From Gammaproteobacteria bacterium (GTDB taxonomy: Bacteria > Pseudomonadota > Gammaproteobacteria > Pseudomonadales > Pseudohongiellaceae), in assembly GCA_028818225.1 (NCBI GenBank), contig JAPPOG010000068.1, positions 1-64,000 of the forward strand: 64,000 bases of DNA, read 5' to 3'. A program made the position numbers and the translations under genes. Positions 1 to 64,000 of this stretch are shown in pieces. The notes beneath the pieces are model-generated. The model saw only the letters and a list, made by a program, of their open reading frames with translations, had not been told where the DNA came from and did not search any database. Within the stretch, counting starts at the first letter, position 1. Every line of letters begins with the position of its first letter.

Positions 1-113
1 GATTTATCTCAACTAAATATTGATTAACAAGCATGAAAAGCGATCGACTAGGTTTATTATTTTATCGCATCATCTAGAGAGAAGTACTGTCCCTATGTTT
101 TTGACCGCCTGCT

Positions 114-1664
114 CTAAAGTTTATCAAGATCTGTCAAGTATTCCCTGGCCTGTTCGATAATCGAAAGATGCATTTGGCTGCCCATTTTATCCCAAGTTGC
201 ATACAGCATTCTTAGTCGATAATTCTTTTCTAACTCGTCTCGATGTTCGTGCATGAAGTTCCAGTAAAGACTGTTTAGCGGGCAGGCAGACTGTCCAATT
301 TTCTCTTTAACCTGGTAATGACAATCGTTGCAGTAATCACTCATCTTGTTTATGTAATTGCCTCCAGCAGCATAGGGTTTCGTTCCAACTAAGCCACCGT
401 CAGCGAATAGCGCCATGCCGCGAGTATTTGGTAATTCCACCCATTCGATAGCATCAAGGTAAATACCCAGATACCATTGATCGACTTCATCGGGGTCTAT
501 ACCTGTAAGTAAACAAAAGTTTCCAGTCACCATCAGGCGTTGAATATGATGGGCATAGGCATGATCTAAAGACTGCGCCAGCGCTTGTTGCATGCATCGC
601 ATCCGGGAATTGCCAGTCCAGAAAAAAGCAGGCAGCTTTCTAGTTGCGTTTAAATGATTTTTATTGGCGTATTCCGGCATGTTTGCCCAGTACAAGCCTC
701 GTATAAATTCTCGCCAACCCAAAATCTGCCGTATGAAGCCCTCGATTTGTGCTAAATCGATATCATCGTTGGTATTAAAGCTGGTGATTGCCTGTTCTAT
801 TACTTCCAATGGGCTAAGCAGTTTGCTATTCAGCGCAAAAGACAATCTGGAGTGGTAAAGGCTCCAGCCGTGCTCGCTACGACCAGTCAATGCATCCTGA
901 AAATAGCCGAATCGTGGCAAGCATTGTTGGCAAAAAAAGTTGAGTAGCTGTAAGGCATCTGCACGTGTCACTGGCCAGGTTAAGGTTTTACCGATTGAGC
1001 CAATAGTTTCTACGTGATGTTTTTCTAATCTCTGAACTATAGCGGCAACCGGTGTGCTAAAAAGTAGCGGTTTGGGAATGTCGTCCAGATCTTTCTGCTT
1101 GAATTTATTCCGATTGTCTTTGTCATAGTTCCATTGGCCGCCCAAGGGATTGTCATTATCCATTAAAATCGAGAAGCGTCGTCGGAATTTCCTGTAAAAA
1201 GTTTCCATGCGCGCTGCTTTGTTCTTGATGAAATACTGTTCAATTTCCTCAAAAGGCAAAAGAAAATGTTCGGTGTCGAATTCCATGATATCGATACCGT
1301 TAAGCTGGAGATTTCTAAATTGTTGAAGCAGCCTGTATTCGTCCGGTCTCTGGTAACAAAATTCTTTGATTCGATACTCAGCGCTAATTGAATTAATCAA
1401 GTTTTCTATAGATGAGAATTCCGCCGTAGCATCCAGATCCAGATATAAAACATCATGTCCCAGTTGGCGAAGGCGCTCCGCAAATGCTGACATCGCAGCA
1501 AAAAAGGCAACGAGTTTTTGGATATGGTGGCGGGTGTAGGCTGTTTCCTGATGTAGCTCGGCGATGACGAAAAGCACATTATTGTCAATCTCGCTGAACC
1601 AGCTATGGTTTTCATTCAGCTGGTCACCCAGTATCCAGCGCAGGCTTTGGTATTCTCTGGTCAT
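114..1664 (-). CDS. FeS-type photolyase/cryptochrome (DPRP family)
   Basis: A 516-residue flavoprotein of the FeS-BCP (CryPro / PhrB-like) photolyase group, which in characterised members repairs (6-4) photoproducts in blue light. The N-terminal Rossmann part begins LRWILGDQLN, and the C-terminal helical FAD region carries four cysteines at about 357, 445, 448 and 461 (RMRCMQQ, YCNDCHY, SACPLN). That is the spacing expected for the [4Fe-4S] cluster of this group. Length matches the family. GGGAAAA lies just upstream of the ATG. It heads a series of genes (DUF523-DUF1722, SOUL, DUF3429, DCC, SDR) often found together in light-response clusters. Family assignment is firm; 6-4 repair versus pure photoreceptor function is inferred. 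Confidence 0.93.
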   Translation of the reverse strand: MTREYQSLRWILGDQLNENHSWFSEIDNNVLFVIAELHQETAYTRHHIQKLVAFFAAMSAFAERLRQLGHDVLYLDLDATAEFSSIENLINSISAEYRIKEFCYQRPDEYRLLQQFRNLQLNGIDIMEFDTEHFLLPFEEIEQYFIKNKAARMETFYRKFRRRFSILMDNDNPLGGQWNYDKDNRNKFKQKDLDDIPKPLLFSTPVAAIVQRLEKHHVETIGSIGKTLTWPVTRADALQLLNFFCQQCLPRFGYFQDALTGRSEHGWSLYHSRLSFALNSKLLSPLEVIEQAITSFNTNDDIDLAQIEGFIRQILGWREFIRGLYWANMPEYANKNHLNATRKLPAFFWTGNSRMRCMQQALAQSLDHAYAHHIQRLMVTGNFCLLTGIDPDEVDQWYLGIYLDAIEWVELPNTRGMALFADGGLVGTKPYAAGGNYINKMSDYCNDCHYQVKEKIGQSACPLNSLYWNFMHEHRDELEKNYRLRMLYATWDKMGSQMHLSIIEQAREYLTDLDKL

Positions 1665-1787
1665 AAATATTTTCCCGATTCACAAGACTGAGTACGCTGA
1701 CTGCCTGATTACGGACTAATAAGGTTGTGAATAAAGATCTGCATGATTGCAGGAGATGGGGCTGCCGCAAACAACTGCCTCAAAATC

Positions 1788-2327
1788 CTAGACCGTCAGG
1801 GCCAGGATCACGCAGGAATAAGCGGCAAACATGCTCGATAAGATTACGAAAAGGCGGGGCAGCGCAATCACCAGCAGCATTAGCAAAATACCTATAGAAG
1901 GTAATGCGAGTGAGGGAAGAACAGGATTATTTAACATAAAGATGTTTACATAAGGGCCAACTAAAAAATAGAGCAGCATCGATAAGGCTGAAGCGCGGCC
2001 AAGGTTCTGGTTATGTTGGAGCATATCTAACGGTTTCTTATTGGGAACCGATAATGCCATCTCGGCAGATCCATAGATAAAAATGGAACCGAATATCAAT
2101 ACCACAAAATCAAGAAATGACCAGTCCTGAATACTGCGAAGATCCCAGCCTACCCACCATAATTGAAGAATATAAGTCAAAATACTGAACGCCCATAAAA
2201 TGGACGCCCAGTGGAACCTGGTGCGGCGATGAGCGCGGGCAATGATGGCTGCAGAATGCAACAATCTGGTAATAGCCAGGCCCAGAATAATTGAAACGGC
2301 GATAAAGATGTATTCGTGCTGTGTCAT
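1788..2327 (-). CDS. Multi-pass membrane protein, unknown function
   Basis: This 179-residue hydrophobic protein has about five predicted membrane segments, starting IFIAVSIILGLAITRLLHS, with a basic RAHRRTR loop after the first. I recognise no family and no catalytic motif. It lies downstream of a DUF4345-like gene on the same strand, 38 bp apart, so the two may be cotranscribed. Hydrophobic segments, start and end all look intact. The function is unknown. Confidence 0.75.
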   Translation of the reverse strand: MTQHEYIFIAVSIILGLAITRLLHSAAIIARAHRRTRFHWASILWAFSILTYILQLWWVGWDLRSIQDWSFLDFVVLIFGSIFIYGSAEMALSVPNKKPLDMLQHNQNLGRASALSMLLYFLVGPYVNIFMLNNPVLPSLALPSIGILLMLLVIALPRLFVILSSMFAAYSCVILALTV

Positions 2328-2365
2328 TGTTTGTTGAAGTGTTTAATAGATTCAGGGGGCGAGAA

Positions 2366-2770
2366 TCAGGTTTTGCTCCTGGTATGCAGGTAGAGCGCCA
2401 GTGCTGCGAGCAATGCGGTAATCAATTCGTAAATCAGTGCTCCATAGGTATAGGCCGTAAGCGCTTCAGTGGTCATAACTGCGTTGAATAGTCTGCCCAA
2501 GGCAAGACTTCCTATTGCAATAGCGAGCAACGCCAAACCAGCTTTATAAAAATCGCTCCTCAGTGCAGCCAATAAGCAGAAAAAACCGATGCCAGTCTGC
2601 AATCCGCCATACATCGCGCCTATTTCAGCATAGCCATTGCCGTTCAGCATCTGCAGTCCACCAAAATCTGCTGGGATATTGGGGTTGAAAAACCCGAACA
2701 AGCCATAAGCAATGAAAATAGTGGTGGAAATCCAGAGTAATCCTTTGCCCAGGGTGTTTTCTATGTTCAT
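2366..2770 (-). CDS. DUF4345-like small membrane protein
   Basis: A 134-residue four-helix membrane protein. The layout (YGLFGFFNPN at the first helix, then GGLQTGIGFFCLLAA, then ALLAIAIGSLALGRL) matches DUF4345-type proteins as I recall them. No enzymatic residues are evident. It sits 38 bp upstream of another membrane-protein gene on the same strand, suggesting a two-gene unit. The overlapping 61-residue ORF at 2625-2810 is a frame shadow. The physiological role of this family is unknown. Confidence 0.78.
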   Translation of the reverse strand: MNIENTLGKGLLWISTTIFIAYGLFGFFNPNIPADFGGLQMLNGNGYAEIGAMYGGLQTGIGFFCLLAALRSDFYKAGLALLAIAIGSLALGRLFNAVMTTEALTAYTYGALIYELITALLAALALYLHTRSKT

Positions 2771-2995
2771 TCGAGTTTACCTGGCGATGCTGTGATGAGA
2801 TTAAGGTCAATTGGCAAAGTTATGCCTGAAAGTAGAAAAATCTCAGTCTATGTGTGAATTTTTTGCAGTAACAGTAACTCAATGCTGCTGACTTTCTACA
2901 TTAGAGCATATAGTAAACATCAAATGAATTAACTAACAAGAGCATTAACCGAAAGGCTTGCGCATGATTTTTTGTGTCGATGGCAGAGTCATGCG

Positions 2996-3943
2996 CTAAA
3001 TTCTGTTACGTAAACAGAGTTCTTCAGGATAAGGTGACAGAAATCGCTGGGATTCAATGTATTTATTTGGAAAGCTATTAAAATGGCTCTTTAACAAAGT
3101 AATTGGCACGATGATTGGCAACAATCCTTGTCGGTACTTATCTATCGATTCAGCCAGCGACTCCTTTTGCGTTCGCAATAGTTGTTTTTTCAAATATCCC
3201 TGCAGATGCATAAGCACGTTGGTATTGGATTTACGCGTCGCCTGGCGGCTAAGAGTTTGCATAAATCCAGCAATGTATTCATCGGCCGCTTTATTAAGGT
3301 CTGATGATAAGGTTTCCGCTAGCATGCGGCCCAATCTCGAACATTCGTCTGGACTGTGCGCCATCAAGAGATATTTGTAGTTGCGATGGAACTCCAGCAC
3401 CTTGTTTGCGGTTAAACTCTCAGTGACCAACTGTTGCCACTGATGGTAGGCAAATACTCGGGTGATAAAGTTTTCTTTGAGCACAGGATCATTCAGACGG
3501 CCAGCTTCTTCCACCGGGAGCAGGGGATAATTCTCCATCACCATGCGGGAATAGATGCCACTGCCCGGCTCGTCCGCGGGCATACCATTTTCCAGGTAAA
3601 CTTTTACCCGAAAGACACCGCAACTTGGAGAGCCTTTCACGAAAATATAACCACTTAACTTTTGCAAGGCAGGTAAGGTTTTCTGTGCAAACGATTTAAG
3701 CTTGTCAGTCACGTCGAAACTAGCGTTATCCGAACCAACCGCCCTAGGGTTCGCCGGATCCCCAACCAACCTGATCGGCTTACGAGGCACACCAAGGCCA
3801 ATGCCGAGTTCAGGGCAAATGGGTGTATATTCAAAATATTTTTGTAACTGATCGGTACAAATAACGGAGCGTTTGTGGCCACCGTTATAACGAACTTCTT
3901 CTCCGAGCAAGCAGCTGCTAATTCCTATTTTTATCTTCGCCAT
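2996..3943 (-). CDS. DUF523-DUF1722 fusion protein (YbgA-like)
   Basis: A 315-residue two-domain protein. The N-terminal half is DUF523: GISSCLLGEEVRYNGGHK, then ICPELGIGLGVPRKPI and KGSPSCGVFRVK, with conserved cysteines. From about residue 190 to 305 is DUF1722, with FHRNYKYLLMAHSPD, the domain found alone in E. coli YbgA. In E. coli ybgA lies next to phrB, and here the gene follows a photolyase by about 1.3 kb, so the classical genetic association is kept. The biochemical role is not established for this protein; a link to light or oxidative damage is inferred from context only. Confidence 0.92.
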   Translation of the reverse strand: MAKIKIGISSCLLGEEVRYNGGHKRSVICTDQLQKYFEYTPICPELGIGLGVPRKPIRLVGDPANPRAVGSDNASFDVTDKLKSFAQKTLPALQKLSGYIFVKGSPSCGVFRVKVYLENGMPADEPGSGIYSRMVMENYPLLPVEEAGRLNDPVLKENFITRVFAYHQWQQLVTESLTANKVLEFHRNYKYLLMAHSPDECSRLGRMLAETLSSDLNKAADEYIAGFMQTLSRQATRKSNTNVLMHLQGYLKKQLLRTQKESLAESIDKYRQGLLPIIVPITLLKSHFNSFPNKYIESQRFLSPYPEELCLRNRI

Positions 3944-3996
3944 ACCCTTTTGCCCTGGTCAAGATTCTGGTGTGATGTTGGTTATTTTCCGCTTGC

Positions 3997-4653
3997 CTAT
4001 TCGGTAGCAGCAACAGCATTGGCCTGAGTAGGGATCGAATCAACTTCGATCATTACCTCGTTTCGACGCAGGAAAGGAAGCACATAAGGCGCATCGTAAG
4101 CAGCGGATTCCACCACGCCAATGGTACTAACATTGGCTTCTTTCAGGCTTTGCAAAAGTTCTTCTTTGCGACGATTAAAGTTGCGTTCAGTCCATCGTCC
4201 GGAATATCGAATAACTGCCATCAGATGGCCGGGAATCAGGCGCAGACTGATTTCTTCATTAGTCGGTATTGGTGCCGTATCCATGCTGAACTTACTGGGT
4301 AACATGAAAGCCACTCGCCAGCCGTCTTCCGTCTCATTGCGCTGCACAGGTGCGGTCATGTCGATTTCTTCGCTTGCGGGCGCCTGCTGTACTGGGGCAG
4401 TCATAGCGATATCGGATTGGCTTTCATTGGCCCCTGTGATGTAGCGGAACAGCCGCATAAAGCCTTCATTCGACGAGCTGCGATAGCTTGCGGTATCCCT
4501 CACTACTGTTTCCGCGACAATGTAAGGTTCGTATTGACGATATTCCACGGAACCGTCTGTGTGAACCACGGTGTAATCCGGAGTCTCAATGGCATTCGCA
4601 TTCATGGCTGTTACTAGCATAAGCGAGAAGAATAGCTTCGTTGTAGTTTTCAT
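3997..4653 (-). CDS. Exported SOUL-family heme-binding protein
   Basis: The SOUL domain is recognisable from EYRQYEPYIVAETVV, from IAMTAPVQQ and DMTAPVQRNE, and from the C-terminal YDAPYVLPFLRRNEV segment. The ORF track starts 40 codons earlier, but I choose the ATG at 4653. It is preceded by AAGGAT at good spacing, and it gives a clean signal peptide (MKTTTKLFFSLMLVTAMNANA) and a 218-residue protein. Export to the periplasm is therefore predicted. SOUL proteins bind heme or tetrapyrroles; here the gene lies in a photolyase-containing neighbourhood, where tetrapyrrole handling under light would make sense (inference). Confidence 0.9.
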   Translation of the reverse strand: MKTTTKLFFSLMLVTAMNANAIETPDYTVVHTDGSVEYRQYEPYIVAETVVRDTASYRSSSNEGFMRLFRYITGANESQSDIAMTAPVQQAPASEEIDMTAPVQRNETEDGWRVAFMLPSKFSMDTAPIPTNEEISLRLIPGHLMAVIRYSGRWTERNFNRRKEELLQSLKEANVSTIGVVESAAYDAPYVLPFLRRNEVMIEVDSIPTQANAVAATE

Positions 4654-4811
4654 GACCGATATCCTTGTAAGTGCCTGTTTAGACTTAAAACGTCTGGCAG
4701 GGCTGCTTGGATCAGTTTTTTTAACGACAACGCCAGGCAGGCTAAGAACAGTAGTATTCACTAAACGATCCAAATTGCCGGTAGCGACGTAGGTTATGAG
4801 AAGGAGAGCTT

Positions 4812-5264
4812 ATGCTTACCAAGGCTTTTTTAGTGCCAACACTTGGCTACCTGGGACTGATTCCGTTCCTGGGCGCAGCTGCACTGGCCCTGTCGGGTCA
4901 ATTGCTCCTGGGTCTTGAGCCCGAGTTAATGTTTGTGGGTTACAGTGCTGTAATCCTGGCATTTTTGTGTGGGTCGCTATGGGGAAAAGGTTTGGGGATA
5001 GTGGATTCTCCAGCCAGTCGAACATTGCTTGTTGTCAGTAACCTCTTTGCGGTGCTGGCCTGGGTGAGCCTGACTATCGAGTCGATCGACTATGGTGCCG
5101 CATTAACAGCCCTTGGAATCGGCTATTCACTGATTCTGTACCTGGAGTACCGTATGTCCCGGATCCTCTTTGCCAATATTGAATACCCCTATTTAGCCTT
5201 GCGTGTGCGTCTCACAGCGATTGTTCTCTGCTCGCATCTGGGCATGGCCTACCTGAGTCTATGA
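4812..5264 (+). CDS. DUF3429 membrane protein
   Basis: This 150-residue protein has about five membrane helices and the DUF3429 pattern LGYLGLIPFLG, YSAVILAFLCGSLWG and LEYRMSR. An AAGGAGAG Shine-Dalgarno sequence precedes the ATG. Its stop overlaps the start of the following DCC gene (ATGA), so the two are translationally coupled, and the SDR follows with a TAATG overlap. The three form an operon reading away from the divergent SOUL gene. The function of DUF3429 is unknown, although it recurs near photolyase and DCC genes. Confidence 0.9.
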   Translation: MLTKAFLVPTLGYLGLIPFLGAAALALSGQLLLGLEPELMFVGYSAVILAFLCGSLWGKGLGIVDSPASRTLLVVSNLFAVLAWVSLTIESIDYGAALTALGIGYSLILYLEYRMSRILFANIEYPYLALRVRLTAIVLCSHLGMAYLSL

Positions 5265-5686
5265 AAACAGGCCCATTTCCACTGACGATGTATTATGATG
5301 GTTTCTGTCCGCTATGTGTCGCGGAAATCAAACTACTACAATCTTTTGATGTTAAAGGGAATTTGCGTTTTGCAGATATTCATGCGCCGGATTTTTCCGA
5401 GCGCTTTCCGCACGTCAATCCTGAATCGGCAAATCGCGTTTTGCATGCAGAATATGCTGATGGCCAACTGCTGTTAGGCCTGGATGTAACCCACCATGTC
5501 TGGCGAATCGTCAATAAAAAGCGCTGGATTGCTGCGCTGCGCTGGCCGCTAGTACGTTGGTTTGCAGACAACGCGTACAAAATTTTTGCCCGCAATCGTT
5601 ATTCGATCTCCTACCTGTTAACCGGAGTTCGACGCTGTGATAGTTGCCCAATTCAGATACCAGTCGAGGATCAGGGAAAAACATAA
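5261..5686 (+). CDS. DCC-family thiol-disulfide oxidoreductase (DUF393)
   Basis: A 141-residue thioredoxin-fold protein of the DCC family. The signature is YYDGFCPLCVAEIKLL near the N-terminus, with the CxxC redox pair in FCPLC. The family is predicted to exchange thiols and disulfides, but substrates are generally unknown. A further cysteine pair (RRCDSCP) sits near the C-terminus. The ATG overlaps the stop of the DUF3429 gene, and its own TAA overlaps the ATG of the next SDR gene, so it is the middle cistron of a coupled trio. Confidence 0.93.
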   Translation: MKTGPFPLTMYYDGFCPLCVAEIKLLQSFDVKGNLRFADIHAPDFSERFPHVNPESANRVLHAEYADGQLLLGLDVTHHVWRIVNKKRWIAALRWPLVRWFADNAYKIFARNRYSISYLLTGVRRCDSCPIQIPVEDQGKT

Positions 5687-6426
5687 TGGCGAGACCTGAG
5701 TCGACGAACTTAATTATTGGTGCGAGTAGCACAATAGCGAAAGCGTTGATAGCTAAAATAGGGCGCGAATACCCCGATGAGCAAATAATTGCGATTAGCC
5801 GCTCTGCGGCCAGTGAGCATGCAGAATCAGAGCGCGAGCGGATCGAATGGCTGATATCAGATTACTCTGAACAGTCGATGTCGTCGCTAAGCAAAGAAAT
5901 ACAAAAGCGGGATGTAAGCTTGAATCGAATTTTTATCTGTAATGGAATTTTGCATGACGAAGAATTCTTTCCAGAGAAAAGACTGAAGGATATTAGTCTG
6001 GAAGTGTTGCATAAACGTTTCGCAGTTAATGCATTTCAGCCTGTGCTCTGGCTAAAGCATCTGATTAAGTCATTACCGCGCGACCAGGAGTGTGTGGTGA
6101 CTGTATTCAGTGCCAGAGTTGGTAGTATTGATGACAACAATCACGGAGGCTGGTACTCATACCGGGCCTCAAAAGCGGCTCTGAATATGTTGATTAAAAC
6201 GGCGGCAATCGAATGTCGGCGATTTGCAAAAAACATAAAGTTCCTGGCTTTTCATCCGGGTACTACAGATACTCCACTTTCCGCGCCCTTTCAAAAAGAT
6301 GTGCCTGCGGGCAAGCTGTTTAGTGCTGATTTTGTAGCCGATCAATTGCTCAAGTTAGTGCATGACCTGCCAGCGGAGCCCTATCTCAATTTTTTGGATT
6401 GGAAGGGTGATCCAGTTGCCTGGTAA
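5686..6426 (+). CDS. SDR-family oxidoreductase (CsgA/C-factor-like)
   Basis: A short-chain dehydrogenase/reductase of 246 residues. It has the nucleotide-binding loop IIGASSTIAKALI, the NG segment FICNGIL, catalytic Ser in FSARVGS and the YxxxK motif in YSYRASKAALNML. The ORF track begins at an upstream TTG, but the ATG at 5686 overlaps the DCC stop (TAATG) and fits coupled translation. The overall pattern resembles C-factor-like SDRs, which recur with photolyase genes. The substrate is unknown; NAD(P) dependence follows from the family. Confidence 0.92.
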   Translation: MARPESTNLIIGASSTIAKALIAKIGREYPDEQIIAISRSAASEHAESERERIEWLISDYSEQSMSSLSKEIQKRDVSLNRIFICNGILHDEEFFPEKRLKDISLEVLHKRFAVNAFQPVLWLKHLIKSLPRDQECVVTVFSARVGSIDDNNHGGWYSYRASKAALNMLIKTAAIECRRFAKNIKFLAFHPGTTDTPLSAPFQKDVPAGKLFSADFVADQLLKLVHDLPAEPYLNFLDWKGDPVAW

Positions 6427-6590
6427 GTGTCACCTCGTTGCATTAACCAAAATTGATGGTTTCGATTCAGCCAAACGTCAGCGCAGCGTTGAGAATCTGG
6501 ACCTCGGTCCTGCTTAGAAAGTTTTTTAGCCAGTCATCTAATTTTCCATTCCTGGCGTAGTTAAGATATATCTATAGGAATTTTACTGGA

Positions 6591-6812
6591 ATGTCGGTCT
6601 TAGAAGTTGAACAGTTAAGCAAAGGTCGCAAGTTAATGGTGTATCTCGGCATCGCGCTGATCATTGTTGCAGCCTTAATGAGTTTGAGTGTGCTGGTAGG
6701 CTGGGTCGAAATTTATCGATACGACTTGCTGGGTCATTCAGGGCTTCGCACAATCGCTGGAGTTGCGGTTGCTGGCTGTCTCTTGGCCGCCATTGGATAC
6801 AACGATCAATAG
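6591..6812 (+). CDS. Small two-helix membrane protein, unknown
   Basis: A 73-residue protein with two predicted transmembrane helices (YLGIALIIVAALMSLSVLVG and IAGVAVAGCLLAAIGY). I recognise no family. It is the first of three consecutive small membrane-protein genes on the plus strand, 13 bp before the second. The even hydrophobic pattern and tight packing support real coding. No strong Shine-Dalgarno is visible upstream (GGAATTTTACTGG). Confidence 0.6.
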   Translation: MSVLEVEQLSKGRKLMVYLGIALIIVAALMSLSVLVGWVEIYRYDLLGHSGLRTIAGVAVAGCLLAAIGYNDQ

Positions 6813-6825
6813 AAGGAGAGTCAAT

Positions 6826-7002
6826 ATGATTAAAAATTCTGATGTTTTTATTCTGTTAGCAGTAACAATATCTTTTTTCGTTTCTGCCTACCTCTGGTTT
6901 TCTGGCCAGCAGCAAGAGGGTCTGTTCACTGCAGTATGGGTCCCCTCGATTCTGTGTTTCGGAATATATTTCAAACTTATGGCAATAAAGGGAGCAAGAT
7001 AA
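6826..7002 (+). CDS. Small membrane protein, unknown (58 aa)
   Basis: The coding start is the ATG at 6826, directly behind the strong site AGAAGGAGAG; the ORF track's longer form from 6763 is an overlap artefact. The 58-residue product has two hydrophobic helices (FILLAVTISFFVSAYLWF and FTAVWVPSILCFGIYF) and a basic C-terminus. Its TAA overlaps the ATG of the next gene. No family recognised. Confidence 0.65.
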   Translation: MIKNSDVFILLAVTISFFVSAYLWFSGQQQEGLFTAVWVPSILCFGIYFKLMAIKGAR

Positions 7003-7181
7003 TGAGCGCGATTACTTTGTTCTACATCGCGATAGTCGTTTTCTCTCTGATGATTACCGGCTTGTATTTGTCAGTGCGTGAATTCGTCAGAGCAAGTGCT
7101 GAGCCATCGAGCCTGAAAGGCGTTATTAGCGAGGACGCTGCTAGCAACGATGTGTTGCAAACGCAGGAAAATGGAGCCTAG
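7002..7181 (+). CDS. Small single-helix membrane protein, unknown (59 aa)
   Basis: The ATG at 7002 overlaps the stop of the preceding cistron (TAATG), and GGGAGCAAG provides a ribosome site; the ORF-track start at 6936 is a shadow. The 59-residue product has one N-terminal helix (LFYIAIVVFSLMITGLYLSV) and an acidic hydrophilic tail, the layout of a membrane-anchored small accessory subunit. No homologous family recognised. Confidence 0.62.
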   Translation: MSAITLFYIAIVVFSLMITGLYLSVREFVRASAEPSSLKGVISEDAASNDVLQTQENGA

Positions 7182-7269
7182 TTGCAAGACTCCAGGTAAT
7201 CCTCTCGCACGGAGGTAAGAGCAGTTACCGGCTGAGCCAATTGCTCCCAACCTCAGGCTGTGATCAATT

Positions 7270-8547
7270 ATGCTGATGATCGGCTTCAGGATATTAATTC
7301 TTAGCATACTATTCGCAACCTCGGCGCTGTCTTCGGCTCAATTGTTAGATGTCAGCAGAGGCGAAGAACAAGTCTTCCTGCCTGCGGACTATTCAGAATC
7401 CGTGGCTCACCCACTTCTGATCCTCCTTCACGGTTACGGCACCGATACAGATACCGCTGAAGAAATTTGGGGGTTTATCGATTCCGTCGATGCATTCGGT
7501 TACGTCTATGCGACTCCTTCAGGTAGCCTTGATGAGAGTGGCAGCTTCTTCTGGAATTCCAATACGGCTTGCTGCAATTTATACAACAGCAGTATCGATG
7601 ACGTTTCCTATCTTTATGAGTTTATTGAGGAATTAAAGTCTTCCTACAATATCGATGCTAATCGGATTTATGTCGTGGGCGACTCCAACGGCGGATTTAT
7701 GGCCCTGGAATTGGCTTATCGATTTCCTGAACTTTTAGCAGCTGCGGTAAGCAGTGCGGGTGCGTCCCATGCAGAAGAGAGAAGCGCCCCCAAAGCTGGC
7801 GTACATGTTCTGCAGATTCAAGGCACTGATGACACATCAATTCTCTATGGCGGTGGCTTTATCCAGGATAAACCTTATCCCGGTGCCGAGGCCACAGCCC
7901 TGCAATGGGCGGCCTATAATAATTGCGCCATCGATGGGGTTTTTGCTGAAAACAGGGATCTGGATCCGGAAATACCGGGGGCTGAAACCGAGGTAACAGT
8001 TTTCGCACAAGGCTGCCGGGAGGATGCATCTGTGGAGTTGTGGTCGATTCAAGCTGGCGGGCATGGTTTGGGGCGACCCGTACCGGAATCCAGTAAACTG
8101 CAACTGTTGGATTGGTTATTCGCAAAGTCTAAATCAGGCTGGCCTGCCGCGTACAGTGGCGTAATTCCCCCTTCCGGTTTGAGTCTCGGCATAAACAATA
8201 TCGGTGTTTTTAATCAGCGCGATGGCATTATTTACTCTTGTTTTGCGCTGTTTAATAACGGCGAAATTACTGTGATTGATGGCATTAGTCGCTTCGATGT
8301 GGGGTTTTTAATTGCCGATGCTGAGGCAGGTACAATTGCTTTAGCAAAATACAGACCCTTTAATCCGGATAGTTCCTTAAACAGAAACTCTGAATTGCCG
8401 GATTGCAGTGGGGCTTTCGACTTGAATACAGGTATTTACACTGACTTCGTGCAGGCGGGTAATGCAGTTTATGACTTGCGCTTCCGATTATTGTCTTCAG
8501 AGTCTGCTTCATTCGAATTGCTTTCTGCAGAAGTTATAGATTATTAA
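7270..8547 (+). CDS. Secreted PHB-depolymerase/LpqC-like esterase
   Basis: An exported alpha/beta hydrolase of 425 residues. A signal peptide (to about residue 23) is followed by the oxyanion region LLILLHGYGTDTDTAEE, a FWNSNTACC loop, the nucleophile motif GDSNGGF with Ser about 139, a probable Asp near 187 (QGTDDTS) and the catalytic His near 265 (GGHGLGRP). This matches the poly(3-hydroxybutyrate) depolymerase / LpqC / feruloyl-esterase-like family. About 125 C-terminal residues after position 300 form an additional beta-rich domain I do not recognise. The actual polymer or ester substrate cannot be told from sequence. Monocistronic by spacing. Confidence 0.85.
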   Translation: MLMIGFRILILSILFATSALSSAQLLDVSRGEEQVFLPADYSESVAHPLLILLHGYGTDTDTAEEIWGFIDSVDAFGYVYATPSGSLDESGSFFWNSNTACCNLYNSSIDDVSYLYEFIEELKSSYNIDANRIYVVGDSNGGFMALELAYRFPELLAAAVSSAGASHAEERSAPKAGVHVLQIQGTDDTSILYGGGFIQDKPYPGAEATALQWAAYNNCAIDGVFAENRDLDPEIPGAETEVTVFAQGCREDASVELWSIQAGGHGLGRPVPESSKLQLLDWLFAKSKSGWPAAYSGVIPPSGLSLGINNIGVFNQRDGIIYSCFALFNNGEITVIDGISRFDVGFLIADAEAGTIALAKYRPFNPDSSLNRNSELPDCSGAFDLNTGIYTDFVQAGNAVYDLRFRLLSSESASFELLSAEVIDY

Positions 8548-8617
8548 GTGGCAGATTCAGGCGACTTGTCAGCAACCAGTATATTTTTCTATTAAATCAC
8601 TTTTAATCGCATCGCTA

Positions 8618-9598
8618 ATGAAAATAGCCATCATTGGTGCAGGAATCGCAGGCATTACAGTGGCCAGAGAGCTGACTGGAGCTGCTGAGGTCACTGTATT
8701 TGAAAAGTCCCGGGGCGTTGGTGGACGTATGTCAACCCGGCGCGAAGGCGATTGGCAGTTTGACCATGGTGCGCAATTTTTTACTGCACGGTCACCTCAG
8801 TTTCGTCAGTTTATTAATGAGCTGCGGGAAAATGAGGTAATCGCGGAATGGATTCCCAAAGTCGTTACCCTGCAAGCGGGAAAAAAGCCGTTCAAGCGAG
8901 AGTGGTTTGAACCTCATTATGTTGCTAAACCAGCAATGAACTCGTTGCTTAAATTCATGGCTGATGATCTTAATGTGCGCTTGCAAACCGCCATCGTTGA
9001 AATCAGCCAACAGAATGGGAGCTGGATACTTGCGGATGAGGGCGGGGCAGAGTTTGGTGACTATGATTCGGTTATCAGTGCATTACCCGCACCGCAATCC
9101 CTTGTGCTGCTGGCACAGCACTGCAAAGATTCAGAGGAATTAAAGAAGGTAAGATATTCGCCTTGTTTTGCTTTGATGTTGGGTTGCTCCAATTCATCAG
9201 GTCTGAATTTTGATGTGGCGGTAGTTCGTGAATCGCCTTTGGCATGGGTAGCTGTTAATGCCAGCCGCCCGGAAAGGTCTGATAATTCAGGGCTTATTGT
9301 GCACAGTGCCAATGAATGGGCAGAGGCAGCCTTTGACCAGGCAACTGAATGGGTGAATGCTCGGCTACTCAGAGCTATCGAGGATGTTTTAGGCCTGCAG
9401 GCAGGGCAATTTGAGCATATTGAATTGCAGCGATGGCGTTACGCCAGGGTAGAGGATGCATTAGCCCGGCCGTACCTGATGGATAAAGACAAAGGATTGG
9501 CAGCCTGCGGCGATTGGTGCCTGGGTAGCCGAGTTGAAGATGCATTCTTGAGCGGGCTGGCTTTAGCAGAGGGGATTAGGGAAGAATATAAAATTTAG
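8618..9598 (+). CDS. Renalase-like FAD-dependent oxidoreductase
   Basis: A 326-residue flavoprotein with an N-terminal dinucleotide-binding fold (IAIIGAGIAGITVARELTG) and the second FAD motif FEKSRGVGGRMSTRR, followed by FDHGAQFFTAR. The C-terminus has the ACGDWCLGSRVEDAFLSG signature that closes the FAD site. This is the bacterial renalase-like / NAD(P)-binding amine-oxidase family. Bacterial renalases oxidise the non-canonical alpha-dihydro forms of NAD(P)H; whether this one does is inference. Such genes recur with photolyase, SDR and DUF523 genes, as here. Confidence 0.88.
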   Translation: MKIAIIGAGIAGITVARELTGAAEVTVFEKSRGVGGRMSTRREGDWQFDHGAQFFTARSPQFRQFINELRENEVIAEWIPKVVTLQAGKKPFKREWFEPHYVAKPAMNSLLKFMADDLNVRLQTAIVEISQQNGSWILADEGGAEFGDYDSVISALPAPQSLVLLAQHCKDSEELKKVRYSPCFALMLGCSNSSGLNFDVAVVRESPLAWVAVNASRPERSDNSGLIVHSANEWAEAAFDQATEWVNARLLRAIEDVLGLQAGQFEHIELQRWRYARVEDALARPYLMDKDKGLAACGDWCLGSRVEDAFLSGLALAEGIREEYKI

Positions 9599-9701
9599 GT
9601 ATTTTTTGAAAAGGCCATATTTCGCAACAGCCCGGATTCTTCTCATGCTGATTTTAATCAAATGCATCAATAATATAGTACTGAGTGCGGTATTGCCGGG
9701 T

Positions 9702-10871
9702 TTAAAGCGCGCTCTCTAATAATTCATGAATGGGTGATCCCATGGCAGGATTATAGTTGCGGAAGTCCTCATCCAATAATTCCATTAATGTCGCGGCTAT
9801 GCGATCAGAAGTGAGGCAGTTAGCGCCGGTCCGCAGAAGGCCTGTATCCGCCACTCCCGGGCCCACAGCCGCCAGCCAGGTTGCCTCAGAGCCAACAATG
9901 CCATCGCTATAGTGCGTTAATCCGCTGTTTGGCCGCTGGGTTGCCGCTTGACTCGAATGATGCATCCATGAGGCGAGCGGGTTTTCGCCGCGCCCATGAT
10001 CAACTGTTATAAAAAGAACTGTGTTGTCGCGATACTGCTCCATCGACTGAAGGGTGGTCCATATTTCTTCAATAAAGCGATCGGTCCTGTGGGCTGCATA
10101 AATGTACTGGTCATACTCGCCATCATGGGCAAAGTCATCGGTTTCGCCGTAGCTTATGAAAAGGACTTTAGGCCGTTCTCTGCGCAAATAGGAGAGCGCA
10201 TACTGATGAGTGAAAAAATCATTACGTACAGTCGGCCAGGGTGTGGGGATATCTGTTTGCATCCTGTTAAGCAATGATTCATATTCATCGGCAGGGTTCG
10301 GTTCTATGGAAAATGCATTGACATGAATTCCGCTTCTTTCCACATTGAAGATAAAAGGAAAGACATCCCAGGAAGCAAATGCGGCCGTTTGGCCTGCATA
10401 TACGGAATTGCTTTCCAGCAATTCCAGAAAAGTAATCTCAGTATTTGGAATTTTGGCATTAGAGACTATGGAAGGATTTACTACGCCAGTGAGAATTTCT
10501 GAATAACCTGGATAGGAAAAATACCAGTTGTTGCTGACAGCGGCACAGGAATTTTGTAATCGATTACCGACATAGCTTCCCTGGGCAAAAACAGTATTGT
10601 GCAAGAAAGGAAGTAATGTTTTTGCCCGCTCACTTGAATCGCTTCTCCAGAATTGCTGCATTAGTTGTTCTGTTTGCACAGAATACTCTGAATGCATGGC
10701 TAGATTTTCATCAATTCCGCCAAAAACTTCCTGCCAGCGCAAGCCATCAAAGGTAATCAGCACAGCATTCTCAGCGCTGTAAATTTTAACTGGCAGTAAA
10801 AAAGTCAACGCACAAAACAATTTCAGCATAGTGCTCATGATTATCGGGAGTAGATTTAATCTATAAATCAT
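9702..10871 (-). CDS. Exported alkaline-phosphatase-superfamily protein
   Basis: About 389 residues with an N-terminal export signal (MLKLFCALTFLLPVKIYSA) and an alkaline-phosphatase-superfamily metal-binding core: LITFDGLRWQEVFGG supplies the first Asp, and FITVDHGRGE supplies the late Asp-His pair. GETDDFAHDGEYDQY holds further metal ligands. The ORF-track start is a TTG; I take the ATG two codons later, and an ATG at 10838 is also possible. It could be a phosphodiesterase, phosphatase or sulfatase-like hydrolase. It is the downstream member of a pair with 10908-11921, 36 bp apart, the two being only distantly similar. Confidence 0.82.
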   Translation of the reverse strand: MIYRLNLLPIIMSTMLKLFCALTFLLPVKIYSAENAVLITFDGLRWQEVFGGIDENLAMHSEYSVQTEQLMQQFWRSDSSERAKTLLPFLHNTVFAQGSYVGNRLQNSCAAVSNNWYFSYPGYSEILTGVVNPSIVSNAKIPNTEITFLELLESNSVYAGQTAAFASWDVFPFIFNVERSGIHVNAFSIEPNPADEYESLLNRMQTDIPTPWPTVRNDFFTHQYALSYLRRERPKVLFISYGETDDFAHDGEYDQYIYAAHRTDRFIEEIWTTLQSMEQYRDNTVLFITVDHGRGENPLASWMHHSSQAATQRPNSGLTHYSDGIVGSEATWLAAVGPGVADTGLLRTGANCLTSDRIAATLMELLDEDFRNYNPAMGSPIHELLESAL

Positions 10872-10907
10872 TTTCAATTACTGCAAAGTAGGTCTGTCCT
10901 GATTTGT

Positions 10908-11921
10908 TTATTGTTTATCAATAAAAGCTTCACCATCCAGCTGCGCTTCAATTACTTCGGGTATGCTTAACTGCAAATGTTTTGCAATAGAAGGTAGCAC
11001 ATCGACAATCGCGGGAGTTCCATAAAAGTTGGGCTGGAGGAATTGGCTGTTGGTGGCTATCCAGATCTTTCGTTCACGCTCACTTTGGCCGCCATGGCTT
11101 CTTCCGGTTTCGACGTCCCGGCCATGATCGGTGGTAATTACTATTAGCCAGTCTTCCTCCATGGACTCTTGTCGGTGTTTTACAGCTTGCCAGATTTTGC
11201 CGATGTTGCCATCCATCAGCGTTACTGCCGCGGTCATCTCCTCACCATCACCGTATCTATGGCCCACGTCATCAGTGTATTGCAAATAAACCCAGGACAG
11301 GTCAGGCCCGATCTCTTGAATATAGCGTTCAGCCTCATCGCTGACTAACTGATCTATCAACTTTATATGGTTGCTCTCATCATCATGGGGAAAACGTTCT
11401 TCGTCCAGTTCGAAACCATCGAAGTAGTAATCGAGTTTAATGCCGCCAGCGTCCGGCAGTCCGTCACCTAATAAGCGAGTTCGATTATCTAGCCAGGTTG
11501 AGAATAAGGCGGTTTGTAAACTCGTATCATGGTTCTTCACAATTCTGAAAATATCCCAGTACTGGTAATCAGGATTCTCAATTGAGTTGTTATACACATT
11601 ATGCTTGTTGGCCCAGGTGCCGGTGAGAAGAGAGTTGTAGCCTACTGCAGACACCGTCGGGCTTTCGGTCGGTCCATCAACTTCACCGCCGACAAAGGCG
11701 TTTGTGTAACCGCCTGTGCTGGCTATTTCATCGATAAATGGTGTGTGGGTAGATTCAATCACATCGGCAGGAATGCCATCGACAATCAGGAAGATTGCCT
11801 TGGGCGTTGGCGCTTGCTCTGCTCTCAATGAGTAGATTGCCGCCAAGAGCAGGGCGATTAACACGGCACCTGTGGCAAACTGCTTGCTTAGTTCTGATAA
11901 GCCTGAAAGGCGTTCGCTCAT
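10908..11921 (-). CDS. Membrane-anchored phosphodiesterase/nucleotide-pyrophosphatase-like protein
   Basis: This 337-residue protein belongs to the type I phosphodiesterase / alkaline-phosphatase superfamily. It has a hydrophobic anchor (ATGAVLIALLLAAIYSL) and metal-ligand motifs IFLIVDGIPADVI, YTDDVGHRYGDG and ITTDHGRDVETGRSHGG. The ATG at 11921 (SERLSGL) is preferred to the upstream TTG of the ORF track. The nucleophile is probably in the segment SPTVSAVGYNSLLTG. Substrate unknown. It is transcribed with the second superfamily member at 9702, giving a two-gene hydrolase unit. Confidence 0.82.
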   Translation of the reverse strand: MSERLSGLSELSKQFATGAVLIALLLAAIYSLRAEQAPTPKAIFLIVDGIPADVIESTHTPFIDEIASTGGYTNAFVGGEVDGPTESPTVSAVGYNSLLTGTWANKHNVYNNSIENPDYQYWDIFRIVKNHDTSLQTALFSTWLDNRTRLLGDGLPDAGGIKLDYYFDGFELDEERFPHDDESNHIKLIDQLVSDEAERYIQEIGPDLSWVYLQYTDDVGHRYGDGEEMTAAVTLMDGNIGKIWQAVKHRQESMEEDWLIVITTDHGRDVETGRSHGGQSERERKIWIATNSQFLQPNFYGTPAIVDVLPSIAKHLQLSIPEVIEAQLDGEAFIDKQ

Positions 11922-12006
11922 GCTAATTCCATTCAACTAATAAAAGATACAGAGAAAAATTGATTCAATGACCAATCCAATTTTCGTGTCTGCTTGAGGA
12001 TTTGCC

Positions 12007-12020
12007 AAATAAATCTGTTC
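12007..12020 (+). repeat. AAATAAATCTGTTC intergenic motif, copy a
   Basis: One of several dispersed short intergenic copies of AAATAAATCTGT[CT]C. This copy lies about 90 bp upstream of the BCCT-like gene; copy b in the same orientation lies just after the following GMC gene, so the pair is bracketed. Confidence 0.5.
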
Positions 12021-12111
12021 TATACCTACACTCTTATACAGCAATCACACTTGAGCTGATAGACTTGCTTTTTGCCTTGCGCACTAATCACGCATTTAAT
12101 TTCAACTAATT

Positions 12112-13245
12112 ATGCAAGTTGTACTGTCTGTAGCCGTTATCGCGGTGCTAATAATGTCTCTGTTGCTGGTATGCCGCTGGGGCAACCTGATTCTTACGGG
12201 GTATACGCCAACCCGTTTCTTTGCCTTCTTCGCGATATTATTTACCTCGGGGCTGGATGTGGGACTCATCATGTTTCCTTTGACAGAATTTCCTGTGTAT
12301 GAAGCCGAGGAGGCTTACGGCTTTACTAATCCCCTGGCCATCGAGTTTGGTTTCTGGGGCTTTTTTATCTGGATATTTTATTTTTTTACCACCTTTTATT
12401 TTTGTGTGGTTGAGCCGCGCCTGAAAATATTTGAGATACCCTGGGTGAAACTTGTTAACAACGGCATTGTGATCACTACCTGTGCGTTTACCGGTTACTT
12501 GTTTTTAACTTACTTGCCGGATTACCTGAATAATCTCTCGCCCATCCTGCAGTTTGGCATTGTTGCCCTGGTGTTGTTGGCGGCCGTGTATTCGAGCACC
12601 GATATTCGCTATGTGAAAATTCTCAGTCTGTCGTCCACCTGGTTATTCTTTTCCTTAATACTTGTTATGTGGGTATTCGGAGGCCTGGGTATCACCGGAC
12701 TGGCGTCAAACCTGATGCAACTGAGTGGCTATTTCGGCAACCTGCATCGCTTCATTTTGCCATTCTCTGATTATCATGCGTTTTACCTGTTCTGGTGGTT
12801 TGCCTGGAGCATCATGATCGGCCAGTTTGTTTCCCGTTTTGTCGGGGGTTTACCTACCTGGCAACTGCTGTTGGCACTGCTGGTTATTCCATCGATTCCA
12901 ATCGCCTTATGGTTCTCTGTACTTTTTGGTGTGTATGAGCAGGGCAGGGATATTTCCGGTTTCATGAATGGTTTTATGTTGCTGGTGGGTGTCCTGTTCG
13001 TTGTTAATTCGCTGGATTCGCTCACCCGTTTGTACACCACTAATCTGCAATTAACTGTTGAGCGTTTCGGTCGGCTTAAGTACATCGCCATGCACTGGCT
13101 GCTACTCTACAGTCTCATTCTTTTTTATCAATTCACGCCACTGCAAATCGAATGGATTGGTTTAGTGGTTATCATGCTTTATACAGTTATCGCTGCACTG
13201 ATAGTCTTGCAGCGTCATCATCTGTTGCCAGCCGCTACCAAGTAA
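12112..13245 (+). CDS. Short, divergent BCCT-family transporter
   Basis: A 377-residue protein with about ten hydrophobic helices. Two regions align by eye with betaine/choline/carnitine transporters. [25 protein letters not shown] corresponds to the conserved AMLF-AGMGIGL-FWGVAEP helix, and [20 protein letters not shown] corresponds to the WxxWWxxW(S/A)-FxGxFxARxS helix of the substrate site. Usual BCCT proteins have about 500 or more residues, so this one is short, apparently missing N- and C-terminal helices. It ends 20 bp before a GMC oxidoreductase resembling choline dehydrogenase, suggesting import and oxidation of a choline-like compound. Family assignment is by motif only. Confidence 0.68.
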
Positions 13246-13265
13246 GTCAGGAAAAAATAATTGCT

Positions 13266-14927
13266 GTGAATGAATTTGATTTTATTATTGTCGGGGCCGG
13301 TTCCGCGGGCTGCGTGTTAGCTAACCGCCTCTCGGCCAATCCTGCCCACCGGGTCTTATTGATCGAAGCAGGGGGTAGTGACAAACATATCCTCGTGCAG
13401 ATGCCCACTGCACTCTCTTATCCCATGGCCATGGACCGTTTTAACTGGGGCTACCATTCTGAACCGGAACCGGGCCTGGATGGCAGGCGGATCTCCTGTC
13501 CGCGGGGAAAAGGACTGGGTGGTACATCTTCGATTAACGGCATGGTCTATGTGCGTGGTAATGCCCATGACTTTGAAGAATGGGAGTCCCTGGGGGCGAA
13601 GGGCTGGGGCTATCGCGACTGCCTGCCTTATTTCAAGCGAGCCGAAAGCTGGATCGGGGGAGAGGATACTTACCGTGGCGGAGAGGGCCCGCTCAAGGTA
13701 AATGCCGGAAACGACATGCGCCTAAACCCACTGTACCGGGCCTTTATCGATGCCGGCATCGAAGCTGGCTATCCGGAGACCAGCGATTACAACGGTGAAC
13801 AGCAGGAAGGCTTCGGGCCCATGCACATGACCGTGGGTAATGGCGTGAGGGAATCCACTTCGCGCGCCTATTTAAAACCGGTTAAGCATCGTGCCAATCT
13901 GGAAGTGATGACCAACGCCCTGGTGCATCGCATTGAAATTGAAAACGGGCGCGCCGCAGGAGTTGTGCTTGAACGCGGTGGACAACTCTCTTCAATCCGG
14001 GCACAGAATGAAGTGATTCTGTCTGCCGGTACTATCGGTTCACCGACTCTCTTGCAACTTTCCGGAATTGGCAGTGAAGCTTGTCTTGCTGACGCAAATA
14101 TAAAACCTGTGCATCTGTTACCCGGGGTTGGTGAAAACCTGCAGGATCACCTGGAAGTATATTTTCAGTTTCACTGTAAACAGCCCGTAAGTTTGAATAA
14201 CAAACTCAACTTGTTCAGTAAGGGTTTAATCGGTGCTCAGTGGCTTCTATTCAGGAGTGGTCTGGGTGCGACCAATCATTTCGAATCCTGTGCCTTTATT
14301 CGCTCTCGGGCCGGATTAAAATCGCCGGATATTCAATATCACTTCCTGCCTGCAGCGATGCGTTATGACGGCACCCCTTCAACCAAGGGCCATGGTTTTC
14401 AGGTGCATGTCGGTCCAAACAAACCAAAGAGCAGAGGTTATGTGCGCATTACCAGTGCCGAGGCGAAATCATCACCGCGCATTCTGTTTAATTACTACCA
14501 GCAGGATGAGGATATTCAGGCCTGGCGACAATGTATTCGTCTTACGCGGGAGATCATGACGCAGCCCGCCATGGATGCCTATCGGGGTGAAGAACTCCAA
14601 CCGGGGCTGGCGGTACAGAGTGATGCAGAAATAGACGGCTGGGTTAAGCAAAACGTCGAGAGTGCCTATCACCCGGCTGGTACCTGCCGCATGGGCAGTG
14701 CGGAGGATACAATGGCCGTTGTCGATCCGGACTGTCGCGTGTTGGGGATACAAAACCTGCGGGTGGTGGATGCTTCAGTTTTTCCTAGCCTGCCCAATGG
14801 CAACATTAACGCGCCGGTTATTATGGTGGCAGAAAAAATGGTGGATAAGATCCTGGGCCAGCCGCCGCTGCCGGCTGCGGACGTGCCAATCAGAATGCCG
14901 CCGAATTGGGAAACTCGCCAGCGATAG
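13266..14927 (+). CDS. GMC oxidoreductase, choline-dehydrogenase-like
   Basis: A 553-residue FAD-dependent GMC enzyme, close to the length of E. coli BetA. It has the FAD loop [18 protein letters not shown], the GMC signatures [20 protein letters not shown] and [18 protein letters not shown], and the catalytic His region [13 protein letters not shown] and [17 protein letters not shown]. The ORF track begins inside the previous gene; I choose the GTG at 13266, with AGGAAAA upstream and the FAD motif right after the start. The neighbouring BCCT-like transporter makes a choline or other alcohol substrate plausible. No betaine-aldehyde dehydrogenase or BetI regulator is in the window, so osmoprotectant synthesis is not established. 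Confidence 0.9.
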
Positions 14928-15308
14928 ATCGCGGTAAAGTATTGGATGGTTTCGGCAAAATAAATCTGTCCCCGGTAATCTGGTTATTATCCTGACGCGA
15001 CCGCATCGCTTCCGACGCAGATCTGAGTTCGGGGTAGGCTGCGGGTTCCCGGGGAGGATTTTGGGGATTGTCCTTGCAACCGAACAGGCCAGGATTATTG
15101 CAACCAGCGGCTCTCTGCAATTGCTAACAGCTGGATATGCTAAACAGGGTGGCGAGAGACAGCAGGTACTTGCGCGTTTATACCTGAACAAACCGCACAC
15201 GCTGAAAAATTATTCAAGTGAATTTCAGCAAAGGCGGTTAACTCTGTCTTGCCATCCTGGCCACATTTTTTAGTTGATCCGCCTGCTTGAGTCCGTCGTA
15301 TATACGAT
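14928..15308. other. Intergenic gap after the GMC gene
   Basis: About 380 bp without a credible gene. It holds the AAATAAATCTGTCCCC motif near its left end and otherwise GC-rich, non-repetitive sequence. The 70- and 141-residue ORFs here overlap each other on opposite strands and have no recognisable features. Confidence 0.5.
14958..14973 (+). repeat. AAATAAATCTGTCCCC intergenic motif, copy b
   Basis: A second copy, in the same orientation as copy a, 30 bp after the GMC stop codon. It shares 13 of the first 14 bases with copy a. Confidence 0.55.
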
Positions 15309-15860
15309 ATGAAACAATTATCCTTTATTACGGCGCTTTGTATTTTGATCAGTCAACCCGCTGCTGCAAACCTGCTCACAGCCTTCGATGGCAGTGAAGG
15401 CGACATTCGCTGGCGCGTGGTCAACGACAATGTCATGGGCGGACGCTCCGATGGTGGCTTTAAAATAGATACCGGCTCGCTGCTCTTTACCGGTGCAACC
15501 AATACCCGTGGCGGTGGCTTCTCATCGATTCGCAGCGTTCCCCAGGCAATCGCCCTGCCGCAAGCGGCTCAGGGGTTTGAGCTCAAGCTGAAAGGCGATG
15601 GCCGCACTTACACCTTTCGCGTCGTCACCTCCGCTAACGTCACTTACTGGGCGGAATTTCCGACTACCGAGGAGTGGGGTAACGTGCAGGTGCCCTTTGC
15701 GCGCTTCAAGCCAAGATGGCGTGGCCGATTACTGGATGGCCCTCAGCTGGATCCCACCGATATCGTCAGCATCGGCTTGATGATTTATGACGGACGAGAT
15801 GGCGAATTCCTGCTGGAGGTGGACTGGATCGGCTTCTACGAACAGGGCCTTTCCAGCTAG
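15309..15860 (+). CDS. Exported CIA30-family protein
   Basis: This 183-residue protein has a signal peptide (to about residue 20, ending PAAA) and a CIA30 / galactose-binding-like beta-sandwich. The family signature is RWRVVNDNVMGGRSDGGF, with FSSIRSVP and a C-terminal DIVSIGLMIYDGRDGEF strand. Mitochondrial CIA30 assists complex I assembly; bacterial exported forms have no established role. A complex I function should not be assumed here, since no nuo genes are nearby. It is isolated by flanking intergenic gaps. Confidence 0.87.
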   Translation: MKQLSFITALCILISQPAAANLLTAFDGSEGDIRWRVVNDNVMGGRSDGGFKIDTGSLLFTGATNTRGGGFSSIRSVPQAIALPQAAQGFELKLKGDGRTYTFRVVTSANVTYWAEFPTTEEWGNVQVPFARFKPRWRGRLLDGPQLDPTDIVSIGLMIYDGRDGEFLLEVDWIGFYEQGLSS

Positions 15861-16114
15861 CGGTTTTGGTTATTCCCTGAGGCTGCCAACTCATCCCCCT
15901 GTCAGCGTCCTGACACATTCTCCGATTCTCTGCCGGTGGCGCCCACGTTAATTGGCTGCCAGGCAAGCAGAGCACGAATTGAATGCGGGCTGTTCCGCAT
16001 ACTGTGCTACCCCATTTAACGAGTAGGGAGGTCGATGCGAGACAGCGCCGTCTATCCACTGCCAAAGTTCTGTCAGCACAGGGTTAACAGGGCCAGATCT
16101 GACTTCTTTGCCAT

Positions 16115-16130
16115 AAATAAATCTGTCCCT
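16115..16130 (+). repeat. AAATAAATCTGTCCCT intergenic motif, copy c
   Basis: The third copy, 10 bp past the stop codon of the NHL-propeller gene. Together with inverted copy d at 17350-17364 it exactly brackets that gene. Confidence 0.6.
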
Positions 16131-16139
16131 GTTCAAACA

Positions 16140-17333
16140 CTAGTTAAGCAAAGTACCGGCCGGCCAGGCTGGGCCGTTGCGCATTTGATCCAGTGGTCGT
16201 AAACCCCGATAAGCAAATTTCTGCACGCGCTTGCCTTCGTAGGTTTCCGTTGTGTAAAAATTGCCCTCGGAATCGCTGACGATGCTATGGGTGCCGTAGA
16301 ACAGGCCAGGTTGTCGGCCGCCTTCACCGATGACATACATCACTTCCAGTGAGTCACGGTGTACAACATGCACCTTCATGTTGGAGCCGTCAGCGACGTA
16401 GATAAACTCCTGGTCTTCGTCCGAGGAAAAAGCAATGTCCCAGGTTGCGCCTGCGCCAACAGTCATGGGGGCAATTTGTGCTTCTTTTATATAGGTGCCA
16501 TCTGGTCGAAACACCTGGATGCGATCTGCTCCTCGGTCACACACATAAATGAGCCCGTCATTGGACGGCTCGGCGCAATGTACCGGGCCAACATATTGTT
16601 GCGGTAAGGGCTCGCCAGGGGTGTAAACCACACGGTCATCCGAAGGCCGATTACCGTAGGCTCCCCAGTAGCGCTTAAAGGCGCCAGTGGCAACATCCAC
16701 CACAGCTACCCGCTTGTTGCCGTAGCCGTCAGCAAAATACGCTTCATTGGCGTCCGCATCGATGGCGATTTCTGCCACGCGGCTGAAATGTGTGGTGGCA
16801 TTACTGTCCACCGGTTCGCCGGGATAACCAATTTCCCGCACAAACTGGCCGTCGCGGGTAAACACCAGCACATGGGAATCGCCGCCGCCATTACCGCCAA
16901 TCCAGACGTCGCCATTTGGTGCGATCTCAATGCCATGGTTTGAGGCAGGCCAGGTATAGCCCTCCCCGGGGCCGCCCCAGGCATTCACCACATTGCCATT
17001 GGGATCAAATTCAATGATAGGTGGCGCCGCGGTACAGCAATCGGCGATGCCGTTGTCGATGCCGATTTCCTGGGTGGCAAAATTCCCGTCATCATTTCTG
17101 TGAACGATGTAAACGTGGTCGCGGGCATCGACCGCCACACCAATGGTGCTACCCAGAATCCATTTATTGGGCAGGGGTTGGGGCCAGAATGGATCGACCT
17201 CAAAATGGGGCACCATCCGGTTATTGCTGGCCGCGGTTGCTGAATCCTGCAAATTGCTCTGGGCAACACCCAGTGCGACAAACAATGCGAGAGCCAGGGC
17301 GGAAGTTACAATTGAACGTTTGTGTTTTTGCAT
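16140..17333 (-). CDS. Exported NHL-repeat beta-propeller protein
   Basis: A 397-residue secreted propeller. A signal peptide (ALALALFVALGVAQS) is followed by repeated NHL-type strands such as IGVAVDARDHVYIVHR, GIEIAPNGDVWIGG, IYVCDRGADRIQVFRPDG and HSIVSDSEGNFYTTETYEGKRVQKF. The arrangement is like the six-bladed propeller of peptidylglycine alpha-hydroxyglycine lyase, but lyase activity is not shown. AAGGCC lies upstream of the ATG. The gene is bracketed by inverted copies of the AAATAAATCTGTCCCT motif, hinting it was acquired or moved as a unit (inference). Confidence 0.83.
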   Translation of the reverse strand: MQKHKRSIVTSALALALFVALGVAQSNLQDSATAASNNRMVPHFEVDPFWPQPLPNKWILGSTIGVAVDARDHVYIVHRNDDGNFATQEIGIDNGIADCCTAAPPIIEFDPNGNVVNAWGGPGEGYTWPASNHGIEIAPNGDVWIGGNGGGDSHVLVFTRDGQFVREIGYPGEPVDSNATTHFSRVAEIAIDADANEAYFADGYGNKRVAVVDVATGAFKRYWGAYGNRPSDDRVVYTPGEPLPQQYVGPVHCAEPSNDGLIYVCDRGADRIQVFRPDGTYIKEAQIAPMTVGAGATWDIAFSSDEDQEFIYVADGSNMKVHVVHRDSLEVMYVIGEGGRQPGLFYGTHSIVSDSEGNFYTTETYEGKRVQKFAYRGLRPLDQMRNGPAWPAGTLLN

Positions 17334-17349
17334 GGCTTGGCCTTTTTAT

Positions 17350-17364
17350 AGGGACAGATTTATT
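17350..17364 (-). repeat. AAATAAATCTGTCCCT-type motif, inverted copy d
   Basis: AGGGACAGATTTATT on the plus strand is the reverse complement of the copy-c motif over 15 bases. It sits 16 bp upstream of the NHL gene's start codon. Confidence 0.6.
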
Positions 17365-17541
17365 GTTAGTTATGCGTTTGACTGGGCGCGCGCTGCTTGT
17401 TACTTGTTTCAATGCCCAGTGCTATCTCATCGAAGAACAGCGAATTGCTAGTTAGCTGATTGCGGGCGCGCGCCGCGTATGCGTTCGGTCACCTTGGAAT
17501 GTACTGCCTTATCGCTACATTGTCGATAACAAGCCTGCCGA

Positions 17542-18732
17542 CTAATTAGAAGGTTCGATGCGCAGCAGCGCGCCGTCGTCCTCGCCAGTCAGCAGGTAGA
17601 TGAAACCATCCGGGCCTTCCCGCACTTCTCGTATGCGTTGCCGCAGCTCGATCAGCATGGATTCCCGACGCATCTCTTCCATTCTTTCATTAAATACGAT
17701 CCGTTGCAGATGGCCCGTGCCGGGAATACCGCCCTGACGCAACGCCCCGACAAAGAGGTTACCCTGCCAGCTGGGGAACTGATCGCCGGTATAAATTGCC
17801 ATCCCGGCAGCGGCTATGGCAGGTATCCACACCAGCAATGGTGGTTCAATTCCTTCCCGTGTGGGGTGTTCGTTAACAAGGGAACCTGAATAGTTGCGGC
17901 CAAAGCTGACCAGCGGCCAACCATAATTGCGCCCGGGCAAAATAATATTAACCTCGTCGCCACCATTCGGTCCGTTCTCATGCTGCCATATTTCACCTGT
18001 TAGAGGATGTTGCATCAGGCCCAGTGTATTGCGGTGCCCCAGGGAATAGATCTCCGGCCGGGCATCGGTGCGGCCGATGAATGGATTATCCGGCGGTATG
18101 CTGCCATCGTCCTCGAGCCGCAGTACTTTACCGCGCAGGCTCATCAGGTCCTGCGGTGCATCGCCAACCCGACCGCCGGTGGACATGTAAACTTTGCCAT
18201 CACTGCCAAAAGCGACCCTGCCATTCAGCCCGGAATTACCTTCATAGGGTTCGGTCACCACCAGGTCGCGCACACCGAGCAACTTGCCATCCTCAAGCCG
18301 CCCCCTGGCCAGGGCCGGCGCACCCCAGCCATTTTCAACGGGCTTGGTGTAGGTGAGGTAGATCAGTTGATTACGCAGGAAATCGGGGTGCACAGCCACG
18401 TCCATCAGCCCCCCGTTGCCATCGGTTCGCACTACCGGCACACCGCTGATGGGCTCCGGATCAAGCACGCCAGCTGTCACCAGCCGCAGTCGACCTTCAC
18501 GCTCGGTAACCAGCATGCTGCCGTCGGGCAGAAAGGCAATGGCCCAGGGTTGCTCCAGTTCCTGTGACACCACGCTGACGCGGATGTTGTGTTGTTCAGC
18601 GGTATCGAAAATCCACGGTCCAGCTCCTAAGGGTGGTACCGGAACGCCGATAGATTGAGTGTAAGAGGGGCTGGCCAGCAACAGGCCGCACCAAAAGACT
18701 GCGATGAGTCGCGTAGCGCGCATGACGGTCAT
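17542..18732 (-). CDS. PQQ-dependent aldose sugar dehydrogenase family protein
   Basis: A 396-residue exported protein of the soluble glucose dehydrogenase / YliI family. Signatures include PWAIAFLPDGSMLVTEREGRL near the N-terminus, VAVHPDFLRNQLIYLTYT, then GHRNTLGLMQHP and WQHENGPNGGDEVNII around the PQQ site. Members oxidise aldose sugars in the periplasm using PQQ. The ATG at 18732 is preferred because AAGGAG lies six bases upstream, whereas the ORF-track ATG at 18738 abuts it. No pqq biosynthesis genes occur in the window. Oriented with the NHL gene but separated by about 200 bp. Confidence 0.91.
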   Translation of the reverse strand: MTVMRATRLIAVFWCGLLLASPSYTQSIGVPVPPLGAGPWIFDTAEQHNIRVSVVSQELEQPWAIAFLPDGSMLVTEREGRLRLVTAGVLDPEPISGVPVVRTDGNGGLMDVAVHPDFLRNQLIYLTYTKPVENGWGAPALARGRLEDGKLLGVRDLVVTEPYEGNSGLNGRVAFGSDGKVYMSTGGRVGDAPQDLMSLRGKVLRLEDDGSIPPDNPFIGRTDARPEIYSLGHRNTLGLMQHPLTGEIWQHENGPNGGDEVNIILPGRNYGWPLVSFGRNYSGSLVNEHPTREGIEPPLLVWIPAIAAAGMAIYTGDQFPSWQGNLFVGALRQGGIPGTGHLQRIVFNERMEEMRRESMLIELRQRIREVREGPDGFIYLLTGEDDGALLRIEPSN

Positions 18733-18834
18733 AAACATCTCCTTAGCAGGGAGCTGGAACGAAAAGATTATTGTGACTTTATTTATCTCAATTTCTACCA
18801 GTCGATGCCAGAGTGCAGATAAATGAAACTGTCT

Positions 18835-19842
18835 TTAATTATTCAGTTGTTCTCCCATTCGGTCCAGAAATTCCTCCAGCATACCTTCCATTTCCAGGCC
18901 GCGGTAAAAAGGATAGGAATCGCAGTCGTATTCCATCATGGTGACGTCAGGCGTTTTACGCCATTGTCGGTAGCGGATGATTGGACTCTGGTAATTTTCC
19001 GGGTCATGCAGGGTGAGCTTGCTGCGCAGATTCTGACCGTCTTCACTCATGGTTATGCGTTCCTCCACTCGGGCGTTTTCCGACACTGGTTGACCAGCCT
19101 GATCTACGAACGCGGATTTTAATAGAGAGGTCTCGATTACCAGGGTGCTGCCTTCCCAATGACCATTAGAGAAACCCATGGCAGAGTTCGGGTAAAATTC
19201 CGGTGCTTCCCGGCCATCCATGTAGACACGCCGCACCTCGCGGTAGCTCTCGTAGAGAATGGTGGTTTGCTTTTCGTTTTGTATTATTTCCATGGGATAG
19301 GGCCAACCAGAAAGTCTAATCAGTCCCGGCGATACACAACGCAAACCCGGATCGTCCAGGTAACTGTATTGATCCACTTTGGCCTGGGCGGCATCGGTAT
19401 AGTCCAGGAAAACTTTTTCCATACCCGCTGAAATGCGTGACCAGAGACCACTCATATCGACCGGTGCCGGTGGCAATTCGGTTTCAGGAATAACGCGAGA
19501 TGCGTACCAGGTGCCGGTGGTATCGTCATGGGGAGCAATCAGTGTGCCGGACAAGACATCGCCTGCCAGAGAGCCGGTAAAGGTTCGACTCAGCAGGCGC
19601 CCGCCACCGTTGCGGTAGTCAACCACCATCTCCAGTTGATCATCATCGAAACTGAACTCTATCGGTCCGCCATCAACAAACCCCTGCAGTTCGCCCTCCC
19701 TGTATTCGAAGTTGATGATACCCAGCCGTTCAGTGATGTGGTTAATTGTAAGAAACCATTCACCTTCCAACTGCGTGAAACCTTTAGTGGAGAAACATAA
19801 TAGTAAGGGTAGGGCAAGAATTGGCAGTCGTCTTTTGTTCAT
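18835..19842 (-). CDS. Exported protein of unknown function, paired with DUF6152
   Basis: This 335-residue protein has a signal peptide (RRLPILALPLLLCFSTKGFTQ) and a beta-rich lipocalin-like first part (LEGEWFLTINH, GTWYASRV). A second region follows with DMSGLWSRI, the cysteine-containing LRCVSPGLIRLSG and GHWEGSTLVIET. That latter pattern occurs in many uncharacterised exported proteins found next to DUF6152 genes. The ATG at 19842 starts one base after the stop of the DUF6152 gene, implying translational coupling. I do not recognise a function. Confidence 0.72.
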   Translation of the reverse strand: MNKRRLPILALPLLLCFSTKGFTQLEGEWFLTINHITERLGIINFEYREGELQGFVDGGPIEFSFDDDQLEMVVDYRNGGGRLLSRTFTGSLAGDVLSGTLIAPHDDTTGTWYASRVIPETELPPAPVDMSGLWSRISAGMEKVFLDYTDAAQAKVDQYSYLDDPGLRCVSPGLIRLSGWPYPMEIIQNEKQTTILYESYREVRRVYMDGREAPEFYPNSAMGFSNGHWEGSTLVIETSLLKSAFVDQAGQPVSENARVEERITMSEDGQNLRSKLTLHDPENYQSPIIRYRQWRKTPDVTMMEYDCDSYPFYRGLEMEGMLEEFLDRMGEQLNN

Positions 19843-19843
19843 A

Positions 19844-20233
19844 TCAGTTTGCTCGACCTCCGTTAGGCAGAATTTCTGTGCCATCTTCCAGGGTCATGGA
19901 GATAATCCAGAGCTTGAAGCTGCCTTCCAATCCCAGGTTGCCTTCAATAGTAATGCGGTCGCCCACATTAATCGTATCCCTGTGCCAGCCATTCGCAATC
20001 AAGTTTCTTGGTGGAAAGGTTTGGGCATCCCATATTTCTTCCTCACCGTTTGCATTGGTGACGGCTAAGAAAATGCGGGCATGGGGATTCACGAAGTGTA
20101 CCTCTACCACTTCACCTTCCCGGCTACCAAAGTCTTCATAAGAAAATTCGGCAGCAAAACTATGATGAGCAGTAGCACTGCCGGCGAGTGAAGCGCTGGA
20201 GGCCAATACCAGACTATAAATGAGCTTTCTCAT
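19844..20233 (-). CDS. DUF6152 family exported protein
   Basis: A 129-residue exported protein with a signal peptide ending ATAHHSFAAEF and an OB-like beta-barrel pattern: GEVVEVHFVNPHARIFLAV, then WDAQTFPPRNLIANGW, then GDRITIEGN. This is the DUF6152 family. The ATG at 20233 with GAGGATTGATT is preferred over a TTG two codons earlier. It is the first gene of a coupled pair with the unknown exported protein. The HHSF after the signal could bind metal, but this is speculation. Confidence 0.84.
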   Translation of the reverse strand: MRKLIYSLVLASSASLAGSATAHHSFAAEFSYEDFGSREGEVVEVHFVNPHARIFLAVTNANGEEEIWDAQTFPPRNLIANGWHRDTINVGDRITIEGNLGLEGSFKLWIISMTLEDGTEILPNGGRAN

Positions 20234-20513
20234 AATCAATCCTCATGGTGAAAACAAGCCGGAAATTATCCTTGCTGAAACAACCAGGGCCCGAGGTTAA
20301 GATACAGTAGTTTGGATAAAAAGGGGACGGAGGAGTTAATTTTTAGCCAACGCTTCTGCTGGTCGGCCACACGGCGACCAAATCCAGGAACCGGTATTTT
20401 TTGGAGAGAAATTAAAGCTCTCGGCAATGTAAATCCATGCCTATTTGCTTCAGTTACCCATCAATGCCACTATTCGGGCAAATAATTCTGACCCAATTTA
20501 CTAACTAATAACT

Positions 20514-21395
20514 ATGCGTAAGAGATTTCAATCCGCCCTGCAATCACGCAGAGATTTCCTCAGGAAAATCGCTGTTTCCTCAGCCATAGCAGCCAGCCCC
20601 TTCAGTGCTGCCCAGCCATTGCTGCGCCGGGTTGAGGACATTGGCATTCAGCTTTTTTCACTCAGGAATGAGATGGCGCAAGATTTTGAAGGGACGCTGG
20701 CGCAATTAGCCGAGATTGGCTACACCGAATTGGAATTCGCCGGTTACCATGGCAAGGCAGCGACGGAAGTGCGCAGGATTCTGGATGGCTTTGGGCTCAC
20801 GTCACCGGCAGCCCATGTGCAGTTGGATGCCATTCGCACCAACCTTGAGCGGGAAATTGAAATTGCCGCCACTATTGGCCAACAGTATATGGTCGTTCCG
20901 ATAGTGCCCGCTAATGAACGCAGCCTTGATGACTACCAGCGTCATGCCGAGGCACTGAACATTGCCGGAGAAAAGACCCGCGAAGCTGGCATCACCATGG
21001 CTTATCACAATCACGATTTTGAGTTTGATACCCAGGAAGGAGGTCGTATTGGCTACGATATCCTGACTAATGAGACGGAACCCGAGCTGGTGGTGTTCGA
21101 GATGGATCTCTATTGGGCTGAAGTGGCAGGCTATGAAGCGAGCTTTTACTTTCTCAAACATCCAGGGCGTTTTCCCATGATTCATGTGAAAGACCGCCAC
21201 TATTCTGGAACCATGGTAGATGTGGGCCGCGGTTATATCGATTTTGAAGATATCTTCAGTTATGGCAGGAAAGGGGGCTTCAGGCACTACTTCGTCGAGC
21301 ACGATAATCCCAGTGACGGCATCAATTCCATGGCCTACAGCTACAACACTGTTAGAAACTTGCGCTTTAAGTCGTCTTATGAGCTGCCGTACTGA
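20514..21395 (+). CDS. Tat-exported sugar phosphate isomerase/epimerase-like protein
   Basis: A 293-residue xylose-isomerase-like TIM-barrel protein. The N-terminus carries a twin-arginine signal (SRRDFLRKIAVSSAIAASPFSAA). The barrel follows, with IGIQLFSLR, ELEFAGYHG, MAYHNHDFEF, FEMDLYWAEVAG and MIHVKDR; His, Asp and Glu in these segments are the usual metal ligands. Such exported isomerase-like proteins are common, with substrates mostly unknown. It follows a gap of about 280 bp and is monocistronic. Confidence 0.88.
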   Translation: MRKRFQSALQSRRDFLRKIAVSSAIAASPFSAAQPLLRRVEDIGIQLFSLRNEMAQDFEGTLAQLAEIGYTELEFAGYHGKAATEVRRILDGFGLTSPAAHVQLDAIRTNLEREIEIAATIGQQYMVVPIVPANERSLDDYQRHAEALNIAGEKTREAGITMAYHNHDFEFDTQEGGRIGYDILTNETEPELVVFEMDLYWAEVAGYEASFYFLKHPGRFPMIHVKDRHYSGTMVDVGRGYIDFEDIFSYGRKGGFRHYFVEHDNPSDGINSMAYSYNTVRNLRFKSSYELPY

Positions 21396-21455
21396 CCATA
21401 GCTGATAAAAAAGGCTGGTCTATTTTGAGAAAGAAATGGGCACAATAAAATAAAG

Positions 21456-21905
21456 CTATTTCTCTTTATTAGTAATCTCAAAAATCCAACGCTTATTAAA
21501 TGGCACGCAGATATTACTGGTGTGGTTATACAATCGCTGTCTGGTCCACTGCAAAAAAACAGCAGACAGGTTTGCAGCGGCGGCAGTCAGTATTCTGCGA
21601 AGTAGGGGTGGTTTATATTCCAGTTCGCCTTCGTCTGTGGCTGAATGGTCAGGTTTGCTCGCCTCAGGGTCGGTATCTTGCGAACCTGTTAAGGAGTTGA
21701 TTGCGGTTCTTGCGCTTTGATCAGAAGGTAAGTCTTCCTGGAGCGAATACGAGTTTACGATTAGCCACTGATTGCAGTCTGGACAGTTCATTTCGAACAT
21801 TTTTTTATAGATGTTTCCTGATACCAGCTCGTTTCCGATACCGATCCATAGGCAATTGCTGCACTCGAATTCAGCTTTATTCCAATCTTCGTAAGTTAAT
21901 ACCAA
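21456..21905 (-). CDS. Zinc-ribbon protein, unknown function
   Basis: A 149-residue protein with two CxxC pairs (ECSNCLWIG and NCPDCNQWL) near the N-terminus that would form a zinc ribbon, then a low-complexity acidic linker. The start is TTG, strongly supported by GGAGGAAC at ideal spacing. I recognise no enzyme domain. Orientation and location next to another small zinc-ribbon gene are noted, but the two are not paralogous. Confidence 0.62.
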   Translation of the reverse strand: MVLTYEDWNKAEFECSNCLWIGIGNELVSGNIYKKMFEMNCPDCNQWLIVNSYSLQEDLPSDQSARTAINSLTGSQDTDPEASKPDHSATDEGELEYKPPLLRRILTAAAANLSAVFLQWTRQRLYNHTSNICVPFNKRWIFEITNKEK

Positions 21906-22208
21906 ATAGTTCCTCCTCTATAGCTAACAGGACGTAAGTAACTGACCCGTGCACTTGCTAATTCCAGCGCAGGACAACCTGGTTATTATTTCAGGCCAGC
22001 ATGAGAATTCAGTAGGACCAGAACAGTCCGTTTGATATGAAAAACAACATAATTTTCATAAGCCTTATTATACATTATTGAGCTTGTATTTCAATCGGCA
22101 TGAATGGATTATAGAATATATGGTTTAAAATATATCCATATCAGGATAAAGCGATATTGCTGTTTTCCGCTTATTCATTTTTGGAGCGAATAATAAATCT
22201 GTTCCAGT
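21906..22208. other. AT-rich intergenic gap
   Basis: About 300 bp of AT-rich sequence with no credible ORF. Its right end, 22192-22205, carries AATAAATCTGTTCC, another copy of the dispersed motif, just after the stop of the Smr-domain gene. Confidence 0.5.
22192..22205 (+). repeat. AATAAATCTGTTCC intergenic motif, copy e
   Basis: The fifth dispersed copy, lying immediately downstream of the Smr-domain gene on the minus strand. Confidence 0.5.
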
Positions 22209-22589
22209 TTAGTCCTCAAACACCAGGATATGCGCGCCAGGATTATTGCCATCCTGCTTAAGCGTATAGCCTTTAGAATCTGCAATTCCCTGTAGAACAT
22301 ATTTAGCTTCCCTGGCAATTACGCCCCTGTTTCTGTTCTCCCCTCCGAAGCCGTGAATCACTTTTAGTCCTTTGTATTGCGATAGCAGCGCATCGCTTAA
22401 TCCTTCTATGATTTGTTGTCGCGCATCTTCTTTTGTCTGGCCTTTGTGAGCAACGTCTATTTCTAGATAGCTGTTTAAAAATTCTTTATGAATCTCAGTG
22501 TCACACTTGGGGCAGCTTTCTTCTGTTGGCTCCAATGGCATGCCGCATTCTGGATTGGGGCAATTGATGAATTTGGTTGAGCTGGTCAT
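22209..22589 (-). CDS. Zinc-ribbon plus Smr-domain-like protein
   Basis: A 126-residue protein. An N-terminal zinc ribbon (NCPNPECGMP and SCPKCDTE) is followed by a Smr-like domain: EIDVAHKGQTKEDARQQI for the usual LDLHG-T-EA stretch, and GLKVIHGFGGENRNRG for the (I/V)IHG-G loop. Smr domains nick or bind nucleic acid; here the LDLHG motif is degenerate (IDVAHKG), so activity is uncertain. The ATG at 22589 is chosen over a GTG two codons earlier. Confidence 0.72.
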   Translation of the reverse strand: MTSSTKFINCPNPECGMPLEPTEESCPKCDTEIHKEFLNSYLEIDVAHKGQTKEDARQQIIEGLSDALLSQYKGLKVIHGFGGENRNRGVIAREAKYVLQGIADSKGYTLKQDGNNPGAHILVFED

Positions 22590-22655
22590 CAGCACATGAA
22601 ATCAAAGAATGGAAGGGAAGCAAAGGGGCTAGTGTCGGGAGCAGATAGATTTAAG

Positions 22656-22669
22656 GCCGCTGCAGCGGC
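22656..22669. repeat. Perfect 14-bp palindrome
   Basis: GCCGCTGCAGCGGC is self-complementary over its full 14 bases. It lies in the non-coding stretch between the Smr gene and the fragment ORF. Confidence 0.5.
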
Positions 22670-22744
22670 GCTTGCAGGTCAGCGTGTTTTGCCACTAAAG
22701 CGCGGCCTAAAACCCAAGCCTCCCTGAAACTACTGTATTTTTAT

Positions 22745-22756
22745 TCTGACCCCTTT
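22745..22756 (-). repeat. Partial inverted copy of the GGGGTCAGA repeat
   Basis: TCTGACCCCTTT on the plus strand is the reverse complement of AAAGGGGTCAGA, the core of the 30-bp repeat found at 23178 and 25058. Confidence 0.55.
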
Positions 22757-22820
22757 TTCATTTTAGCGCCGCTGCAACTCCTATTATGAAGCGGAGCAGT
22801 TTGACTTAAAACTCGCGACG

Positions 22821-23162
22821 ATGACGACGCCCCCCGCAAGTTCACCACCCTACGATGGAGAATGGGAATTTGTGACGATAGATGGGACGGATCCAGAGGA
22901 TCCATCCGAGGTAGTTGGTCAACATACTGCGCTTATTGTCGCCTCAAATGGCACCGTCCATATTGCTTACAGCCAAAACAATTATGAAGATGTGCTGCTA
23001 TGGAGCAATCCTGTCACTGGGGCATCGACAATACAGACGATGGTCGAATTTGGCAGTGTAGGTATGTATAACAGTATTGCTGAGGGTCCGAGTGGACTTG
23101 TGCACATTGTTACTCATGAACGAGTCCGCGGCGACCTAATTCATACGAGCTATAGCCCTTAA
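22821..23162 (+). pseudogene. Fragment of an exported repeat protein, probable remnant
   Basis: A 113-residue ORF with propeller-like segments (TALIVASNGTVHIAYSQ and IAEGPSGLVHIVTH) resembling one or two blades of a larger exported protein. It has no signal peptide, no clear ribosome site, and lies among repeats: an inverted GGGGTCAGA copy 65 bp upstream and a full copy 15 bp downstream. I read it as a decayed remnant, but an intact small gene cannot be excluded. Confidence 0.4.
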
Positions 23163-23177
23163 GATCAAGATCAGAGG

Positions 23178-23207
23178 GACCAAAGGGGTCAGAGTAATTT
23201 GATATCA
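23178..23207 (+). repeat. 30-bp direct repeat, left copy
   Basis: The 30 bases begin GACCAAAGGGGTCAGAGTAA and end at GATATCA. They are identical to 25058-25087, and the two copies bracket the di-heme cytochrome gene. The arms GACC/GGTC make a small palindrome, as in REP-type elements. Confidence 0.85.
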
Positions 23208-23269
23208 AGTTGTTCGGTTAAAAATAAATCCCTCCGTCCCCTTTATTTCCCCTTTATTCTGAGAGGGCA

Positions 23270-25012
23270 TCAATCGATTCCAAGTAGTGTAAGTCTCTCC
23301 GGGATGATTGGTGGGGATGCAGAGGGCATATCGGGCCCTGAGAGGCTTTTGAGAAACTCAATGACAGCCATGCGCTCATCTTGTGTTAGCCGATCGCCAA
23401 AGCGGTGACCCATGTTGCCCCGACCGAAGCCCTCAGTATCGTAGATGAACATCTGGTCGAGAGATTCCCGGCTCAAATGCGAAGCAGTTTCCATGATGCG
23501 ATCGCTTTCTTCCAATTCTTCACGAGACAATGTTGAAAAAACCATTCCGAGGCTTTCGAGATCATAAGCATTCGGGTCCTCGTCCCTTGCCCAAATCTCA
23601 GGGCGGATCTTGGAATTCAACACCGCTTCCACGGTAGGCACCGACCCATTGTGAAAGTAAGGTGCAGTTGCCCAGACCCCGACGAGCGGTGGCGGAATGT
23701 AGCCTTCACCCTCGAGGGGTTCGTAAATGGTACCTAAATCAGGCTGCTCCAAGGTCTCAAAGTACGTCTGAAGCTTTGTGATGTGCTCATTTACCGGTGC
23801 GAGAGCCTTTACGATCTCGTTGTATTTAGTATCCGTGCGAGCGTTTTTATATTCCGTGCCGTCGTAATCCACCATCCAACCGCCCGGCACACTGTAGTCG
23901 GGGTTGTCGCCGATTTTGGTGTAGTTACCATGACACCTGTAGCAGGCTCTAAAATTATCCCAATCTTTTATGAAGGTGCGTTCGTGAAAAATATCGGCAC
24001 CCTTCTGAACCAGCTCTGCATCGAGCTTGCCTGGAAATTCGGGAGAATTAGTCTCCCGCGCGAAAGCCAGGGCCTTGGCTGTCGATGCCACGTGATCGGC
24101 ATGAATTTCGTTAACGTTTGCCGACGTGCCAGTGAAGTTAAACGAAAAGTGTCCCGCATCGTAGGGGTTGCCATCTCCGTACCAATAATCAAAGGTCTTG
24201 TACTTCATCAACCACCACGGCATAGGATTTACCGGCGGTGTCATATTGTTCTCGATTATGTCTGTCAGCTCTGTCTTTTCAGCACTCACAACCAGACCTT
24301 TATTTTCCGGATCTTCGAGCGCTGCACCACGAGCCCACACGCCAAAGGGGCCGAAATTGTCTCCGCGACTAGTCCTTTCGGGTGTGAGTGGACTTACTGC
24401 GTAACTTTCGCCCATCGCCTCGGCAACGACCTGCTGCTCCGTAGGATTTAGCCCCGCCAATATCTGCAACATATTTGGGCCTTCGGTACCCTCTGGACGG
24501 GGAGGACTTTGCATGACTGTATTGCTTCCCAGCCCCGCGATCACCTGGCCATTCACGACTTCCGAGTGGCATGCGAAACAATTAATGCCTTTAAGCTCAA
24601 CCCCCTCTCTTTCGAAGACAACTTCGCCCAGGGAGATTTCAGGGCCCACATCGCGCGTAGGTGGTGACGGCACGCTTCCATTCCTGAAGAATTTTCCGTC
24701 AGCTGTGGTTGGGTCATAGCCTAGCCTGTCCTTTTCGGCTGCTGCAGCCGCATCAAGCGCCCGCGAGAAGCTAAGAGGCACTGCGCTATAGAACATTCTG
24801 CCTGAGAAAATTTCCCTGAGGCCTTCACTGGCCCTGTCGGATAGCTGAGCTTCGTCGAAGCCGAGATATTCCAGGGACGGGGCATTGAGTGATCGCTCAT
24901 CCGAAGACTCCGGTCCGTTCGCGAAGCTCATCATTGATGTGACGACGATAAACAGCGCACCAAGCACTAACCGAGGAACTCTGTTTAACCACTGAGCAAC
25001 TTTTATGAACAC
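23270..25012 (-). CDS. Exported di-heme cytochrome c (CcpA/RoxA-like)
   Basis: A 580-residue exported c-type cytochrome. A signal peptide (RLVLGALFIVVTSMMSFANG) precedes two heme-binding motifs: CFACH at about 145-149 and CYRCH at about 357-361. The C-terminal region has IPPPLVGVWATAPYFHNGSVP, the segment typical of di-heme peroxidase/RoxA-type proteins that supplies distal structure. Length exceeds classical CcpA peroxidases (about 330 residues) and is nearer RoxA-like oxygenases. Function could be peroxidase or electron transfer. The gene lies between two identical 30-bp repeats next to a transposase remnant, so acquisition is likely (inference). Confidence 0.85.
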   Translation of the reverse strand: MFIKVAQWLNRVPRLVLGALFIVVTSMMSFANGPESSDERSLNAPSLEYLGFDEAQLSDRASEGLREIFSGRMFYSAVPLSFSRALDAAAAAEKDRLGYDPTTADGKFFRNGSVPSPPTRDVGPEISLGEVVFEREGVELKGINCFACHSEVVNGQVIAGLGSNTVMQSPPRPEGTEGPNMLQILAGLNPTEQQVVAEAMGESYAVSPLTPERTSRGDNFGPFGVWARGAALEDPENKGLVVSAEKTELTDIIENNMTPPVNPMPWWLMKYKTFDYWYGDGNPYDAGHFSFNFTGTSANVNEIHADHVASTAKALAFARETNSPEFPGKLDAELVQKGADIFHERTFIKDWDNFRACYRCHGNYTKIGDNPDYSVPGGWMVDYDGTEYKNARTDTKYNEIVKALAPVNEHITKLQTYFETLEQPDLGTIYEPLEGEGYIPPPLVGVWATAPYFHNGSVPTVEAVLNSKIRPEIWARDEDPNAYDLESLGMVFSTLSREELEESDRIMETASHLSRESLDQMFIYDTEGFGRGNMGHRFGDRLTQDERMAVIEFLKSLSGPDMPSASPPIIPERLTLLGID

Positions 25013-25057
25013 ATCATTCTCCTTTCTGACTATCTAACAATTGTAACATAGGGACAT

Positions 25058-25087
25058 GACCAAAGGGGTCAGAGTAATTTGATATCA
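25058..25087 (+). repeat. 30-bp direct repeat, right copy
   Basis: Identical over 30 bases to 23178-23207. It overlaps the stop codon of the transposase remnant (the TGA reads from GATATCA), as REP elements flanking RAYT genes often do. Confidence 0.85.
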
Positions 25088-25315
25088 CGTGACCCGACTG
25101 GGTTTCGCCTTCCGGTCTCCGCCACGCGGAAACGGCGGTAATGCATAACCTAATTGCTCTTCAATTGCCTTTTTGAATTTGCCGTCTCCCAATACCCAGG
25201 ATTTATTCGCAGCTTCACGAATTTCTTTCACTGTTAAGAGCGGTAATTCTTCACTAAATAGCGCATGATAGTTTTGCCGACGGACATTTTCATTACTATT
25301 TTTTTTCGCAAACAA
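25085..25315 (-). pseudogene. REP-associated (RAYT-type) transposase, C-terminal remnant
   Basis: The 76 residues match the C-terminal tail of REP-associated tyrosine transposases of the IS200-like Y1 type: EIREAANKSWVLGDGKFKKAIEEQLG, then a PRGGDRKAK ending. The catalytic HUH and Tyr regions are missing, and the apparent start is a TTG without ribosome site inside a terminator, so this is a 5'-truncated relic. The adjoining 30-bp GGGGTCAGA repeat supports the assignment. Such proteins mobilise REP elements. Confidence 0.75.
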
Positions 25316-25347
25316 AAACCCCAGCCTCTCTTCAGAGACTGGGGTTT
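25316..25347 (-). terminator. Rho-independent terminator of the pao-like operon
   Basis: AAACCCCAG pairs with CTGGGGTTT, with an inner CTCT/AGAG and a CTTC loop. On the minus strand the stem is followed by TTTTTG. It lies 40 bp past the end of the FAD-subunit gene. Confidence 0.85.
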
Positions 25348-25387
25348 CCCGGAGCTAGCTATATGCTCTTTGGTTTAACGGCTCTAC

Positions 25388-26377
25388 TTACGCGCTTATC
25401 GCTCGCTTAACTAGGTTTTGCAGTAATGGCACTTTAAATCCATTGTGTGCCAATGTGCGTGCGCCTTCGGTGGCCAATGTCATCACAGACTCGCCAGTCT
25501 GTTGATTCTTGGGTTGGCCCTGAACGGCACTTTCCACGTTGGTGAGGCGTCGTGGTGTGGTTTGAACCGCACCGGCAACGATTCTCGAATCGGCGATATT
25601 GCCGCCTTCCACGCGGAATGCTGCAGCAATGTTCACCAGTGAGAAATCCCACACGTTTCTGTCTGCCACTTTCTCCCAATAGAAAGTCGCACCGGCCCAG
25701 GTGTTTGGAATTCTTACGGCAGTAAGAATGTCACCAGGACGGAGAATGGTGGTGTTGATGATGTCGTTGGCAGGGCCGACGAAGAAATCTTCGGCGCTGA
25801 CAACGGTTTCACCGCCTGAGTTACGAATCACCATGGATGCTTCCAGTGCAACCAGGGCTGATGCGGTGTCGGAAGCGCCGGCTGCAACGCAGCGGCTGCC
25901 TTCGAACAATGCATGCTCGCGATTCATACCTTGTGGTGTGTCCGCATAACACAGGTTACCGCCGGCACGGTAGCAGGACAGGCCGCGGCGGTAATACCAG
26001 CAGCGGACATCTTGCGACACGTTACCACCGAGGGTACCGATGTTGCGGATTTGTGGGCTCGCTACCACTGAGGCTGCTTCCGTTAACAGTGAAAAGTTGC
26101 TGTTAAGCACGTCACTGTTAACGATTTCAGTCAGGGTAGTGAGGGCGCCGATTTCGACACCGTCCGCGGTTTCGCGGATTCCACGCAGTTCTTCTATGGC
26201 ACTCAAATCGATGAGGGCATCCACACTCTTGGCGCGGTCTTTCAACCAGCCGTAAGTGTCTTGCCCGCCACCTACTAACCAACCTCTTTCGGCGTAACGG
26301 TTAGCAATCTCAAGCGCATCTTCGACCTGTACCGGCTGGTACAGTTCCATATTTGGCATTACGTCATGTGATGGCAT
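25388..26377 (-). CDS. PaoB-like FAD/[4Fe-4S] subunit of a molybdenum hydroxylase
   Basis: A 329-residue FAD-binding subunit of the xanthine-dehydrogenase family. It has LVGGGQDTYGWLKD and IRNIGTLGGNVSQDVRC for FAD binding. The latter is followed by a cysteine-rich insert (CWYYRRGLSCYRAGGNLCY and SRCVAA) with four cysteines, the layout seen in E. coli PaoB and 4-hydroxybenzoyl-CoA reductase beta, where it binds [4Fe-4S]. The subunit passes electrons between the 2Fe-2S subunit and FAD. It is last of three genes, 11 bp after the large subunit. E. coli order is A-B-C; here it is A-C-B. Confidence 0.9.
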   Translation of the reverse strand: MPSHDVMPNMELYQPVQVEDALEIANRYAERGWLVGGGQDTYGWLKDRAKSVDALIDLSAIEELRGIRETADGVEIGALTTLTEIVNSDVLNSNFSLLTEAASVVASPQIRNIGTLGGNVSQDVRCWYYRRGLSCYRAGGNLCYADTPQGMNREHALFEGSRCVAAGASDTASALVALEASMVIRNSGGETVVSAEDFFVGPANDIINTTILRPGDILTAVRIPNTWAGATFYWEKVADRNVWDFSLVNIAAAFRVEGGNIADSRIVAGAVQTTPRRLTNVESAVQGQPKNQQTGESVMTLATEGARTLAHNGFKVPLLQNLVKRAISA

Positions 26378-26388
26378 GGTTCGTTACC

Positions 26389-28827
26389 TCAGAATGTATT
26401 GGTTTTAAGTGATTTGGTGGTGTAGTCATTGCCTGCCAGATGATCGACGATCATGTCTGCCGTGGTTGGCGCTGTATTAAACAGATAACCATCCAATGCA
26501 TCGGCTAGCGCGCTGGCTATGGCGGCTGACATTGCACCCTGGGTAGGTTCACCGATTCCCCGTCCACCGGTTGGGTTTTGAGGATCAGGAATGTTGACCG
26601 CTTGCGAGCCGGTGTCTACTGGGACATCCATATTCGTAGGCGGTTTCGACTGGTACAGGCCAGTGTTAGCCGGCAGGCCATTTTGCGGATCATAAACATG
26701 ACGCTCGAGGTTGGATAAACCTACACCCCAAACGGCACCGCCGCGCATGGCATTGTCGAAATTCTTCGGATGCTGCACCGTGCCGCAATCGGCAACGCCC
26801 AGGTAATCCAGAATCTCCATCTTGCCGGTGTCGGTATCCACTTCAATTTCAATGAAGCCAACGATGTTGCCTGGGGGCTGACCCTGGCCAGGAATATTGT
26901 CCTTGGCCGCGCCCACCAGACCGGTTCCCTGCACACCCTGAACTGCCAGTTGGGTGAGCGGGTTAAGGTCATCGGCATACTCACTGCCGTCGTACTTACC
27001 GCCTAGCTCGATTGCACGCTGTGCTGTCTGGGCATAGGTAAGACCGACCGAGTTATCGTCGCTGTGGAACACGCGCTCGCCACCGATTTCATAATCATCA
27101 GGCTCGCCGCCGAGATCCATTGCCGCGATTTCCTTCATCTTCTGGATCAGATCCTGGCCCGCAACCCAGTTAGTTCGCGCGTGGGTGAAGACGGTGTTGG
27201 AACCGCCCTGACCGGAACTGTGGGGGAGATGGCGATCGGAGCGACCACGATGAATAACGGTACGTTCCCAGGGAATCTGCATGACTTCGGCTGCAGTTCG
27301 GGCGTTGGAAGCATAGGAGTAAGTTCCCAGGTTGCCGACACCGGAGTGAATCTGCAGGATGCCATCAGGCGTGATGCGTAACAGGCCGTCGTAACCACGA
27401 CCACCGGCACCGTGATAACCGATACCGACGCCGATACCACGACGCTTGCTGCCACCGAGATCTCTTGGCAGCTGTTCTTTCTCTGCCCAGTTGAACTCCC
27501 GTTGTCCTTGCGCCAGCGCTTCAGAGATGAAGGAACTGGTGACCGGACCCTGGCTGCCACCCTGATAACCGTCGCTGCGCAGGGCATTGATCTGACGGAA
27601 TTGAATCCGGCTCATGCCAATGCGTTGCGCTAATTGGTCAGTCATTGGAGCGAGGATCGGGGCGATTTCATTCTGACCCGGTCCGCGTTGTGCTCCGCGC
27701 GGGGTGGTGTTGGTGTAAACGGAAATGCCGCGATAACGCATGGCATCCGGTTGTAAACAAACCGTCACGTGCTGGGCGGAAGAGTTACCGCTACCGCCGC
27801 CAGTGGCACCGCCATCGTTGACGATAGCCAGATCAACACCGGTGACTTTACCATCTGCTCGACAACCAATTTTCATCCAGCCCTGAATACCCGATCTAGC
27901 CGAACCGATGTAGAACTCCTGCTCACGAGTGATACGCAGTTGAACCGGACGGTTCAGCACCCTTGAGAAGTTACCGGTAATGGACATGAACGGATAAGGG
28001 CCAATCTTCGAACCAAAGCCACCGCCGGTCGCTTCGTTGATGAACACCAGATCGGCAAGATCGATGTTCAACATACGGGCCAGGCCTGCGTTGTTGGCTG
28101 ATTGTGACTGGGAAGACCCGTGGAAATAGCATTTGCCATTTTCCCAATAGGCCATACAGGTTCGTGCTTCTAATGAATGGTGCGGATACCCGATGGTCAC
28201 AAACGGCTGTTCGATGATTTCATCGGCTTCCGCGAAGGCGGCATCGAGATCACCGAATTCCCAGTTGGTGGTGAATTCACCACCGTCTGGCGAGCGACCG
28301 GCGCGCATGGCATCAACGGCAGACTGTGGCCACTTGATGTCCTGGATTTCAGCGCTAACGATGGGTGTGCCATCCGGACCTGCTTCGCGGGTTCGAACCA
28401 ACACGTTGCCTTCCGGGTAAGCGGTGGCACCGCCGGGAGTCAAACTCTCCAGTGGGTCAACAACGAAGTCCCGTCGCTCGAAGTCGATGCGAATGGCGTC
28501 GATTGCAGACTCTGCAATCTCTTCGGTGGTTGCGGCAACGGCCAGAATGGGTTGCCCAACATAAGTGACGTATTCAGAAGCCAGAGCTGGATTACCCGGA
28601 GGGGGAGTAGGCGGTAGGTCGTCGGCGGTAAAAACGCCAACCACGCCATCCATTCTCAGTGCTGCTGATGCATCAATGTTTACTACGCGGCCACTGGGTA
28701 GTGGGCTCGTTAAGAGACGAGCAAAGACCATGCCTTCAGCTTTATAGTCTTCCGCATATTTAATCTCACCTGTTACCTTTCCAGGTACATCAGGTGGCAC
28801 AAAATCGCGTCCTATATGCATGCTCAT
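26389..28827 (-). CDS. PaoC-like molybdopterin-binding catalytic subunit
   Basis: An 812-residue large subunit of the xanthine dehydrogenase/aldehyde oxidase family. The N-terminal domain has GKVTGEIKYAEDYK. The molybdopterin region includes GGGFGSKIGPYPFMSI and PRGAQRGPGQNE, and the C-terminal GGRGIGEPTQGAMSAAIASA holds the likely catalytic Glu (GIGE). It would oxidise an aldehyde or N-heterocycle, with water as oxygen source. Its ATG overlaps the stop of the 2Fe-2S subunit (ATGA). Molybdopterin must come from elsewhere; moeA lies about 15 kb away. Substrate unknown. Confidence 0.93.
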   Translation of the reverse strand: MSMHIGRDFVPPDVPGKVTGEIKYAEDYKAEGMVFARLLTSPLPSGRVVNIDASAALRMDGVVGVFTADDLPPTPPPGNPALASEYVTYVGQPILAVAATTEEIAESAIDAIRIDFERRDFVVDPLESLTPGGATAYPEGNVLVRTREAGPDGTPIVSAEIQDIKWPQSAVDAMRAGRSPDGGEFTTNWEFGDLDAAFAEADEIIEQPFVTIGYPHHSLEARTCMAYWENGKCYFHGSSQSQSANNAGLARMLNIDLADLVFINEATGGGFGSKIGPYPFMSITGNFSRVLNRPVQLRITREQEFYIGSARSGIQGWMKIGCRADGKVTGVDLAIVNDGGATGGGSGNSSAQHVTVCLQPDAMRYRGISVYTNTTPRGAQRGPGQNEIAPILAPMTDQLAQRIGMSRIQFRQINALRSDGYQGGSQGPVTSSFISEALAQGQREFNWAEKEQLPRDLGGSKRRGIGVGIGYHGAGGRGYDGLLRITPDGILQIHSGVGNLGTYSYASNARTAAEVMQIPWERTVIHRGRSDRHLPHSSGQGGSNTVFTHARTNWVAGQDLIQKMKEIAAMDLGGEPDDYEIGGERVFHSDDNSVGLTYAQTAQRAIELGGKYDGSEYADDLNPLTQLAVQGVQGTGLVGAAKDNIPGQGQPPGNIVGFIEIEVDTDTGKMEILDYLGVADCGTVQHPKNFDNAMRGGAVWGVGLSNLERHVYDPQNGLPANTGLYQSKPPTNMDVPVDTGSQAVNIPDPQNPTGGRGIGEPTQGAMSAAIASALADALDGYLFNTAPTTADMIVDHLAGNDYTTKSLKTNTF

Positions 28828-29408
28828 GCTAATTGCCCCGAGGCGCGTAACACGCCATTGATGTAATGTTCATAGGCTCCGCAGCGGCACAGGTTACCTG
28901 ACAGGCCGGCGCGGACTTCTTCTCTGGTCGGGCTGGGGTTGTTGTTCAGCAATGCTACTGCTGACATCACCTGGCCCGGTGTGCAAAAACCACACTGGGG
29001 TGAGTTTTCGTCGATAAATGCCTGCTGTACCGCATGCAATGTGCCGTCTGCCGCTTTGACTCCTTCAATAGAAATCACCGCTTTATCTTTCACATTGTGC
29101 GTCAGTACCGAGCAGGAATAGTTTGGTACGCCATCGATTAACACCGTGCACGCGCCGCATTCGCCACGATTACAACCGATCTTGGTGCCGGTTAAATCGA
29201 GCTTGTAGCGCAGGGTGTAAGCGAGTGTTTCCGACGGCATCACATCAACCGGCCGCGTACGCCCGTTAATGTTCAGATTTATCAAGCGCTCTGCCGAGCC
29301 AGCACCCTGTTGGGCCTGGGCGAGGTAGAGTCCTGCACCGGATGTAGCGGCGGCGCCGGAGAAAATAACCCCCTTGATAAAACGTCTGCGAGTTAGTTTG
29401 GAATTCAC
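28824..29408 (-). CDS. PaoA-like Tat-exported 2x[2Fe-2S] subunit
   Basis: A 194-residue iron-sulfur subunit with a twin-arginine signal (LTRRRFIKGVIFSGAAATSGAG), placing the complex in the periplasm as with E. coli PaoABC. The plant-type cluster is in CNRGECGACTVLIDGVPNYSC, and the second in CGFCTPGQVMSA with NLCRCGAY. It is the first gene of the operon; the catalytic subunit starts within its stop codon. Only this subunit carries a Tat signal, so the others are presumably co-exported (family knowledge). Confidence 0.93.
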   Translation of the reverse strand: MNSKLTRRRFIKGVIFSGAAATSGAGLYLAQAQQGAGSAERLINLNINGRTRPVDVMPSETLAYTLRYKLDLTGTKIGCNRGECGACTVLIDGVPNYSCSVLTHNVKDKAVISIEGVKAADGTLHAVQQAFIDENSPQCGFCTPGQVMSAVALLNNNPSPTREEVRAGLSGNLCRCGAYEHYINGVLRASGQLA

Positions 29409-29826
29409 TGACTTAGCTCCGTTTTTTGTTGTAGTAATACGTTCTTCGATGCTGCTGAGGAACGCGGTTCTCTAGGTAAAGAATGGCATGAAAAGTTGCG
29501 AGCTTTTCACGCGCATATAGCCACTGTCGAGCGTATTATTTCTGAGGTGGAAAAGCAACAGGATTGGGGGTAGGTGCTGCTCTGAATGGCACGTGTTTCG
29601 GGGGTTTCAGCGGATTGGGTTGGAAAAATTACATACTGTTACAAGTTGCTCGCAGCTGAAGGACTATTCCTTGTCAGCAGTGCGCATCCATCCTGGATTC
29701 ATTCACTCCGGCTTGAGCCGATTTCAGCGTCTCCCTCCTGCGTTTAGTGCGCGCTCTCAGGTACAAGCGTCGCAGACATAAAAAAAGCCAGGTTAAAAAC
29801 CTGGCTTTTTTGTTACAGCAATGTAA
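29409..29826. other. Gap upstream of the pao-like operon
   Basis: About 420 bp without a credible gene. The left end should carry the operon promoter, which I could not place by eye; the right end carries the terminator at 29781-29811. The 62-residue ORF at 29593 has no supporting features. Confidence 0.55.
29781..29811 (-). terminator. Strong bidirectional-type terminator
   Basis: AAAAAAGCCAGGTT, loop AAAA, then ACCTGGCTTTTTT: an 8-bp stem with A and T tracts on both sides. It is positioned 16 bp after the thrombospondin-repeat gene on the minus strand. Confidence 0.92.
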
Positions 29827-31413
29827 TTAGCTGTTCTTGCCGTTTCCTTTTCCTTCAGACTTACCGTTATTGCTTTTACCAATGTCAGTCTGGGCGGCTG
29901 CACTTTGCAGGGCATCCTTTTGCTCTTCGGTTAAGTCACCCGCGTCAACCAGGCCTTCAAGGAATTGAGCAACACAGCTTACGTACTGGCCATGGTTGCG
30001 CGCACCGTCAGCACAACTGGCAATTGCGGCAGCGATCTCGCCATCAAGGTTATCGCCAATGCCATTGCCGTTATCGTCGGCCCACTCGTCGGGATTGTCC
30101 GGGAAGGCATCGCTATTGTCGCCAACGCCATCGCCGTCGGAATCCGTGGTTTCATCAGGATCTTCCGGGAAGGCATCGTCCTCATTGGCTACACCGTCCC
30201 CATCGATATCGGGATCGCAGGCATCGCCAATGCCGTCACCGTCAAGGTCGGCCTGGTCAGGATTGACTGTTACAGGACAGTTGTCAGCGCTATCCTCTAC
30301 ACCGTCCCCATCGATATCGGGATCGCAGGCATCGCCAATGCTGTCACCATCGAGATCTGCCTGGTCAGGATTGGCTATAGCAGGACAATTGTCAGCGATG
30401 TCCTCCACCCCATCGCCATCAGAATCGGGGTCGATAACCGTCACATTGACGAAATCCGGGTCGCTCAATTCACCATTGGATTGGCGCCCGACGATTAAAG
30501 AAAAAGTCAGTACGCCGCCGATATTCGGTGAAGTAAAAGTTGGCATTGCACTCGTAGGATCATCCAGCGTTACTAAAGGTCCGCCTACTTGCGCCCAGAT
30601 AAAGTTGATTTCATCCAGTGGAGAACTGGCACTACCGTCAAGCTGGACCGGCGTATTGACATCAACTTCCTGGTCCGGACCTGCTACAGCAGCAAGTACA
30701 GTAGCATCCACTGGTGCGCCGGAAGGAATATTGCCTTCGGGCGTCAGGCGATATTCATTGCCCATGGTGAGGTCGAGGTCGGGAAGATCAGTGAGACAGA
30801 GGTTGCCAGCACCAGCGGATAAGCCTCCACCAGCTGCTTTCCGGCTTAGAATGTTTCCGAAATCAACGGAATCGATGATTATTGTCCAGTTGTCGCCACT
30901 TAGGCCTGATACAGCAATGCCATCCGTGTTTTGGTTGTTATATCTGTAGTTCCCAACAAATGCATTTGAACCTGATGGAGTTTCTGTTGCTTCGCCTGGG
31001 TCATCCGATACCACCACGAGAGGGTTACTGGTACTGTCCAATATCCGGAAATTTAGCTTGGCGGTATTGGCGCCTCCGTTCATATTTTCGATGTTGAAGA
31101 CAAAGCCAAAAGTCAGATCGGAACCAGGTGGTGCAGGTGGTGTTATATTTTCATGTACCCAGATATTCGACTTCCTGACACCCAGATCCACACAAAGTGC
31201 GTGGGAGGAGGCAGACCAGAAATCATAATGTGACGCGCCACTTTCAGCACTCTGAATCGCTTCGATAGTGCCCACCAAAATCCAATTAAGAGGATTGGTG
31301 GTGTCATAGACGTCAATCCTGGTCTGCGCGCTGAGGCTTGAGCTAAGCAATAGGACTAATAGAAGAGCAAACGGCTTGGCAGTACTTGCGACTATTCTTC
31401 GAACAAGTTGCAT
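29827..31413 (-). CDS. Exported thrombospondin type-3 repeat protein
   Basis: A secreted protein of 528 residues. A signal peptide ends near SSSLSAQT. The first half is beta-rich, followed by a PKD/Ig-like segment ([21 protein letters not shown]). Then come thrombospondin type-3 calcium-binding repeats with the pattern DxDGDGV-D-xDNCP, and an acidic tail. I choose the ATG at 31413 because GGAGA lies at proper spacing, unlike the ATG six bases upstream. Two of the type-3 repeats are nearly identical in DNA. The role is likely in surface structure or adhesion (inference). The C-terminus ends in a Lys/Gly/Asn-rich stretch, not a recognised sorting signal. Confidence 0.82.
30191..30406. repeat. 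Two tandem 108-bp repeats within the type-3 repeat region
   Basis: The block starting ACACCGTCCC at 30191 recurs at 30299 with few changes, giving a 108-bp period, which is 36 codons of the calcium-binding repeat. It reflects recent internal duplication. Confidence 0.8.
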
Positions 31414-31504
31414 GAGCATTCTCCAATGAAGTTCGTCATAATTCGTTATTATTGGGCGTGAAAACATTTTTCAGCCGTCTTTTATTATGGAAAAGATTGC
31501 ATCA

Positions 31505-31529
31505 GAAAAAATCATCCGAAAGGATGATT
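31505..31529 (-). terminator. Terminator with GNRA-like loop
   Basis: AATCATCC-GAAA-GGATGATT is a perfect 8-bp stem. On the minus strand it is followed by a T tract. It lies about 150 bp past the UmuD-like gene and would end its transcript. Confidence 0.8.
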
Positions 31530-31679
31530 AAGCTCAACAATTGCCCCTTAAATTGCACTTTATCGCGCATTACTGGACAGGATTGGTCTGGCTTCAGGGC
31601 AGTGCGGTGAAATGACAGGCAAACGCCAGTAAGCAAACTGCAGTTTGGATCGCCGTTGGAAAACCAGCTGACTCTGGAT

Positions 31680-32081
31680 TTAAAAGGGATTGATGGCGTG
31701 GGTTACCACGCCCAATACGGTTACCTGGTCGTGTCCATTAACTGACACTGGACGATGATACGTGTTCGCAGTGCGCAATACCTGGGCCCGTGTATCAAGA
31801 ATCTTGCGGCTCAGTTCGCCATCGATAGCGGCGATGACGATGTCGTCATGTTTGGGTGGTCGGTCGCGACTGGCAACCAGAATGGCCTGATCCATAATGC
31901 CCGCATTCACCATGGATTTGCCGCACACCTTAACGAAAAAAGTGGAGGGTCTTTGCGTTTCAAGGTAGCGCTCCAGATCCACTGTTACGTTGGCATAGCT
32001 GTCTGTGGGGCAGCTCAGGCCAGAGTGGGGCTGTGGCGTGAAAAACGGCAACAGGTGTGAAGACGGTGTATCCTTACTCAT
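31680..32081 (-). CDS. UmuD/LexA-like autoprotease, orphan
   Basis: This 133-residue protein resembles UmuD along its length. FVKVCGKSMVNAGIMD holds the catalytic Ser (GKSM) and DIVIAAIDGELSRKIL holds the catalytic Lys. The cleavage pair, Cys-Gly in E. coli UmuD, appears as Ser-Gly (PHSGLSC). A perfect LexA box lies directly before the ATG. No umuC or other Y-family polymerase is next to it within the window. It may work with a polymerase encoded elsewhere, or in another SOS role. The overlapping start region leaves no room for a normal Shine-Dalgarno. Confidence 0.88.
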   Translation of the reverse strand: MSKDTPSSHLLPFFTPQPHSGLSCPTDSYANVTVDLERYLETQRPSTFFVKVCGKSMVNAGIMDQAILVASRDRPPKHDDIVIAAIDGELSRKILDTRAQVLRTANTYHRPVSVNGHDQVTVLGVVTHAINPF

Positions 32082-32082
32082 A

Positions 32083-32098
32083 CTGTATAAACATACAG
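32083..32098 (-). promoter_or_regulatory. LexA (SOS) box of the UmuD-like gene
   Basis: CTGTATAAACATACAG fits the consensus CTGT-N8-ACAG exactly. It ends one base before the start codon, so the box covers the translation-initiation region as well. Confidence 0.88.
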
Positions 32099-32202
32099 TA
32101 TGAGATTAAGCAGGGCAAGCGTAAAAAACTGCTGGTTTGGGTAAGTTGAAGCAGCTAGCTTACCCGGTTCAACTTACCCTTTTTGATGACCCTCGATCGA
32201 AG

Positions 32203-34362
32203 CTAATCAACGATGGTCATTTCTTCCAGCAGGTTGCTGGCATTGTCCATGTACTCCATTACCCACAACATGTAACGGGAGTCGACAGCGATGGCGCGGT
32301 TCTTGGACTGATCGAAATCCCAGTCGCCGATGATGCTTTCGTAAACACCGTCGAATAACAAGCCGACTAACTGTGCCTTGCTGTTCATGGCCGCGGTGCC
32401 GGAGTTGCCGCCGGTGATGTCCAGGTCAGCCAGAAAGTTAACCGGCACCGAACCGATTGAATCAAGTTCGTAAGCGCCGTATTGCCCTGCGCGAATTAAA
32501 TCCAGCTGTTTCTGCGGTGCATTGAAGGGATCCAGACCGGTGTCCTTGCCGAGAATGCCTTCCAAGGTAGTAAAAGGCAGGTTAACTAGGCCGTCACGTG
32601 GTTCGTTGCCCTGCACCTTACCGAAAGTTACGCGCAGTGAACTGTTGGCATCGGCGTAAATGGGTTGGCCCAGGCTGCGGTTGTAAGCAATGACCGCTTC
32701 CATGTATTGCGGGCGGGACTGTTGAAACTGGCCGCTTAATTCTTTGCCGGCCAGCTCCAGTGCCATACGCTCAGCGTGTGAAGCGACGGCGTACTGGATG
32801 AAAGGGTCATCGCTGGCCTGAAACTCTTCCACGGAACTTTCGATCCAGGCTAATCGGGTTGCTTCGTCGGCGAGAGCCGAACGGGAGTAACTGTCGTCGA
32901 TGATGCCATTCACCTGGCTTTGATTAAACGTCGTACCAATCTGGTAGAAGGCGTCCAGTGACTGGGAACGATGCTGCTCTGGTAAATCCGCATAGTGTCC
33001 TAGCATGTAACTCAGAATGGCCTTGTCCACGGTTTCATCGTAACGACGACTGATGGATTGCATGGACTGGGTAAAGCGGCGCATGTCTCTTTCCTGGTAA
33101 CCCGGTTCGCGCTCGGCATCGGGCTTCTGTCTTTCGATGGCAAGACGATAAAGACGCTGGGCGGTGGTTGGCAGGGTGGCATAACTCATGTAACTACTGA
33201 CCAGGTTCCGTTCCCGTGATTCCTGGTTTTCTTCGATTAAGGCATCGAGTTGCAGTACGGAGCGGGAATAACGCTCGCTGCGTTCGTCGTCGCTGTTAAT
33301 CCATGTGCTCAAATCCAATTCGAACTGGCGCTGGCGATCGATGAAATCGCTGTTCTGGTAACTCTCCACCATGGACTGGTAGTTTTTGGCGTAGTTATTG
33401 AGGCTCGCTAATGTGTTCTCGTAAGCGAGTCGCGCCTGACTGCCGGGTTCGGTGTTCTCGTTAATAATGCTGACGATGTCTTCGCGCATCTGTCGGGCAT
33501 TGGGATAGAACCAGTTAAATTGATTTTCGATTTCACTGACGGTGCGATAACGATTGGTGCTGCCGGGATAACCCACGCCCATGACGAAGTCACCGCTTTC
33601 GACGCCGCTGCGGCTAATTTCGAGAAAGCTGTCAGACTGGTAAGGCACGTTGTCTTCACTGTAATCCGCCGGCATACCATTTTGATCGACATAGGCGCGG
33701 TAAAATCCAAAGTCGCCGGTGTGGCGTGGCCATTGCCAGTTGTCAATATCACCACCGTATTTACCGATGCTGGTGGCTGGCACGTAGACCAGGCGCACGT
33801 CGCGAATTTCGAGCCGCTTGATCAGAAAATATTCCAATCCCTGGTGGAAAGAAGAAACGCCACAGCGATGCATGCCAGTAGATTCGCAGTCGGCGATGAT
33901 GGCTTTGCGATTGTTTTCAATGGTCTGGTAACGAGCAATGCCAGACATGTCATCAGTCACGCCTGCCCTGGCTCTATCTGTGACATCTGTCACCTCTTCG
34001 GTAACGTAGACTCTTGAGCCGGGTGCGGCACGAACTTCATCTTCCATGTTGCGGGCAAGAAAGCCGTCAACCAGTAAATTGTTATCCGGTGAACTGTTGT
34101 ATTGAATTGAGCCATACACGCAGTGATGGTTGGTAACAACCAATCCACTTGGTGAAACAAATGACGCGCTGCAGCCGCCGAGGCTGACTACCGCGTTCAT
34201 GGGAAATTTATCGAGACTGGAAAGATTCTCTGGATCGATTTCCAGCCCCAGTTCCATCAGCCTGTCATTCAGGGCAGGTAATTGATGGGGTTGCCACATG
34301 CCTTCGTCGGCCAGGGAACTGGTTAAAAAGAGTAGAGGGAGAGTAAGTAAAAATTTACGCAT
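32203..34362 (-). CDS. S46-family dipeptidyl-peptidase (DPP7-like)
   Basis: A 719-residue exported S46 serine peptidase with a signal peptide (LLTLPLLFLTSSLADEG). The N-terminal motif GCSASFVSPSGLVVTNHHC carries the catalytic His, GGDIDNWQWPRHTGDF the Asp region, and GNSGTAAMNSKAQLVG the nucleophilic Ser. The segment following the Ser reads LLFDGVYES; in characterised members Gly here goes with hydrophobic P1 preference (DPP7) and Arg with acidic P1 (DPP11), so DPP7-like specificity is inferred. It would release dipeptides from oligopeptides in the periplasm. The metacaspase-like gene lies 106 bp upstream on the same strand. Confidence 0.94.
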   Translation of the reverse strand: MRKFLLTLPLLFLTSSLADEGMWQPHQLPALNDRLMELGLEIDPENLSSLDKFPMNAVVSLGGCSASFVSPSGLVVTNHHCVYGSIQYNSSPDNNLLVDGFLARNMEDEVRAAPGSRVYVTEEVTDVTDRARAGVTDDMSGIARYQTIENNRKAIIADCESTGMHRCGVSSFHQGLEYFLIKRLEIRDVRLVYVPATSIGKYGGDIDNWQWPRHTGDFGFYRAYVDQNGMPADYSEDNVPYQSDSFLEISRSGVESGDFVMGVGYPGSTNRYRTVSEIENQFNWFYPNARQMREDIVSIINENTEPGSQARLAYENTLASLNNYAKNYQSMVESYQNSDFIDRQRQFELDLSTWINSDDERSERYSRSVLQLDALIEENQESRERNLVSSYMSYATLPTTAQRLYRLAIERQKPDAEREPGYQERDMRRFTQSMQSISRRYDETVDKAILSYMLGHYADLPEQHRSQSLDAFYQIGTTFNQSQVNGIIDDSYSRSALADEATRLAWIESSVEEFQASDDPFIQYAVASHAERMALELAGKELSGQFQQSRPQYMEAVIAYNRSLGQPIYADANSSLRVTFGKVQGNEPRDGLVNLPFTTLEGILGKDTGLDPFNAPQKQLDLIRAGQYGAYELDSIGSVPVNFLADLDITGGNSGTAAMNSKAQLVGLLFDGVYESIIGDWDFDQSKNRAIAVDSRYMLWVMEYMDNASNLLEEMTIVD

Positions 34363-34416
34363 AACAGCTGCCGTTAAAATTGGAAAAATTACTGCAATAG
34401 TTTGCAGGCTGCGTAT

Positions 34417-34452
34417 TAGACCGGATTTGTCAGCAAAAATAAATCCGGTCTA
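34417..34452. terminator. Perfect 12-bp stem hairpin after the metacaspase gene
   Basis: TAGACCGGATTT and AAATCCGGTCTA pair perfectly around a 12-base loop. It sits 17 bp past the metacaspase stop. No strong T run follows, so termination is probable rather than certain. It also contains AAATAAATCCGG, resembling the dispersed motif. Confidence 0.65.
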
Positions 34453-34468
34453 CCGCTTAACCTGACTC

Positions 34469-37203
34469 TTATTGTCTTGTAAACAGGACGTTATAGGGAC
34501 CAATACCGCCGCGGTCTACTACCAGCTGCTGGTAGTTGGCCTGGGGTCCGCTGGCCCGGACGTATTCGTCAGTGCCGAAAGAGGATTTCACATCGGCGCG
34601 GAAACGATTGTGCAAGTACTGGCTTAGCTCGATAGCGGTGAGTTCGCCATTTTGATCGATGTCGGCATAGCGCTCGGTCAGGGCTTCTTCGAAGAAGACC
34701 GAAAGGTAGCCGCCGGCCTGAAATTTCAGGGCCACCTGGGAAAGTACATCTTCCTCGGAAGAAAACAGTCCCATGCGGCCGGGCACGGACACGATGTCTT
34801 TGGAGAAGCCACCGGAGAAACAGGCGTCCATCACCAGTAACACCTTGCCTACATCGATTTGATCCAGCATGACAGCAAGTTCGTCATCCAGCAGGTCGTA
34901 ATCATATAGCACCATGGTTTCATCGAAACCATCGGGATCGCGACTGTCTGGTCCGGCGGGTCGTTCGATACGACCACCGTGACCGGAATAGAAGATCACC
35001 AGGGTATCGTCCTCATCGGCAGAGCCGGCAATCTGGTTGAGTGCGTTTCTGAAATTGTCGATGGTGGCGTCGGAATTAAGCAGGGTGAAGGCATTGTTCG
35101 GGTTAATGCCGGCCCCTTCGATCAAGGCATCACGGGCTCGCTCGGCATCCTGATCCGTGAGGGGCAGGTCGCTGTCTTCCCCTGCATAGTCGGCGATACC
35201 AGCGAATACCCCATAAATTTGTCCTTCGCCTGCAACCAGGCTGGTGCTGATCGAGCCGCTGCTGCCGCTGCGCAGGTCTAGGCGATAACTGCCTACTTCC
35301 GCCTCACCGTAAGAAGTGGCAATAACGCAGTAGCGGCCAGACTCAGGCAGGGTAATTTCAATCAGGGATTGACTGATGCTGCCATTGTGATCGTCGTTAT
35401 CAATGAGTTCGCCTGATGGCGTGGCAAGGGTCAGATAGGTATCGATATCACTGGATATCATGTCGACCGTAACAGTTTCTCCGGCTGTGCCCTGGAAAAC
35501 ATAGCTGTCCTGGTATTGACCGTTATCTGACAGGGAGTCGCCCGCTTGTAATGAACCATTGACACTGCCGCCAAATTCCAGACTTGCCACATCGCGACTG
35601 CCCATTTGAATCCGATCGCGAGAGATATCGATATTCAGATTGTAGTTTCCGGTTTCAGCGCTGCCATAAGAAGTGACATAGACTTCATACACACCAAGTT
35701 CCGATATTTCCATAACAATCTGACTATGGTTAGTGCTATCGGCGTCATCGTTTTCGGATTTTCGCCGGCGGGACTTTGTACAATCAGGTAAGTATCGAAA
35801 TCATCGGAGCGCAAATCCAGGGTGACACGCTGGCCTGGTGCTCCTTCAAAGACATAACTGTCATAGTACTCACCATCGGCAAATTCATTGTCGCCGGAAG
35901 TCAGTGAGCCCGAGTATTCGAGAATACTGGTACCTGGCGCGGCTGTGATAGTGCCGATATCCAAAGTGTAGCCACCGGTCTCTCCCGCGCTGTAACTTGA
36001 AACGAGTACTTCATAGACGCCGGATTCGAGAGAGTCGATGGTGAGTAGTGAACGATCAAAACTGTTCTCGTAATCATCGTTGACCAATTCACCACCGGCA
36101 GGGGTCCGCACAGTCAGGTAAGTATCGAAATTACCTGACCGTAAATCGACCACCGCTGTGCCACCCGCCACGCCATTAAAGCGATAACGATCAACATACG
36201 AATTATCATCCGAAGTCTCGTCACCAGCTGCCAGGCTTCCCCGGATGACATTTCCTGCGGTTTGATCTTCTGCATCCACGATTAGTTGGATCGATCCTGC
36301 TTGGTAGAGCGCGATGCAATCGCTGGCATCATGATAGAGATCGCTTTCTACCAGGGATGAAGCCATGCCATCGCCTGTAAAGCGTGGGTCATCACACTCA
36401 CCGTCGTTTGCCCAGGTGCTGGTGTCATCACCAAAATCAATACCGTCAATGAAGCCACCAATTAATCGAATAGAACCAGACTCATAAAGTTCCAGGCAAT
36501 CGCTGGCGTCTCTTCTGCTGTCATCGGCACTGGTTGGCATGGCCATGCCATTCCCCTCGAAACGGGGATCATCGCACTCGCCATCGTTCGCCCAGATGCT
36601 GGAGTTATCGCCAAAATCGATACCATCCACCACGGCAATACTTTCGATTGAGGAATCCCCCAGACTCAGACTGGCCCACTCATCCTCGCCGTATTCAGTG
36701 ATTGCCAATACGGTTGCATTGCTGACAGCGTTTTCCCGGTAGGTGCCGACCCAGATGTTGTAATTACCACTGAGGGGCGTGTTGAACAAAATACCGGGAT
36801 TGGCATCGGTCAGGGAGTCTGCATCATCGTTACAGTGCCAGTTACCCCTGGGATCATTGACTACCAGGGTAGTGTCTATATCGGAATTAACAAAGATGCC
36901 AAGCACCGCCGAATCAGCGCTGTAATTCAGGTCGTAGTCCGGTCGATCGCCGGCGATATAGCCAATGCAGCTGCTGCCCAGACCACTGACCTCGTCCAGG
37001 CCGCCGGGTGATACTGTAACCGTATGGGGATCCGGCAGGAAACCGGCCTCAAGATTGGCGGTGCCATAGAGGGGGTCGGCGCCAATGTCCTGAGCCAGCG
37101 CAGTCGGTGCCAGGCCCAGCAACACAAGGCTGCTGGAAAAAGCAGAAAGGAGTAAGAATTTTTGAGGCATTGGCAAAGCCTGTGGTAAGCCATAAGTAGG
37201 CAT
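34469..37203 (-). pseudogene. Metacaspase-like (C14) multidomain exported protein, frameshifted
   Basis: The ORFs 35635-37254 and 34469-35713 are one gene broken near 35755. A single missing base after the GAAAATCCG stretch restores NDDADSTNHSQIVMEIS and joins PPC-domain halves. The joined product would have about 911 residues: a signal peptide, two cysteine repeats (WANDGECDDPRF), three to four pre-peptidase (PPC) domains, and a C-terminal caspase-like domain with LVIFYSGHGGR (His) and VLLVMDACFSGGF (Cys). GGGGG before the ATG at 37203 sets the start. Prokaryotic metacaspases cleave after Arg/Lys in studied cases. The frameshift could be a sequencing error or real decay. Confidence 0.85.
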
Positions 37204-37404
37204 GATATTCCCCCGTTGGTTACAGCGAGTCTTGCGTTGGATTGTCTGCAGCAAGCGATGTGAATCTTAATCCTGGTAGCTGGATTGTAGCACTGGGTAT
37301 TCTGAGTCTGAACTAACCGGCGGAGCGAATTGCTGGTAGCACTGAGGATTTTGATGCGGGATACTTGCAACTGCAGCGAATGTTTTTGTGACAATTTTTC
37401 TTCT

Positions 37405-38445
37405 ATGACCGGTTCTAGATTCAACACTTTTTTGCTCAGCCGCCCACTCAGTGTAGCGGTCACGGTCACCCTGTTTATTGTGGCACTGGTGAGTGTTGCC
37501 GTTGCACAGTCAAACCACTCTGCTGTCAGATTATTTGACATCGAGTTCGCTGCAATTTCCGAATTGAGCGGCATCGCCAAATCCCAATACGCTGATGCCT
37601 ATTGGGTACATAACGATAGCGGAGACTCTCCCCGTTTGTTTGCTATTGATTCGAATGGCAGAGTGATTATTCCTCCTTTCCTGCGTAATCAGTATCACGG
37701 TGAAGCTGTGGAAAGAGGAAAGGAGCCCTATCCAGGGATGACTATCGAATTATCGGCGAACATCGATTGGGAAGACATCACCATTGCTGATGGCAACATT
37801 TATATCGCTGACATGGGTAATAACGGCAATGCTCGCCGTGATCTTGGTATCTATGTAGTAACGGAACCGAATCCGCGCGCAATTTTTCGAGCGCGGCCGT
37901 TGCAATTTATTCCCGTCAGTTATCCCGATCAGGATTCTTACCCGCCACAACAATGGCACTTCGACAGTGAAGCAATTTTTGTCCATGACGGCGCGATTTA
38001 TGTGTTAACGAAACATCGCGGTGAAGGAATTTTTCAATTAGCCAGTGGCACCAATTTATATCGACTGACCGACTGGCAGACGGATCGCATTAATGTGCTG
38101 GAAAAAGTCGACAGTCATCCAGATGTTTTCTTTGCCACCGGCGCTGATCTTTCGCCAAACAGGGAATGGGTAGCCGTAAGCGGCTATACAGAATTGTGGC
38201 TTTTTCCAGTGCCAGATGACGGTAATGGATGGTTTTCCGGTGAAGCCCGCCGGACAGGTTTGTCGATGCTGAACAGTGGCATCATCGAAGCCATTACCTG
38301 GGTGGACGATTCGACTCTCTTGATCGGCAACGAACGAGGCGGAGTTTTTCAGGTGAGCGTGGACGACATTCCCGTTTACGATGGTCAGCCAAACTGGGAA
38401 GAGGGCATGGAACAGTTTCGTCGTATGTTCCCGGCCTACCGTTAA
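37405..38445 (+). CDS. Exported beta-propeller-like protein, unknown function
   Basis: A protein of 346 residues from the ATG at 37405 (371 from the ORF-track start). A hydrophobic signal ([20 protein letters not shown]) leads into propeller-like strands: [39 protein letters not shown] and [18 protein letters not shown]. The [16 protein letters not shown] pattern is widespread in uncharacterised exported proteins. It is divergent from the metacaspase gene and its stop overlaps the end of uvrA on the other strand by 4 bp. Function unknown. Confidence 0.75.
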
Positions 38446-41270
38446 GCGAGCACCTTCTTTATATATTGCCCGGTGTAAGAGTTTTTCTTTTTGGCAACGT
38501 CTTCCGGCGTGCCTTCGGCGATGATCTTACCGCCGCCACTACCGCCCTCGGGTCCCAGGTCTACAATCCAGTCGGCAGTCTTGATGACATCGAGATTGTG
38601 TTCGATGACCACGATGGTATTGCCGTGATCCCTGAGGTGATGCAGTACCGCCAGCAGCTGGCGAATATCCTGGAAATGCAAGCCGGTGGTAGGCTCGTCG
38701 AGAATATAAAGGGTCTTGCCGGTATCCCGTTTGGACAGTTCACGTGAAAGTTTAACCCGCTGGGCTTCGCCACCTGATAAGGTTGTCGCCGCCTGACCCA
38801 GCCGGATATAAGAAAGACCAACATCCATGAGTGTTTGCAGCTTGCGCGCGATGGCGGGAATGGCGTCAAAGAATTCCCGGGCATCTTCTACGGTTAGCTC
38901 TAATACCTCGTTAATGTTTAATCCTTTATATTTCACCTCTAAAGTTTCGCGGTTGTAGCGTTTCCCTTTGCACACGTCACAGGAAACATACACATCGGGC
39001 AAGAAGTGCATCTCGACTTTAACCACACCGTCACCCTGGCAGGCCTCACAACGGCCACCTTTTACATTGAAACTGAAGCGCCCGGGTTTGTAGCCGCGGG
39101 AACGGGCTTCCTGGGTGCCAGCAAAAAGTTCACGCACCGGCGTGAAAATGCCGGTATAGGTTGCCGGATTAGAGCGGGGGGTGCGGCCGATAGGGCTCTG
39201 GTCGATGTCGACACATTTATCCAGGTGTTCCAGGCCTTCGATGCTTTCGTACCTGGCGGGGGTTAAGGTGGAAGCCTTGTTGAGTTTGGTTGCCGTAATG
39301 GGATAGAGCGTACTGTTTATCAACGTGGACTTACCGGAACCGGAGACGCCAGTAATACAGGTAAACAAACCGACTGGAAGCGTTAAATCAATAGTCTGCA
39401 AGTTGTTGCCGCTGGCCCCTTTTAATTCGAGAATTTTCTTTTCGTTGTAAGGCGTGCGGGCTTTAGGGATGGCAATCACTTCCTTGCCGCTGAGAAATTT
39501 ACCGGTAAGCGAATCACTGGCTTTTTCAATATTCTTGATTGGACCTTCCGCAACAATGGTGCCGCCATGGACACCGGCACCGGGACCAATATCGATAATA
39601 TGATCGGCACTGCGGATAGCTTCTTCGTCATGCTCGACGACGATGACGGTATTGCCCAGGTCTCTTAGATGAAACAGCGTATTTAATAAACGGTTATTGT
39701 CGCGCTGATGCAAGCCGATGGAAGGTTCGTCGAGAATGTACATGACGCCAACCAATCCAGCACCGATCTGACTGGCCAATCGAATACGTTGTGCCTCACC
39801 ACCGGATAAGGTGTCTGCCGAACGACTCAGGGTCAGGTAATTTAAACCGACATCTTCCAGAAACTTCAGTCGGTCCTGCAATTCTTTCAAGACTTTTTCG
39901 GCGATCTTGGCGCGTTTGCCGGTCAGCTTTAGTTGCTTGATGTAGTCCGCCGCAGCGGTGACCGTCATTTCGGTAATCTGGGGAAGGTTGGCGCCTTTGA
40001 TCAAGACGAAGCGGGCATCGCGACGCAGTCGAGTGCCTGCACAATCCGGACAGGGTTGGGAAGCGAGATACTTGGCCAGTTCTTCCCGCACCATGTTGGA
40101 TTCCGTTTCCCGATAGCGGCGTTCCATGTTGGGCAGGATGCCTTCAAACGGCCAGCTGCGGGTATAAGTACTGCCCCTGTCATTGACGTATTTGAAAGCG
40201 ATGACTTCCTTGCCACTTCCCCGCAAGATGATGTCCCGGTGTTTCCCACTCAGCTTGTTAAACGGCACATCGATACCGAAGCCGTAATGTTCGGCGAGAG
40301 AGGTGAGCATCTGGAAGTAAAAGATGTTGCGACGATCCCAACCGCGAATGGCACCTTCCGCCAGTGAAAGCGATTCATCGGTAATGATGCGTGATTCATC
40401 AAAGAACTGTTTCAGACCGAGACCATCACAACTGGCGCAAGCGCCAGCAGGGCTATTAAAGGAAAACAGTTTGGGTTCCAGTTCGGAAATACTGTGACCG
40501 CATTTGGGGCAGGCAAAGAGGGCCGAGAATATCAGTTCTTCTTCCTGGTCTTTTTTGTCCATCATGCTGACTACCGCCAGCCCATCTGCCAGCTGGATCG
40601 CGGTTTCGAAACTCTCCGCCAGGCGCTGTTCGAGTCCTTCCTTTATCTTCAGGCGATCGATAACTACGTCGATGGAATGCTTCTTGTTTTTCTCAAGCGC
40701 CGGTGGGTAATCGATTTCACACACAATGCCGTCCACCCGCGCCCGAATAAAACCGCTGGTCTTTAGCTCATTAAAGATGTGGACATGCTCACCCTTGCGG
40801 TCCCGCACGATCGGCGCCAGCACCATGATGCGCGTATCCCTGGGCAACGCCATAACCTTGTCCACCATCTGGCTGACAGTCTGCGCTTCCAGCTTGATGT
40901 TGTGATCAGGACAATGGGGTTCGCCAACCCGGGCAAACAACAGCCTGAGGTAATCGTAAATCTCGGTAATGGTTCCCACTGTTGAGCGGGGATTATGGGA
41001 GGTGGATTTCTGTTCAATTGAAATTGCCGGTGACAAGCCTTCGATATGATCGATGTCCGGCTTTTCCATCATGGAAAGAAACTGACGGGCATAAGTAGAG
41101 AGTGACTCTACATAACGGCGTTGCCCTTCGGCATACAAGGTGTCGAAGGCGAGTGAAGATTTTCCCGAACCAGACAATCCTGTAATCACCACCAGCTTAT
41201 CGCGGGGGATGGTGAGGTTAATATTTTTAAGATTGTGGGTGCGGGCACCCCGTACCAGAATCTGATCCAT
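38442..41270 (-). CDS. uvrA: Excinuclease ABC subunit A
   Basis: A 942-residue UvrA, essentially full length against 940 in E. coli. The first ATPase half has [20 protein letters not shown], and the second has [12 protein letters not shown]. Zinc-binding motifs are CPKCGHS with CASC, and [16 protein letters not shown] with SCDVCKG. ABC signatures LSGGEAQR occur twice. It scans DNA for bulky lesions with UvrB. It is divergent from ssb with a gap of about 660 bp; I see no CTGT-N8-ACAG box in that gap, unlike the E. coli uvrA-ssb region. The 4-bp convergent overlap with the propeller gene is unusual but harmless. Confidence 0.98.
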
Positions 41271-41932
41271 GATTAGCCTGAAATTGCTCGGCGAAACGCA
41301 CCATTATCTTTAATTTTTGTATGCGAGCAAAGGGCGTGTTCAAAATCATTTTCTTCCTGTGCAAAAAAATCTGTGCACCCGCAAATGTCGGATTGAGCTG
41401 CTCGTTCAATCGGCCAATCCAGTCACCAATCACAGATTGGTGTCGTTCACCTGCGCAGTAAGCTATCGCTTCCAATAGCGCTTGGTTCACCCCTGGCTAC
41501 TCCTGCGAGATCCTGCAGTCCGAATGGCCTCAGCTTTTCGATCGTTTCTTACGAAATGAAATTGGAATCGAATAAGGCGGCAGTAAATTGATCAATTTTT
41601 AGCCAAGAGAAAATCTTTCATTTTTAAAAAAGGCAGCGGACTCAAGCAGGTGAAGAGGCAGGAAGGATATTGAGTGACTGGCGCCAGGGGTGAGGCGAGC
41701 GTATTAATGAAAGCGCCAGCTTTCAGCGATAGCGAACGACGCCAATCTTCGATTGGCGGCTGGGCCGGGCGCGGGAGTAGGCCAGGGAAGGCCGACAGAG
41801 TTACGAATTAATACCTGGCCACACTCAACGTACTAATCCGCTTTTTAATTTCCTCTGAAATTTCCTAATCTTCCTTCCGTTGGTATAGACTTGTGGCTTA
41901 ATTCTATTTTGATCCGAAAAGGGGACAGTCAC
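41271..41932. other. Intergenic gap between uvrA and ssb
   Basis: About 660 bp with no credible gene. The promoters for both divergent genes must lie here, but I could not place them. The most notable content is the nested inverted-repeat element at 41670-41828. The ORF at 41227-41490 overlaps uvrA and has no supporting features. Confidence 0.6.
41670..41828. other. Nested inverted-repeat element, possible structured RNA or MITE
   Basis: Three paired arms close a 159-bp region: TTGAGTG with CACTCAA, GCCAGG with CCTGGC, and GTATTAAT with ATTAATAC, in nested order. Inside are GAAAGC-GCCA-GCTTTC (41709-41724), CGCCAATC-TTC-GATTGGCG (41740-41758), and GGCC-A-GGGAA-GGCC (near 41780-41793). The layout suits a multi-stem RNA or a small palindromic mobile element. 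The family is not recognised. Confidence 0.6.
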
Positions 41933-42418
41933 GTGGCAAGTCGAGGTGTAAACAAAGCAATTCTGGTAGGTAATGTGGGGAACGAACCAGAAGTCAGGTA
42001 TATGCCCAATGGTAATGCTGTCGCAAATGTTTCCATCGCCACCAGTGATAGCTGGAAAGATAAAAATACCGGCGAGCAACAGGAACGTACCGAGTGGCAC
42101 CGCGTGGTGTTCTTTAATCGGCTGGCTGAAATCGTCGAGCAATACGTGAAGAAAGGATCGAAACTATATATAGAAGGTAGATTGCAAACCCGATCTTGGG
42201 AGCAGGATGGGGTCAAGCGTTACACCACCGAAATAGTTGCCAGCGAAATGCAAATGCTGGACTCAAGGGGATCGCAAGGCGCGCAGGATTTTGGTAACCA
42301 ACCTCCCCAGGGCGGCGACCAGGCTGGCGGTGGTGGTGGACAGCAACCACAAGCCGCTGCCAGTCAACAACAAGCGCCAGGGAATTTCGACAACTTTGAT
42401 GATGATATACCGTTTTAA
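41933..42418 (+). CDS. ssb: Single-stranded DNA-binding protein
   Basis: A 161-residue SSB. The OB-fold starts [25 protein letters not shown], followed by [16 protein letters not shown] and [16 protein letters not shown] Gly/Gln-rich linker leads to the acidic tip FDDDIPF that recruits partner proteins. The start is GTG at 41933 with AAGGGG upstream; the ORF track adds an unsupported extension. It protects single-stranded DNA in replication and repair, and pairs with uvrA as in many gammaproteobacteria. Confidence 0.97.
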
Positions 42419-42763
42419 CGGAGCTATTGCGCGCCACACTGTCTTCGTTAAATCTCTCCTTAAACCGGGCACTTACTCCCGTATAAGCTCACGCTTTGCG
42501 TCAAGATTTGCCTTGCCAGCCAGGCACTGGTAACGGTTCTCAAAATCGCAAAATCCCTGTTCAATCTGAGAAACAAATCTTTCAACTTGAGACTTTTTAG
42601 CTGGTCGCAGTTTACGACCAGGTATTTTTTTGATCCAGGAGACTTCCTTGGCTACTCGACTGAGCTCACGCAAAGCCCCGTCATACTTGACTTCCCGCCA
42701 TCTTTGCCTGAAGTTTAAGGGATCTGTTGTAATTGGGTACCCGGTTGAGGGTAAGTAGTTGAT
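42419..42763. other. Gap between ssb and the RfbD-like gene
   Basis: About 345 bp. A 130-residue minus-strand ORF (42473-42865) spans it and overlaps the next gene by about 100 bp. It is Lys/Arg rich (GRKLRPAKKSQVERFVSQIE) and might be real if it began at a later non-ATG codon, but I see no ribosome site or family, so I do not call it. Confidence 0.35.
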
Positions 42764-43711
42764 TTGAAGCTCTTTATAGTCGGTGGCAACAGCCCTACGG
42801 CCAAGGATTTGATTGAGGTTCTGCGCAAGCGCAGGATTCGCTTTCAGGCACCTCCGGATTACCATTTTGATCCTGGAGATCCTGTCGGTATCGCCAAATT
42901 AGTAACGGATGCAGAGCCTACTCAGCTCATAAATCTGGCTGATTTTATTTCGACCAATCACAGCGCCTTGCGTCGGGCCGAGACCACAGAAGACCGTTGT
43001 TACCAGATTAACTCTCGCTTGCCCGCTGTGCTTGCCGAGATATGCAATCACTTGAACGTTCCCATCATGCATTTATCCAATGCCTATGTATTCGATGGCA
43101 CCAAGAAACTCGGCTACAACGAAAATGACGAAACTAATCCCCAGGGAGTTTATGGGCTGGCTTCATTGCAGGGTGAACGGGCAGTAAGGCAACACAATAA
43201 CCATATCGTGATTCGTTCTGGCTGGTTGTTTGGTAAAAAGAAAAAGGGACTGATCAAATCCTGGATCAGGGCAACCAAAAGAGATGGGGGCAGGGTGGCA
43301 GCTACCAGTCGACGCTTGTCACCAACTTATACAGGGCATCTTGCCCAGGCAATTCTCGCCGTCATTCAGCAAGTGGATTGTGAAGCTAACGTATGGGGTA
43401 CTTACCATTATTCGGGTCTGGAAACCAAACGAGAAAGCGAATTTGTCGAGCAGGTCATCAAGTATGCGGCGAATCATGATGAAGGGATTTATCAGCTTCT
43501 CGATTCCATCAATGTGATTGAACAGGATGTGCATGCTCCGGAAATTTTTAATTCCACGCTTTCCAGTAAGAAGATCTTTGACACTTTTGGCATAAAACAA
43601 AAATCCTGGCACGGCAATTTGCAGGAAGTCATCAAGACGCTGTACAAGGGCGTTTATCGAACCGGTAGCTCTGCACCGGAAAATGAGTCTACTGAATCCG
43701 ATGCGGCCTGA
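42764..43711 (+). CDS. RfbD-like NAD-binding protein, probably non-catalytic
   Basis: A 315-residue extended-SDR protein resembling dTDP-4-dehydrorhamnose reductase: FIVGGNSPTAKDLIEVL, LINLADFIS, HLSNAYVFDG, YGLASLQGERAV, VIRSGWLFG and RLSPTYTGHLAQAIL. In active RfbD enzymes the YxxxK motif provides Tyr and Lys. Here Tyr-Gly-Leu-Ala-Ser replaces Lys with Ser, so the usual chemistry may be lost. No other rhamnose genes are nearby. It starts at TTG with only a distant GAGGG. Followed directly by moeA, 17 bp on. Confidence 0.8.
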   Translation: MKLFIVGGNSPTAKDLIEVLRKRRIRFQAPPDYHFDPGDPVGIAKLVTDAEPTQLINLADFISTNHSALRRAETTEDRCYQINSRLPAVLAEICNHLNVPIMHLSNAYVFDGTKKLGYNENDETNPQGVYGLASLQGERAVRQHNNHIVIRSGWLFGKKKKGLIKSWIRATKRDGGRVAATSRRLSPTYTGHLAQAILAVIQQVDCEANVWGTYHYSGLETKRESEFVEQVIKYAANHDEGIYQLLDSINVIEQDVHAPEIFNSTLSSKKIFDTFGIKQKSWHGNLQEVIKTLYKGVYRTGSSAPENESTESDAA

Positions 43712-43728
43712 CGGCGCTTAATTATTCC

Positions 43729-44937
43729 ATGGCACTTACTCCAGTAAAGCAGGCATTTGAAACCTTACTCGGTTCGCTGACGTCCATAGATGAAAGTGAA
43801 ACGGTTGCCATTATGGATTGCACAGGTCGGGTATTAGCCCAAAACCTGGTTTCCACAGTGAATGTCCCGCCCTTAACCAATAGTGCGATGGATGGCTATG
43901 CAGTGCGCTCCGAGGATTTGGGGACTCAACCAGTCACTCTGAAAATTTCACAACGAATTGCCGCGGGTGAAGTTGGCAATCCCATTAGTACCGGACAAGC
44001 TGCCAGGATTTTTACTGGCGCGCCCATACCGGAGGGAGCGGATGCGGTGGTGATGCAGGAAAACTGCGAAGCAGAGAACGGCAGTGTCAAAATTTTGCAA
44101 AATGTGGAGAGTGGCGAAAACTTGCGGCAAGCAGGGGAGGATATTAAAGCGGGTGCCACCTTGCTGCATGCTGGTCATCGCCTGCGGCCACAGGATATTG
44201 GCCTGGCAGCTTCTACTGGTACAACAGAATTAACAGTCAAACGTAAACTGCGGGTTGCAGTGCTGACTACTGGTGATGAGTTGGTTCCGCCGGGCAATGA
44301 ACTCAAACCCGGGCAGATTTATAACTCCAATTACTACTCCCTTGCAGCGCTTTTGCATGAACTGGATTGTGAAGTGGAAGAGCTGGGTGTTGTGGTTGAT
44401 GATTTCGAAGAAACGAAGAAAGTGCTTCTGCATGCTGCCGCAAAGGTAGATTGCGTTATCAGTACGGGTGGCGTGTCAGTGGGTGAAGAAGATCATGTAA
44501 AAGCTGCTGTGGAAGCAAACGGCCATCTGGATTTATGGAAGCTTGCCATCAAGCCGGGTAAGCCATTTGCCAGCGGTAAAATAGGTTCGACACAATTCTT
44601 TGGCTTGCCGGGCAATCCGGTTTCCGCTTTCGTCACTTTTCTCTTACTGGTAAAGCCCTGTCTGCTAAAAATGCTTGGTAGTGAAGCAAGCCAGCCGCGG
44701 GGATTTCCAGTGGTGGCGGATTTTAAAGCCCAGGAATCCGGCGATCGGCAGGAATATATTCGGGCCAGCCTGCATCGCATCGGTGCCGAAGTGCGGGTAA
44801 AACCCTATGAGAATCAAAGCTCTGGCGTGGGGGCCTCCTTGAGCGGTGCTCAGGGACTTGCGATAATTCCACCTTACACCGCCGTTGCCCAAGGCGACGT
44901 ACTCGAATTCATACCTTTTACCGAACTACTGGGATAA
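43729..44937 (+). CDS. moeA: Molybdopterin molybdenumtransferase MoeA
   Basis: A 402-residue MoeA, near the E. coli length of 411. Signatures are NVPPLTNSAMDGYAVR near the N-terminus, RIFTGAPIPEGADAVVMQE, TTGDELVPPGNELKPGQIYNSN, and STGGVSVGEEDHVK of the MPT-binding domain. It inserts molybdate into adenylylated molybdopterin, and its product would be needed by enzymes such as the PaoABC-like complex in this window. The remaining moa genes are not here. Downstream by 6 bp is a lipoprotein gene, suggesting a shared transcript. Confidence 0.97.
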   Translation: MALTPVKQAFETLLGSLTSIDESETVAIMDCTGRVLAQNLVSTVNVPPLTNSAMDGYAVRSEDLGTQPVTLKISQRIAAGEVGNPISTGQAARIFTGAPIPEGADAVVMQENCEAENGSVKILQNVESGENLRQAGEDIKAGATLLHAGHRLRPQDIGLAASTGTTELTVKRKLRVAVLTTGDELVPPGNELKPGQIYNSNYYSLAALLHELDCEVEELGVVVDDFEETKKVLLHAAAKVDCVISTGGVSVGEEDHVKAAVEANGHLDLWKLAIKPGKPFASGKIGSTQFFGLPGNPVSAFVTFLLLVKPCLLKMLGSEASQPRGFPVVADFKAQESGDRQEYIRASLHRIGAEVRVKPYENQSSGVGASLSGAQGLAIIPPYTAVAQGDVLEFIPFTELLG

Positions 44938-44943
44938 GCCATT

Positions 44944-45663
44944 TTGAACAAATTACGGCTTACATTGCTTTCTCTCCCCCTCTTGTTTGCTGCTTGCGAG
45001 ACTCAGCGGTCCGTGGAAGAAATCGAAGGAAGCCAGGAAGTGGTCATGCCGGATATTCGTCCTGCCAGCGCACCGCCTGTGGTTATTCCCGCTGTGCAAA
45101 CCGAGCGGGAGCGACTCATTGCCGATACCTTGTTCGAGGGGCTGCAGGCGCTCGATGATGATCGCCTGATGACGCCAATTGATGACAATGCCCATCAACG
45201 TTTCCAACGGGTGCTGGCAATGGATCCGGCTAATGAAATTGCTGTTGATGGCTTAAACAGGATTGTTGTGCGTTACGTGGAATTGTCGGCGGAGGCCAGT
45301 CGCCGTGGCTTGTTTGCCAATGCGGAGGCCCTGCTGGAAAACGCGCGCAATATAAATGATAAACATCCCGCCTTGCTGCAAGCCTGGATCGCACTGGAGT
45401 CAGAACGTAATTCTGAAGACCTGTTTTTTAATCTCGACAATCGGGAATTTAATCGTCGCAGTCAAGGCGCGCAATTACAGTTGGCGAATATCGCTGCGCA
45501 AGCGCGGGAACATGATGCTTTTGTTTTAATAACTGCGCCTAATGATGAACTGGCGCGCTGGATGTTTCTGGAAATGCGCGATGCGCTGGGCGGCTATCGT
45601 CTGCGTGGCAACATTGAGCTGGCCGGACAAACCAGCATCAGGCTAAGGATGCCAGATAATTGA
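44944..45663 (+). CDS. Lipoprotein, unknown function
   Basis: A 239-residue lipoprotein starting at TTG with GGGATAAG upstream. The lipobox is LLFAAC, giving an acylated Cys. After it is a proline-rich stretch (ASAPPVVIPAVQ), then helical repeats of TPR-like character (FQRVLAMDPANEIAVDGLNRI and RRGLFANAEALLENAR). Located between moeA and a DUF2333 gene, all on the plus strand with short gaps. I recognise no specific family. Confidence 0.75.
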   Translation: MNKLRLTLLSLPLLFAACETQRSVEEIEGSQEVVMPDIRPASAPPVVIPAVQTERERLIADTLFEGLQALDDDRLMTPIDDNAHQRFQRVLAMDPANEIAVDGLNRIVVRYVELSAEASRRGLFANAEALLENARNINDKHPALLQAWIALESERNSEDLFFNLDNREFNRRSQGAQLQLANIAAQAREHDAFVLITAPNDELARWMFLEMRDALGGYRLRGNIELAGQTSIRLRMPDN

Positions 45664-45673
45664 GGAGCAAACG

Positions 45674-46729
45674 ATGGAGTTTTGGAATTCCCTCAAGGAA
45701 AAATTTCGTAATGTTGTAGCTGTCTTCAAGCCAAGTGAGGATGGTGCGACGCTGCGTAAGATAATTTTCTCTTTGCTTGGCATAATCCTGATTTTTATCC
45801 TTGTGGTTGGGATGTACTGGAGTCGCGAACCGGCTCAGTTCTCAATTGCGCAAAACACGGCAGAAAAGCTTGCGGTTTCCGGAAATCAATACGTAGTGGG
45901 CGCGGCTACCACTGCAGCAATGATTCGCGTGTCAGAAACACTGTTGCAAAAACCCGGTGGTTACCTGACTAACGATGTCATGCCGCCTGGTATGTATTTA
46001 GACAATATTCCTAACTGGGAATTTGGTGCACTGGTACAGGTACGAGATTTATCCCGTGCCTTCAGGGAAAGTTTCAGTCGTTCCCAATCCCAGTCTACAG
46101 AAGACCCAGACCTGATTATCAGCGAACCGCAGTTTCATTTTGATAATGACAGCTGGTTGTTTCCGCCCACCGAGGTGGAATACAACGAAGCGGTTGCAAG
46201 TCTTTATTCTTATTTGGGTAGAATCGCCGATCCTGCAAATGCCAATGCACAGTTTTTTGCCCGGGCGGATAATCTTTCTGACTGGTTGCTAAATGTTGAG
46301 TCCCGTTTGGGAAGTTTGTCGCAACGCCTGAGTGCCAGTGTTGGGCAGGAACGCGTAAACACCGATATGGCTGGGGAGACTGGTGCAGCCCAATCCACTC
46401 CGACCCAGGCAGAGATGTCGATTCGAACTCCCTGGTTACAAATCGATGATGTGTTCTATGAAGCGCGGGGTGCCTCCTGGGCTTTGCTGCATTTTCTGCT
46501 GGCAGTGAGAACGGATTTCGAAGCGGTGCTGGAAGACAAGAATGCCATGGCCAGTCTCGATCAGATCATTCGCGAACTGGAAGCGAGCCAGCGCACGGTG
46601 TTCTTTCCAGTGATACTAAATGGTTCGGGTTTCGGGATATTTGCCAATCATTCATTAACGATGGCGAACTATATTTCCCGTGCCAATGCCGCCATTATTG
46701 ATCTACGAAATCTTCTGGAGCAGGGATAG
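45674..46729 (+). CDS. DUF2333 family membrane protein
   Basis: A 351-residue protein with one N-terminal transmembrane helix (IIFSLLGIILIFILVVGMYW) and a large outer part. The pattern YNEAVASLYSYLGRIADPANANAQFFARADNLSDWL is characteristic of DUF2333. The ATG is preceded by GAGGAG. Function unknown; it is common in gammaproteobacteria. It sits 10 bp after the lipoprotein gene, and the DUF2937 gene follows. Confidence 0.92.
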   Translation: MEFWNSLKEKFRNVVAVFKPSEDGATLRKIIFSLLGIILIFILVVGMYWSREPAQFSIAQNTAEKLAVSGNQYVVGAATTAAMIRVSETLLQKPGGYLTNDVMPPGMYLDNIPNWEFGALVQVRDLSRAFRESFSRSQSQSTEDPDLIISEPQFHFDNDSWLFPPTEVEYNEAVASLYSYLGRIADPANANAQFFARADNLSDWLLNVESRLGSLSQRLSASVGQERVNTDMAGETGAAQSTPTQAEMSIRTPWLQIDDVFYEARGASWALLHFLLAVRTDFEAVLEDKNAMASLDQIIRELEASQRTVFFPVILNGSGFGIFANHSLTMANYISRANAAIIDLRNLLEQG

Positions 46730-46806
46730 AACTAATTAGCCTGTTTTACTGTCAAAGTTTGAACTGGCTGGTAGTCCTTCTTTTTTGTTCCTCCTATAGT
46801 TTTTCT

Positions 46807-47343
46807 ATGTTTTTCACTTCAATCTTTCGGGCCTATTTTCGTTTAGCGGTGTTCGCTGTAGGTATCCTGCTGGGAATCCAGGTACCCAGCTTCGTGGCGC
46901 AATACAGCCAGCGCATCGATGCTCATTATCGCGAGGTGAGTATTAATATCAGTGGCTTTCAGGCCACTGCTGATCGCTTATTCGATGGGGACTTGGACGC
47001 CTTAATCGCTTATTATGCCGACAGCAATGACGAGGTCTTCGAGAGTGATGCGGCAAGTATTCGCCTGATTGCGAATCGTTACGCCCGAATTCGCCACGAA
47101 CGGAACGCCTTGCAGAATAATGGGCTGGCGGTGGCCATGCATGTTATGTTTGCTGCAGATCAGGAATTCCTGGATGAAGCACTGGAACAATATGCCTACA
47201 CAGTGCCTCTGAATTCCATCGCGATACAATGGGGGATAGCGCTCGCAATTTTTATTACCCTAACACTGGACCTGTGTATCTTTGGTTGTCAGAAATGTTA
47301 TGGACTGGTGAGGCGCAGAAAGTCGGGAGTGAGCACAACATAA
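46807..47343 (+). CDS. DUF2937 family membrane protein
   Basis: A 178-residue protein starting at the ATG at 46807; the ORF track uses a TTG sixteen codons earlier. It has an N-terminal helix (YFRLAVFAVGILLGIQVPSF), a periplasmic middle, and a C-terminal helix (IAIQWGIALAIFITLTLDLC). This layout and the AQYSQRIDAHYREV segment match DUF2937. It lies after DUF2333 and just before the SulP gene. Function unknown. Confidence 0.85.
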   Translation: MFFTSIFRAYFRLAVFAVGILLGIQVPSFVAQYSQRIDAHYREVSINISGFQATADRLFDGDLDALIAYYADSNDEVFESDAASIRLIANRYARIRHERNALQNNGLAVAMHVMFAADQEFLDEALEQYAYTVPLNSIAIQWGIALAIFITLTLDLCIFGCQKCYGLVRRRKSGVSTT

Positions 47344-47353
47344 GAGTCACGCT

Positions 47354-49066
47354 TTGAAGAATGTATTTTCACTAAAACACTACTTCCCAATTTTTACTTG
47401 GGGTTCAAACTATACCAAACCAAAGTTTGCTGATGACACGGTCGCTGCGCTAATCGTAGCTATCATGCTGATTCCGCAGGCTCTGGCCTATGCCTTGCTG
47501 GCAGGATTGCCGGCAGAGACTGGCTTGTATGCCAGCATAGTTGGCTTATCGGTGTATGCCATTTTTGGTACCAGTAACAGCTTGTCGGTTGCGCCGGTCG
47601 CGGTAATTTCCCTAATGACGGCAGCAGCACTGGCCAAGCTTTCTCTCCCTGCGGATCAGTTAATGACAGCGGCACTGGCGCTGACCTTTTTGTCAGGCGT
47701 GTTTCTCTTATTGCTGGGTTTGCTGCGCCTTGGATTCATGGCGAACTTTTTATCTCATCCGGTTATCAGTGCCTTTGTCACGGCATCGGCCTTGATTATA
47801 GGATTGAGCCAAATGCAGCATGTGTTAGGTGTTTCCGCTAATGGCCAGAACTTTGTTGCGCTGTTCATTTCGCTACTAGGAGAAATCGCAAACACAAACC
47901 TGGTGACACTTGTATTAGGTGTAGGCTCCATAATTTTTATCGTCTTTGGTAAAACTGTAATCAAGTCACTCTGCCTGCAATTCGGAGTTGACCAGCGTAT
48001 CGCCACAACCCTGTCCAGAGCGGGACCATTATTAGTTGCGTTGATTACCGGCTTGCTGGCTTATGTCTTGCGCCTGGATCAATACGGTGTGCAGTTATTG
48101 GGAGAAGTACCCCAGGGCCTGCCTGCCTTCGGGTTACCCGATATGTCCCCGGATTTATTGGGCGCATTGGCGGGATCGGCATTGCTGATTTCAATAATTA
48201 GCTTTGTTGAATCCATTTCTGTTGCCCAGACTCTTGCTGCCAGAAGAAGGGAAAGAGTGGACCTGGACCAGGAGCTGGTTGGCCTTGGCGCAGCTAACCT
48301 GGCGTCTTCCTTTAGTGGTGGTTTTCCCATAAGCGGCGGTTTTTCCCGTTCGGTAGTCAATTTCGAAGCAGGGGCGGCAACACCGGCAGCGGGTTTGTTT
48401 ACCGCCATACTGATAGCTAACGTAGCCCTGTACTTCACGCCGGCGTAGTTCTGGCTGCCACGGGTTACCCTGGCGGCAATTATCATCGTAGCAATTTACG
48501 GGCTCATCGATTTTTCTGTATTGCGAAAATCCTGGAAATATTCCAAAGCTGACTTCGCCGCCGTATTTATAACGCTCATTTTAACCCTCACTGTTGGTGT
48601 AGAAGTAGGCATCGGTGCTGGCGTATTGGCCTCTATCCTGATTCATCTTTACAAGACTTCCCAGCCCCATGTTGCCGTCATAGGTCGGGTTCAGGGGACC
48701 GAACATTTCCGCAGTGTGGACCGACATACGGTGGAAACATTTGAAAACCAGCTTTCTATTCGCATTGATGAAAGTCTCTACTTTGCCAATACCCGATATC
48801 TCGAGGAACTAATCTTTAATCTCATCGCCGACAGGCCAAAGCTGGAGCATGTCATCCTGATGTGCACCGCGGTAAACAAGATCGACATGAGTGCCCTGGA
48901 AACTCTCGAGAAGATCAATGAGACCTTAATAGAATCAGGAATAAAGCTACACCTGTCAGAGGTTAAAGATCCCATCATGGGTAAACTCGCTACTACCGAA
49001 TTCTTCAGATCTCTTTCTGGTAATAATTATTTATCGCAGAACCAGGCTGTAGAAGACTTGCGCTAA
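47354..49066 (+). pseudogene. SulP-family anion transporter interrupted by an in-frame amber codon
   Basis: The two ORFs 47354-48448 and 48521-49066 are in the same frame. The codon at 48446-48448 is TAG; reading through gives TPA-*-FWLPRVTLAAIIIVAIYGL, which continues a SulP membrane helix. The first part has DTVAALIVAIMLIPQALAYALLAG and the FSGGFPISGGFSRS motif, and the second part has the STAS domain (HVILMCTAVNKIDMSALETL). The whole is about 570 residues, the normal length. It starts at TTG. Either a real nonsense mutation, suppression, or a base-call error explains it. SulP members move sulfate, bicarbonate or other anions. Confidence 0.9.
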
Positions 49067-49076
49067 TTTTTTTGTG

Positions 49077-50026
49077 TCACGCCTGTTGGCTTATGTACAC
49101 CAGGTAAACTATATAGCCTGCCAATAAGAATAATCCTTCAGTTCGACTCAGGGTTAAATCAGTCCTTGCCAATGGCAGAAGAATTGAAGAGAACAGAATC
49201 ATTACGGCGAAATCAGTGGTAGAAAAATCACCACCTAATATTGGACTGATAAGCGCCGTAATTCCCAGCACACAAAGAATATTAAAAATATTGGAGCCAA
49301 TAATATTGCCCACGGCGATATCAGGTTGGCGCCGAAACGCTGCAATCATGGAAGTTGCCAGTTCTGGGATACTGGTTCCGACAGCGATAAGCGAAAGCCC
49401 GATTAATGCTTCAGAAATTCCAATTACTTGCGCCAGGGTCACAGCATTGTCGACAAACACCTGGCTGCCAAAGATCAAAAGCACTAAACCACAGACGATC
49501 AGGGCTAAATTGATAAAAGTTTGTCCGGAATTCCGGGTGGCCCGAAAGGGATGCAGGTCGAGTTCTTCATGATCGAATTCGGTATCGGCCTGTCGAAAGC
49601 TGGCATAGAGAAAGATAAGCAGACCAATAGAGAGAATAGCTCCCTTGGTCAGATTCAGTTCCCCATCGAGTAGCAAAATACCCATAACAACTGATGCGAC
49701 GATTACTACCGGGATTTCACTTCGGACTAACTGCTTTTCAATGCGAATGGGACAAATCAAAGCAGTAATGCCTAACACTAAGCCGATGTTGGCAATGTTT
49801 GAGCCAATCACGTTGCCCAGGGCCAGCCCACTGAACCCAGCGCTAGCGGAACTAATGCTTACGGCAAGTTCCGGAGTGCTGGTACCAAAGGCCATGAGGG
49901 TGAGACCAACATAAGTGGTGAGATACCAATGCGAATCGCCAATCTACTGCTGGCAGTTACCATTATTTCGGCTCCCGCCCCGAGCATGATAAAACCGCAT
50001 ACAACCAGCAGTGAAGGTATTAGCAT
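49077..50026 (-). pseudogene. CaCA-family Ca2+/Na+ antiporter (YrbG-like), frameshifted
   Basis: The ORF track gives 272 residues starting MAFGTSTPELAVS, which is inside a family motif. Upstream in a shifted frame lies MLIPSLLVVCGFIMLGAGAE then RLAIRIGISPL, from an ATG at 50026 with AAGG upstream. One base missing at about 49910 (CTTATGTTGG where CTTACTGTTGG is expected) restores GISPLTVGLTLMAFGTSTPE. The joined product is about 316 residues. The alpha-repeats are ALGNVIGSNIANIGLVLG and AVGNIIGSNIFNILCVLG, with GTSIPELATS. It would exchange cations across the inner membrane. Confidence 0.88.
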
Positions 50027-50111
50027 GACAACCTTATTCCTTAAACAAGGAATAGATTGCCATTGCCAGAGAAAAAGGGAAACTTAAAAAGTAATACTTT
50101 ATGGTTCTTGA

Positions 50112-51119
50112 TCAAAGTTTAACGATCATTTTTCCGAAATTGTCGCCGCTGAACAGGGCAAGAAAAGCGTCAACAGCGTTATCCAGGCCTTCAACCACGG
50201 TCTCCCTGGTTTTAATCTTGCCTTCGCTCACCCAGGCTTCCATGTCTTGCAGGAATTTTTCTCGCATATCATTGTGATCGAACACGATGAAGCCATTAAT
50301 GCGTACTTTTTTGCCGACGATTAGCATCAGGTTGTTCGGGCCCGGTGCTGGCTCGGCATTATTGTAAGTCGCAATCATGCCGCAGGCAGCGATGCGACCG
50401 AAATGGTTCATGACATTGAGTGCTGCCTGTAAATGTTCCCCACCAACATTTTCAAAATACACATCGATACCATCTGGCGCTGCCTTTGCCAGAGCTTCGG
50501 TCAAGTCGCCGCAGGTTTTGTAATTGATAACTTCATCGACACCGCATTCATCTACCAACCATTGCGCCTTATCATCACTACCGACTGATCCAACAACACG
50601 ACAACCCAGGTTTTTGGCAATCTGGCAGACGTTTGCGCCCACCGCACCGGATGCAGCTGAGACGAAAACTGTTTCACCTGGTTTTGGTTCACCGAAGCGC
50701 AGTAGGCCGACATAAGCAGTCATGCCGGGCATACCCAGTGTGCCCAGATAAAGTGATAAGCGCTCAGGATCGAATGGCGTAAATTTGTTTACCGTCGCAG
50801 CATCTGCCACGAAATGATCCTGCCAGGCAGCGCCGTTTAGTACGATATCACCGGCTGCTAATCCTTCTGCGTTGGATACCACTACCTGACCAACTGCGCC
50901 GCCATACATGGGTTGATTGAGTTGGTAAGGTTCGGCATACACACCCTGGGCGCGCATGCGACCACGCATATAGGGGTCGACGGACATGTAAAGGTTTTTA
51001 ACCAGTACCTGGCCAGCACCGGGTGCAGGCAGATCTACTTCGACGATTTCAAAATGATCATGGTTTGGCATGCCGTCAGGTCGGCTTACCAGGTGAACTT
51101 GTCTGGCTTTTGTAGTCAT
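50112..51119 (-). CDS. NADPH-dependent MDR oxidoreductase (CurA/LTB4DH-like)
   Basis: A 335-residue medium-chain reductase. Near the N-terminus VDPYMRGRM is the family signature, with no structural-zinc cysteines. GAVGANVCQIAKNLGCRVVG is the NADPH loop and DVYFENVGGEHLQAAL the following signature. The closest type is the leukotriene B4 12-hydroxydehydrogenase / curcumin-reductase group, which reduces alpha,beta-unsaturated carbonyls. It lies 15 bp downstream of the TRAP permease gene and may be the last gene of that transcript. Confidence 0.92.
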   Translation of the reverse strand: MTTKARQVHLVSRPDGMPNHDHFEIVEVDLPAPGAGQVLVKNLYMSVDPYMRGRMRAQGVYAEPYQLNQPMYGGAVGQVVVSNAEGLAAGDIVLNGAAWQDHFVADAATVNKFTPFDPERLSLYLGTLGMPGMTAYVGLLRFGEPKPGETVFVSAASGAVGANVCQIAKNLGCRVVGSVGSDDKAQWLVDECGVDEVINYKTCGDLTEALAKAAPDGIDVYFENVGGEHLQAALNVMNHFGRIAACGMIATYNNAEPAPGPNNLMLIVGKKVRINGFIVFDHNDMREKFLQDMEAWVSEGKIKTRETVVEGLDNAVDAFLALFSGDNFGKMIVKL

Positions 51120-51134
51120 GGTTCTCTCTGATCT

Positions 51135-53150
51135 TCAGGTACTGGGCGCTGGTTCGATTGTCCCGCTGCGCTTTTGAAAAATGACGATGCCGAACAACAT
51201 AGCAGCACCGGCGATGTGATAATAAATTGGAAAAGGGGTCCACATTAATAATGCAGCGCTTACTACTAATACAGCTGCAATTAAAGCGTTAATCTTCGTT
51301 TCAAGATGCCATTGCAGTAATCCTGCCATGGCATAGAGCCCGAGACAGGACCAGAAGAATACTTCGATGCGTTCCGGCCAGGTGCCGGAGATTAAGGGAG
51401 AATAGGCGAACAGCACTGGCACCAGGTACAGGCCTTTGGCTATCTTCCAGCTGGTTAATCCGGTAGCGATTGGTCGGGTACCAGCTATTCCTGCAGCAGC
51501 GAATGAAGCAAGGCAAACCGGAGGGGTTACGTTGCTGTCCTGGGATAGCCAGAAAATAATCAGGTGCGCGCTCAATAACATGCCAGTGAGTAACTCTGGT
51601 TGCAGCATTTCCTGGCGAATTAGTTGTTTCATCTCCAGGGGCATTTCTTGCAATGCCACCGCGGGATCACCCCCGAACAAGCCAATGGTGGCAGCAACAT
51701 TACTGGGTAAGTCGCCGGCCTGCAATGCTTCAAGCAAGGCGGATTGACTAATTAAATCGAATATCAATGGTGCTGACAGTGTAGCCAGAACAATGTAAGA
51801 CGCAGTGACCGGCAGGCCCATGCCCAGTACCAGGGAAGCCAGGGCAACCAGTACCAGGGTAATTAACAAGTTGCCCTGAGCCCACTCTACAATCATCAGG
51901 GAAAAGGCATTACCGACACCGGTAGTAGTGACCACGTTTATGATTATTCCTACCGACACCAGTAATAGTGCTGTGGAGACCATAGTCTTAACACCGCCCA
52001 CAACGGCATCGAAAATATCGGGTAGCTTCATGGGTGTCGGCGATAACCAGGAAGCGCCAATGACACTAATAATGGCGAAGGCCGCTGACGTGGTGGGTGT
52101 TCGTCCGGAAACCAGGAAGCCAACCAGTACCGTTAAAGGAATAATGAAGTGCCAGCCTTGCTTCAAGACATCAGAAATTTTTTCGGCATCCTCATCTTCG
52201 ATGGGTTTTAGTCCCATGCGCTTCGCTTCGATGCGTACGAAGTAGGAAACAGTCAGAAAGTAGAGCAGGGCCGGTAATGCCGAAGCGGCAATCACCGTCA
52301 AATAGGAGATCTGGGTATAACTGGCCAGCACGAATGCACCTGCACCCATGACCGGGGGCATTAAAGCGCCCCCAGTGGAAGCGGCAGCTTCAACCCCGGC
52401 AGCAAAACGCGGCGAAAAGCCGGATTTTTTCATCATGGGTATGGTGATCACGCCAATGGAAACAGTATTGGCGACGGCGGAACCGGAAATCGAACCCATG
52501 AGGCCGGATCCAACCACGGAGACGAAACCGGCGCCACCGGTCAAGCGACGGGTCATGCTCTGGGCCACCTTTACGATGAAATCACCGGCGCCGGACTTGA
52601 GCAGGAAGGAACCAAAGATGATGAACATGAACACAAAAGTCGAAGAAATTTGTGCAGTCAAGCCAAACATGCCTTCGCTGGTAAAGAAGCTGCGGTAGAG
52701 CACGGTTTCCAGGCTGAGTCCAGGGAAGGCGAATACCCCGGAGATGTAACGACCCAGAAATAAAATATAAGACAGGCTCACCAGGATCAGGATTGGCATG
52801 AACCAGCCAGTGGTCCTGCGGGTAAATTCGATGGCCAGTGCGACGGCGATAATTGAAAAAATATAATCGCTGAGAATGTATTCCGTTTCCCGCGCGTAAA
52901 GTGCATTTTCAAACAGGATTAAATAGGACGAAGTGGCTACCGCGATTACAGCCAGGCCAATATTGATCAGGTAAGGTAGAGATCCCCGTTCGATATCATC
53001 CTGTTCGTTTGCCATTAAGGCGCAGATGGCGACAAAGCCACCAAAGTGAATAGCGGACAACCAGAGCTCAGAGATACTGGCGAAGACGTTGCAATAAATG
53101 TGGAAGACTGCAAACAAAAAGGCAGCCCATTTTAAATAAGTCGATTTCAT
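51135..53150 (-). CDS. TAXI-type TRAP transporter fused permease
   Basis: A 671-residue membrane protein combining small (DctQ-like) and large (DctM-like) TRAP subunits. The large part carries GSGLMGSISGSAVANTVSIG, AAASTGGALMPPVMGAGAFVLA, GMGLPVTASYIV and NVTPPVCLASFAAAGIAGT. The solute-binding partner is 10 bp upstream on the same strand. TRAP systems use ion gradients. Substrate unknown. Confidence 0.95.
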   Translation of the reverse strand: MKSTYLKWAAFLFAVFHIYCNVFASISELWLSAIHFGGFVAICALMANEQDDIERGSLPYLINIGLAVIAVATSSYLILFENALYARETEYILSDYIFSIIAVALAIEFTRRTTGWFMPILILVSLSYILFLGRYISGVFAFPGLSLETVLYRSFFTSEGMFGLTAQISSTFVFMFIIFGSFLLKSGAGDFIVKVAQSMTRRLTGGAGFVSVVGSGLMGSISGSAVANTVSIGVITIPMMKKSGFSPRFAAGVEAAASTGGALMPPVMGAGAFVLASYTQISYLTVIAASALPALLYFLTVSYFVRIEAKRMGLKPIEDEDAEKISDVLKQGWHFIIPLTVLVGFLVSGRTPTTSAAFAIISVIGASWLSPTPMKLPDIFDAVVGGVKTMVSTALLLVSVGIIINVVTTTGVGNAFSLMIVEWAQGNLLITLVLVALASLVLGMGLPVTASYIVLATLSAPLIFDLISQSALLEALQAGDLPSNVAATIGLFGGDPAVALQEMPLEMKQLIRQEMLQPELLTGMLLSAHLIIFWLSQDSNVTPPVCLASFAAAGIAGTRPIATGLTSWKIAKGLYLVPVLFAYSPLISGTWPERIEVFFWSCLGLYAMAGLLQWHLETKINALIAAVLVVSAALLMWTPFPIYYHIAGAAMLFGIVIFQKRSGTIEPAPST

Positions 53151-53160
53151 AAACTACTGA

Positions 53161-54195
53161 CTATTCTCCATCGCCTGAGTTGTTTGCTTGAGCTGCTTCG
53201 TTGATTAGAAGACGGTCTGGAATTTCCAAACCAACTTCCCGGTAATAGCGCAATGCGCCGGCATGTAAAGGGGCACCCAAACCGTCGATGGCTATCTCCG
53301 GACGCATATCATTGGTTGCGCCATGAATTTCCTGTAGTGTTGCCAGGTTTTCCCATATAACTTTTGTAATGTTGTAGACAACTTCATCCGGGATATCAAC
53401 GCGGGTCACTAATACATTCGGAGAGGCTACGGTGCGTATGTGGTCGGTCTGGCTTGGATAGGTTCCTGGTGGAAAGTCGTACCAATCCCAAAGCGGATAG
53501 CGGGCGTTGAGTTTGTCCAGTGATTCCTGGGTCCAGTTGAGGATGGTCATGCGTTCGCCCATGAAGGCATAGGCGCGAGTTATGGCACTTACCGGTGCGC
53601 CGGCAGGTATATTCATGCCAACGATATTCCCATCCTGAATTGCATTGGAAGTTGGTCCATAACCCATGTAGGCCAGGTTAAATTTTTCTTGGTAATCAAT
53701 GCCCAGAGTATCGAGGATAAATCTTCCTGTTTGTTCGGCGCCGGAATTTCTCGCGCCAAGCACGTAGCGCTCACCATCAATGTTGTTCAGGTCATTCATA
53801 AACTTGCTGTCGGTGAGTTCCGTCAGCAACACGAAGTGTTCGACGTTTTTCCAGAGCGCACTGACGCTACGGAGGTGAGATTGTGGTCTGCTGACTGGAC
53901 CTTCACCGGTCCAGGACCAGGCGCCGAAAGGACCCTGCAGAATGGCAAACTGAGCCTGGTTATCACGCAGCAGTTTCAGATTCTCCATGGAACCCGCTGA
54001 GCTGATTGCTGTAAGTGAAATACCGTCAGAATCGGCAAGTTGTGCGTGGGCTAATGTGGCAATGGCAACACCAACCGGATAGAAGGTACCACCAGTTGTC
54101 GCGGTAGTTAATACGTAGGGGCGGGCCCGGGAGAGTTCATCACTGCAGGATGAAAAAATAATCGCGAGAATCAGGCCTACAACTAAGTTCTTCAT
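53161..54195 (-). CDS. TAXI-family TRAP solute-binding lipoprotein
   Basis: A 344-residue TAXI binding protein with lipobox IIFSSC. The family pattern TATTGGTFYPVGVAIATLAH opens the fold, with SSAGSMENLKLLRDNQAQFAILQ and LGARNSGAEQTGRFIL following. It delivers solute to the fused permease encoded 10 bp downstream. Substrate is not predictable from sequence; some TAXI proteins bind glutamate or related acids. Anchoring by lipid is unusual among TRAP binding proteins but fits the lipobox here. Confidence 0.94.
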   Translation of the reverse strand: MKNLVVGLILAIIFSSCSDELSRARPYVLTTATTGGTFYPVGVAIATLAHAQLADSDGISLTAISSAGSMENLKLLRDNQAQFAILQGPFGAWSWTGEGPVSRPQSHLRSVSALWKNVEHFVLLTELTDSKFMNDLNNIDGERYVLGARNSGAEQTGRFILDTLGIDYQEKFNLAYMGYGPTSNAIQDGNIVGMNIPAGAPVSAITRAYAFMGERMTILNWTQESLDKLNARYPLWDWYDFPPGTYPSQTDHIRTVASPNVLVTRVDIPDEVVYNITKVIWENLATLQEIHGATNDMRPEIAIDGLGAPLHAGALRYYREVGLEIPDRLLINEAAQANNSGDGE

Positions 54196-54366
54196 TCAGA
54201 GTCCGTCGCGATTGTTGTTTTTCTGTAATCGAAATCTGCTTCTATTTATGCCCAATTGCCCTATAAATCAGCGCTGGAGCGGCTTTCGATGAAAGCATAT
54301 TTCTCCAGAAAGCACAATAAATGCACCCTGCAAGGGAGGCTAAGCCGGCGAGCCTGGGTAAGGTTA

Positions 54367-55197
54367 TCAGTTATTCTGCAATCGCGGTGGCGGCGAGAAT
54401 GGGATGGCTGGCGCCATTGAGCGGGCGCCTTGCTGATCATCCCCTTGATTAATAAATACCGCATCGTTACCGCCGAAGGAAAATGTGCCGTAGCGAGACT
54501 GACTTCGCTGTGCTGCTCGTGTTTCTTGCAGCAAGTCCAGTTCATTATCGGTTAACGCATAAGCCAGGGACTCAATCATCGCGTCTGAGTTCATTACACT
54601 CCGCAGTTGAGCGCGCATTTCTCTTCTATCTATTTCCTGATTCTGCGCTGCCTGCATAATTTCCTGTCGCGCTTGATTCTGCTTGTCTATTTCATTGCTC
54701 AAGGCATCGATAATTATCTCCAAGCGCCCATCGCTAACATCGAGAGCTTGCAGGAATGAACCAAATTGTCCATGCATCGCCATGACCTGACTCAGTTCCA
54801 TGGGTTGCAATTGGGCGATCTGCTGGATCAAACCGACGCGCTGATTGAGTTGTTGGTTACTTTGGTATGAGTCATATTCAATTTGTACCTGGCGTCTGAT
54901 TTCGCGTTCCAGCTCGGCATAGTCAGGATCGGACCGCTGTTCAGCAATTGCCAGCTGATTAGACACAACAGTGAGATGGCTGCTTAACGTATTTAATTCA
55001 CTTCGTAGCTGTGCGATTTCTCTTTCCTGCTCCAATCTTTGCATACTGTTGGCCTCTGCCCGGGACAGGAGTTGCTGCAGATGATCGTTATAATCAGCCA
55101 TGCGGGTATTGTTAGCGGCATCTTGCGAATAAAAATAGAGGGCGACCGCGCTTGCCAGAACTGCGATAGTGGTTGAAATTAGTAAGGGCGTTCTCAT
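54367..55197 (-). CDS. Membrane-anchored coiled-coil protein, unknown
   Basis: A 276-residue protein with one N-terminal transmembrane helix (LLISTTIAVLASAVALYFYSQ), then a long heptad-type helical region (about residues 35-110, YNDHLQQLLSRAEANSMQRL), more helices with Gln/Met richness, and a Pro-rich C-terminus. No enzyme motif is visible. It is the last gene of the seven-gene minus-strand cluster that begins with an ABC ATPase, 38 bp after the small membrane gene. Function unknown. Confidence 0.75.
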   Translation of the reverse strand: MRTPLLISTTIAVLASAVALYFYSQDAANNTRMADYNDHLQQLLSRAEANSMQRLEQEREIAQLRSELNTLSSHLTVVSNQLAIAEQRSDPDYAELEREIRRQVQIEYDSYQSNQQLNQRVGLIQQIAQLQPMELSQVMAMHGQFGSFLQALDVSDGRLEIIIDALSNEIDKQNQARQEIMQAAQNQEIDRREMRAQLRSVMNSDAMIESLAYALTDNELDLLQETRAAQRSQSRYGTFSFGGNDAVFINQGDDQQGARSMAPAIPFSPPPRLQNN

Positions 55198-55235
55198 GGG
55201 ACTGCTTGTTCAAAATTGGTTGTAACTATTTTAAG

Positions 55236-55499
55236 CTACTTTGCTTTCTTCCTGTCGGCACCGAGGGTGTCTTTAACATGACCGGAAAGTGGTACTTCTT
55301 CGTCCATCTTTGAAACCAGAATTGTTGCTCCCGCAAGAATTGAAGTGCCAATGGTTACGCCGACAATCAGGGCTATTCGCAACAACATATGCACGTGAAT
55401 ACCTGTGTAGTATTCTCCGATCTCCGCTATCGCGTTTACCAGTACCAGAGCTATCCCGAAGGAAGTCCAGACTGCTTTTTGCATGGTGAATGCGCTCAT
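55236..55499 (-). CDS. Small two-helix membrane protein, unknown
   Basis: The ATG at 55499 with AAGGGCG upstream gives an 87-residue protein; the ORF-track start is inside the previous FG-GAP gene. It has two helices (VWTSFGIALVLVNAIAEIG and IALIVGVTIGTSILAGATIL) and a short charged tail. It lies 22 bp after the second FG-GAP gene in the seven-gene cluster. No family recognised. Confidence 0.72.
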   Translation of the reverse strand: MSAFTMQKAVWTSFGIALVLVNAIAEIGEYYTGIHVHMLLRIALIVGVTIGTSILAGATILVSKMDEEVPLSGHVKDTLGADRKKAK

Positions 55500-55521
55500 G
55501 GCGCGCCCTTGGAAGTGAAAA

Positions 55522-57177
55522 TCAATTTGAGAGTAACAGTATTCCCTGAACCTGACTACTGTCATGTTGGGTAAATACAATCACATCATCGAGGGAATCT
55601 GCGTTTAGTCTTACCGGAATTATGTCGCCATTCTCCACGGAAGTGCCGAGTTCGATGGTAAGGTCCGCACTACGTTCGTCTATTAATTCCAGATGGGGAT
55701 TGCCACCAATGGAGATATTGTCGATTATTTCTCGAATATTAATTTCGTAGTCGTCTTTTTCGCGGCTGTATTGCAATGCGCCGAGAAAATCTTCCGAGTC
55801 ATCATCGGGCTCGATACTGTTTAGAAACAGCTCGACCTGGTTATTAACTAACACCAATAAATCTTCCTGATCGATAGCGTCATCGAGATTACCCACACTG
55901 GTAGGGATAATTTCGTCACTCTGCAATTCCCGGGCTTCCGCTGTCAGTTCCTCAAAGGTAGTGGCGAGCCTTATTACAGAGGGAAAGCGCAGATCCACGG
56001 TAAGTTTGCGCGCAGGTCTTCGAGCGAATCTTTCGCCATCGTTAGGGTATATAAAGGCTTCAATAGCAACACTGCCGGAGAGTGCCAGCCAGATAAAAAT
56101 ATCCCCCACGGAAATGGGTTCGACGCGCCATAGCCACAAATCTTTCAAGCCATCGTCGTCCTCATCATAAAGAAATGTACTGAGCACGTTACCGCCAGAT
56201 CGCAACACCTGGCGCGGTTGTTCCAGGTTCATGCCGACTGCGGTGCCACCAAATAAGGAAACCTTGCCGCCCTCGCGCAGCAACAGGTCTTCGATACCAT
56301 CGCCATCCACATCGTCCAGTACTTCTTCATGGGTAAGGGCCAGGACGCCGGTTAAGTTGGAGAAATCGAGATTATCGATATCGAACTCACCAAGCCGTTC
56401 TTCAATTTCGGCGATATTTATCGAATAGGAAGGCACATTATGGAAATAGGCATCGCCCAATTCGTCGGCGAGAAAAACATCGAGTCGTTCGTCGGTGCGG
56501 GATATCAAATCATCATAGCCATCGCTGTTTACATCCCGTAACTCCATAAAGGGAATTCGCACTGCCTGACCAGTGCGCCGCTCCAGCGCGCTGGGTTGCA
56601 GTATGGTGCGCATCCTGTTCTCCGCTGCGATGCTAAAACCTGGCTGGTAGTTGCCATTGCCGGTGGCAATAAATACGTGGAGGTTACCGGCCCCGGGTAT
56701 AATAAGGTCCTCCCGTTCATCACCGTTTATATCTCGCGAGAAGTAGAGGCGGTTAAGGCCTTTGCTAAGAAATCCTGGTAACTCCGCTTTGATTAACTCC
56801 GGCTCCTGGATTGTTTCGCCTTCGATCGGCCAGACAAAAGCTTCTCGACCATTCACCAGGGCGATGATCGAAGCGCGATCTCCGCTGTCATAGTTTGTGC
56901 TCAGGTCCCAGCCTACAGCCTGGTTGGAGAAATCTATCTCCTGGTGACCTGCTTCAAAATCGAATCCGTCTTCCCGCTGAAAATAAATGCGCAGTCTTTC
57001 ATCGATCACCGTGATGATCTCATTCAGCCCATCGCCATTGAGGTCTGCGACAAGCATCTGTTCGCTTTCTGCTGGAATCGAAAACGGCAACTGGGTATAG
57101 CCAGCGGTATTAGAAAAACCCAGGCTGCTTACAAGACATCCGTATAAAAGAAGAAAGAAATTGTTGGTCGTTTTCAT
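55522..57177 (-). CDS. Exported FG-GAP/VCBS-repeat protein 2
   Basis: A 551-residue exported protein with a signal peptide and FG-GAP-type calcium-binding repeats: VADLNGDGLNEIITVIDE, SRDINGDEREDLIIPG, LRDVNSDGYDDLIS and LDDVDGDGIEDLLLREGG. They suggest an integrin-alpha-like propeller. Its start overlaps the stop of the first FG-GAP gene by 4 bp, so the two are coupled and probably act together. The C-terminal part (after about residue 400) is not repeat-like. Function unknown; likely extracytoplasmic binding. Confidence 0.85.
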   Translation of the reverse strand: MKTTNNFFLLLYGCLVSSLGFSNTAGYTQLPFSIPAESEQMLVADLNGDGLNEIITVIDERLRIYFQREDGFDFEAGHQEIDFSNQAVGWDLSTNYDSGDRASIIALVNGREAFVWPIEGETIQEPELIKAELPGFLSKGLNRLYFSRDINGDEREDLIIPGAGNLHVFIATGNGNYQPGFSIAAENRMRTILQPSALERRTGQAVRIPFMELRDVNSDGYDDLISRTDERLDVFLADELGDAYFHNVPSYSINIAEIEERLGEFDIDNLDFSNLTGVLALTHEEVLDDVDGDGIEDLLLREGGKVSLFGGTAVGMNLEQPRQVLRSGGNVLSTFLYDEDDDGLKDLWLWRVEPISVGDIFIWLALSGSVAIEAFIYPNDGERFARRPARKLTVDLRFPSVIRLATTFEELTAEARELQSDEIIPTSVGNLDDAIDQEDLLVLVNNQVELFLNSIEPDDDSEDFLGALQYSREKDDYEINIREIIDNISIGGNPHLELIDERSADLTIELGTSVENGDIIPVRLNADSLDDVIVFTQHDSSQVQGILLLSN

Positions 57178-58733
57178 GGCCTTGCCACCAAGAGTGAGGT
57201 AGTGGCGCCATGCCGCAGCACTAAATCGGGAGTTGCATCATCATTAAGCGGGAGTACTTCAAATTCGAAAACCGTTCGGGGTGAAATATATTCCCAGAAA
57301 GGCTCCTCGGCGATACGTAACTGCCTATCGATTTTTTTTGCCGCCAGGGTGCCATTATCCGTAACGTAAAGCGCATCATTGGTGCCATCGCCATCAACGT
57401 CGTAGCGCAGGGACATTTGTTCTGATAAGCCCCTGACGTTGTCAGCAGAAAAACTTTCTTCCAGGCGGGAATTGGGTCGTCGCGCGAATAACTGCCCGGC
57501 CTCGGCAGCCTCTGAACTATAGAGTAATTGTGTGCGATTAATGCTGGCATTACGAATCGCATCCACAACGGGAATGGTGTAGTAGCTGACATTAAGTGTG
57601 GGTTTTTCGGTAGAGGCCAGCTCTACGAATTCCAGTCTTACATCATAACCGGCAAAGCGCATGATCTGATTGGGTTGCTCGAGCTGGAAGCTGTTATCTG
57701 TGTTCAAATAGAAACGCGCGTCCCATTCATTGCCGTCACCGGTTAATCGTAGCAAATCCACCAGGCCATCTTTATTCATATCAAGCAGCCGCATGTCGCC
57801 TCGGGTATCGGTCGAGCCTTGCCAGTCAGCCTGCTCGGGGAAACCGCTGGCTTGATCCTGGTAATGGATATTGAGCTGGCCCAGGCCATCGTCGCCAACG
57901 TTAAGATAAATCAGGTCCTTTAGCCCATCGCCATTCAATTCAGCCAGCAAAGCAGTAGGCATCCAATTTTCAGTGCTTAACAGAGCGCGGGATTCTGTTG
58001 ATTTGGGTTCCCATTTTTCCACAAATCCAGAAAAGGGTGTTGGTGTTTCAGCGCGGAGTGAAACCACGACTCCTTCGTCCGCATTGATGCCAATACTGGC
58101 ATTTAAGTCTGCATCCTGGCTGTTTCGTTGCGCGGAAGTCAGGTTCTCGTTAACGGTACGGATATTTGAGACCAGTTCGAATTGTTCGTTGCCTGTGCCA
58201 ATGAAAAAGCCGAAACGATCCTCCCCTGGTAGAAAGAAATCTATTTCGCCATCGCCATTGATGTCTTCGATATCGCGTAGAAACTCCACACTATCCTGAC
58301 CAGGAATGGCGGCAACCAGATCCCATTCGAACAAAAGTTGCAAGTTGCCGGTATAGCCTTCGACAGCAGTGGAAAGACTGAATACTGCGTTGTTAGCCAG
58401 CAGGACCAACTCTTTCCCCGGGTCGCTGCGCAAATCGGCAAAGCCCACGGCAATGATTTCAGTTTTAATCTCCACCCTTTGGGGAGTCGAGGAAAAATTA
58501 CCATCACTTTGCTGGTGATGAATGTGCAGCTCTCGGCCAATGGCGGGATCGTAATGAGCGAAGATGAGATCTTTTGTCCCATCACCGTTGACGTCCTCGG
58601 TAATTAGCGTATCCCAATTGTTCTCGCGAACCAGTTCGAAAGCAACATAATTGCTTTGGGCGAAGCCAATGTTTAGCCAGCTTAAGCCAAGAAGCAGAGA
58701 TACTAATGTTGATTTTGCCGAGGCCGCTTTCAT
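57174..58733 (-). CDS. Exported FG-GAP/VCBS-repeat protein 1
   Basis: A 519-residue exported protein with a signal peptide (STLVSLLLGLSWLNIGFAQS) and at least six Ca-binding FG-GAP-type repeats: TEDVNGDGTKDLIFAHYD, IEDINGDGEIDFFLPG, LAELNGDGLKDLIYLNVG, LLDMNKDGLVDLLRL and RYDVDGDGTNDALYVT. Weak similarity to its neighbour suggests an old duplication. It starts 8 bp after the PDZ lipoprotein and overlaps the next FG-GAP gene by 4 bp. Role unknown; probably binding at the cell surface or periplasm (inference). Confidence 0.85.
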   Translation of the reverse strand: MKAASAKSTLVSLLLGLSWLNIGFAQSNYVAFELVRENNWDTLITEDVNGDGTKDLIFAHYDPAIGRELHIHHQQSDGNFSSTPQRVEIKTEIIAVGFADLRSDPGKELVLLANNAVFSLSTAVEGYTGNLQLLFEWDLVAAIPGQDSVEFLRDIEDINGDGEIDFFLPGEDRFGFFIGTGNEQFELVSNIRTVNENLTSAQRNSQDADLNASIGINADEGVVVSLRAETPTPFSGFVEKWEPKSTESRALLSTENWMPTALLAELNGDGLKDLIYLNVGDDGLGQLNIHYQDQASGFPEQADWQGSTDTRGDMRLLDMNKDGLVDLLRLTGDGNEWDARFYLNTDNSFQLEQPNQIMRFAGYDVRLEFVELASTEKPTLNVSYYTIPVVDAIRNASINRTQLLYSSEAAEAGQLFARRPNSRLEESFSADNVRGLSEQMSLRYDVDGDGTNDALYVTDNGTLAAKKIDRQLRIAEEPFWEYISPRTVFEFEVLPLNDDATPDLVLRHGATTSLLVARP

Positions 58734-58741
58734 TTGCTTTT

Positions 58742-59698
58742 TTAGTTTTCCAGTTCGGTTAACTCACCGTAATCACTGCTTATATTGAAAAGACCAAAAA
58801 TACTGTGTGATCTTTCGCCTTCCGTGCGGGTGTAGCTGTAAACGGCGAAGACCCAGAAATCCAGAATAGAGAAATTTTCACTGGATGGATTCAGGGACGA
58901 TTCATATCGAAGCAATGGTCCCACATTAATACGATTGATTCTCCTGCCTGGATCCCAAAGTTGCACCGAGCTTTCGGTTACGTTGCCATCATTATAAATG
59001 GTCATCTGCACTTCTTCCCCCAGTTCATGTTCCCGATTCAGGCGAGTCACCAGGTCTTGAGCGGAATTAAGATTGCGACCGTTCAGGCGCAGGATAATGT
59101 CGCCATCGCCAATGCCCGCGGCCGGCAAGGGGCTGGAGGGAAACAATGCCTCTACTTTTGCTGCTGCCGCGGATTGGTTATTGATAGTCAACATTACAGT
59201 GCTGTAGCCTGCGCGGGTAGCAATGGGGTCGATCCGATAAAGCTCGATCGGTCCATTCGAGTTGTTGATGGTCCTGCCAATTACTGTAGTGCCGAATACG
59301 GTGGTGTCTCTCTGTACCCTGAACTCAAAACTTGTGCTATCTGCAGTCTGTTGAAGTGCTTCGATAGCATCAGGATGATTGGTGTCCAGGTCATCGATAG
59401 CAAGAATGACATCGCCAACCTGAATTCCAGCGGTTGCGGCCGGACCATTGGTAACCACGTTGCGTACTCGCACTCCAGGCAAGATTTCGATGTTGAGGAG
59501 GGAATCGCTTTCGTTTAAACCAGCTTCCAGGCCGAAGTCTATTTTCAGGTTTTCATTTGCAGCGTCGGTCAGACTGATGTCTTCAGAAGAAAGTGTTATT
59601 GCCGGTGTTAAGATTCCTGGCTCATAGCTGATGCAGCCAGCCAGTTGCAGGCTAGCGAGAAGCATCAGAATTTGCTTTGATCTGGTAATTCTAAGCAT
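58742..59698 (-). CDS. Double-PDZ lipoprotein
   Basis: A 318-residue lipoprotein with lipobox LQLAGC. Two PDZ domains are visible: VRNVVTNGPAATAGIQVGDVILAIDD (about 80-150) and VEALFPSSPLPAAGIGDGDIILRLNG (about 185-240). No protease domain is present, so this is not DegP-like; it probably binds peptide C-termini or scaffolds the partner proteins. It lies 20 bp after the ABC permease and 8 bp before FG-GAP protein 1. The C-terminal segment (about 250-318) is unassigned. Confidence 0.86.
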   Translation of the reverse strand: MLRITRSKQILMLLASLQLAGCISYEPGILTPAITLSSEDISLTDAANENLKIDFGLEAGLNESDSLLNIEILPGVRVRNVVTNGPAATAGIQVGDVILAIDDLDTNHPDAIEALQQTADSTSFEFRVQRDTTVFGTTVIGRTINNSNGPIELYRIDPIATRAGYSTVMLTINNQSAAAAKVEALFPSSPLPAAGIGDGDIILRLNGRNLNSAQDLVTRLNREHELGEEVQMTIYNDGNVTESSVQLWDPGRRINRINVGPLLRYESSLNPSSENFSILDFWVFAVYSYTRTEGERSHSIFGLFNISSDYGELTELEN

Positions 59699-59718
59699 GT
59701 GCCTAATTGTTCAGGTCC

Positions 59719-60576
59719 CTATATCTTTTTACCTTGAATCAGGACAAGTGTCACAGCGACAAAGAGCAGCAACGCCGGAATTGGTACCCACAGATTCATT
59801 TGTAATACCTCTTCATCCACCAATACATCGGAATAACCGCGCACGATGCGACTCACATCTTGTAAATAAGATGCATCGATCAGGGAAGGTTGAAAGCGAG
59901 CATAAAGAAAATTGGCATAGTCGCCCAGCATTCCCTTGAATATGTCCATGGCCAGGGTAATGCCCAGCGCACTGGTTACAGCCTGAGTAGCGGACTGACT
60001 GAGCACCGAGATCAACAAGCCGAAAGCAATGGCGGCAGGAATTGGCATTAGCGCCAGTTGCAGGCCCGTGTGTATCTCAAAAAGAATTTCTTCTTCGCTG
60101 ATTAACTCAAAGCCGTCTTCCACGATGGGGCCGAACTCCCAGAACAGGCCACTGCATAAATAGGCGGCAATCAGCAATACAAGGATTGAAGCAACTGCCA
60201 GCAGATGCAGGTGCAGGAGCTTGGCCAGCATCAGAGCAGGCCGGCTGACGCGGCGAATCAGCAGGTGCCGCACCATGCCTGTTTCGCGTTCGTAGCTGAA
60301 GCTATAGGCAGCCTGGGCAACCAATAACAGGCCTAGCATAGTAAGTCCGGTGCTCATGCTATCGACGAAATAGCCGTAGGCATTGGCACTTACTACTTCA
60401 TCAAAACTGGCATTACCCAATAATGAATCCCTTGCAGCCTGGCCGGTTTCCGTCACCCAAAGTAGTAAGTTTTGTAGCACAACGATTAGCGCAGGTGCCA
60501 ATATAATTAACTTGCTGGAAAAAGTTCGCAGTGCAATGAACATTTCCGATTTGAGAGCAGTGACAAATCCGTTCAT
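59719..60576 (-). CDS. ABC-2-type transporter permease
   Basis: A 285-residue permease with six predicted helices. Segments include LIILAPALIVVLQNLLLWV, TMLGLLLVAQAAYSFSYERETG, SRPALMLAKLLHLHLLAV and IPAAIAFGLLISVLSQSATQAVTSALGITLA. The YERETG followed by a permease helix is typical of ABC-2 exporters (NosY/gliding-type). Its ATG overlaps the stop of the ATPase gene (ATGA). It likely exports or flips a substrate, or drives conformational work on periplasmic partners; substrate unknown. Confidence 0.88.
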   Translation of the reverse strand: MNGFVTALKSEMFIALRTFSSKLIILAPALIVVLQNLLLWVTETGQAARDSLLGNASFDEVVSANAYGYFVDSMSTGLTMLGLLLVAQAAYSFSYERETGMVRHLLIRRVSRPALMLAKLLHLHLLAVASILVLLIAAYLCSGLFWEFGPIVEDGFELISEEEILFEIHTGLQLALMPIPAAIAFGLLISVLSQSATQAVTSALGITLAMDIFKGMLGDYANFLYARFQPSLIDASYLQDVSRIVRGYSDVLVDEEVLQMNLWVPIPALLLFVAVTLVLIQGKKI

Positions 60577-61499
60577 GCCTGCTCCTCACTGGTAATTGAG
60601 CGAAATAAATTACCCAGAGAGGCCTTTTGTACAATTAATTCGCTAACGGGAATATTATTGGCCACCAGCTGGCTGTTTAAGTCTGCAGACTCTAATTCCG
60701 CAGTTTCCAATTGAATGTAACCATTCAAGTCTTCATTGCTGATGGCAACGTCACTTCTCTGCTTTAAGTAAGTCAGGGCGCTTTCCCTGGCTTCGGTGCT
60801 GAGTAACAAGCTGTGCCTGGTTGCAGCTAACAAGTTTTCGATTGTGTTGCTCACCGCGATGGCGCCATCATGAAGTATGGCAATGTGACTGCAAATGTTT
60901 TCCAGGTAAGGGAGTTGATGGCTGGACAGAAGAAAGGTGGTTCCTTCTTCTTTATTTAGTCTTTTTATTAGCGCCAGCACATCATCGACACCACCAGCAT
61001 CGAGGCCGTTAAACGGTTCGTCCAATATAATTAAATCAGGATTGCTCAAAAGCGCCTGTGCCAGTGAAGCTCGCCGCTTATTGCCGAGGGACAGATGCCG
61101 GACCTTGAAATTGGAAAACTTTTCAATACCCAGCAATTGTTCTACCCGTTCAGGGGTGCGTACCGTATTCTCGCTTAATAGCAGTGCGTGCTCGAGGGAT
61201 TGGCGCACGCTCAGATTCGGGTGCAGGCTTGGTGTGTCGAAAATGCCGACGATTTTTCCCCGGGCCTGGTGCAAAGTTTGGGGTGAGTAATTTAACAAGC
61301 TGATAGCGCCACTGTTAAATTGCTGTAGTCCAAGCAGGCATTCGATAGTAGTAGTCTTGCCGGAACCGTTCAGTCCAACCAGTCCCAGGATTGATCCTTG
61401 TTGAATTGAGAGATTTAAGTCTTTTAAAACAGCGAATGATCCGTAACTTTTATTAAGTCCGTTCACGGATAATGCGAGGGCATTGTTGGCTGCGCTCAT
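60573..61499 (-). CDS. ABC transporter ATP-binding protein
   Basis: A 308-residue ATPase. The Walker A is GLVGLNGSGKTTTIECLLGL, the signature is HLSLGNKRRASLAQAL (LSLGN in place of LSGGQ), and Walker B is DLIILDEPFNGLDAGG. The order and ATG overlap with the permease identify the pair. The ATG at 61499 is chosen because the ORF-track GTG at 61562 lies in the hairpin; no clear Shine-Dalgarno is seen at either. First gene of the seven-gene cluster. Confidence 0.92.
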   Translation of the reverse strand: MSAANNALALSVNGLNKSYGSFAVLKDLNLSIQQGSILGLVGLNGSGKTTTIECLLGLQQFNSGAISLLNYSPQTLHQARGKIVGIFDTPSLHPNLSVRQSLEHALLLSENTVRTPERVEQLLGIEKFSNFKVRHLSLGNKRRASLAQALLSNPDLIILDEPFNGLDAGGVDDVLALIKRLNKEEGTTFLLSSHQLPYLENICSHIAILHDGAIAVSNTIENLLAATRHSLLLSTEARESALTYLKQRSDVAISNEDLNGYIQLETAELESADLNSQLVANNIPVSELIVQKASLGNLFRSITSEEQA

Positions 61500-61535
61500 T
61501 GGAATTAGATACTGAGAAGCTCGACCCGGCTTATT

Positions 61536-61570
61536 ATATTGGAGAGCCACAGTGCGTGGCACTCCAATAT
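61536..61570. terminator. Long hairpin between the M16 gene and the ABC operon
   Basis: ATATTGGA-GA-GCCAC, loop AGTGC, then GTGGC-AC-TCCAATAT: 13 paired bases in a 35-bp element. It lies 5 bp after the M16 stop. The lack of a T run leaves either termination or a transcript-stability role. Confidence 0.7.
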
Positions 61571-61574
61571 CTTA

Positions 61575-64000
61575 CTAATCGACAAATAATTGTTCGACCT
61601 GAACTTCTTCGACCGTGCCAAACTGTTCAAGTTCCTCGGTATCGATGATGGAAAGATCACCAACGATGGAGATGAGTTTTGCTCGGTCTTTTACATGGGC
61701 TTCCTGGAAAGCCTGTAAATCTTCGAGGCTTGCTGTTTGCAGCTCCTGGTATCTTGCTTGCCTCGGGTCTGTTGCAAAGCCAAGGCGTTCCCAGCTTCTT
61801 ACCGCACCAATAACTTCCCGAAAGTTAAGCTTCGAAGTACGGTAGCGATTTAACTGGGAATTGACGGCTTCTTCGAAACGCTCCGAGGAGGAGGGCATGT
61901 TATCGATGAGATCAATAAAGGCATCGAGGGCTTCAACCGTTTTATCTGTCTGGGTGCCAATTGCTCCGAGCATCAGGTTTTCGGCATTAAGTCTACTGCC
62001 CTGGGAATAGCGTGCTTGGGCTGAATAGGCCAGGGCGCGGGCTTCCCGCAATTCCTGAAATACAACACTGGACATGCCGCTGCCAAAGTAATTGGTATAA
62101 ATAGAAGACATCACGGCATCATCAGGATCATAAACACCATCAGCGAATTCGATGCGCACCTGGGCCTGGGCAGTCTGCTGGTCAACCACCATCAATTCGG
62201 TTTCATCGATTTGTCTTGCGGTTCTGAACCTGAAGTCAGGTGTGTCCTGCAGTTCACCTTCGATGGTGTGATGACGACGCAAAACTTCTACCAGGTCTTC
62301 CAGTGGCATCGAGCCGGTATAAGCAATGGTGTGTTTGTAATTAAGCAGGTCTGACGGCAGGGACATTAACTCATCGAGCTTGGTATCCATAATCGCTTGC
62401 GAAGTGAGTGCTTCCAGCAAGGGAGACTCTTCGCCGTAACGGTTATACAGGTAGAGTGCTTGCGCGATGGCAGGTGGCGAACTCTTTCTGTCTTCGCGGG
62501 TTTTCAACAGGATTCCTTTCAATTGCTCCAGGGTTTGTTCGTCTGTTGCTGGTGTCTTGATTAGCTCCATCATGAGCGCAACAGAATTTTCGAATTGTTC
62601 ATCAAGGCCTGACAGAGAAAATGCTGAAGAGTTTTCGCCAGCGCCGAAACGAAATTCCGATCCCATGCGATACCATTCTTTCTGTAATTCCTCATTAGTC
62701 ATGTTTAGTGTGCCGGCGACGTCCATCAGTGAAGCTGACAAGCCAAGCTTCTCATTTTCTTCGGTGCCAACTTCTACCCCGATTGAAAAGGTAAACAAAT
62801 CATTGAGTGGGTTCGGCGCGTAATAGAGCTCAACACCGTCGGCGAATTCGATGACTCGATAGTCAGTGTCTGCCTCAACAAAGGAAGGCTCGATTTCATC
62901 GTATTCCATCGCCAGTATGCGTGCAGCGAATTCTGACTGACGAGTTGGATCGATGCTGACCGGATCAATCTGGGGTTTCTCTACTGGCGGAACCACATGT
63001 TGATCATCGACGCGATAGACTGATACGTAATCGTCGCCAAAATATTTGTTGGCAACGGCTACCACGTCTGCTTTCGTCAGCTGCTCCATGCGATCTAATT
63101 CAGCTATGTGAAAATCCCACTCCGAGCCTTCGATGAAAGACTGGCGCATAATGCCCACTCTTGCTGTATTGAATTCCAGGCTGGCTTTCTCGTTCTTCTT
63201 AAAGTCATTAATGATGGCGGGGATAATCCATTCTTCGAAGTTGCCAGCTTTAATATTTTCGATTTGCGCCAGCAGTAAATCTTCAACTTCGGCCAGTGAT
63301 TGATCCTGTTTGGGCACGCCAAACAGATTCTGGGATCCGTAATCGTTGAGAAACAGGGGCGATGAACCAGCATTAGATACCAGTTGCTGTTGATTCAGGT
63401 TGAGATTGATTAATCCTGCAGTACGATTGTCGAGAATCATGTCTACCAGGATTAATGCTTCCTTGTCTGCGTGGCCGTTTGCAGCAGTGCGAAAGGCAAT
63501 GGAAACCTGTTCTTCACCCGGATATTGAACGGTTCTGCGCTCCGCCCCTGCCAAGGGTGGTTCAACCCATGGGCCAACTTCTGGCACAGGCTTGCTTTCC
63601 CAGTGGCCAAATTTGTCACTGATCAGGGCAATGGTTTCTTCAATATCGATATCGCCACTGATGAAAATGCCCATATTGTTGGGCACATAATAAGTGTCGA
63701 AATAGTCCTGGATGTAGACCAGGGAAGGGTTCTTTAAATGGTCAACCGTACCTATGGTGGGTTGTTGCCCGTAAGGATGAATTTTGTAGAGCAACTCATC
63801 TATGGCCGTGCCAATAATGCGGCCCGCATTATCCAGTGTTCTATTCTTCTCTTCGTAAACCGTTTCTAATTCCGTGTGAAAAAGTCTGAAAACCGGATTT
63901 ACAAATCGATCTGACTCAATTTCAGCCCACTGTTGCAGACGGTTGGATGGCAGGCCGACCTTATAAACTGTTTCTTCATACCAGGTATGGGCGTTGAGTC
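61575..64000 (-). CDS. M16-family (pitrilysin-like) metallopeptidase, 5' end outside window
   Basis: The ORF track starts at an internal TTG (63794), but the frame stays open to the window edge. The extra residues (NAHTWYEETVYKVGLPSN and ESDRFVNPVFRLFHTELETV) match the M16 N-terminal domain, so this is a partial gene. The zinc motif HxxEH should lie just outside the window. Visible features are YVPNNMGIFISGDIDIEE, then a second M16 domain with YTGSMPLEDLVEVL and FGSGMSSVVFQELREARALAYS. It ends 5 bp before the hairpin upstream of the ABC operon. Confidence 0.93.
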   Translation of the reverse strand, partial: LNAHTWYEETVYKVGLPSNRLQQWAEIESDRFVNPVFRLFHTELETVYEEKNRTLDNAGRIIGTAIDELLYKIHPYGQQPTIGTVDHLKNPSLVYIQDYFDTYYVPNNMGIFISGDIDIEETIALISDKFGHWESKPVPEVGPWVEPPLAGAERRTVQYPGEEQVSIAFRTAANGHADKEALILVDMILDNRTAGLINLNLNQQQLVSNAGSSPLFLNDYGSQNLFGVPKQDQSLAEVEDLLLAQIENIKAGNFEEWIIPAIINDFKKNEKASLEFNTARVGIMRQSFIEGSEWDFHIAELDRMEQLTKADVVAVANKYFGDDYVSVYRVDDQHVVPPVEKPQIDPVSIDPTRQSEFAARILAMEYDEIEPSFVEADTDYRVIEFADGVELYYAPNPLNDLFTFSIGVEVGTEENEKLGLSASLMDVAGTLNMTNEELQKEWYRMGSEFRFGAGENSSAFSLSGLDEQFENSVALMMELIKTPATDEQTLEQLKGILLKTREDRKSSPPAIAQALYLYNRYGEESPLLEALTSQAIMDTKLDELMSLPSDLLNYKHTIAYTGSMPLEDLVEVLRRHHTIEGELQDTPDFRFRTARQIDETELMVVDQQTAQAQVRIEFADGVYDPDDAVMSSIYTNYFGSGMSSVVFQELREARALAYSAQARYSQGSRLNAENLMLGAIGTQTDKTVEALDAFIDLIDNMPSSSERFEEAVNSQLNRYRTSKLNFREVIGAVRSWERLGFATDPRQARYQELQTASLEDLQAFQEAHVKDRAKLISIVGDLSIIDTEELEQFGTVEEVQVEQLFVD

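Follow-up and report, generated by a model that had tools for sequence, protein, structure and literature searches.

A conserved five-gene block joining an ABC-2 pair to a double-PDZ lipoprotein and two FG-GAP proteins in a mostly marine gammaproteobacterial clade: a possible NosFY-type motor

The window analysed here, a stretch of 64,000 nucleotides from a 3.47-Mb draft genome in 89 contigs, contains seven minus-strand open reading frames between 54367 and 61499 (Table 1). In order, these code for an ABC ATPase, an ABC-2 permease, a double-PDZ lipoprotein, two FG-GAP proteins (FG1 and FG2), a two-helix membrane protein (TM2) and an anchored coiled-coil protein (CC). An ORF check of the window located all seven genes, their junctions and an upstream hairpin exactly where the initial annotation had placed them, and the domain calls agree with Pfam: ABC_tran, ABC2_membrane_2, two PDZ domains and FG-GAP_3 in both FG-GAP proteins. 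The TM2 and CC proteins gave no significant Pfam match. From the ATPase to CC, the successive junctions are a 4-bp overlap, gaps of 20 and 8 bp, a second 4-bp overlap, and gaps of 22 and 38 bp. The ATPase gene starts with the ATG at 61499, and an in-frame GTG is also present 63 bases upstream.

Table 1. Genes and features of the locus, with the evidence for each.
Feature	Role	Position	Strand	Length and evidence
ABC ATPase	core gene 1	60573-61499	-	308 aa; ORF; Pfam ABC_tran 8e-28
ABC-2 permease	core gene 2	59719-60576	-	285 aa, six TM helices; Pfam ABC2_membrane_2 6e-8
Double-PDZ lipoprotein	core gene 3	58742-59698	-	318 aa; lipobox LAGC; Pfam PDZ_2 9e-20, two stretches
FG-GAP protein 1 (FG1)	core gene 4	57174-58733	-	519 aa; signal peptide; Pfam FG-GAP_3 3e-15, four stretches
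FG-GAP protein 2 (FG2)	core gene 5	55522-57177	-	551 aa; signal peptide; Pfam FG-GAP_3 5e-16
Two-helix membrane protein (TM2)	syntenic passenger, outside core	55236-55499	-	87 aa
Anchored coiled-coil protein (CC)	accessory gene, being lost	54367-55197	-	276 aa
M16 peptidase gene	upstream flank, outside core	61575-64000, runs off window	-	Pfam Peptidase_M16_C 6e-34
Stem-loop in M16-ATPase spacer	no T-tract	61536-61570	-	folding energy vs shuffles

The hairpin between the M16 peptidase gene and the ATPase gene consists of a 9-bp outer stem and a 5-bp inner stem. The 81-nt stretch that contains it has a folding energy of -25.1 kcal/mol, compared with -16.3 +/- 3.2 kcal/mol for shuffles. It lacks a T-tract and is therefore not a canonical terminator; a TATAAT-like hexamer comes after it. 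Strong stem-loops of unrelated sequence, likewise devoid of T-tracts, occupy the spacer corresponding to 61500-61575 of the window in many relatives (L032, L040-L044, L046-L048 and L057). On the other side of the seven genes, positions 50112-54195 code for a TAXI-family TRAP binding protein, a fused TRAP permease and an alcohol-dehydrogenase-like oxidoreductase, the order of which is conserved in nearly all clade members.

The locus is widely kept among the relatives of this organism. FG1 was found in 36 of the 37 genomes searched in the genus, the window's own genome included, and the other families of that sample gave one weak match. The order M16-ATPase-permease-PDZ-FG1-FG2-(TM2)-(CC)-TAXI-TRAP-oxidoreductase is preserved in 26 genomes of the genus, with few exceptions, which lie in the tail. 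A scan of named genomes, mostly MAGs, with an FG2 profile covered 80 of 104 relatives. All five genes from the ATPase to FG2 were present in the same order in 69 of these 80 loci, and each of the remaining 11 is cut by a contig end. The closest relatives are uncultured Pseudohongiella, OM182 and Pseudomonadales MAGs, and the clade is mostly marine. The 4-bp overlap between the ATPase and permease genes recurs in 53 of 69 loci and that between FG1 and FG2 in 66 of 79; recurring overlaps of this kind are the usual sign of translational coupling. Since gene order is kept among relatives with protein identity down to approximately 47%, and since these overlaps recur, the grouping of the genes is not due to chance.

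Beyond the genus, the core was sought in a sample of genomes of the order, with the FG2 profile in 295 and the PDZ profile in 195. Full-length FG2 relatives were confined to genera g1 and g23 of family f1 and to a single f41-family genome, while samples of the class and phylum returned remote, partial matches only. The PDZ profile matched six of its 195 genomes, and each of the six has FG2 together with the rest of the core. A closer look at family f41 revealed three genomes with FG2 relatives, all from genus g79, in which the same five genes keep their order and occupy two unrelated sites. Two of these genomes share one genomic context, and in the third the cassette lies elsewhere, flanked by a pyrG-like gene (named from its translation). 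Neither TM2, CC, the M16 gene nor the TAXI gene was found near the core in any of the three. A gene of the GSDH type (glucose/sorbosone dehydrogenase) stands just downstream of the cassette in the two genomes with the shared context (L168:12296-13939 and L216:6397-8058) and is absent in the third. Remote FG-GAP proteins of about 500-560 aa from other families (L175-L181) matched the FG2 profile weakly and were set aside, there being no ABC ATPase relative nearby. The PDZ and FG2 proteins had no match in 72,556 plasmid records, and a plasmid-borne distribution was rejected on this basis.

A natural absence, through either loss or lack of gain, defines the limits of the block from the other direction. 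In G146, a genome of the sister genus g23 reported as 100% complete, the M16 and TM2 genes lie 77 bp apart (L238, 15004-18344), exactly the five core genes are missing, and the genes past TM2 keep the order of their relatives. Profile searches of this genome found neither PDZ nor FG2. Because the core is absent while M16 and TM2 are left adjacent, TM2 and CC are regarded as passengers. Among the 61 loci with both flanks, CC itself was found in 18, where it stands between FG2 and the TAXI gene. In about five of these 18 (L080, L086, L087, L092 and L096), it is split into two or three short ORFs, as though in decay. The M16 peptidase was considered as a sixth member, as it adjoins the core in nearly all family members, and genus g24, from which the block is absent, has no close M16 orthologue either. 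It was ruled out by its persistence in G146 without the core and by its absence from beside the core in the second family.

Thus, the limits of the core follow from the distribution of CC, the absence of the block in G146 and the second family taken together, and TM2, CC and M16 fall outside it. The functional unit consists of five genes, those for the ATPase, the permease, the PDZ lipoprotein, FG1 and FG2. The initial annotation had treated all seven genes as one unit, and this must be revised: TM2 is present where the core is absent and is missing from the second family, and CC is missing or fragmented in most loci. Its expectation that at least five of the seven would co-occur in diverse genomes is borne out by the clade loci and the second family. 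PDZ or close FG-GAP homologues lacking the ABC pair, which it had named as evidence against such a system, were not found in the genomes searched, the partial loci all ending at contig ends. It is very improbable that the five genes have unrelated functions and are adjacent by conserved synteny alone. Within the family, the M16, TAXI-TRAP transporter and oxidoreductase flanks are also conserved in order, but the five genes occur together in unrelated contexts and are missing together where the flanks remain, so this explanation is already contradicted.

Two further observations concern the region next to TM2. In genus g23 (L169, L172 and L238), the TM2-TAXI junction holds two genes resembling those for large ion or citrate-type transporters and one for a small secreted protein, on mixed strands, as read from translations. 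In G240, an ORF of at least 2428 aa adjoins TM2 (L171:3-7286); it has an LEPRMLLDAA motif near its start and resembles a large adhesin-type repeat protein.

The ATPase contains all the motifs of an active enzyme: Walker A (GLNGSGKTT), an acidic Q-loop (IFDTP), the signature (LSLGNKRR), Walker B (LIILDEP) and the H-loop (SSHQL). The Asp of the Q-loop and the catalytic Glu are invariant in 69 of 69 relatives, the distant family included. Among its full-length bacterial relatives of solved structure, NosF ranks best (3.6e-35, residues 9-258). An acidic Q-loop is common to both proteins, NosF having Glu at the equivalent position in 15 of 15 sequences, whereas the signature and Q-loop residues differ. 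Comparison with PADLOC models gave cross-hits for the ATPase only and no match for the other six proteins, and an anti-phage defence system was rejected for want of such support.

The permease was modelled with AlphaFold2 (pLDDT 81). In a fold search of the PDB with this model, the first seven places go to chains of NosY, from structures of NosDFY, NosFY and NosDFYL (probability 1.00, TM 0.51-0.67, E 1e-3 to 1e-2), and the peptide exporter PmtCD ranks eighth (TM 0.54-0.64). As all E-values of the fold search exceed 0.001 and are modest, the match of the predicted structure to NosY is a statement of fold class. A remote and weak agreement was also obtained by profile, the permease reaching a set of 13 NosY proteins, drawn from nos clusters within the order, at E 2e-4 with an hhalign probability of 47%. 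Two permease segments that are periplasmic in the model topology (144-166 and 216-262) have conservation values of 0.77-0.78, compared with 0.53-0.59 in TM1, TM3 and TM6. They are conserved on a par with the best-conserved helices, as expected for a docking surface. The structural evidence points to a NosFY-type motor. The initial annotation had tentatively proposed a machine for assembling, retrieving or sensing a surface component, and such a motor would be compatible with the assembly role.

The same results leave room for a serious rival, which is possible although doubtful: an ABC-2 exporter of an amphipathic peptide or lipid, of the PmtCD, LanFEG or BcrAB type, with the lipoprotein and propellers carrying the substrate across the periplasm to the surface. 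PmtCD is the next fold after NosY, its permease, like that of LanFEG, being a small six-helix ABC-2 protein of similar fold, and the ATPases belong to the same broad subfamily. Acidic Q-loops are known in exporters of these types. The best NCBIfam scores of the ATPase are also to the lantibiotic-protection (galliderm) and DrrA families. However, these scores (135.5 bits against a cut-off of 310, and 132 against 312) and that to the PmtC model (112 bits against 375) fall far below the family cut-offs, and no biosynthetic gene is evident in the contexts examined. Moreover, simple exporters such as PmtCD and LanFEG do not have a lipoprotein-plus-propeller set, that is, three conserved periplasmic partner proteins.

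These three partners carry secretion or lipid signals in their sequences. Besides its L-A-G-C lipobox, the lipoprotein has a pair of PDZ domains and, at the C-terminus, a conserved tail of about 65 residues, and the lipobox Cys is its only conserved Cys (34 of 34). In the alignment, L-P-G-V is near-invariant in PDZ1 at the position of the carboxylate-binding loop, and PDZ2 lacks the glycine. The nearest solved relatives of these domains are the PDZ domains of DegQ and DegP. Unlike DegP, DegQ and DegS, the protein has no protease domain; it is lipid-anchored and has a conserved tail of its own. On the basis that no Asp stands at position +2, the lipoprotein is predicted to face the periplasm from the outer membrane. 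FG1 and FG2 have signal peptides and several calcium-type D-x-N-x-D-G-x-x-D repeats, and are paralogous by profile comparison (98.9%). Residues 270-390 of FG2 form a near-invariant block. Its AlphaFold2 model (pLDDT 82) is of the beta-propeller type. A sequence search of the PDB with FG2 found no match, and the fold search returned local matches to generic propellers, with a global TM to the query of 0.18-0.27. Because these global matches are poor, no specific function is read from the fold, and matches to toxin propellers are taken at the level of fold only.

No description of this block was found in the literature on operons combining FG-GAP or VCBS proteins, PDZ proteins and ABC transporters. 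NosDFYL, in which NosDFY has a role in the maturation of nitrous oxide reductase (PMC11573801) and NosL is a lipoprotein predicted to reside in the outer membrane (PMC6530538), may be taken as the closest working analogy. Both systems have an ABC-2 pair with the same permease fold class, a related ATPase and an acidic Q-loop. Both are also gene blocks with a secreted repeat protein and a lipoprotein, which in NosDFYL act with the ABC pair on a periplasmic client. In contrast, the present block has two FG-GAP propellers and a double-PDZ lipoprotein in place of the NosD beta-helix and NosL, lacks conserved Cys ligands, and carries Asp in the Q-loop where NosF has Glu. None of the three outside proteins matched the NosD or NosL models, and NosD (TIGR04247) was found neither above its cut-off in the window's own genome nor among the seven proteins. 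That the outside proteins have no conserved Cys beyond the lipid anchor argues against their handling copper through thiols in the manner of NosL.

A further precedent, with an ABC ATPase and permease encoded alongside a secreted beta-propeller protein, is PedA1A2BC. This system couples its ABC pair to a beta-propeller with YVTN repeats and no known function, and is required for lanthanide-dependent growth (PMC6839425). Uptake of a similar kind, in which the ABC pair imports a ligand bound by the secreted propellers, could draw on the several calcium-type sites of FG1 and FG2 as binding sites for lanthanides or other metals, but is improbable. The Ped permease belongs to another family, and the Ped system has YVTN repeats and a substrate-binding protein and no PDZ lipoprotein, whereas the present block is without a substrate-binding protein. 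No PedC match was found in the window's own genome at 1e-20. The permease reaches PedC at E 1.5e-4 over only about 70 residues, and scores 21.5 bits with the PedC model TIGR03861, for which the cut-off is 241. Also, no PQQ enzyme was seen beside the block in the Pseudohongiella clade.

The most likely reading, to which we assign a probability of roughly 0.45, is that the products of the five-gene block make up a NosFY-type ABC motor that acts on periplasmic proteins via the PDZ lipoprotein and the two propellers. The five proteins would form one complex, in which two copies each of the ATPase and the permease would sit in the inner membrane and convert ATP hydrolysis to conformational work on periplasmic proteins. 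The PDZ domains of the membrane-anchored lipoprotein may serve to hold a client or hand it over, and the two secreted FG-GAP propellers, with their calcium-type repeats, may act as periplasmic docking or handling subunits. Lipoprotein and propellers would thereby take the roles that NosD and NosL fill in NosDFYL, and the motor would work on a periplasmic client rather than in export. Counting against the motor is that no client gene is linked to the block. As a more tentative proposal, the block could represent a new class of envelope machine, in which a NosFY-type motor, acting via a double-PDZ lipoprotein and two dedicated beta-propellers, helps a client in the periplasm or outer membrane to fold or mature, or hands it over. 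The NosDFYL design would then be a general, exchangeable module and not a speciality of copper sites.

Nearly all sampled members of this uncultured, mostly marine clade keep the block, and its precise definition as five genes makes it testable in one strain. To our knowledge, hardly any ABC transporters other than NosDFY are known to act mechanically on periplasmic proteins rather than to move a substrate. If the motor reading is true, the block would be a second case of such a motor, with unrelated outside parts, and would open a route to the general function of motors of this type.
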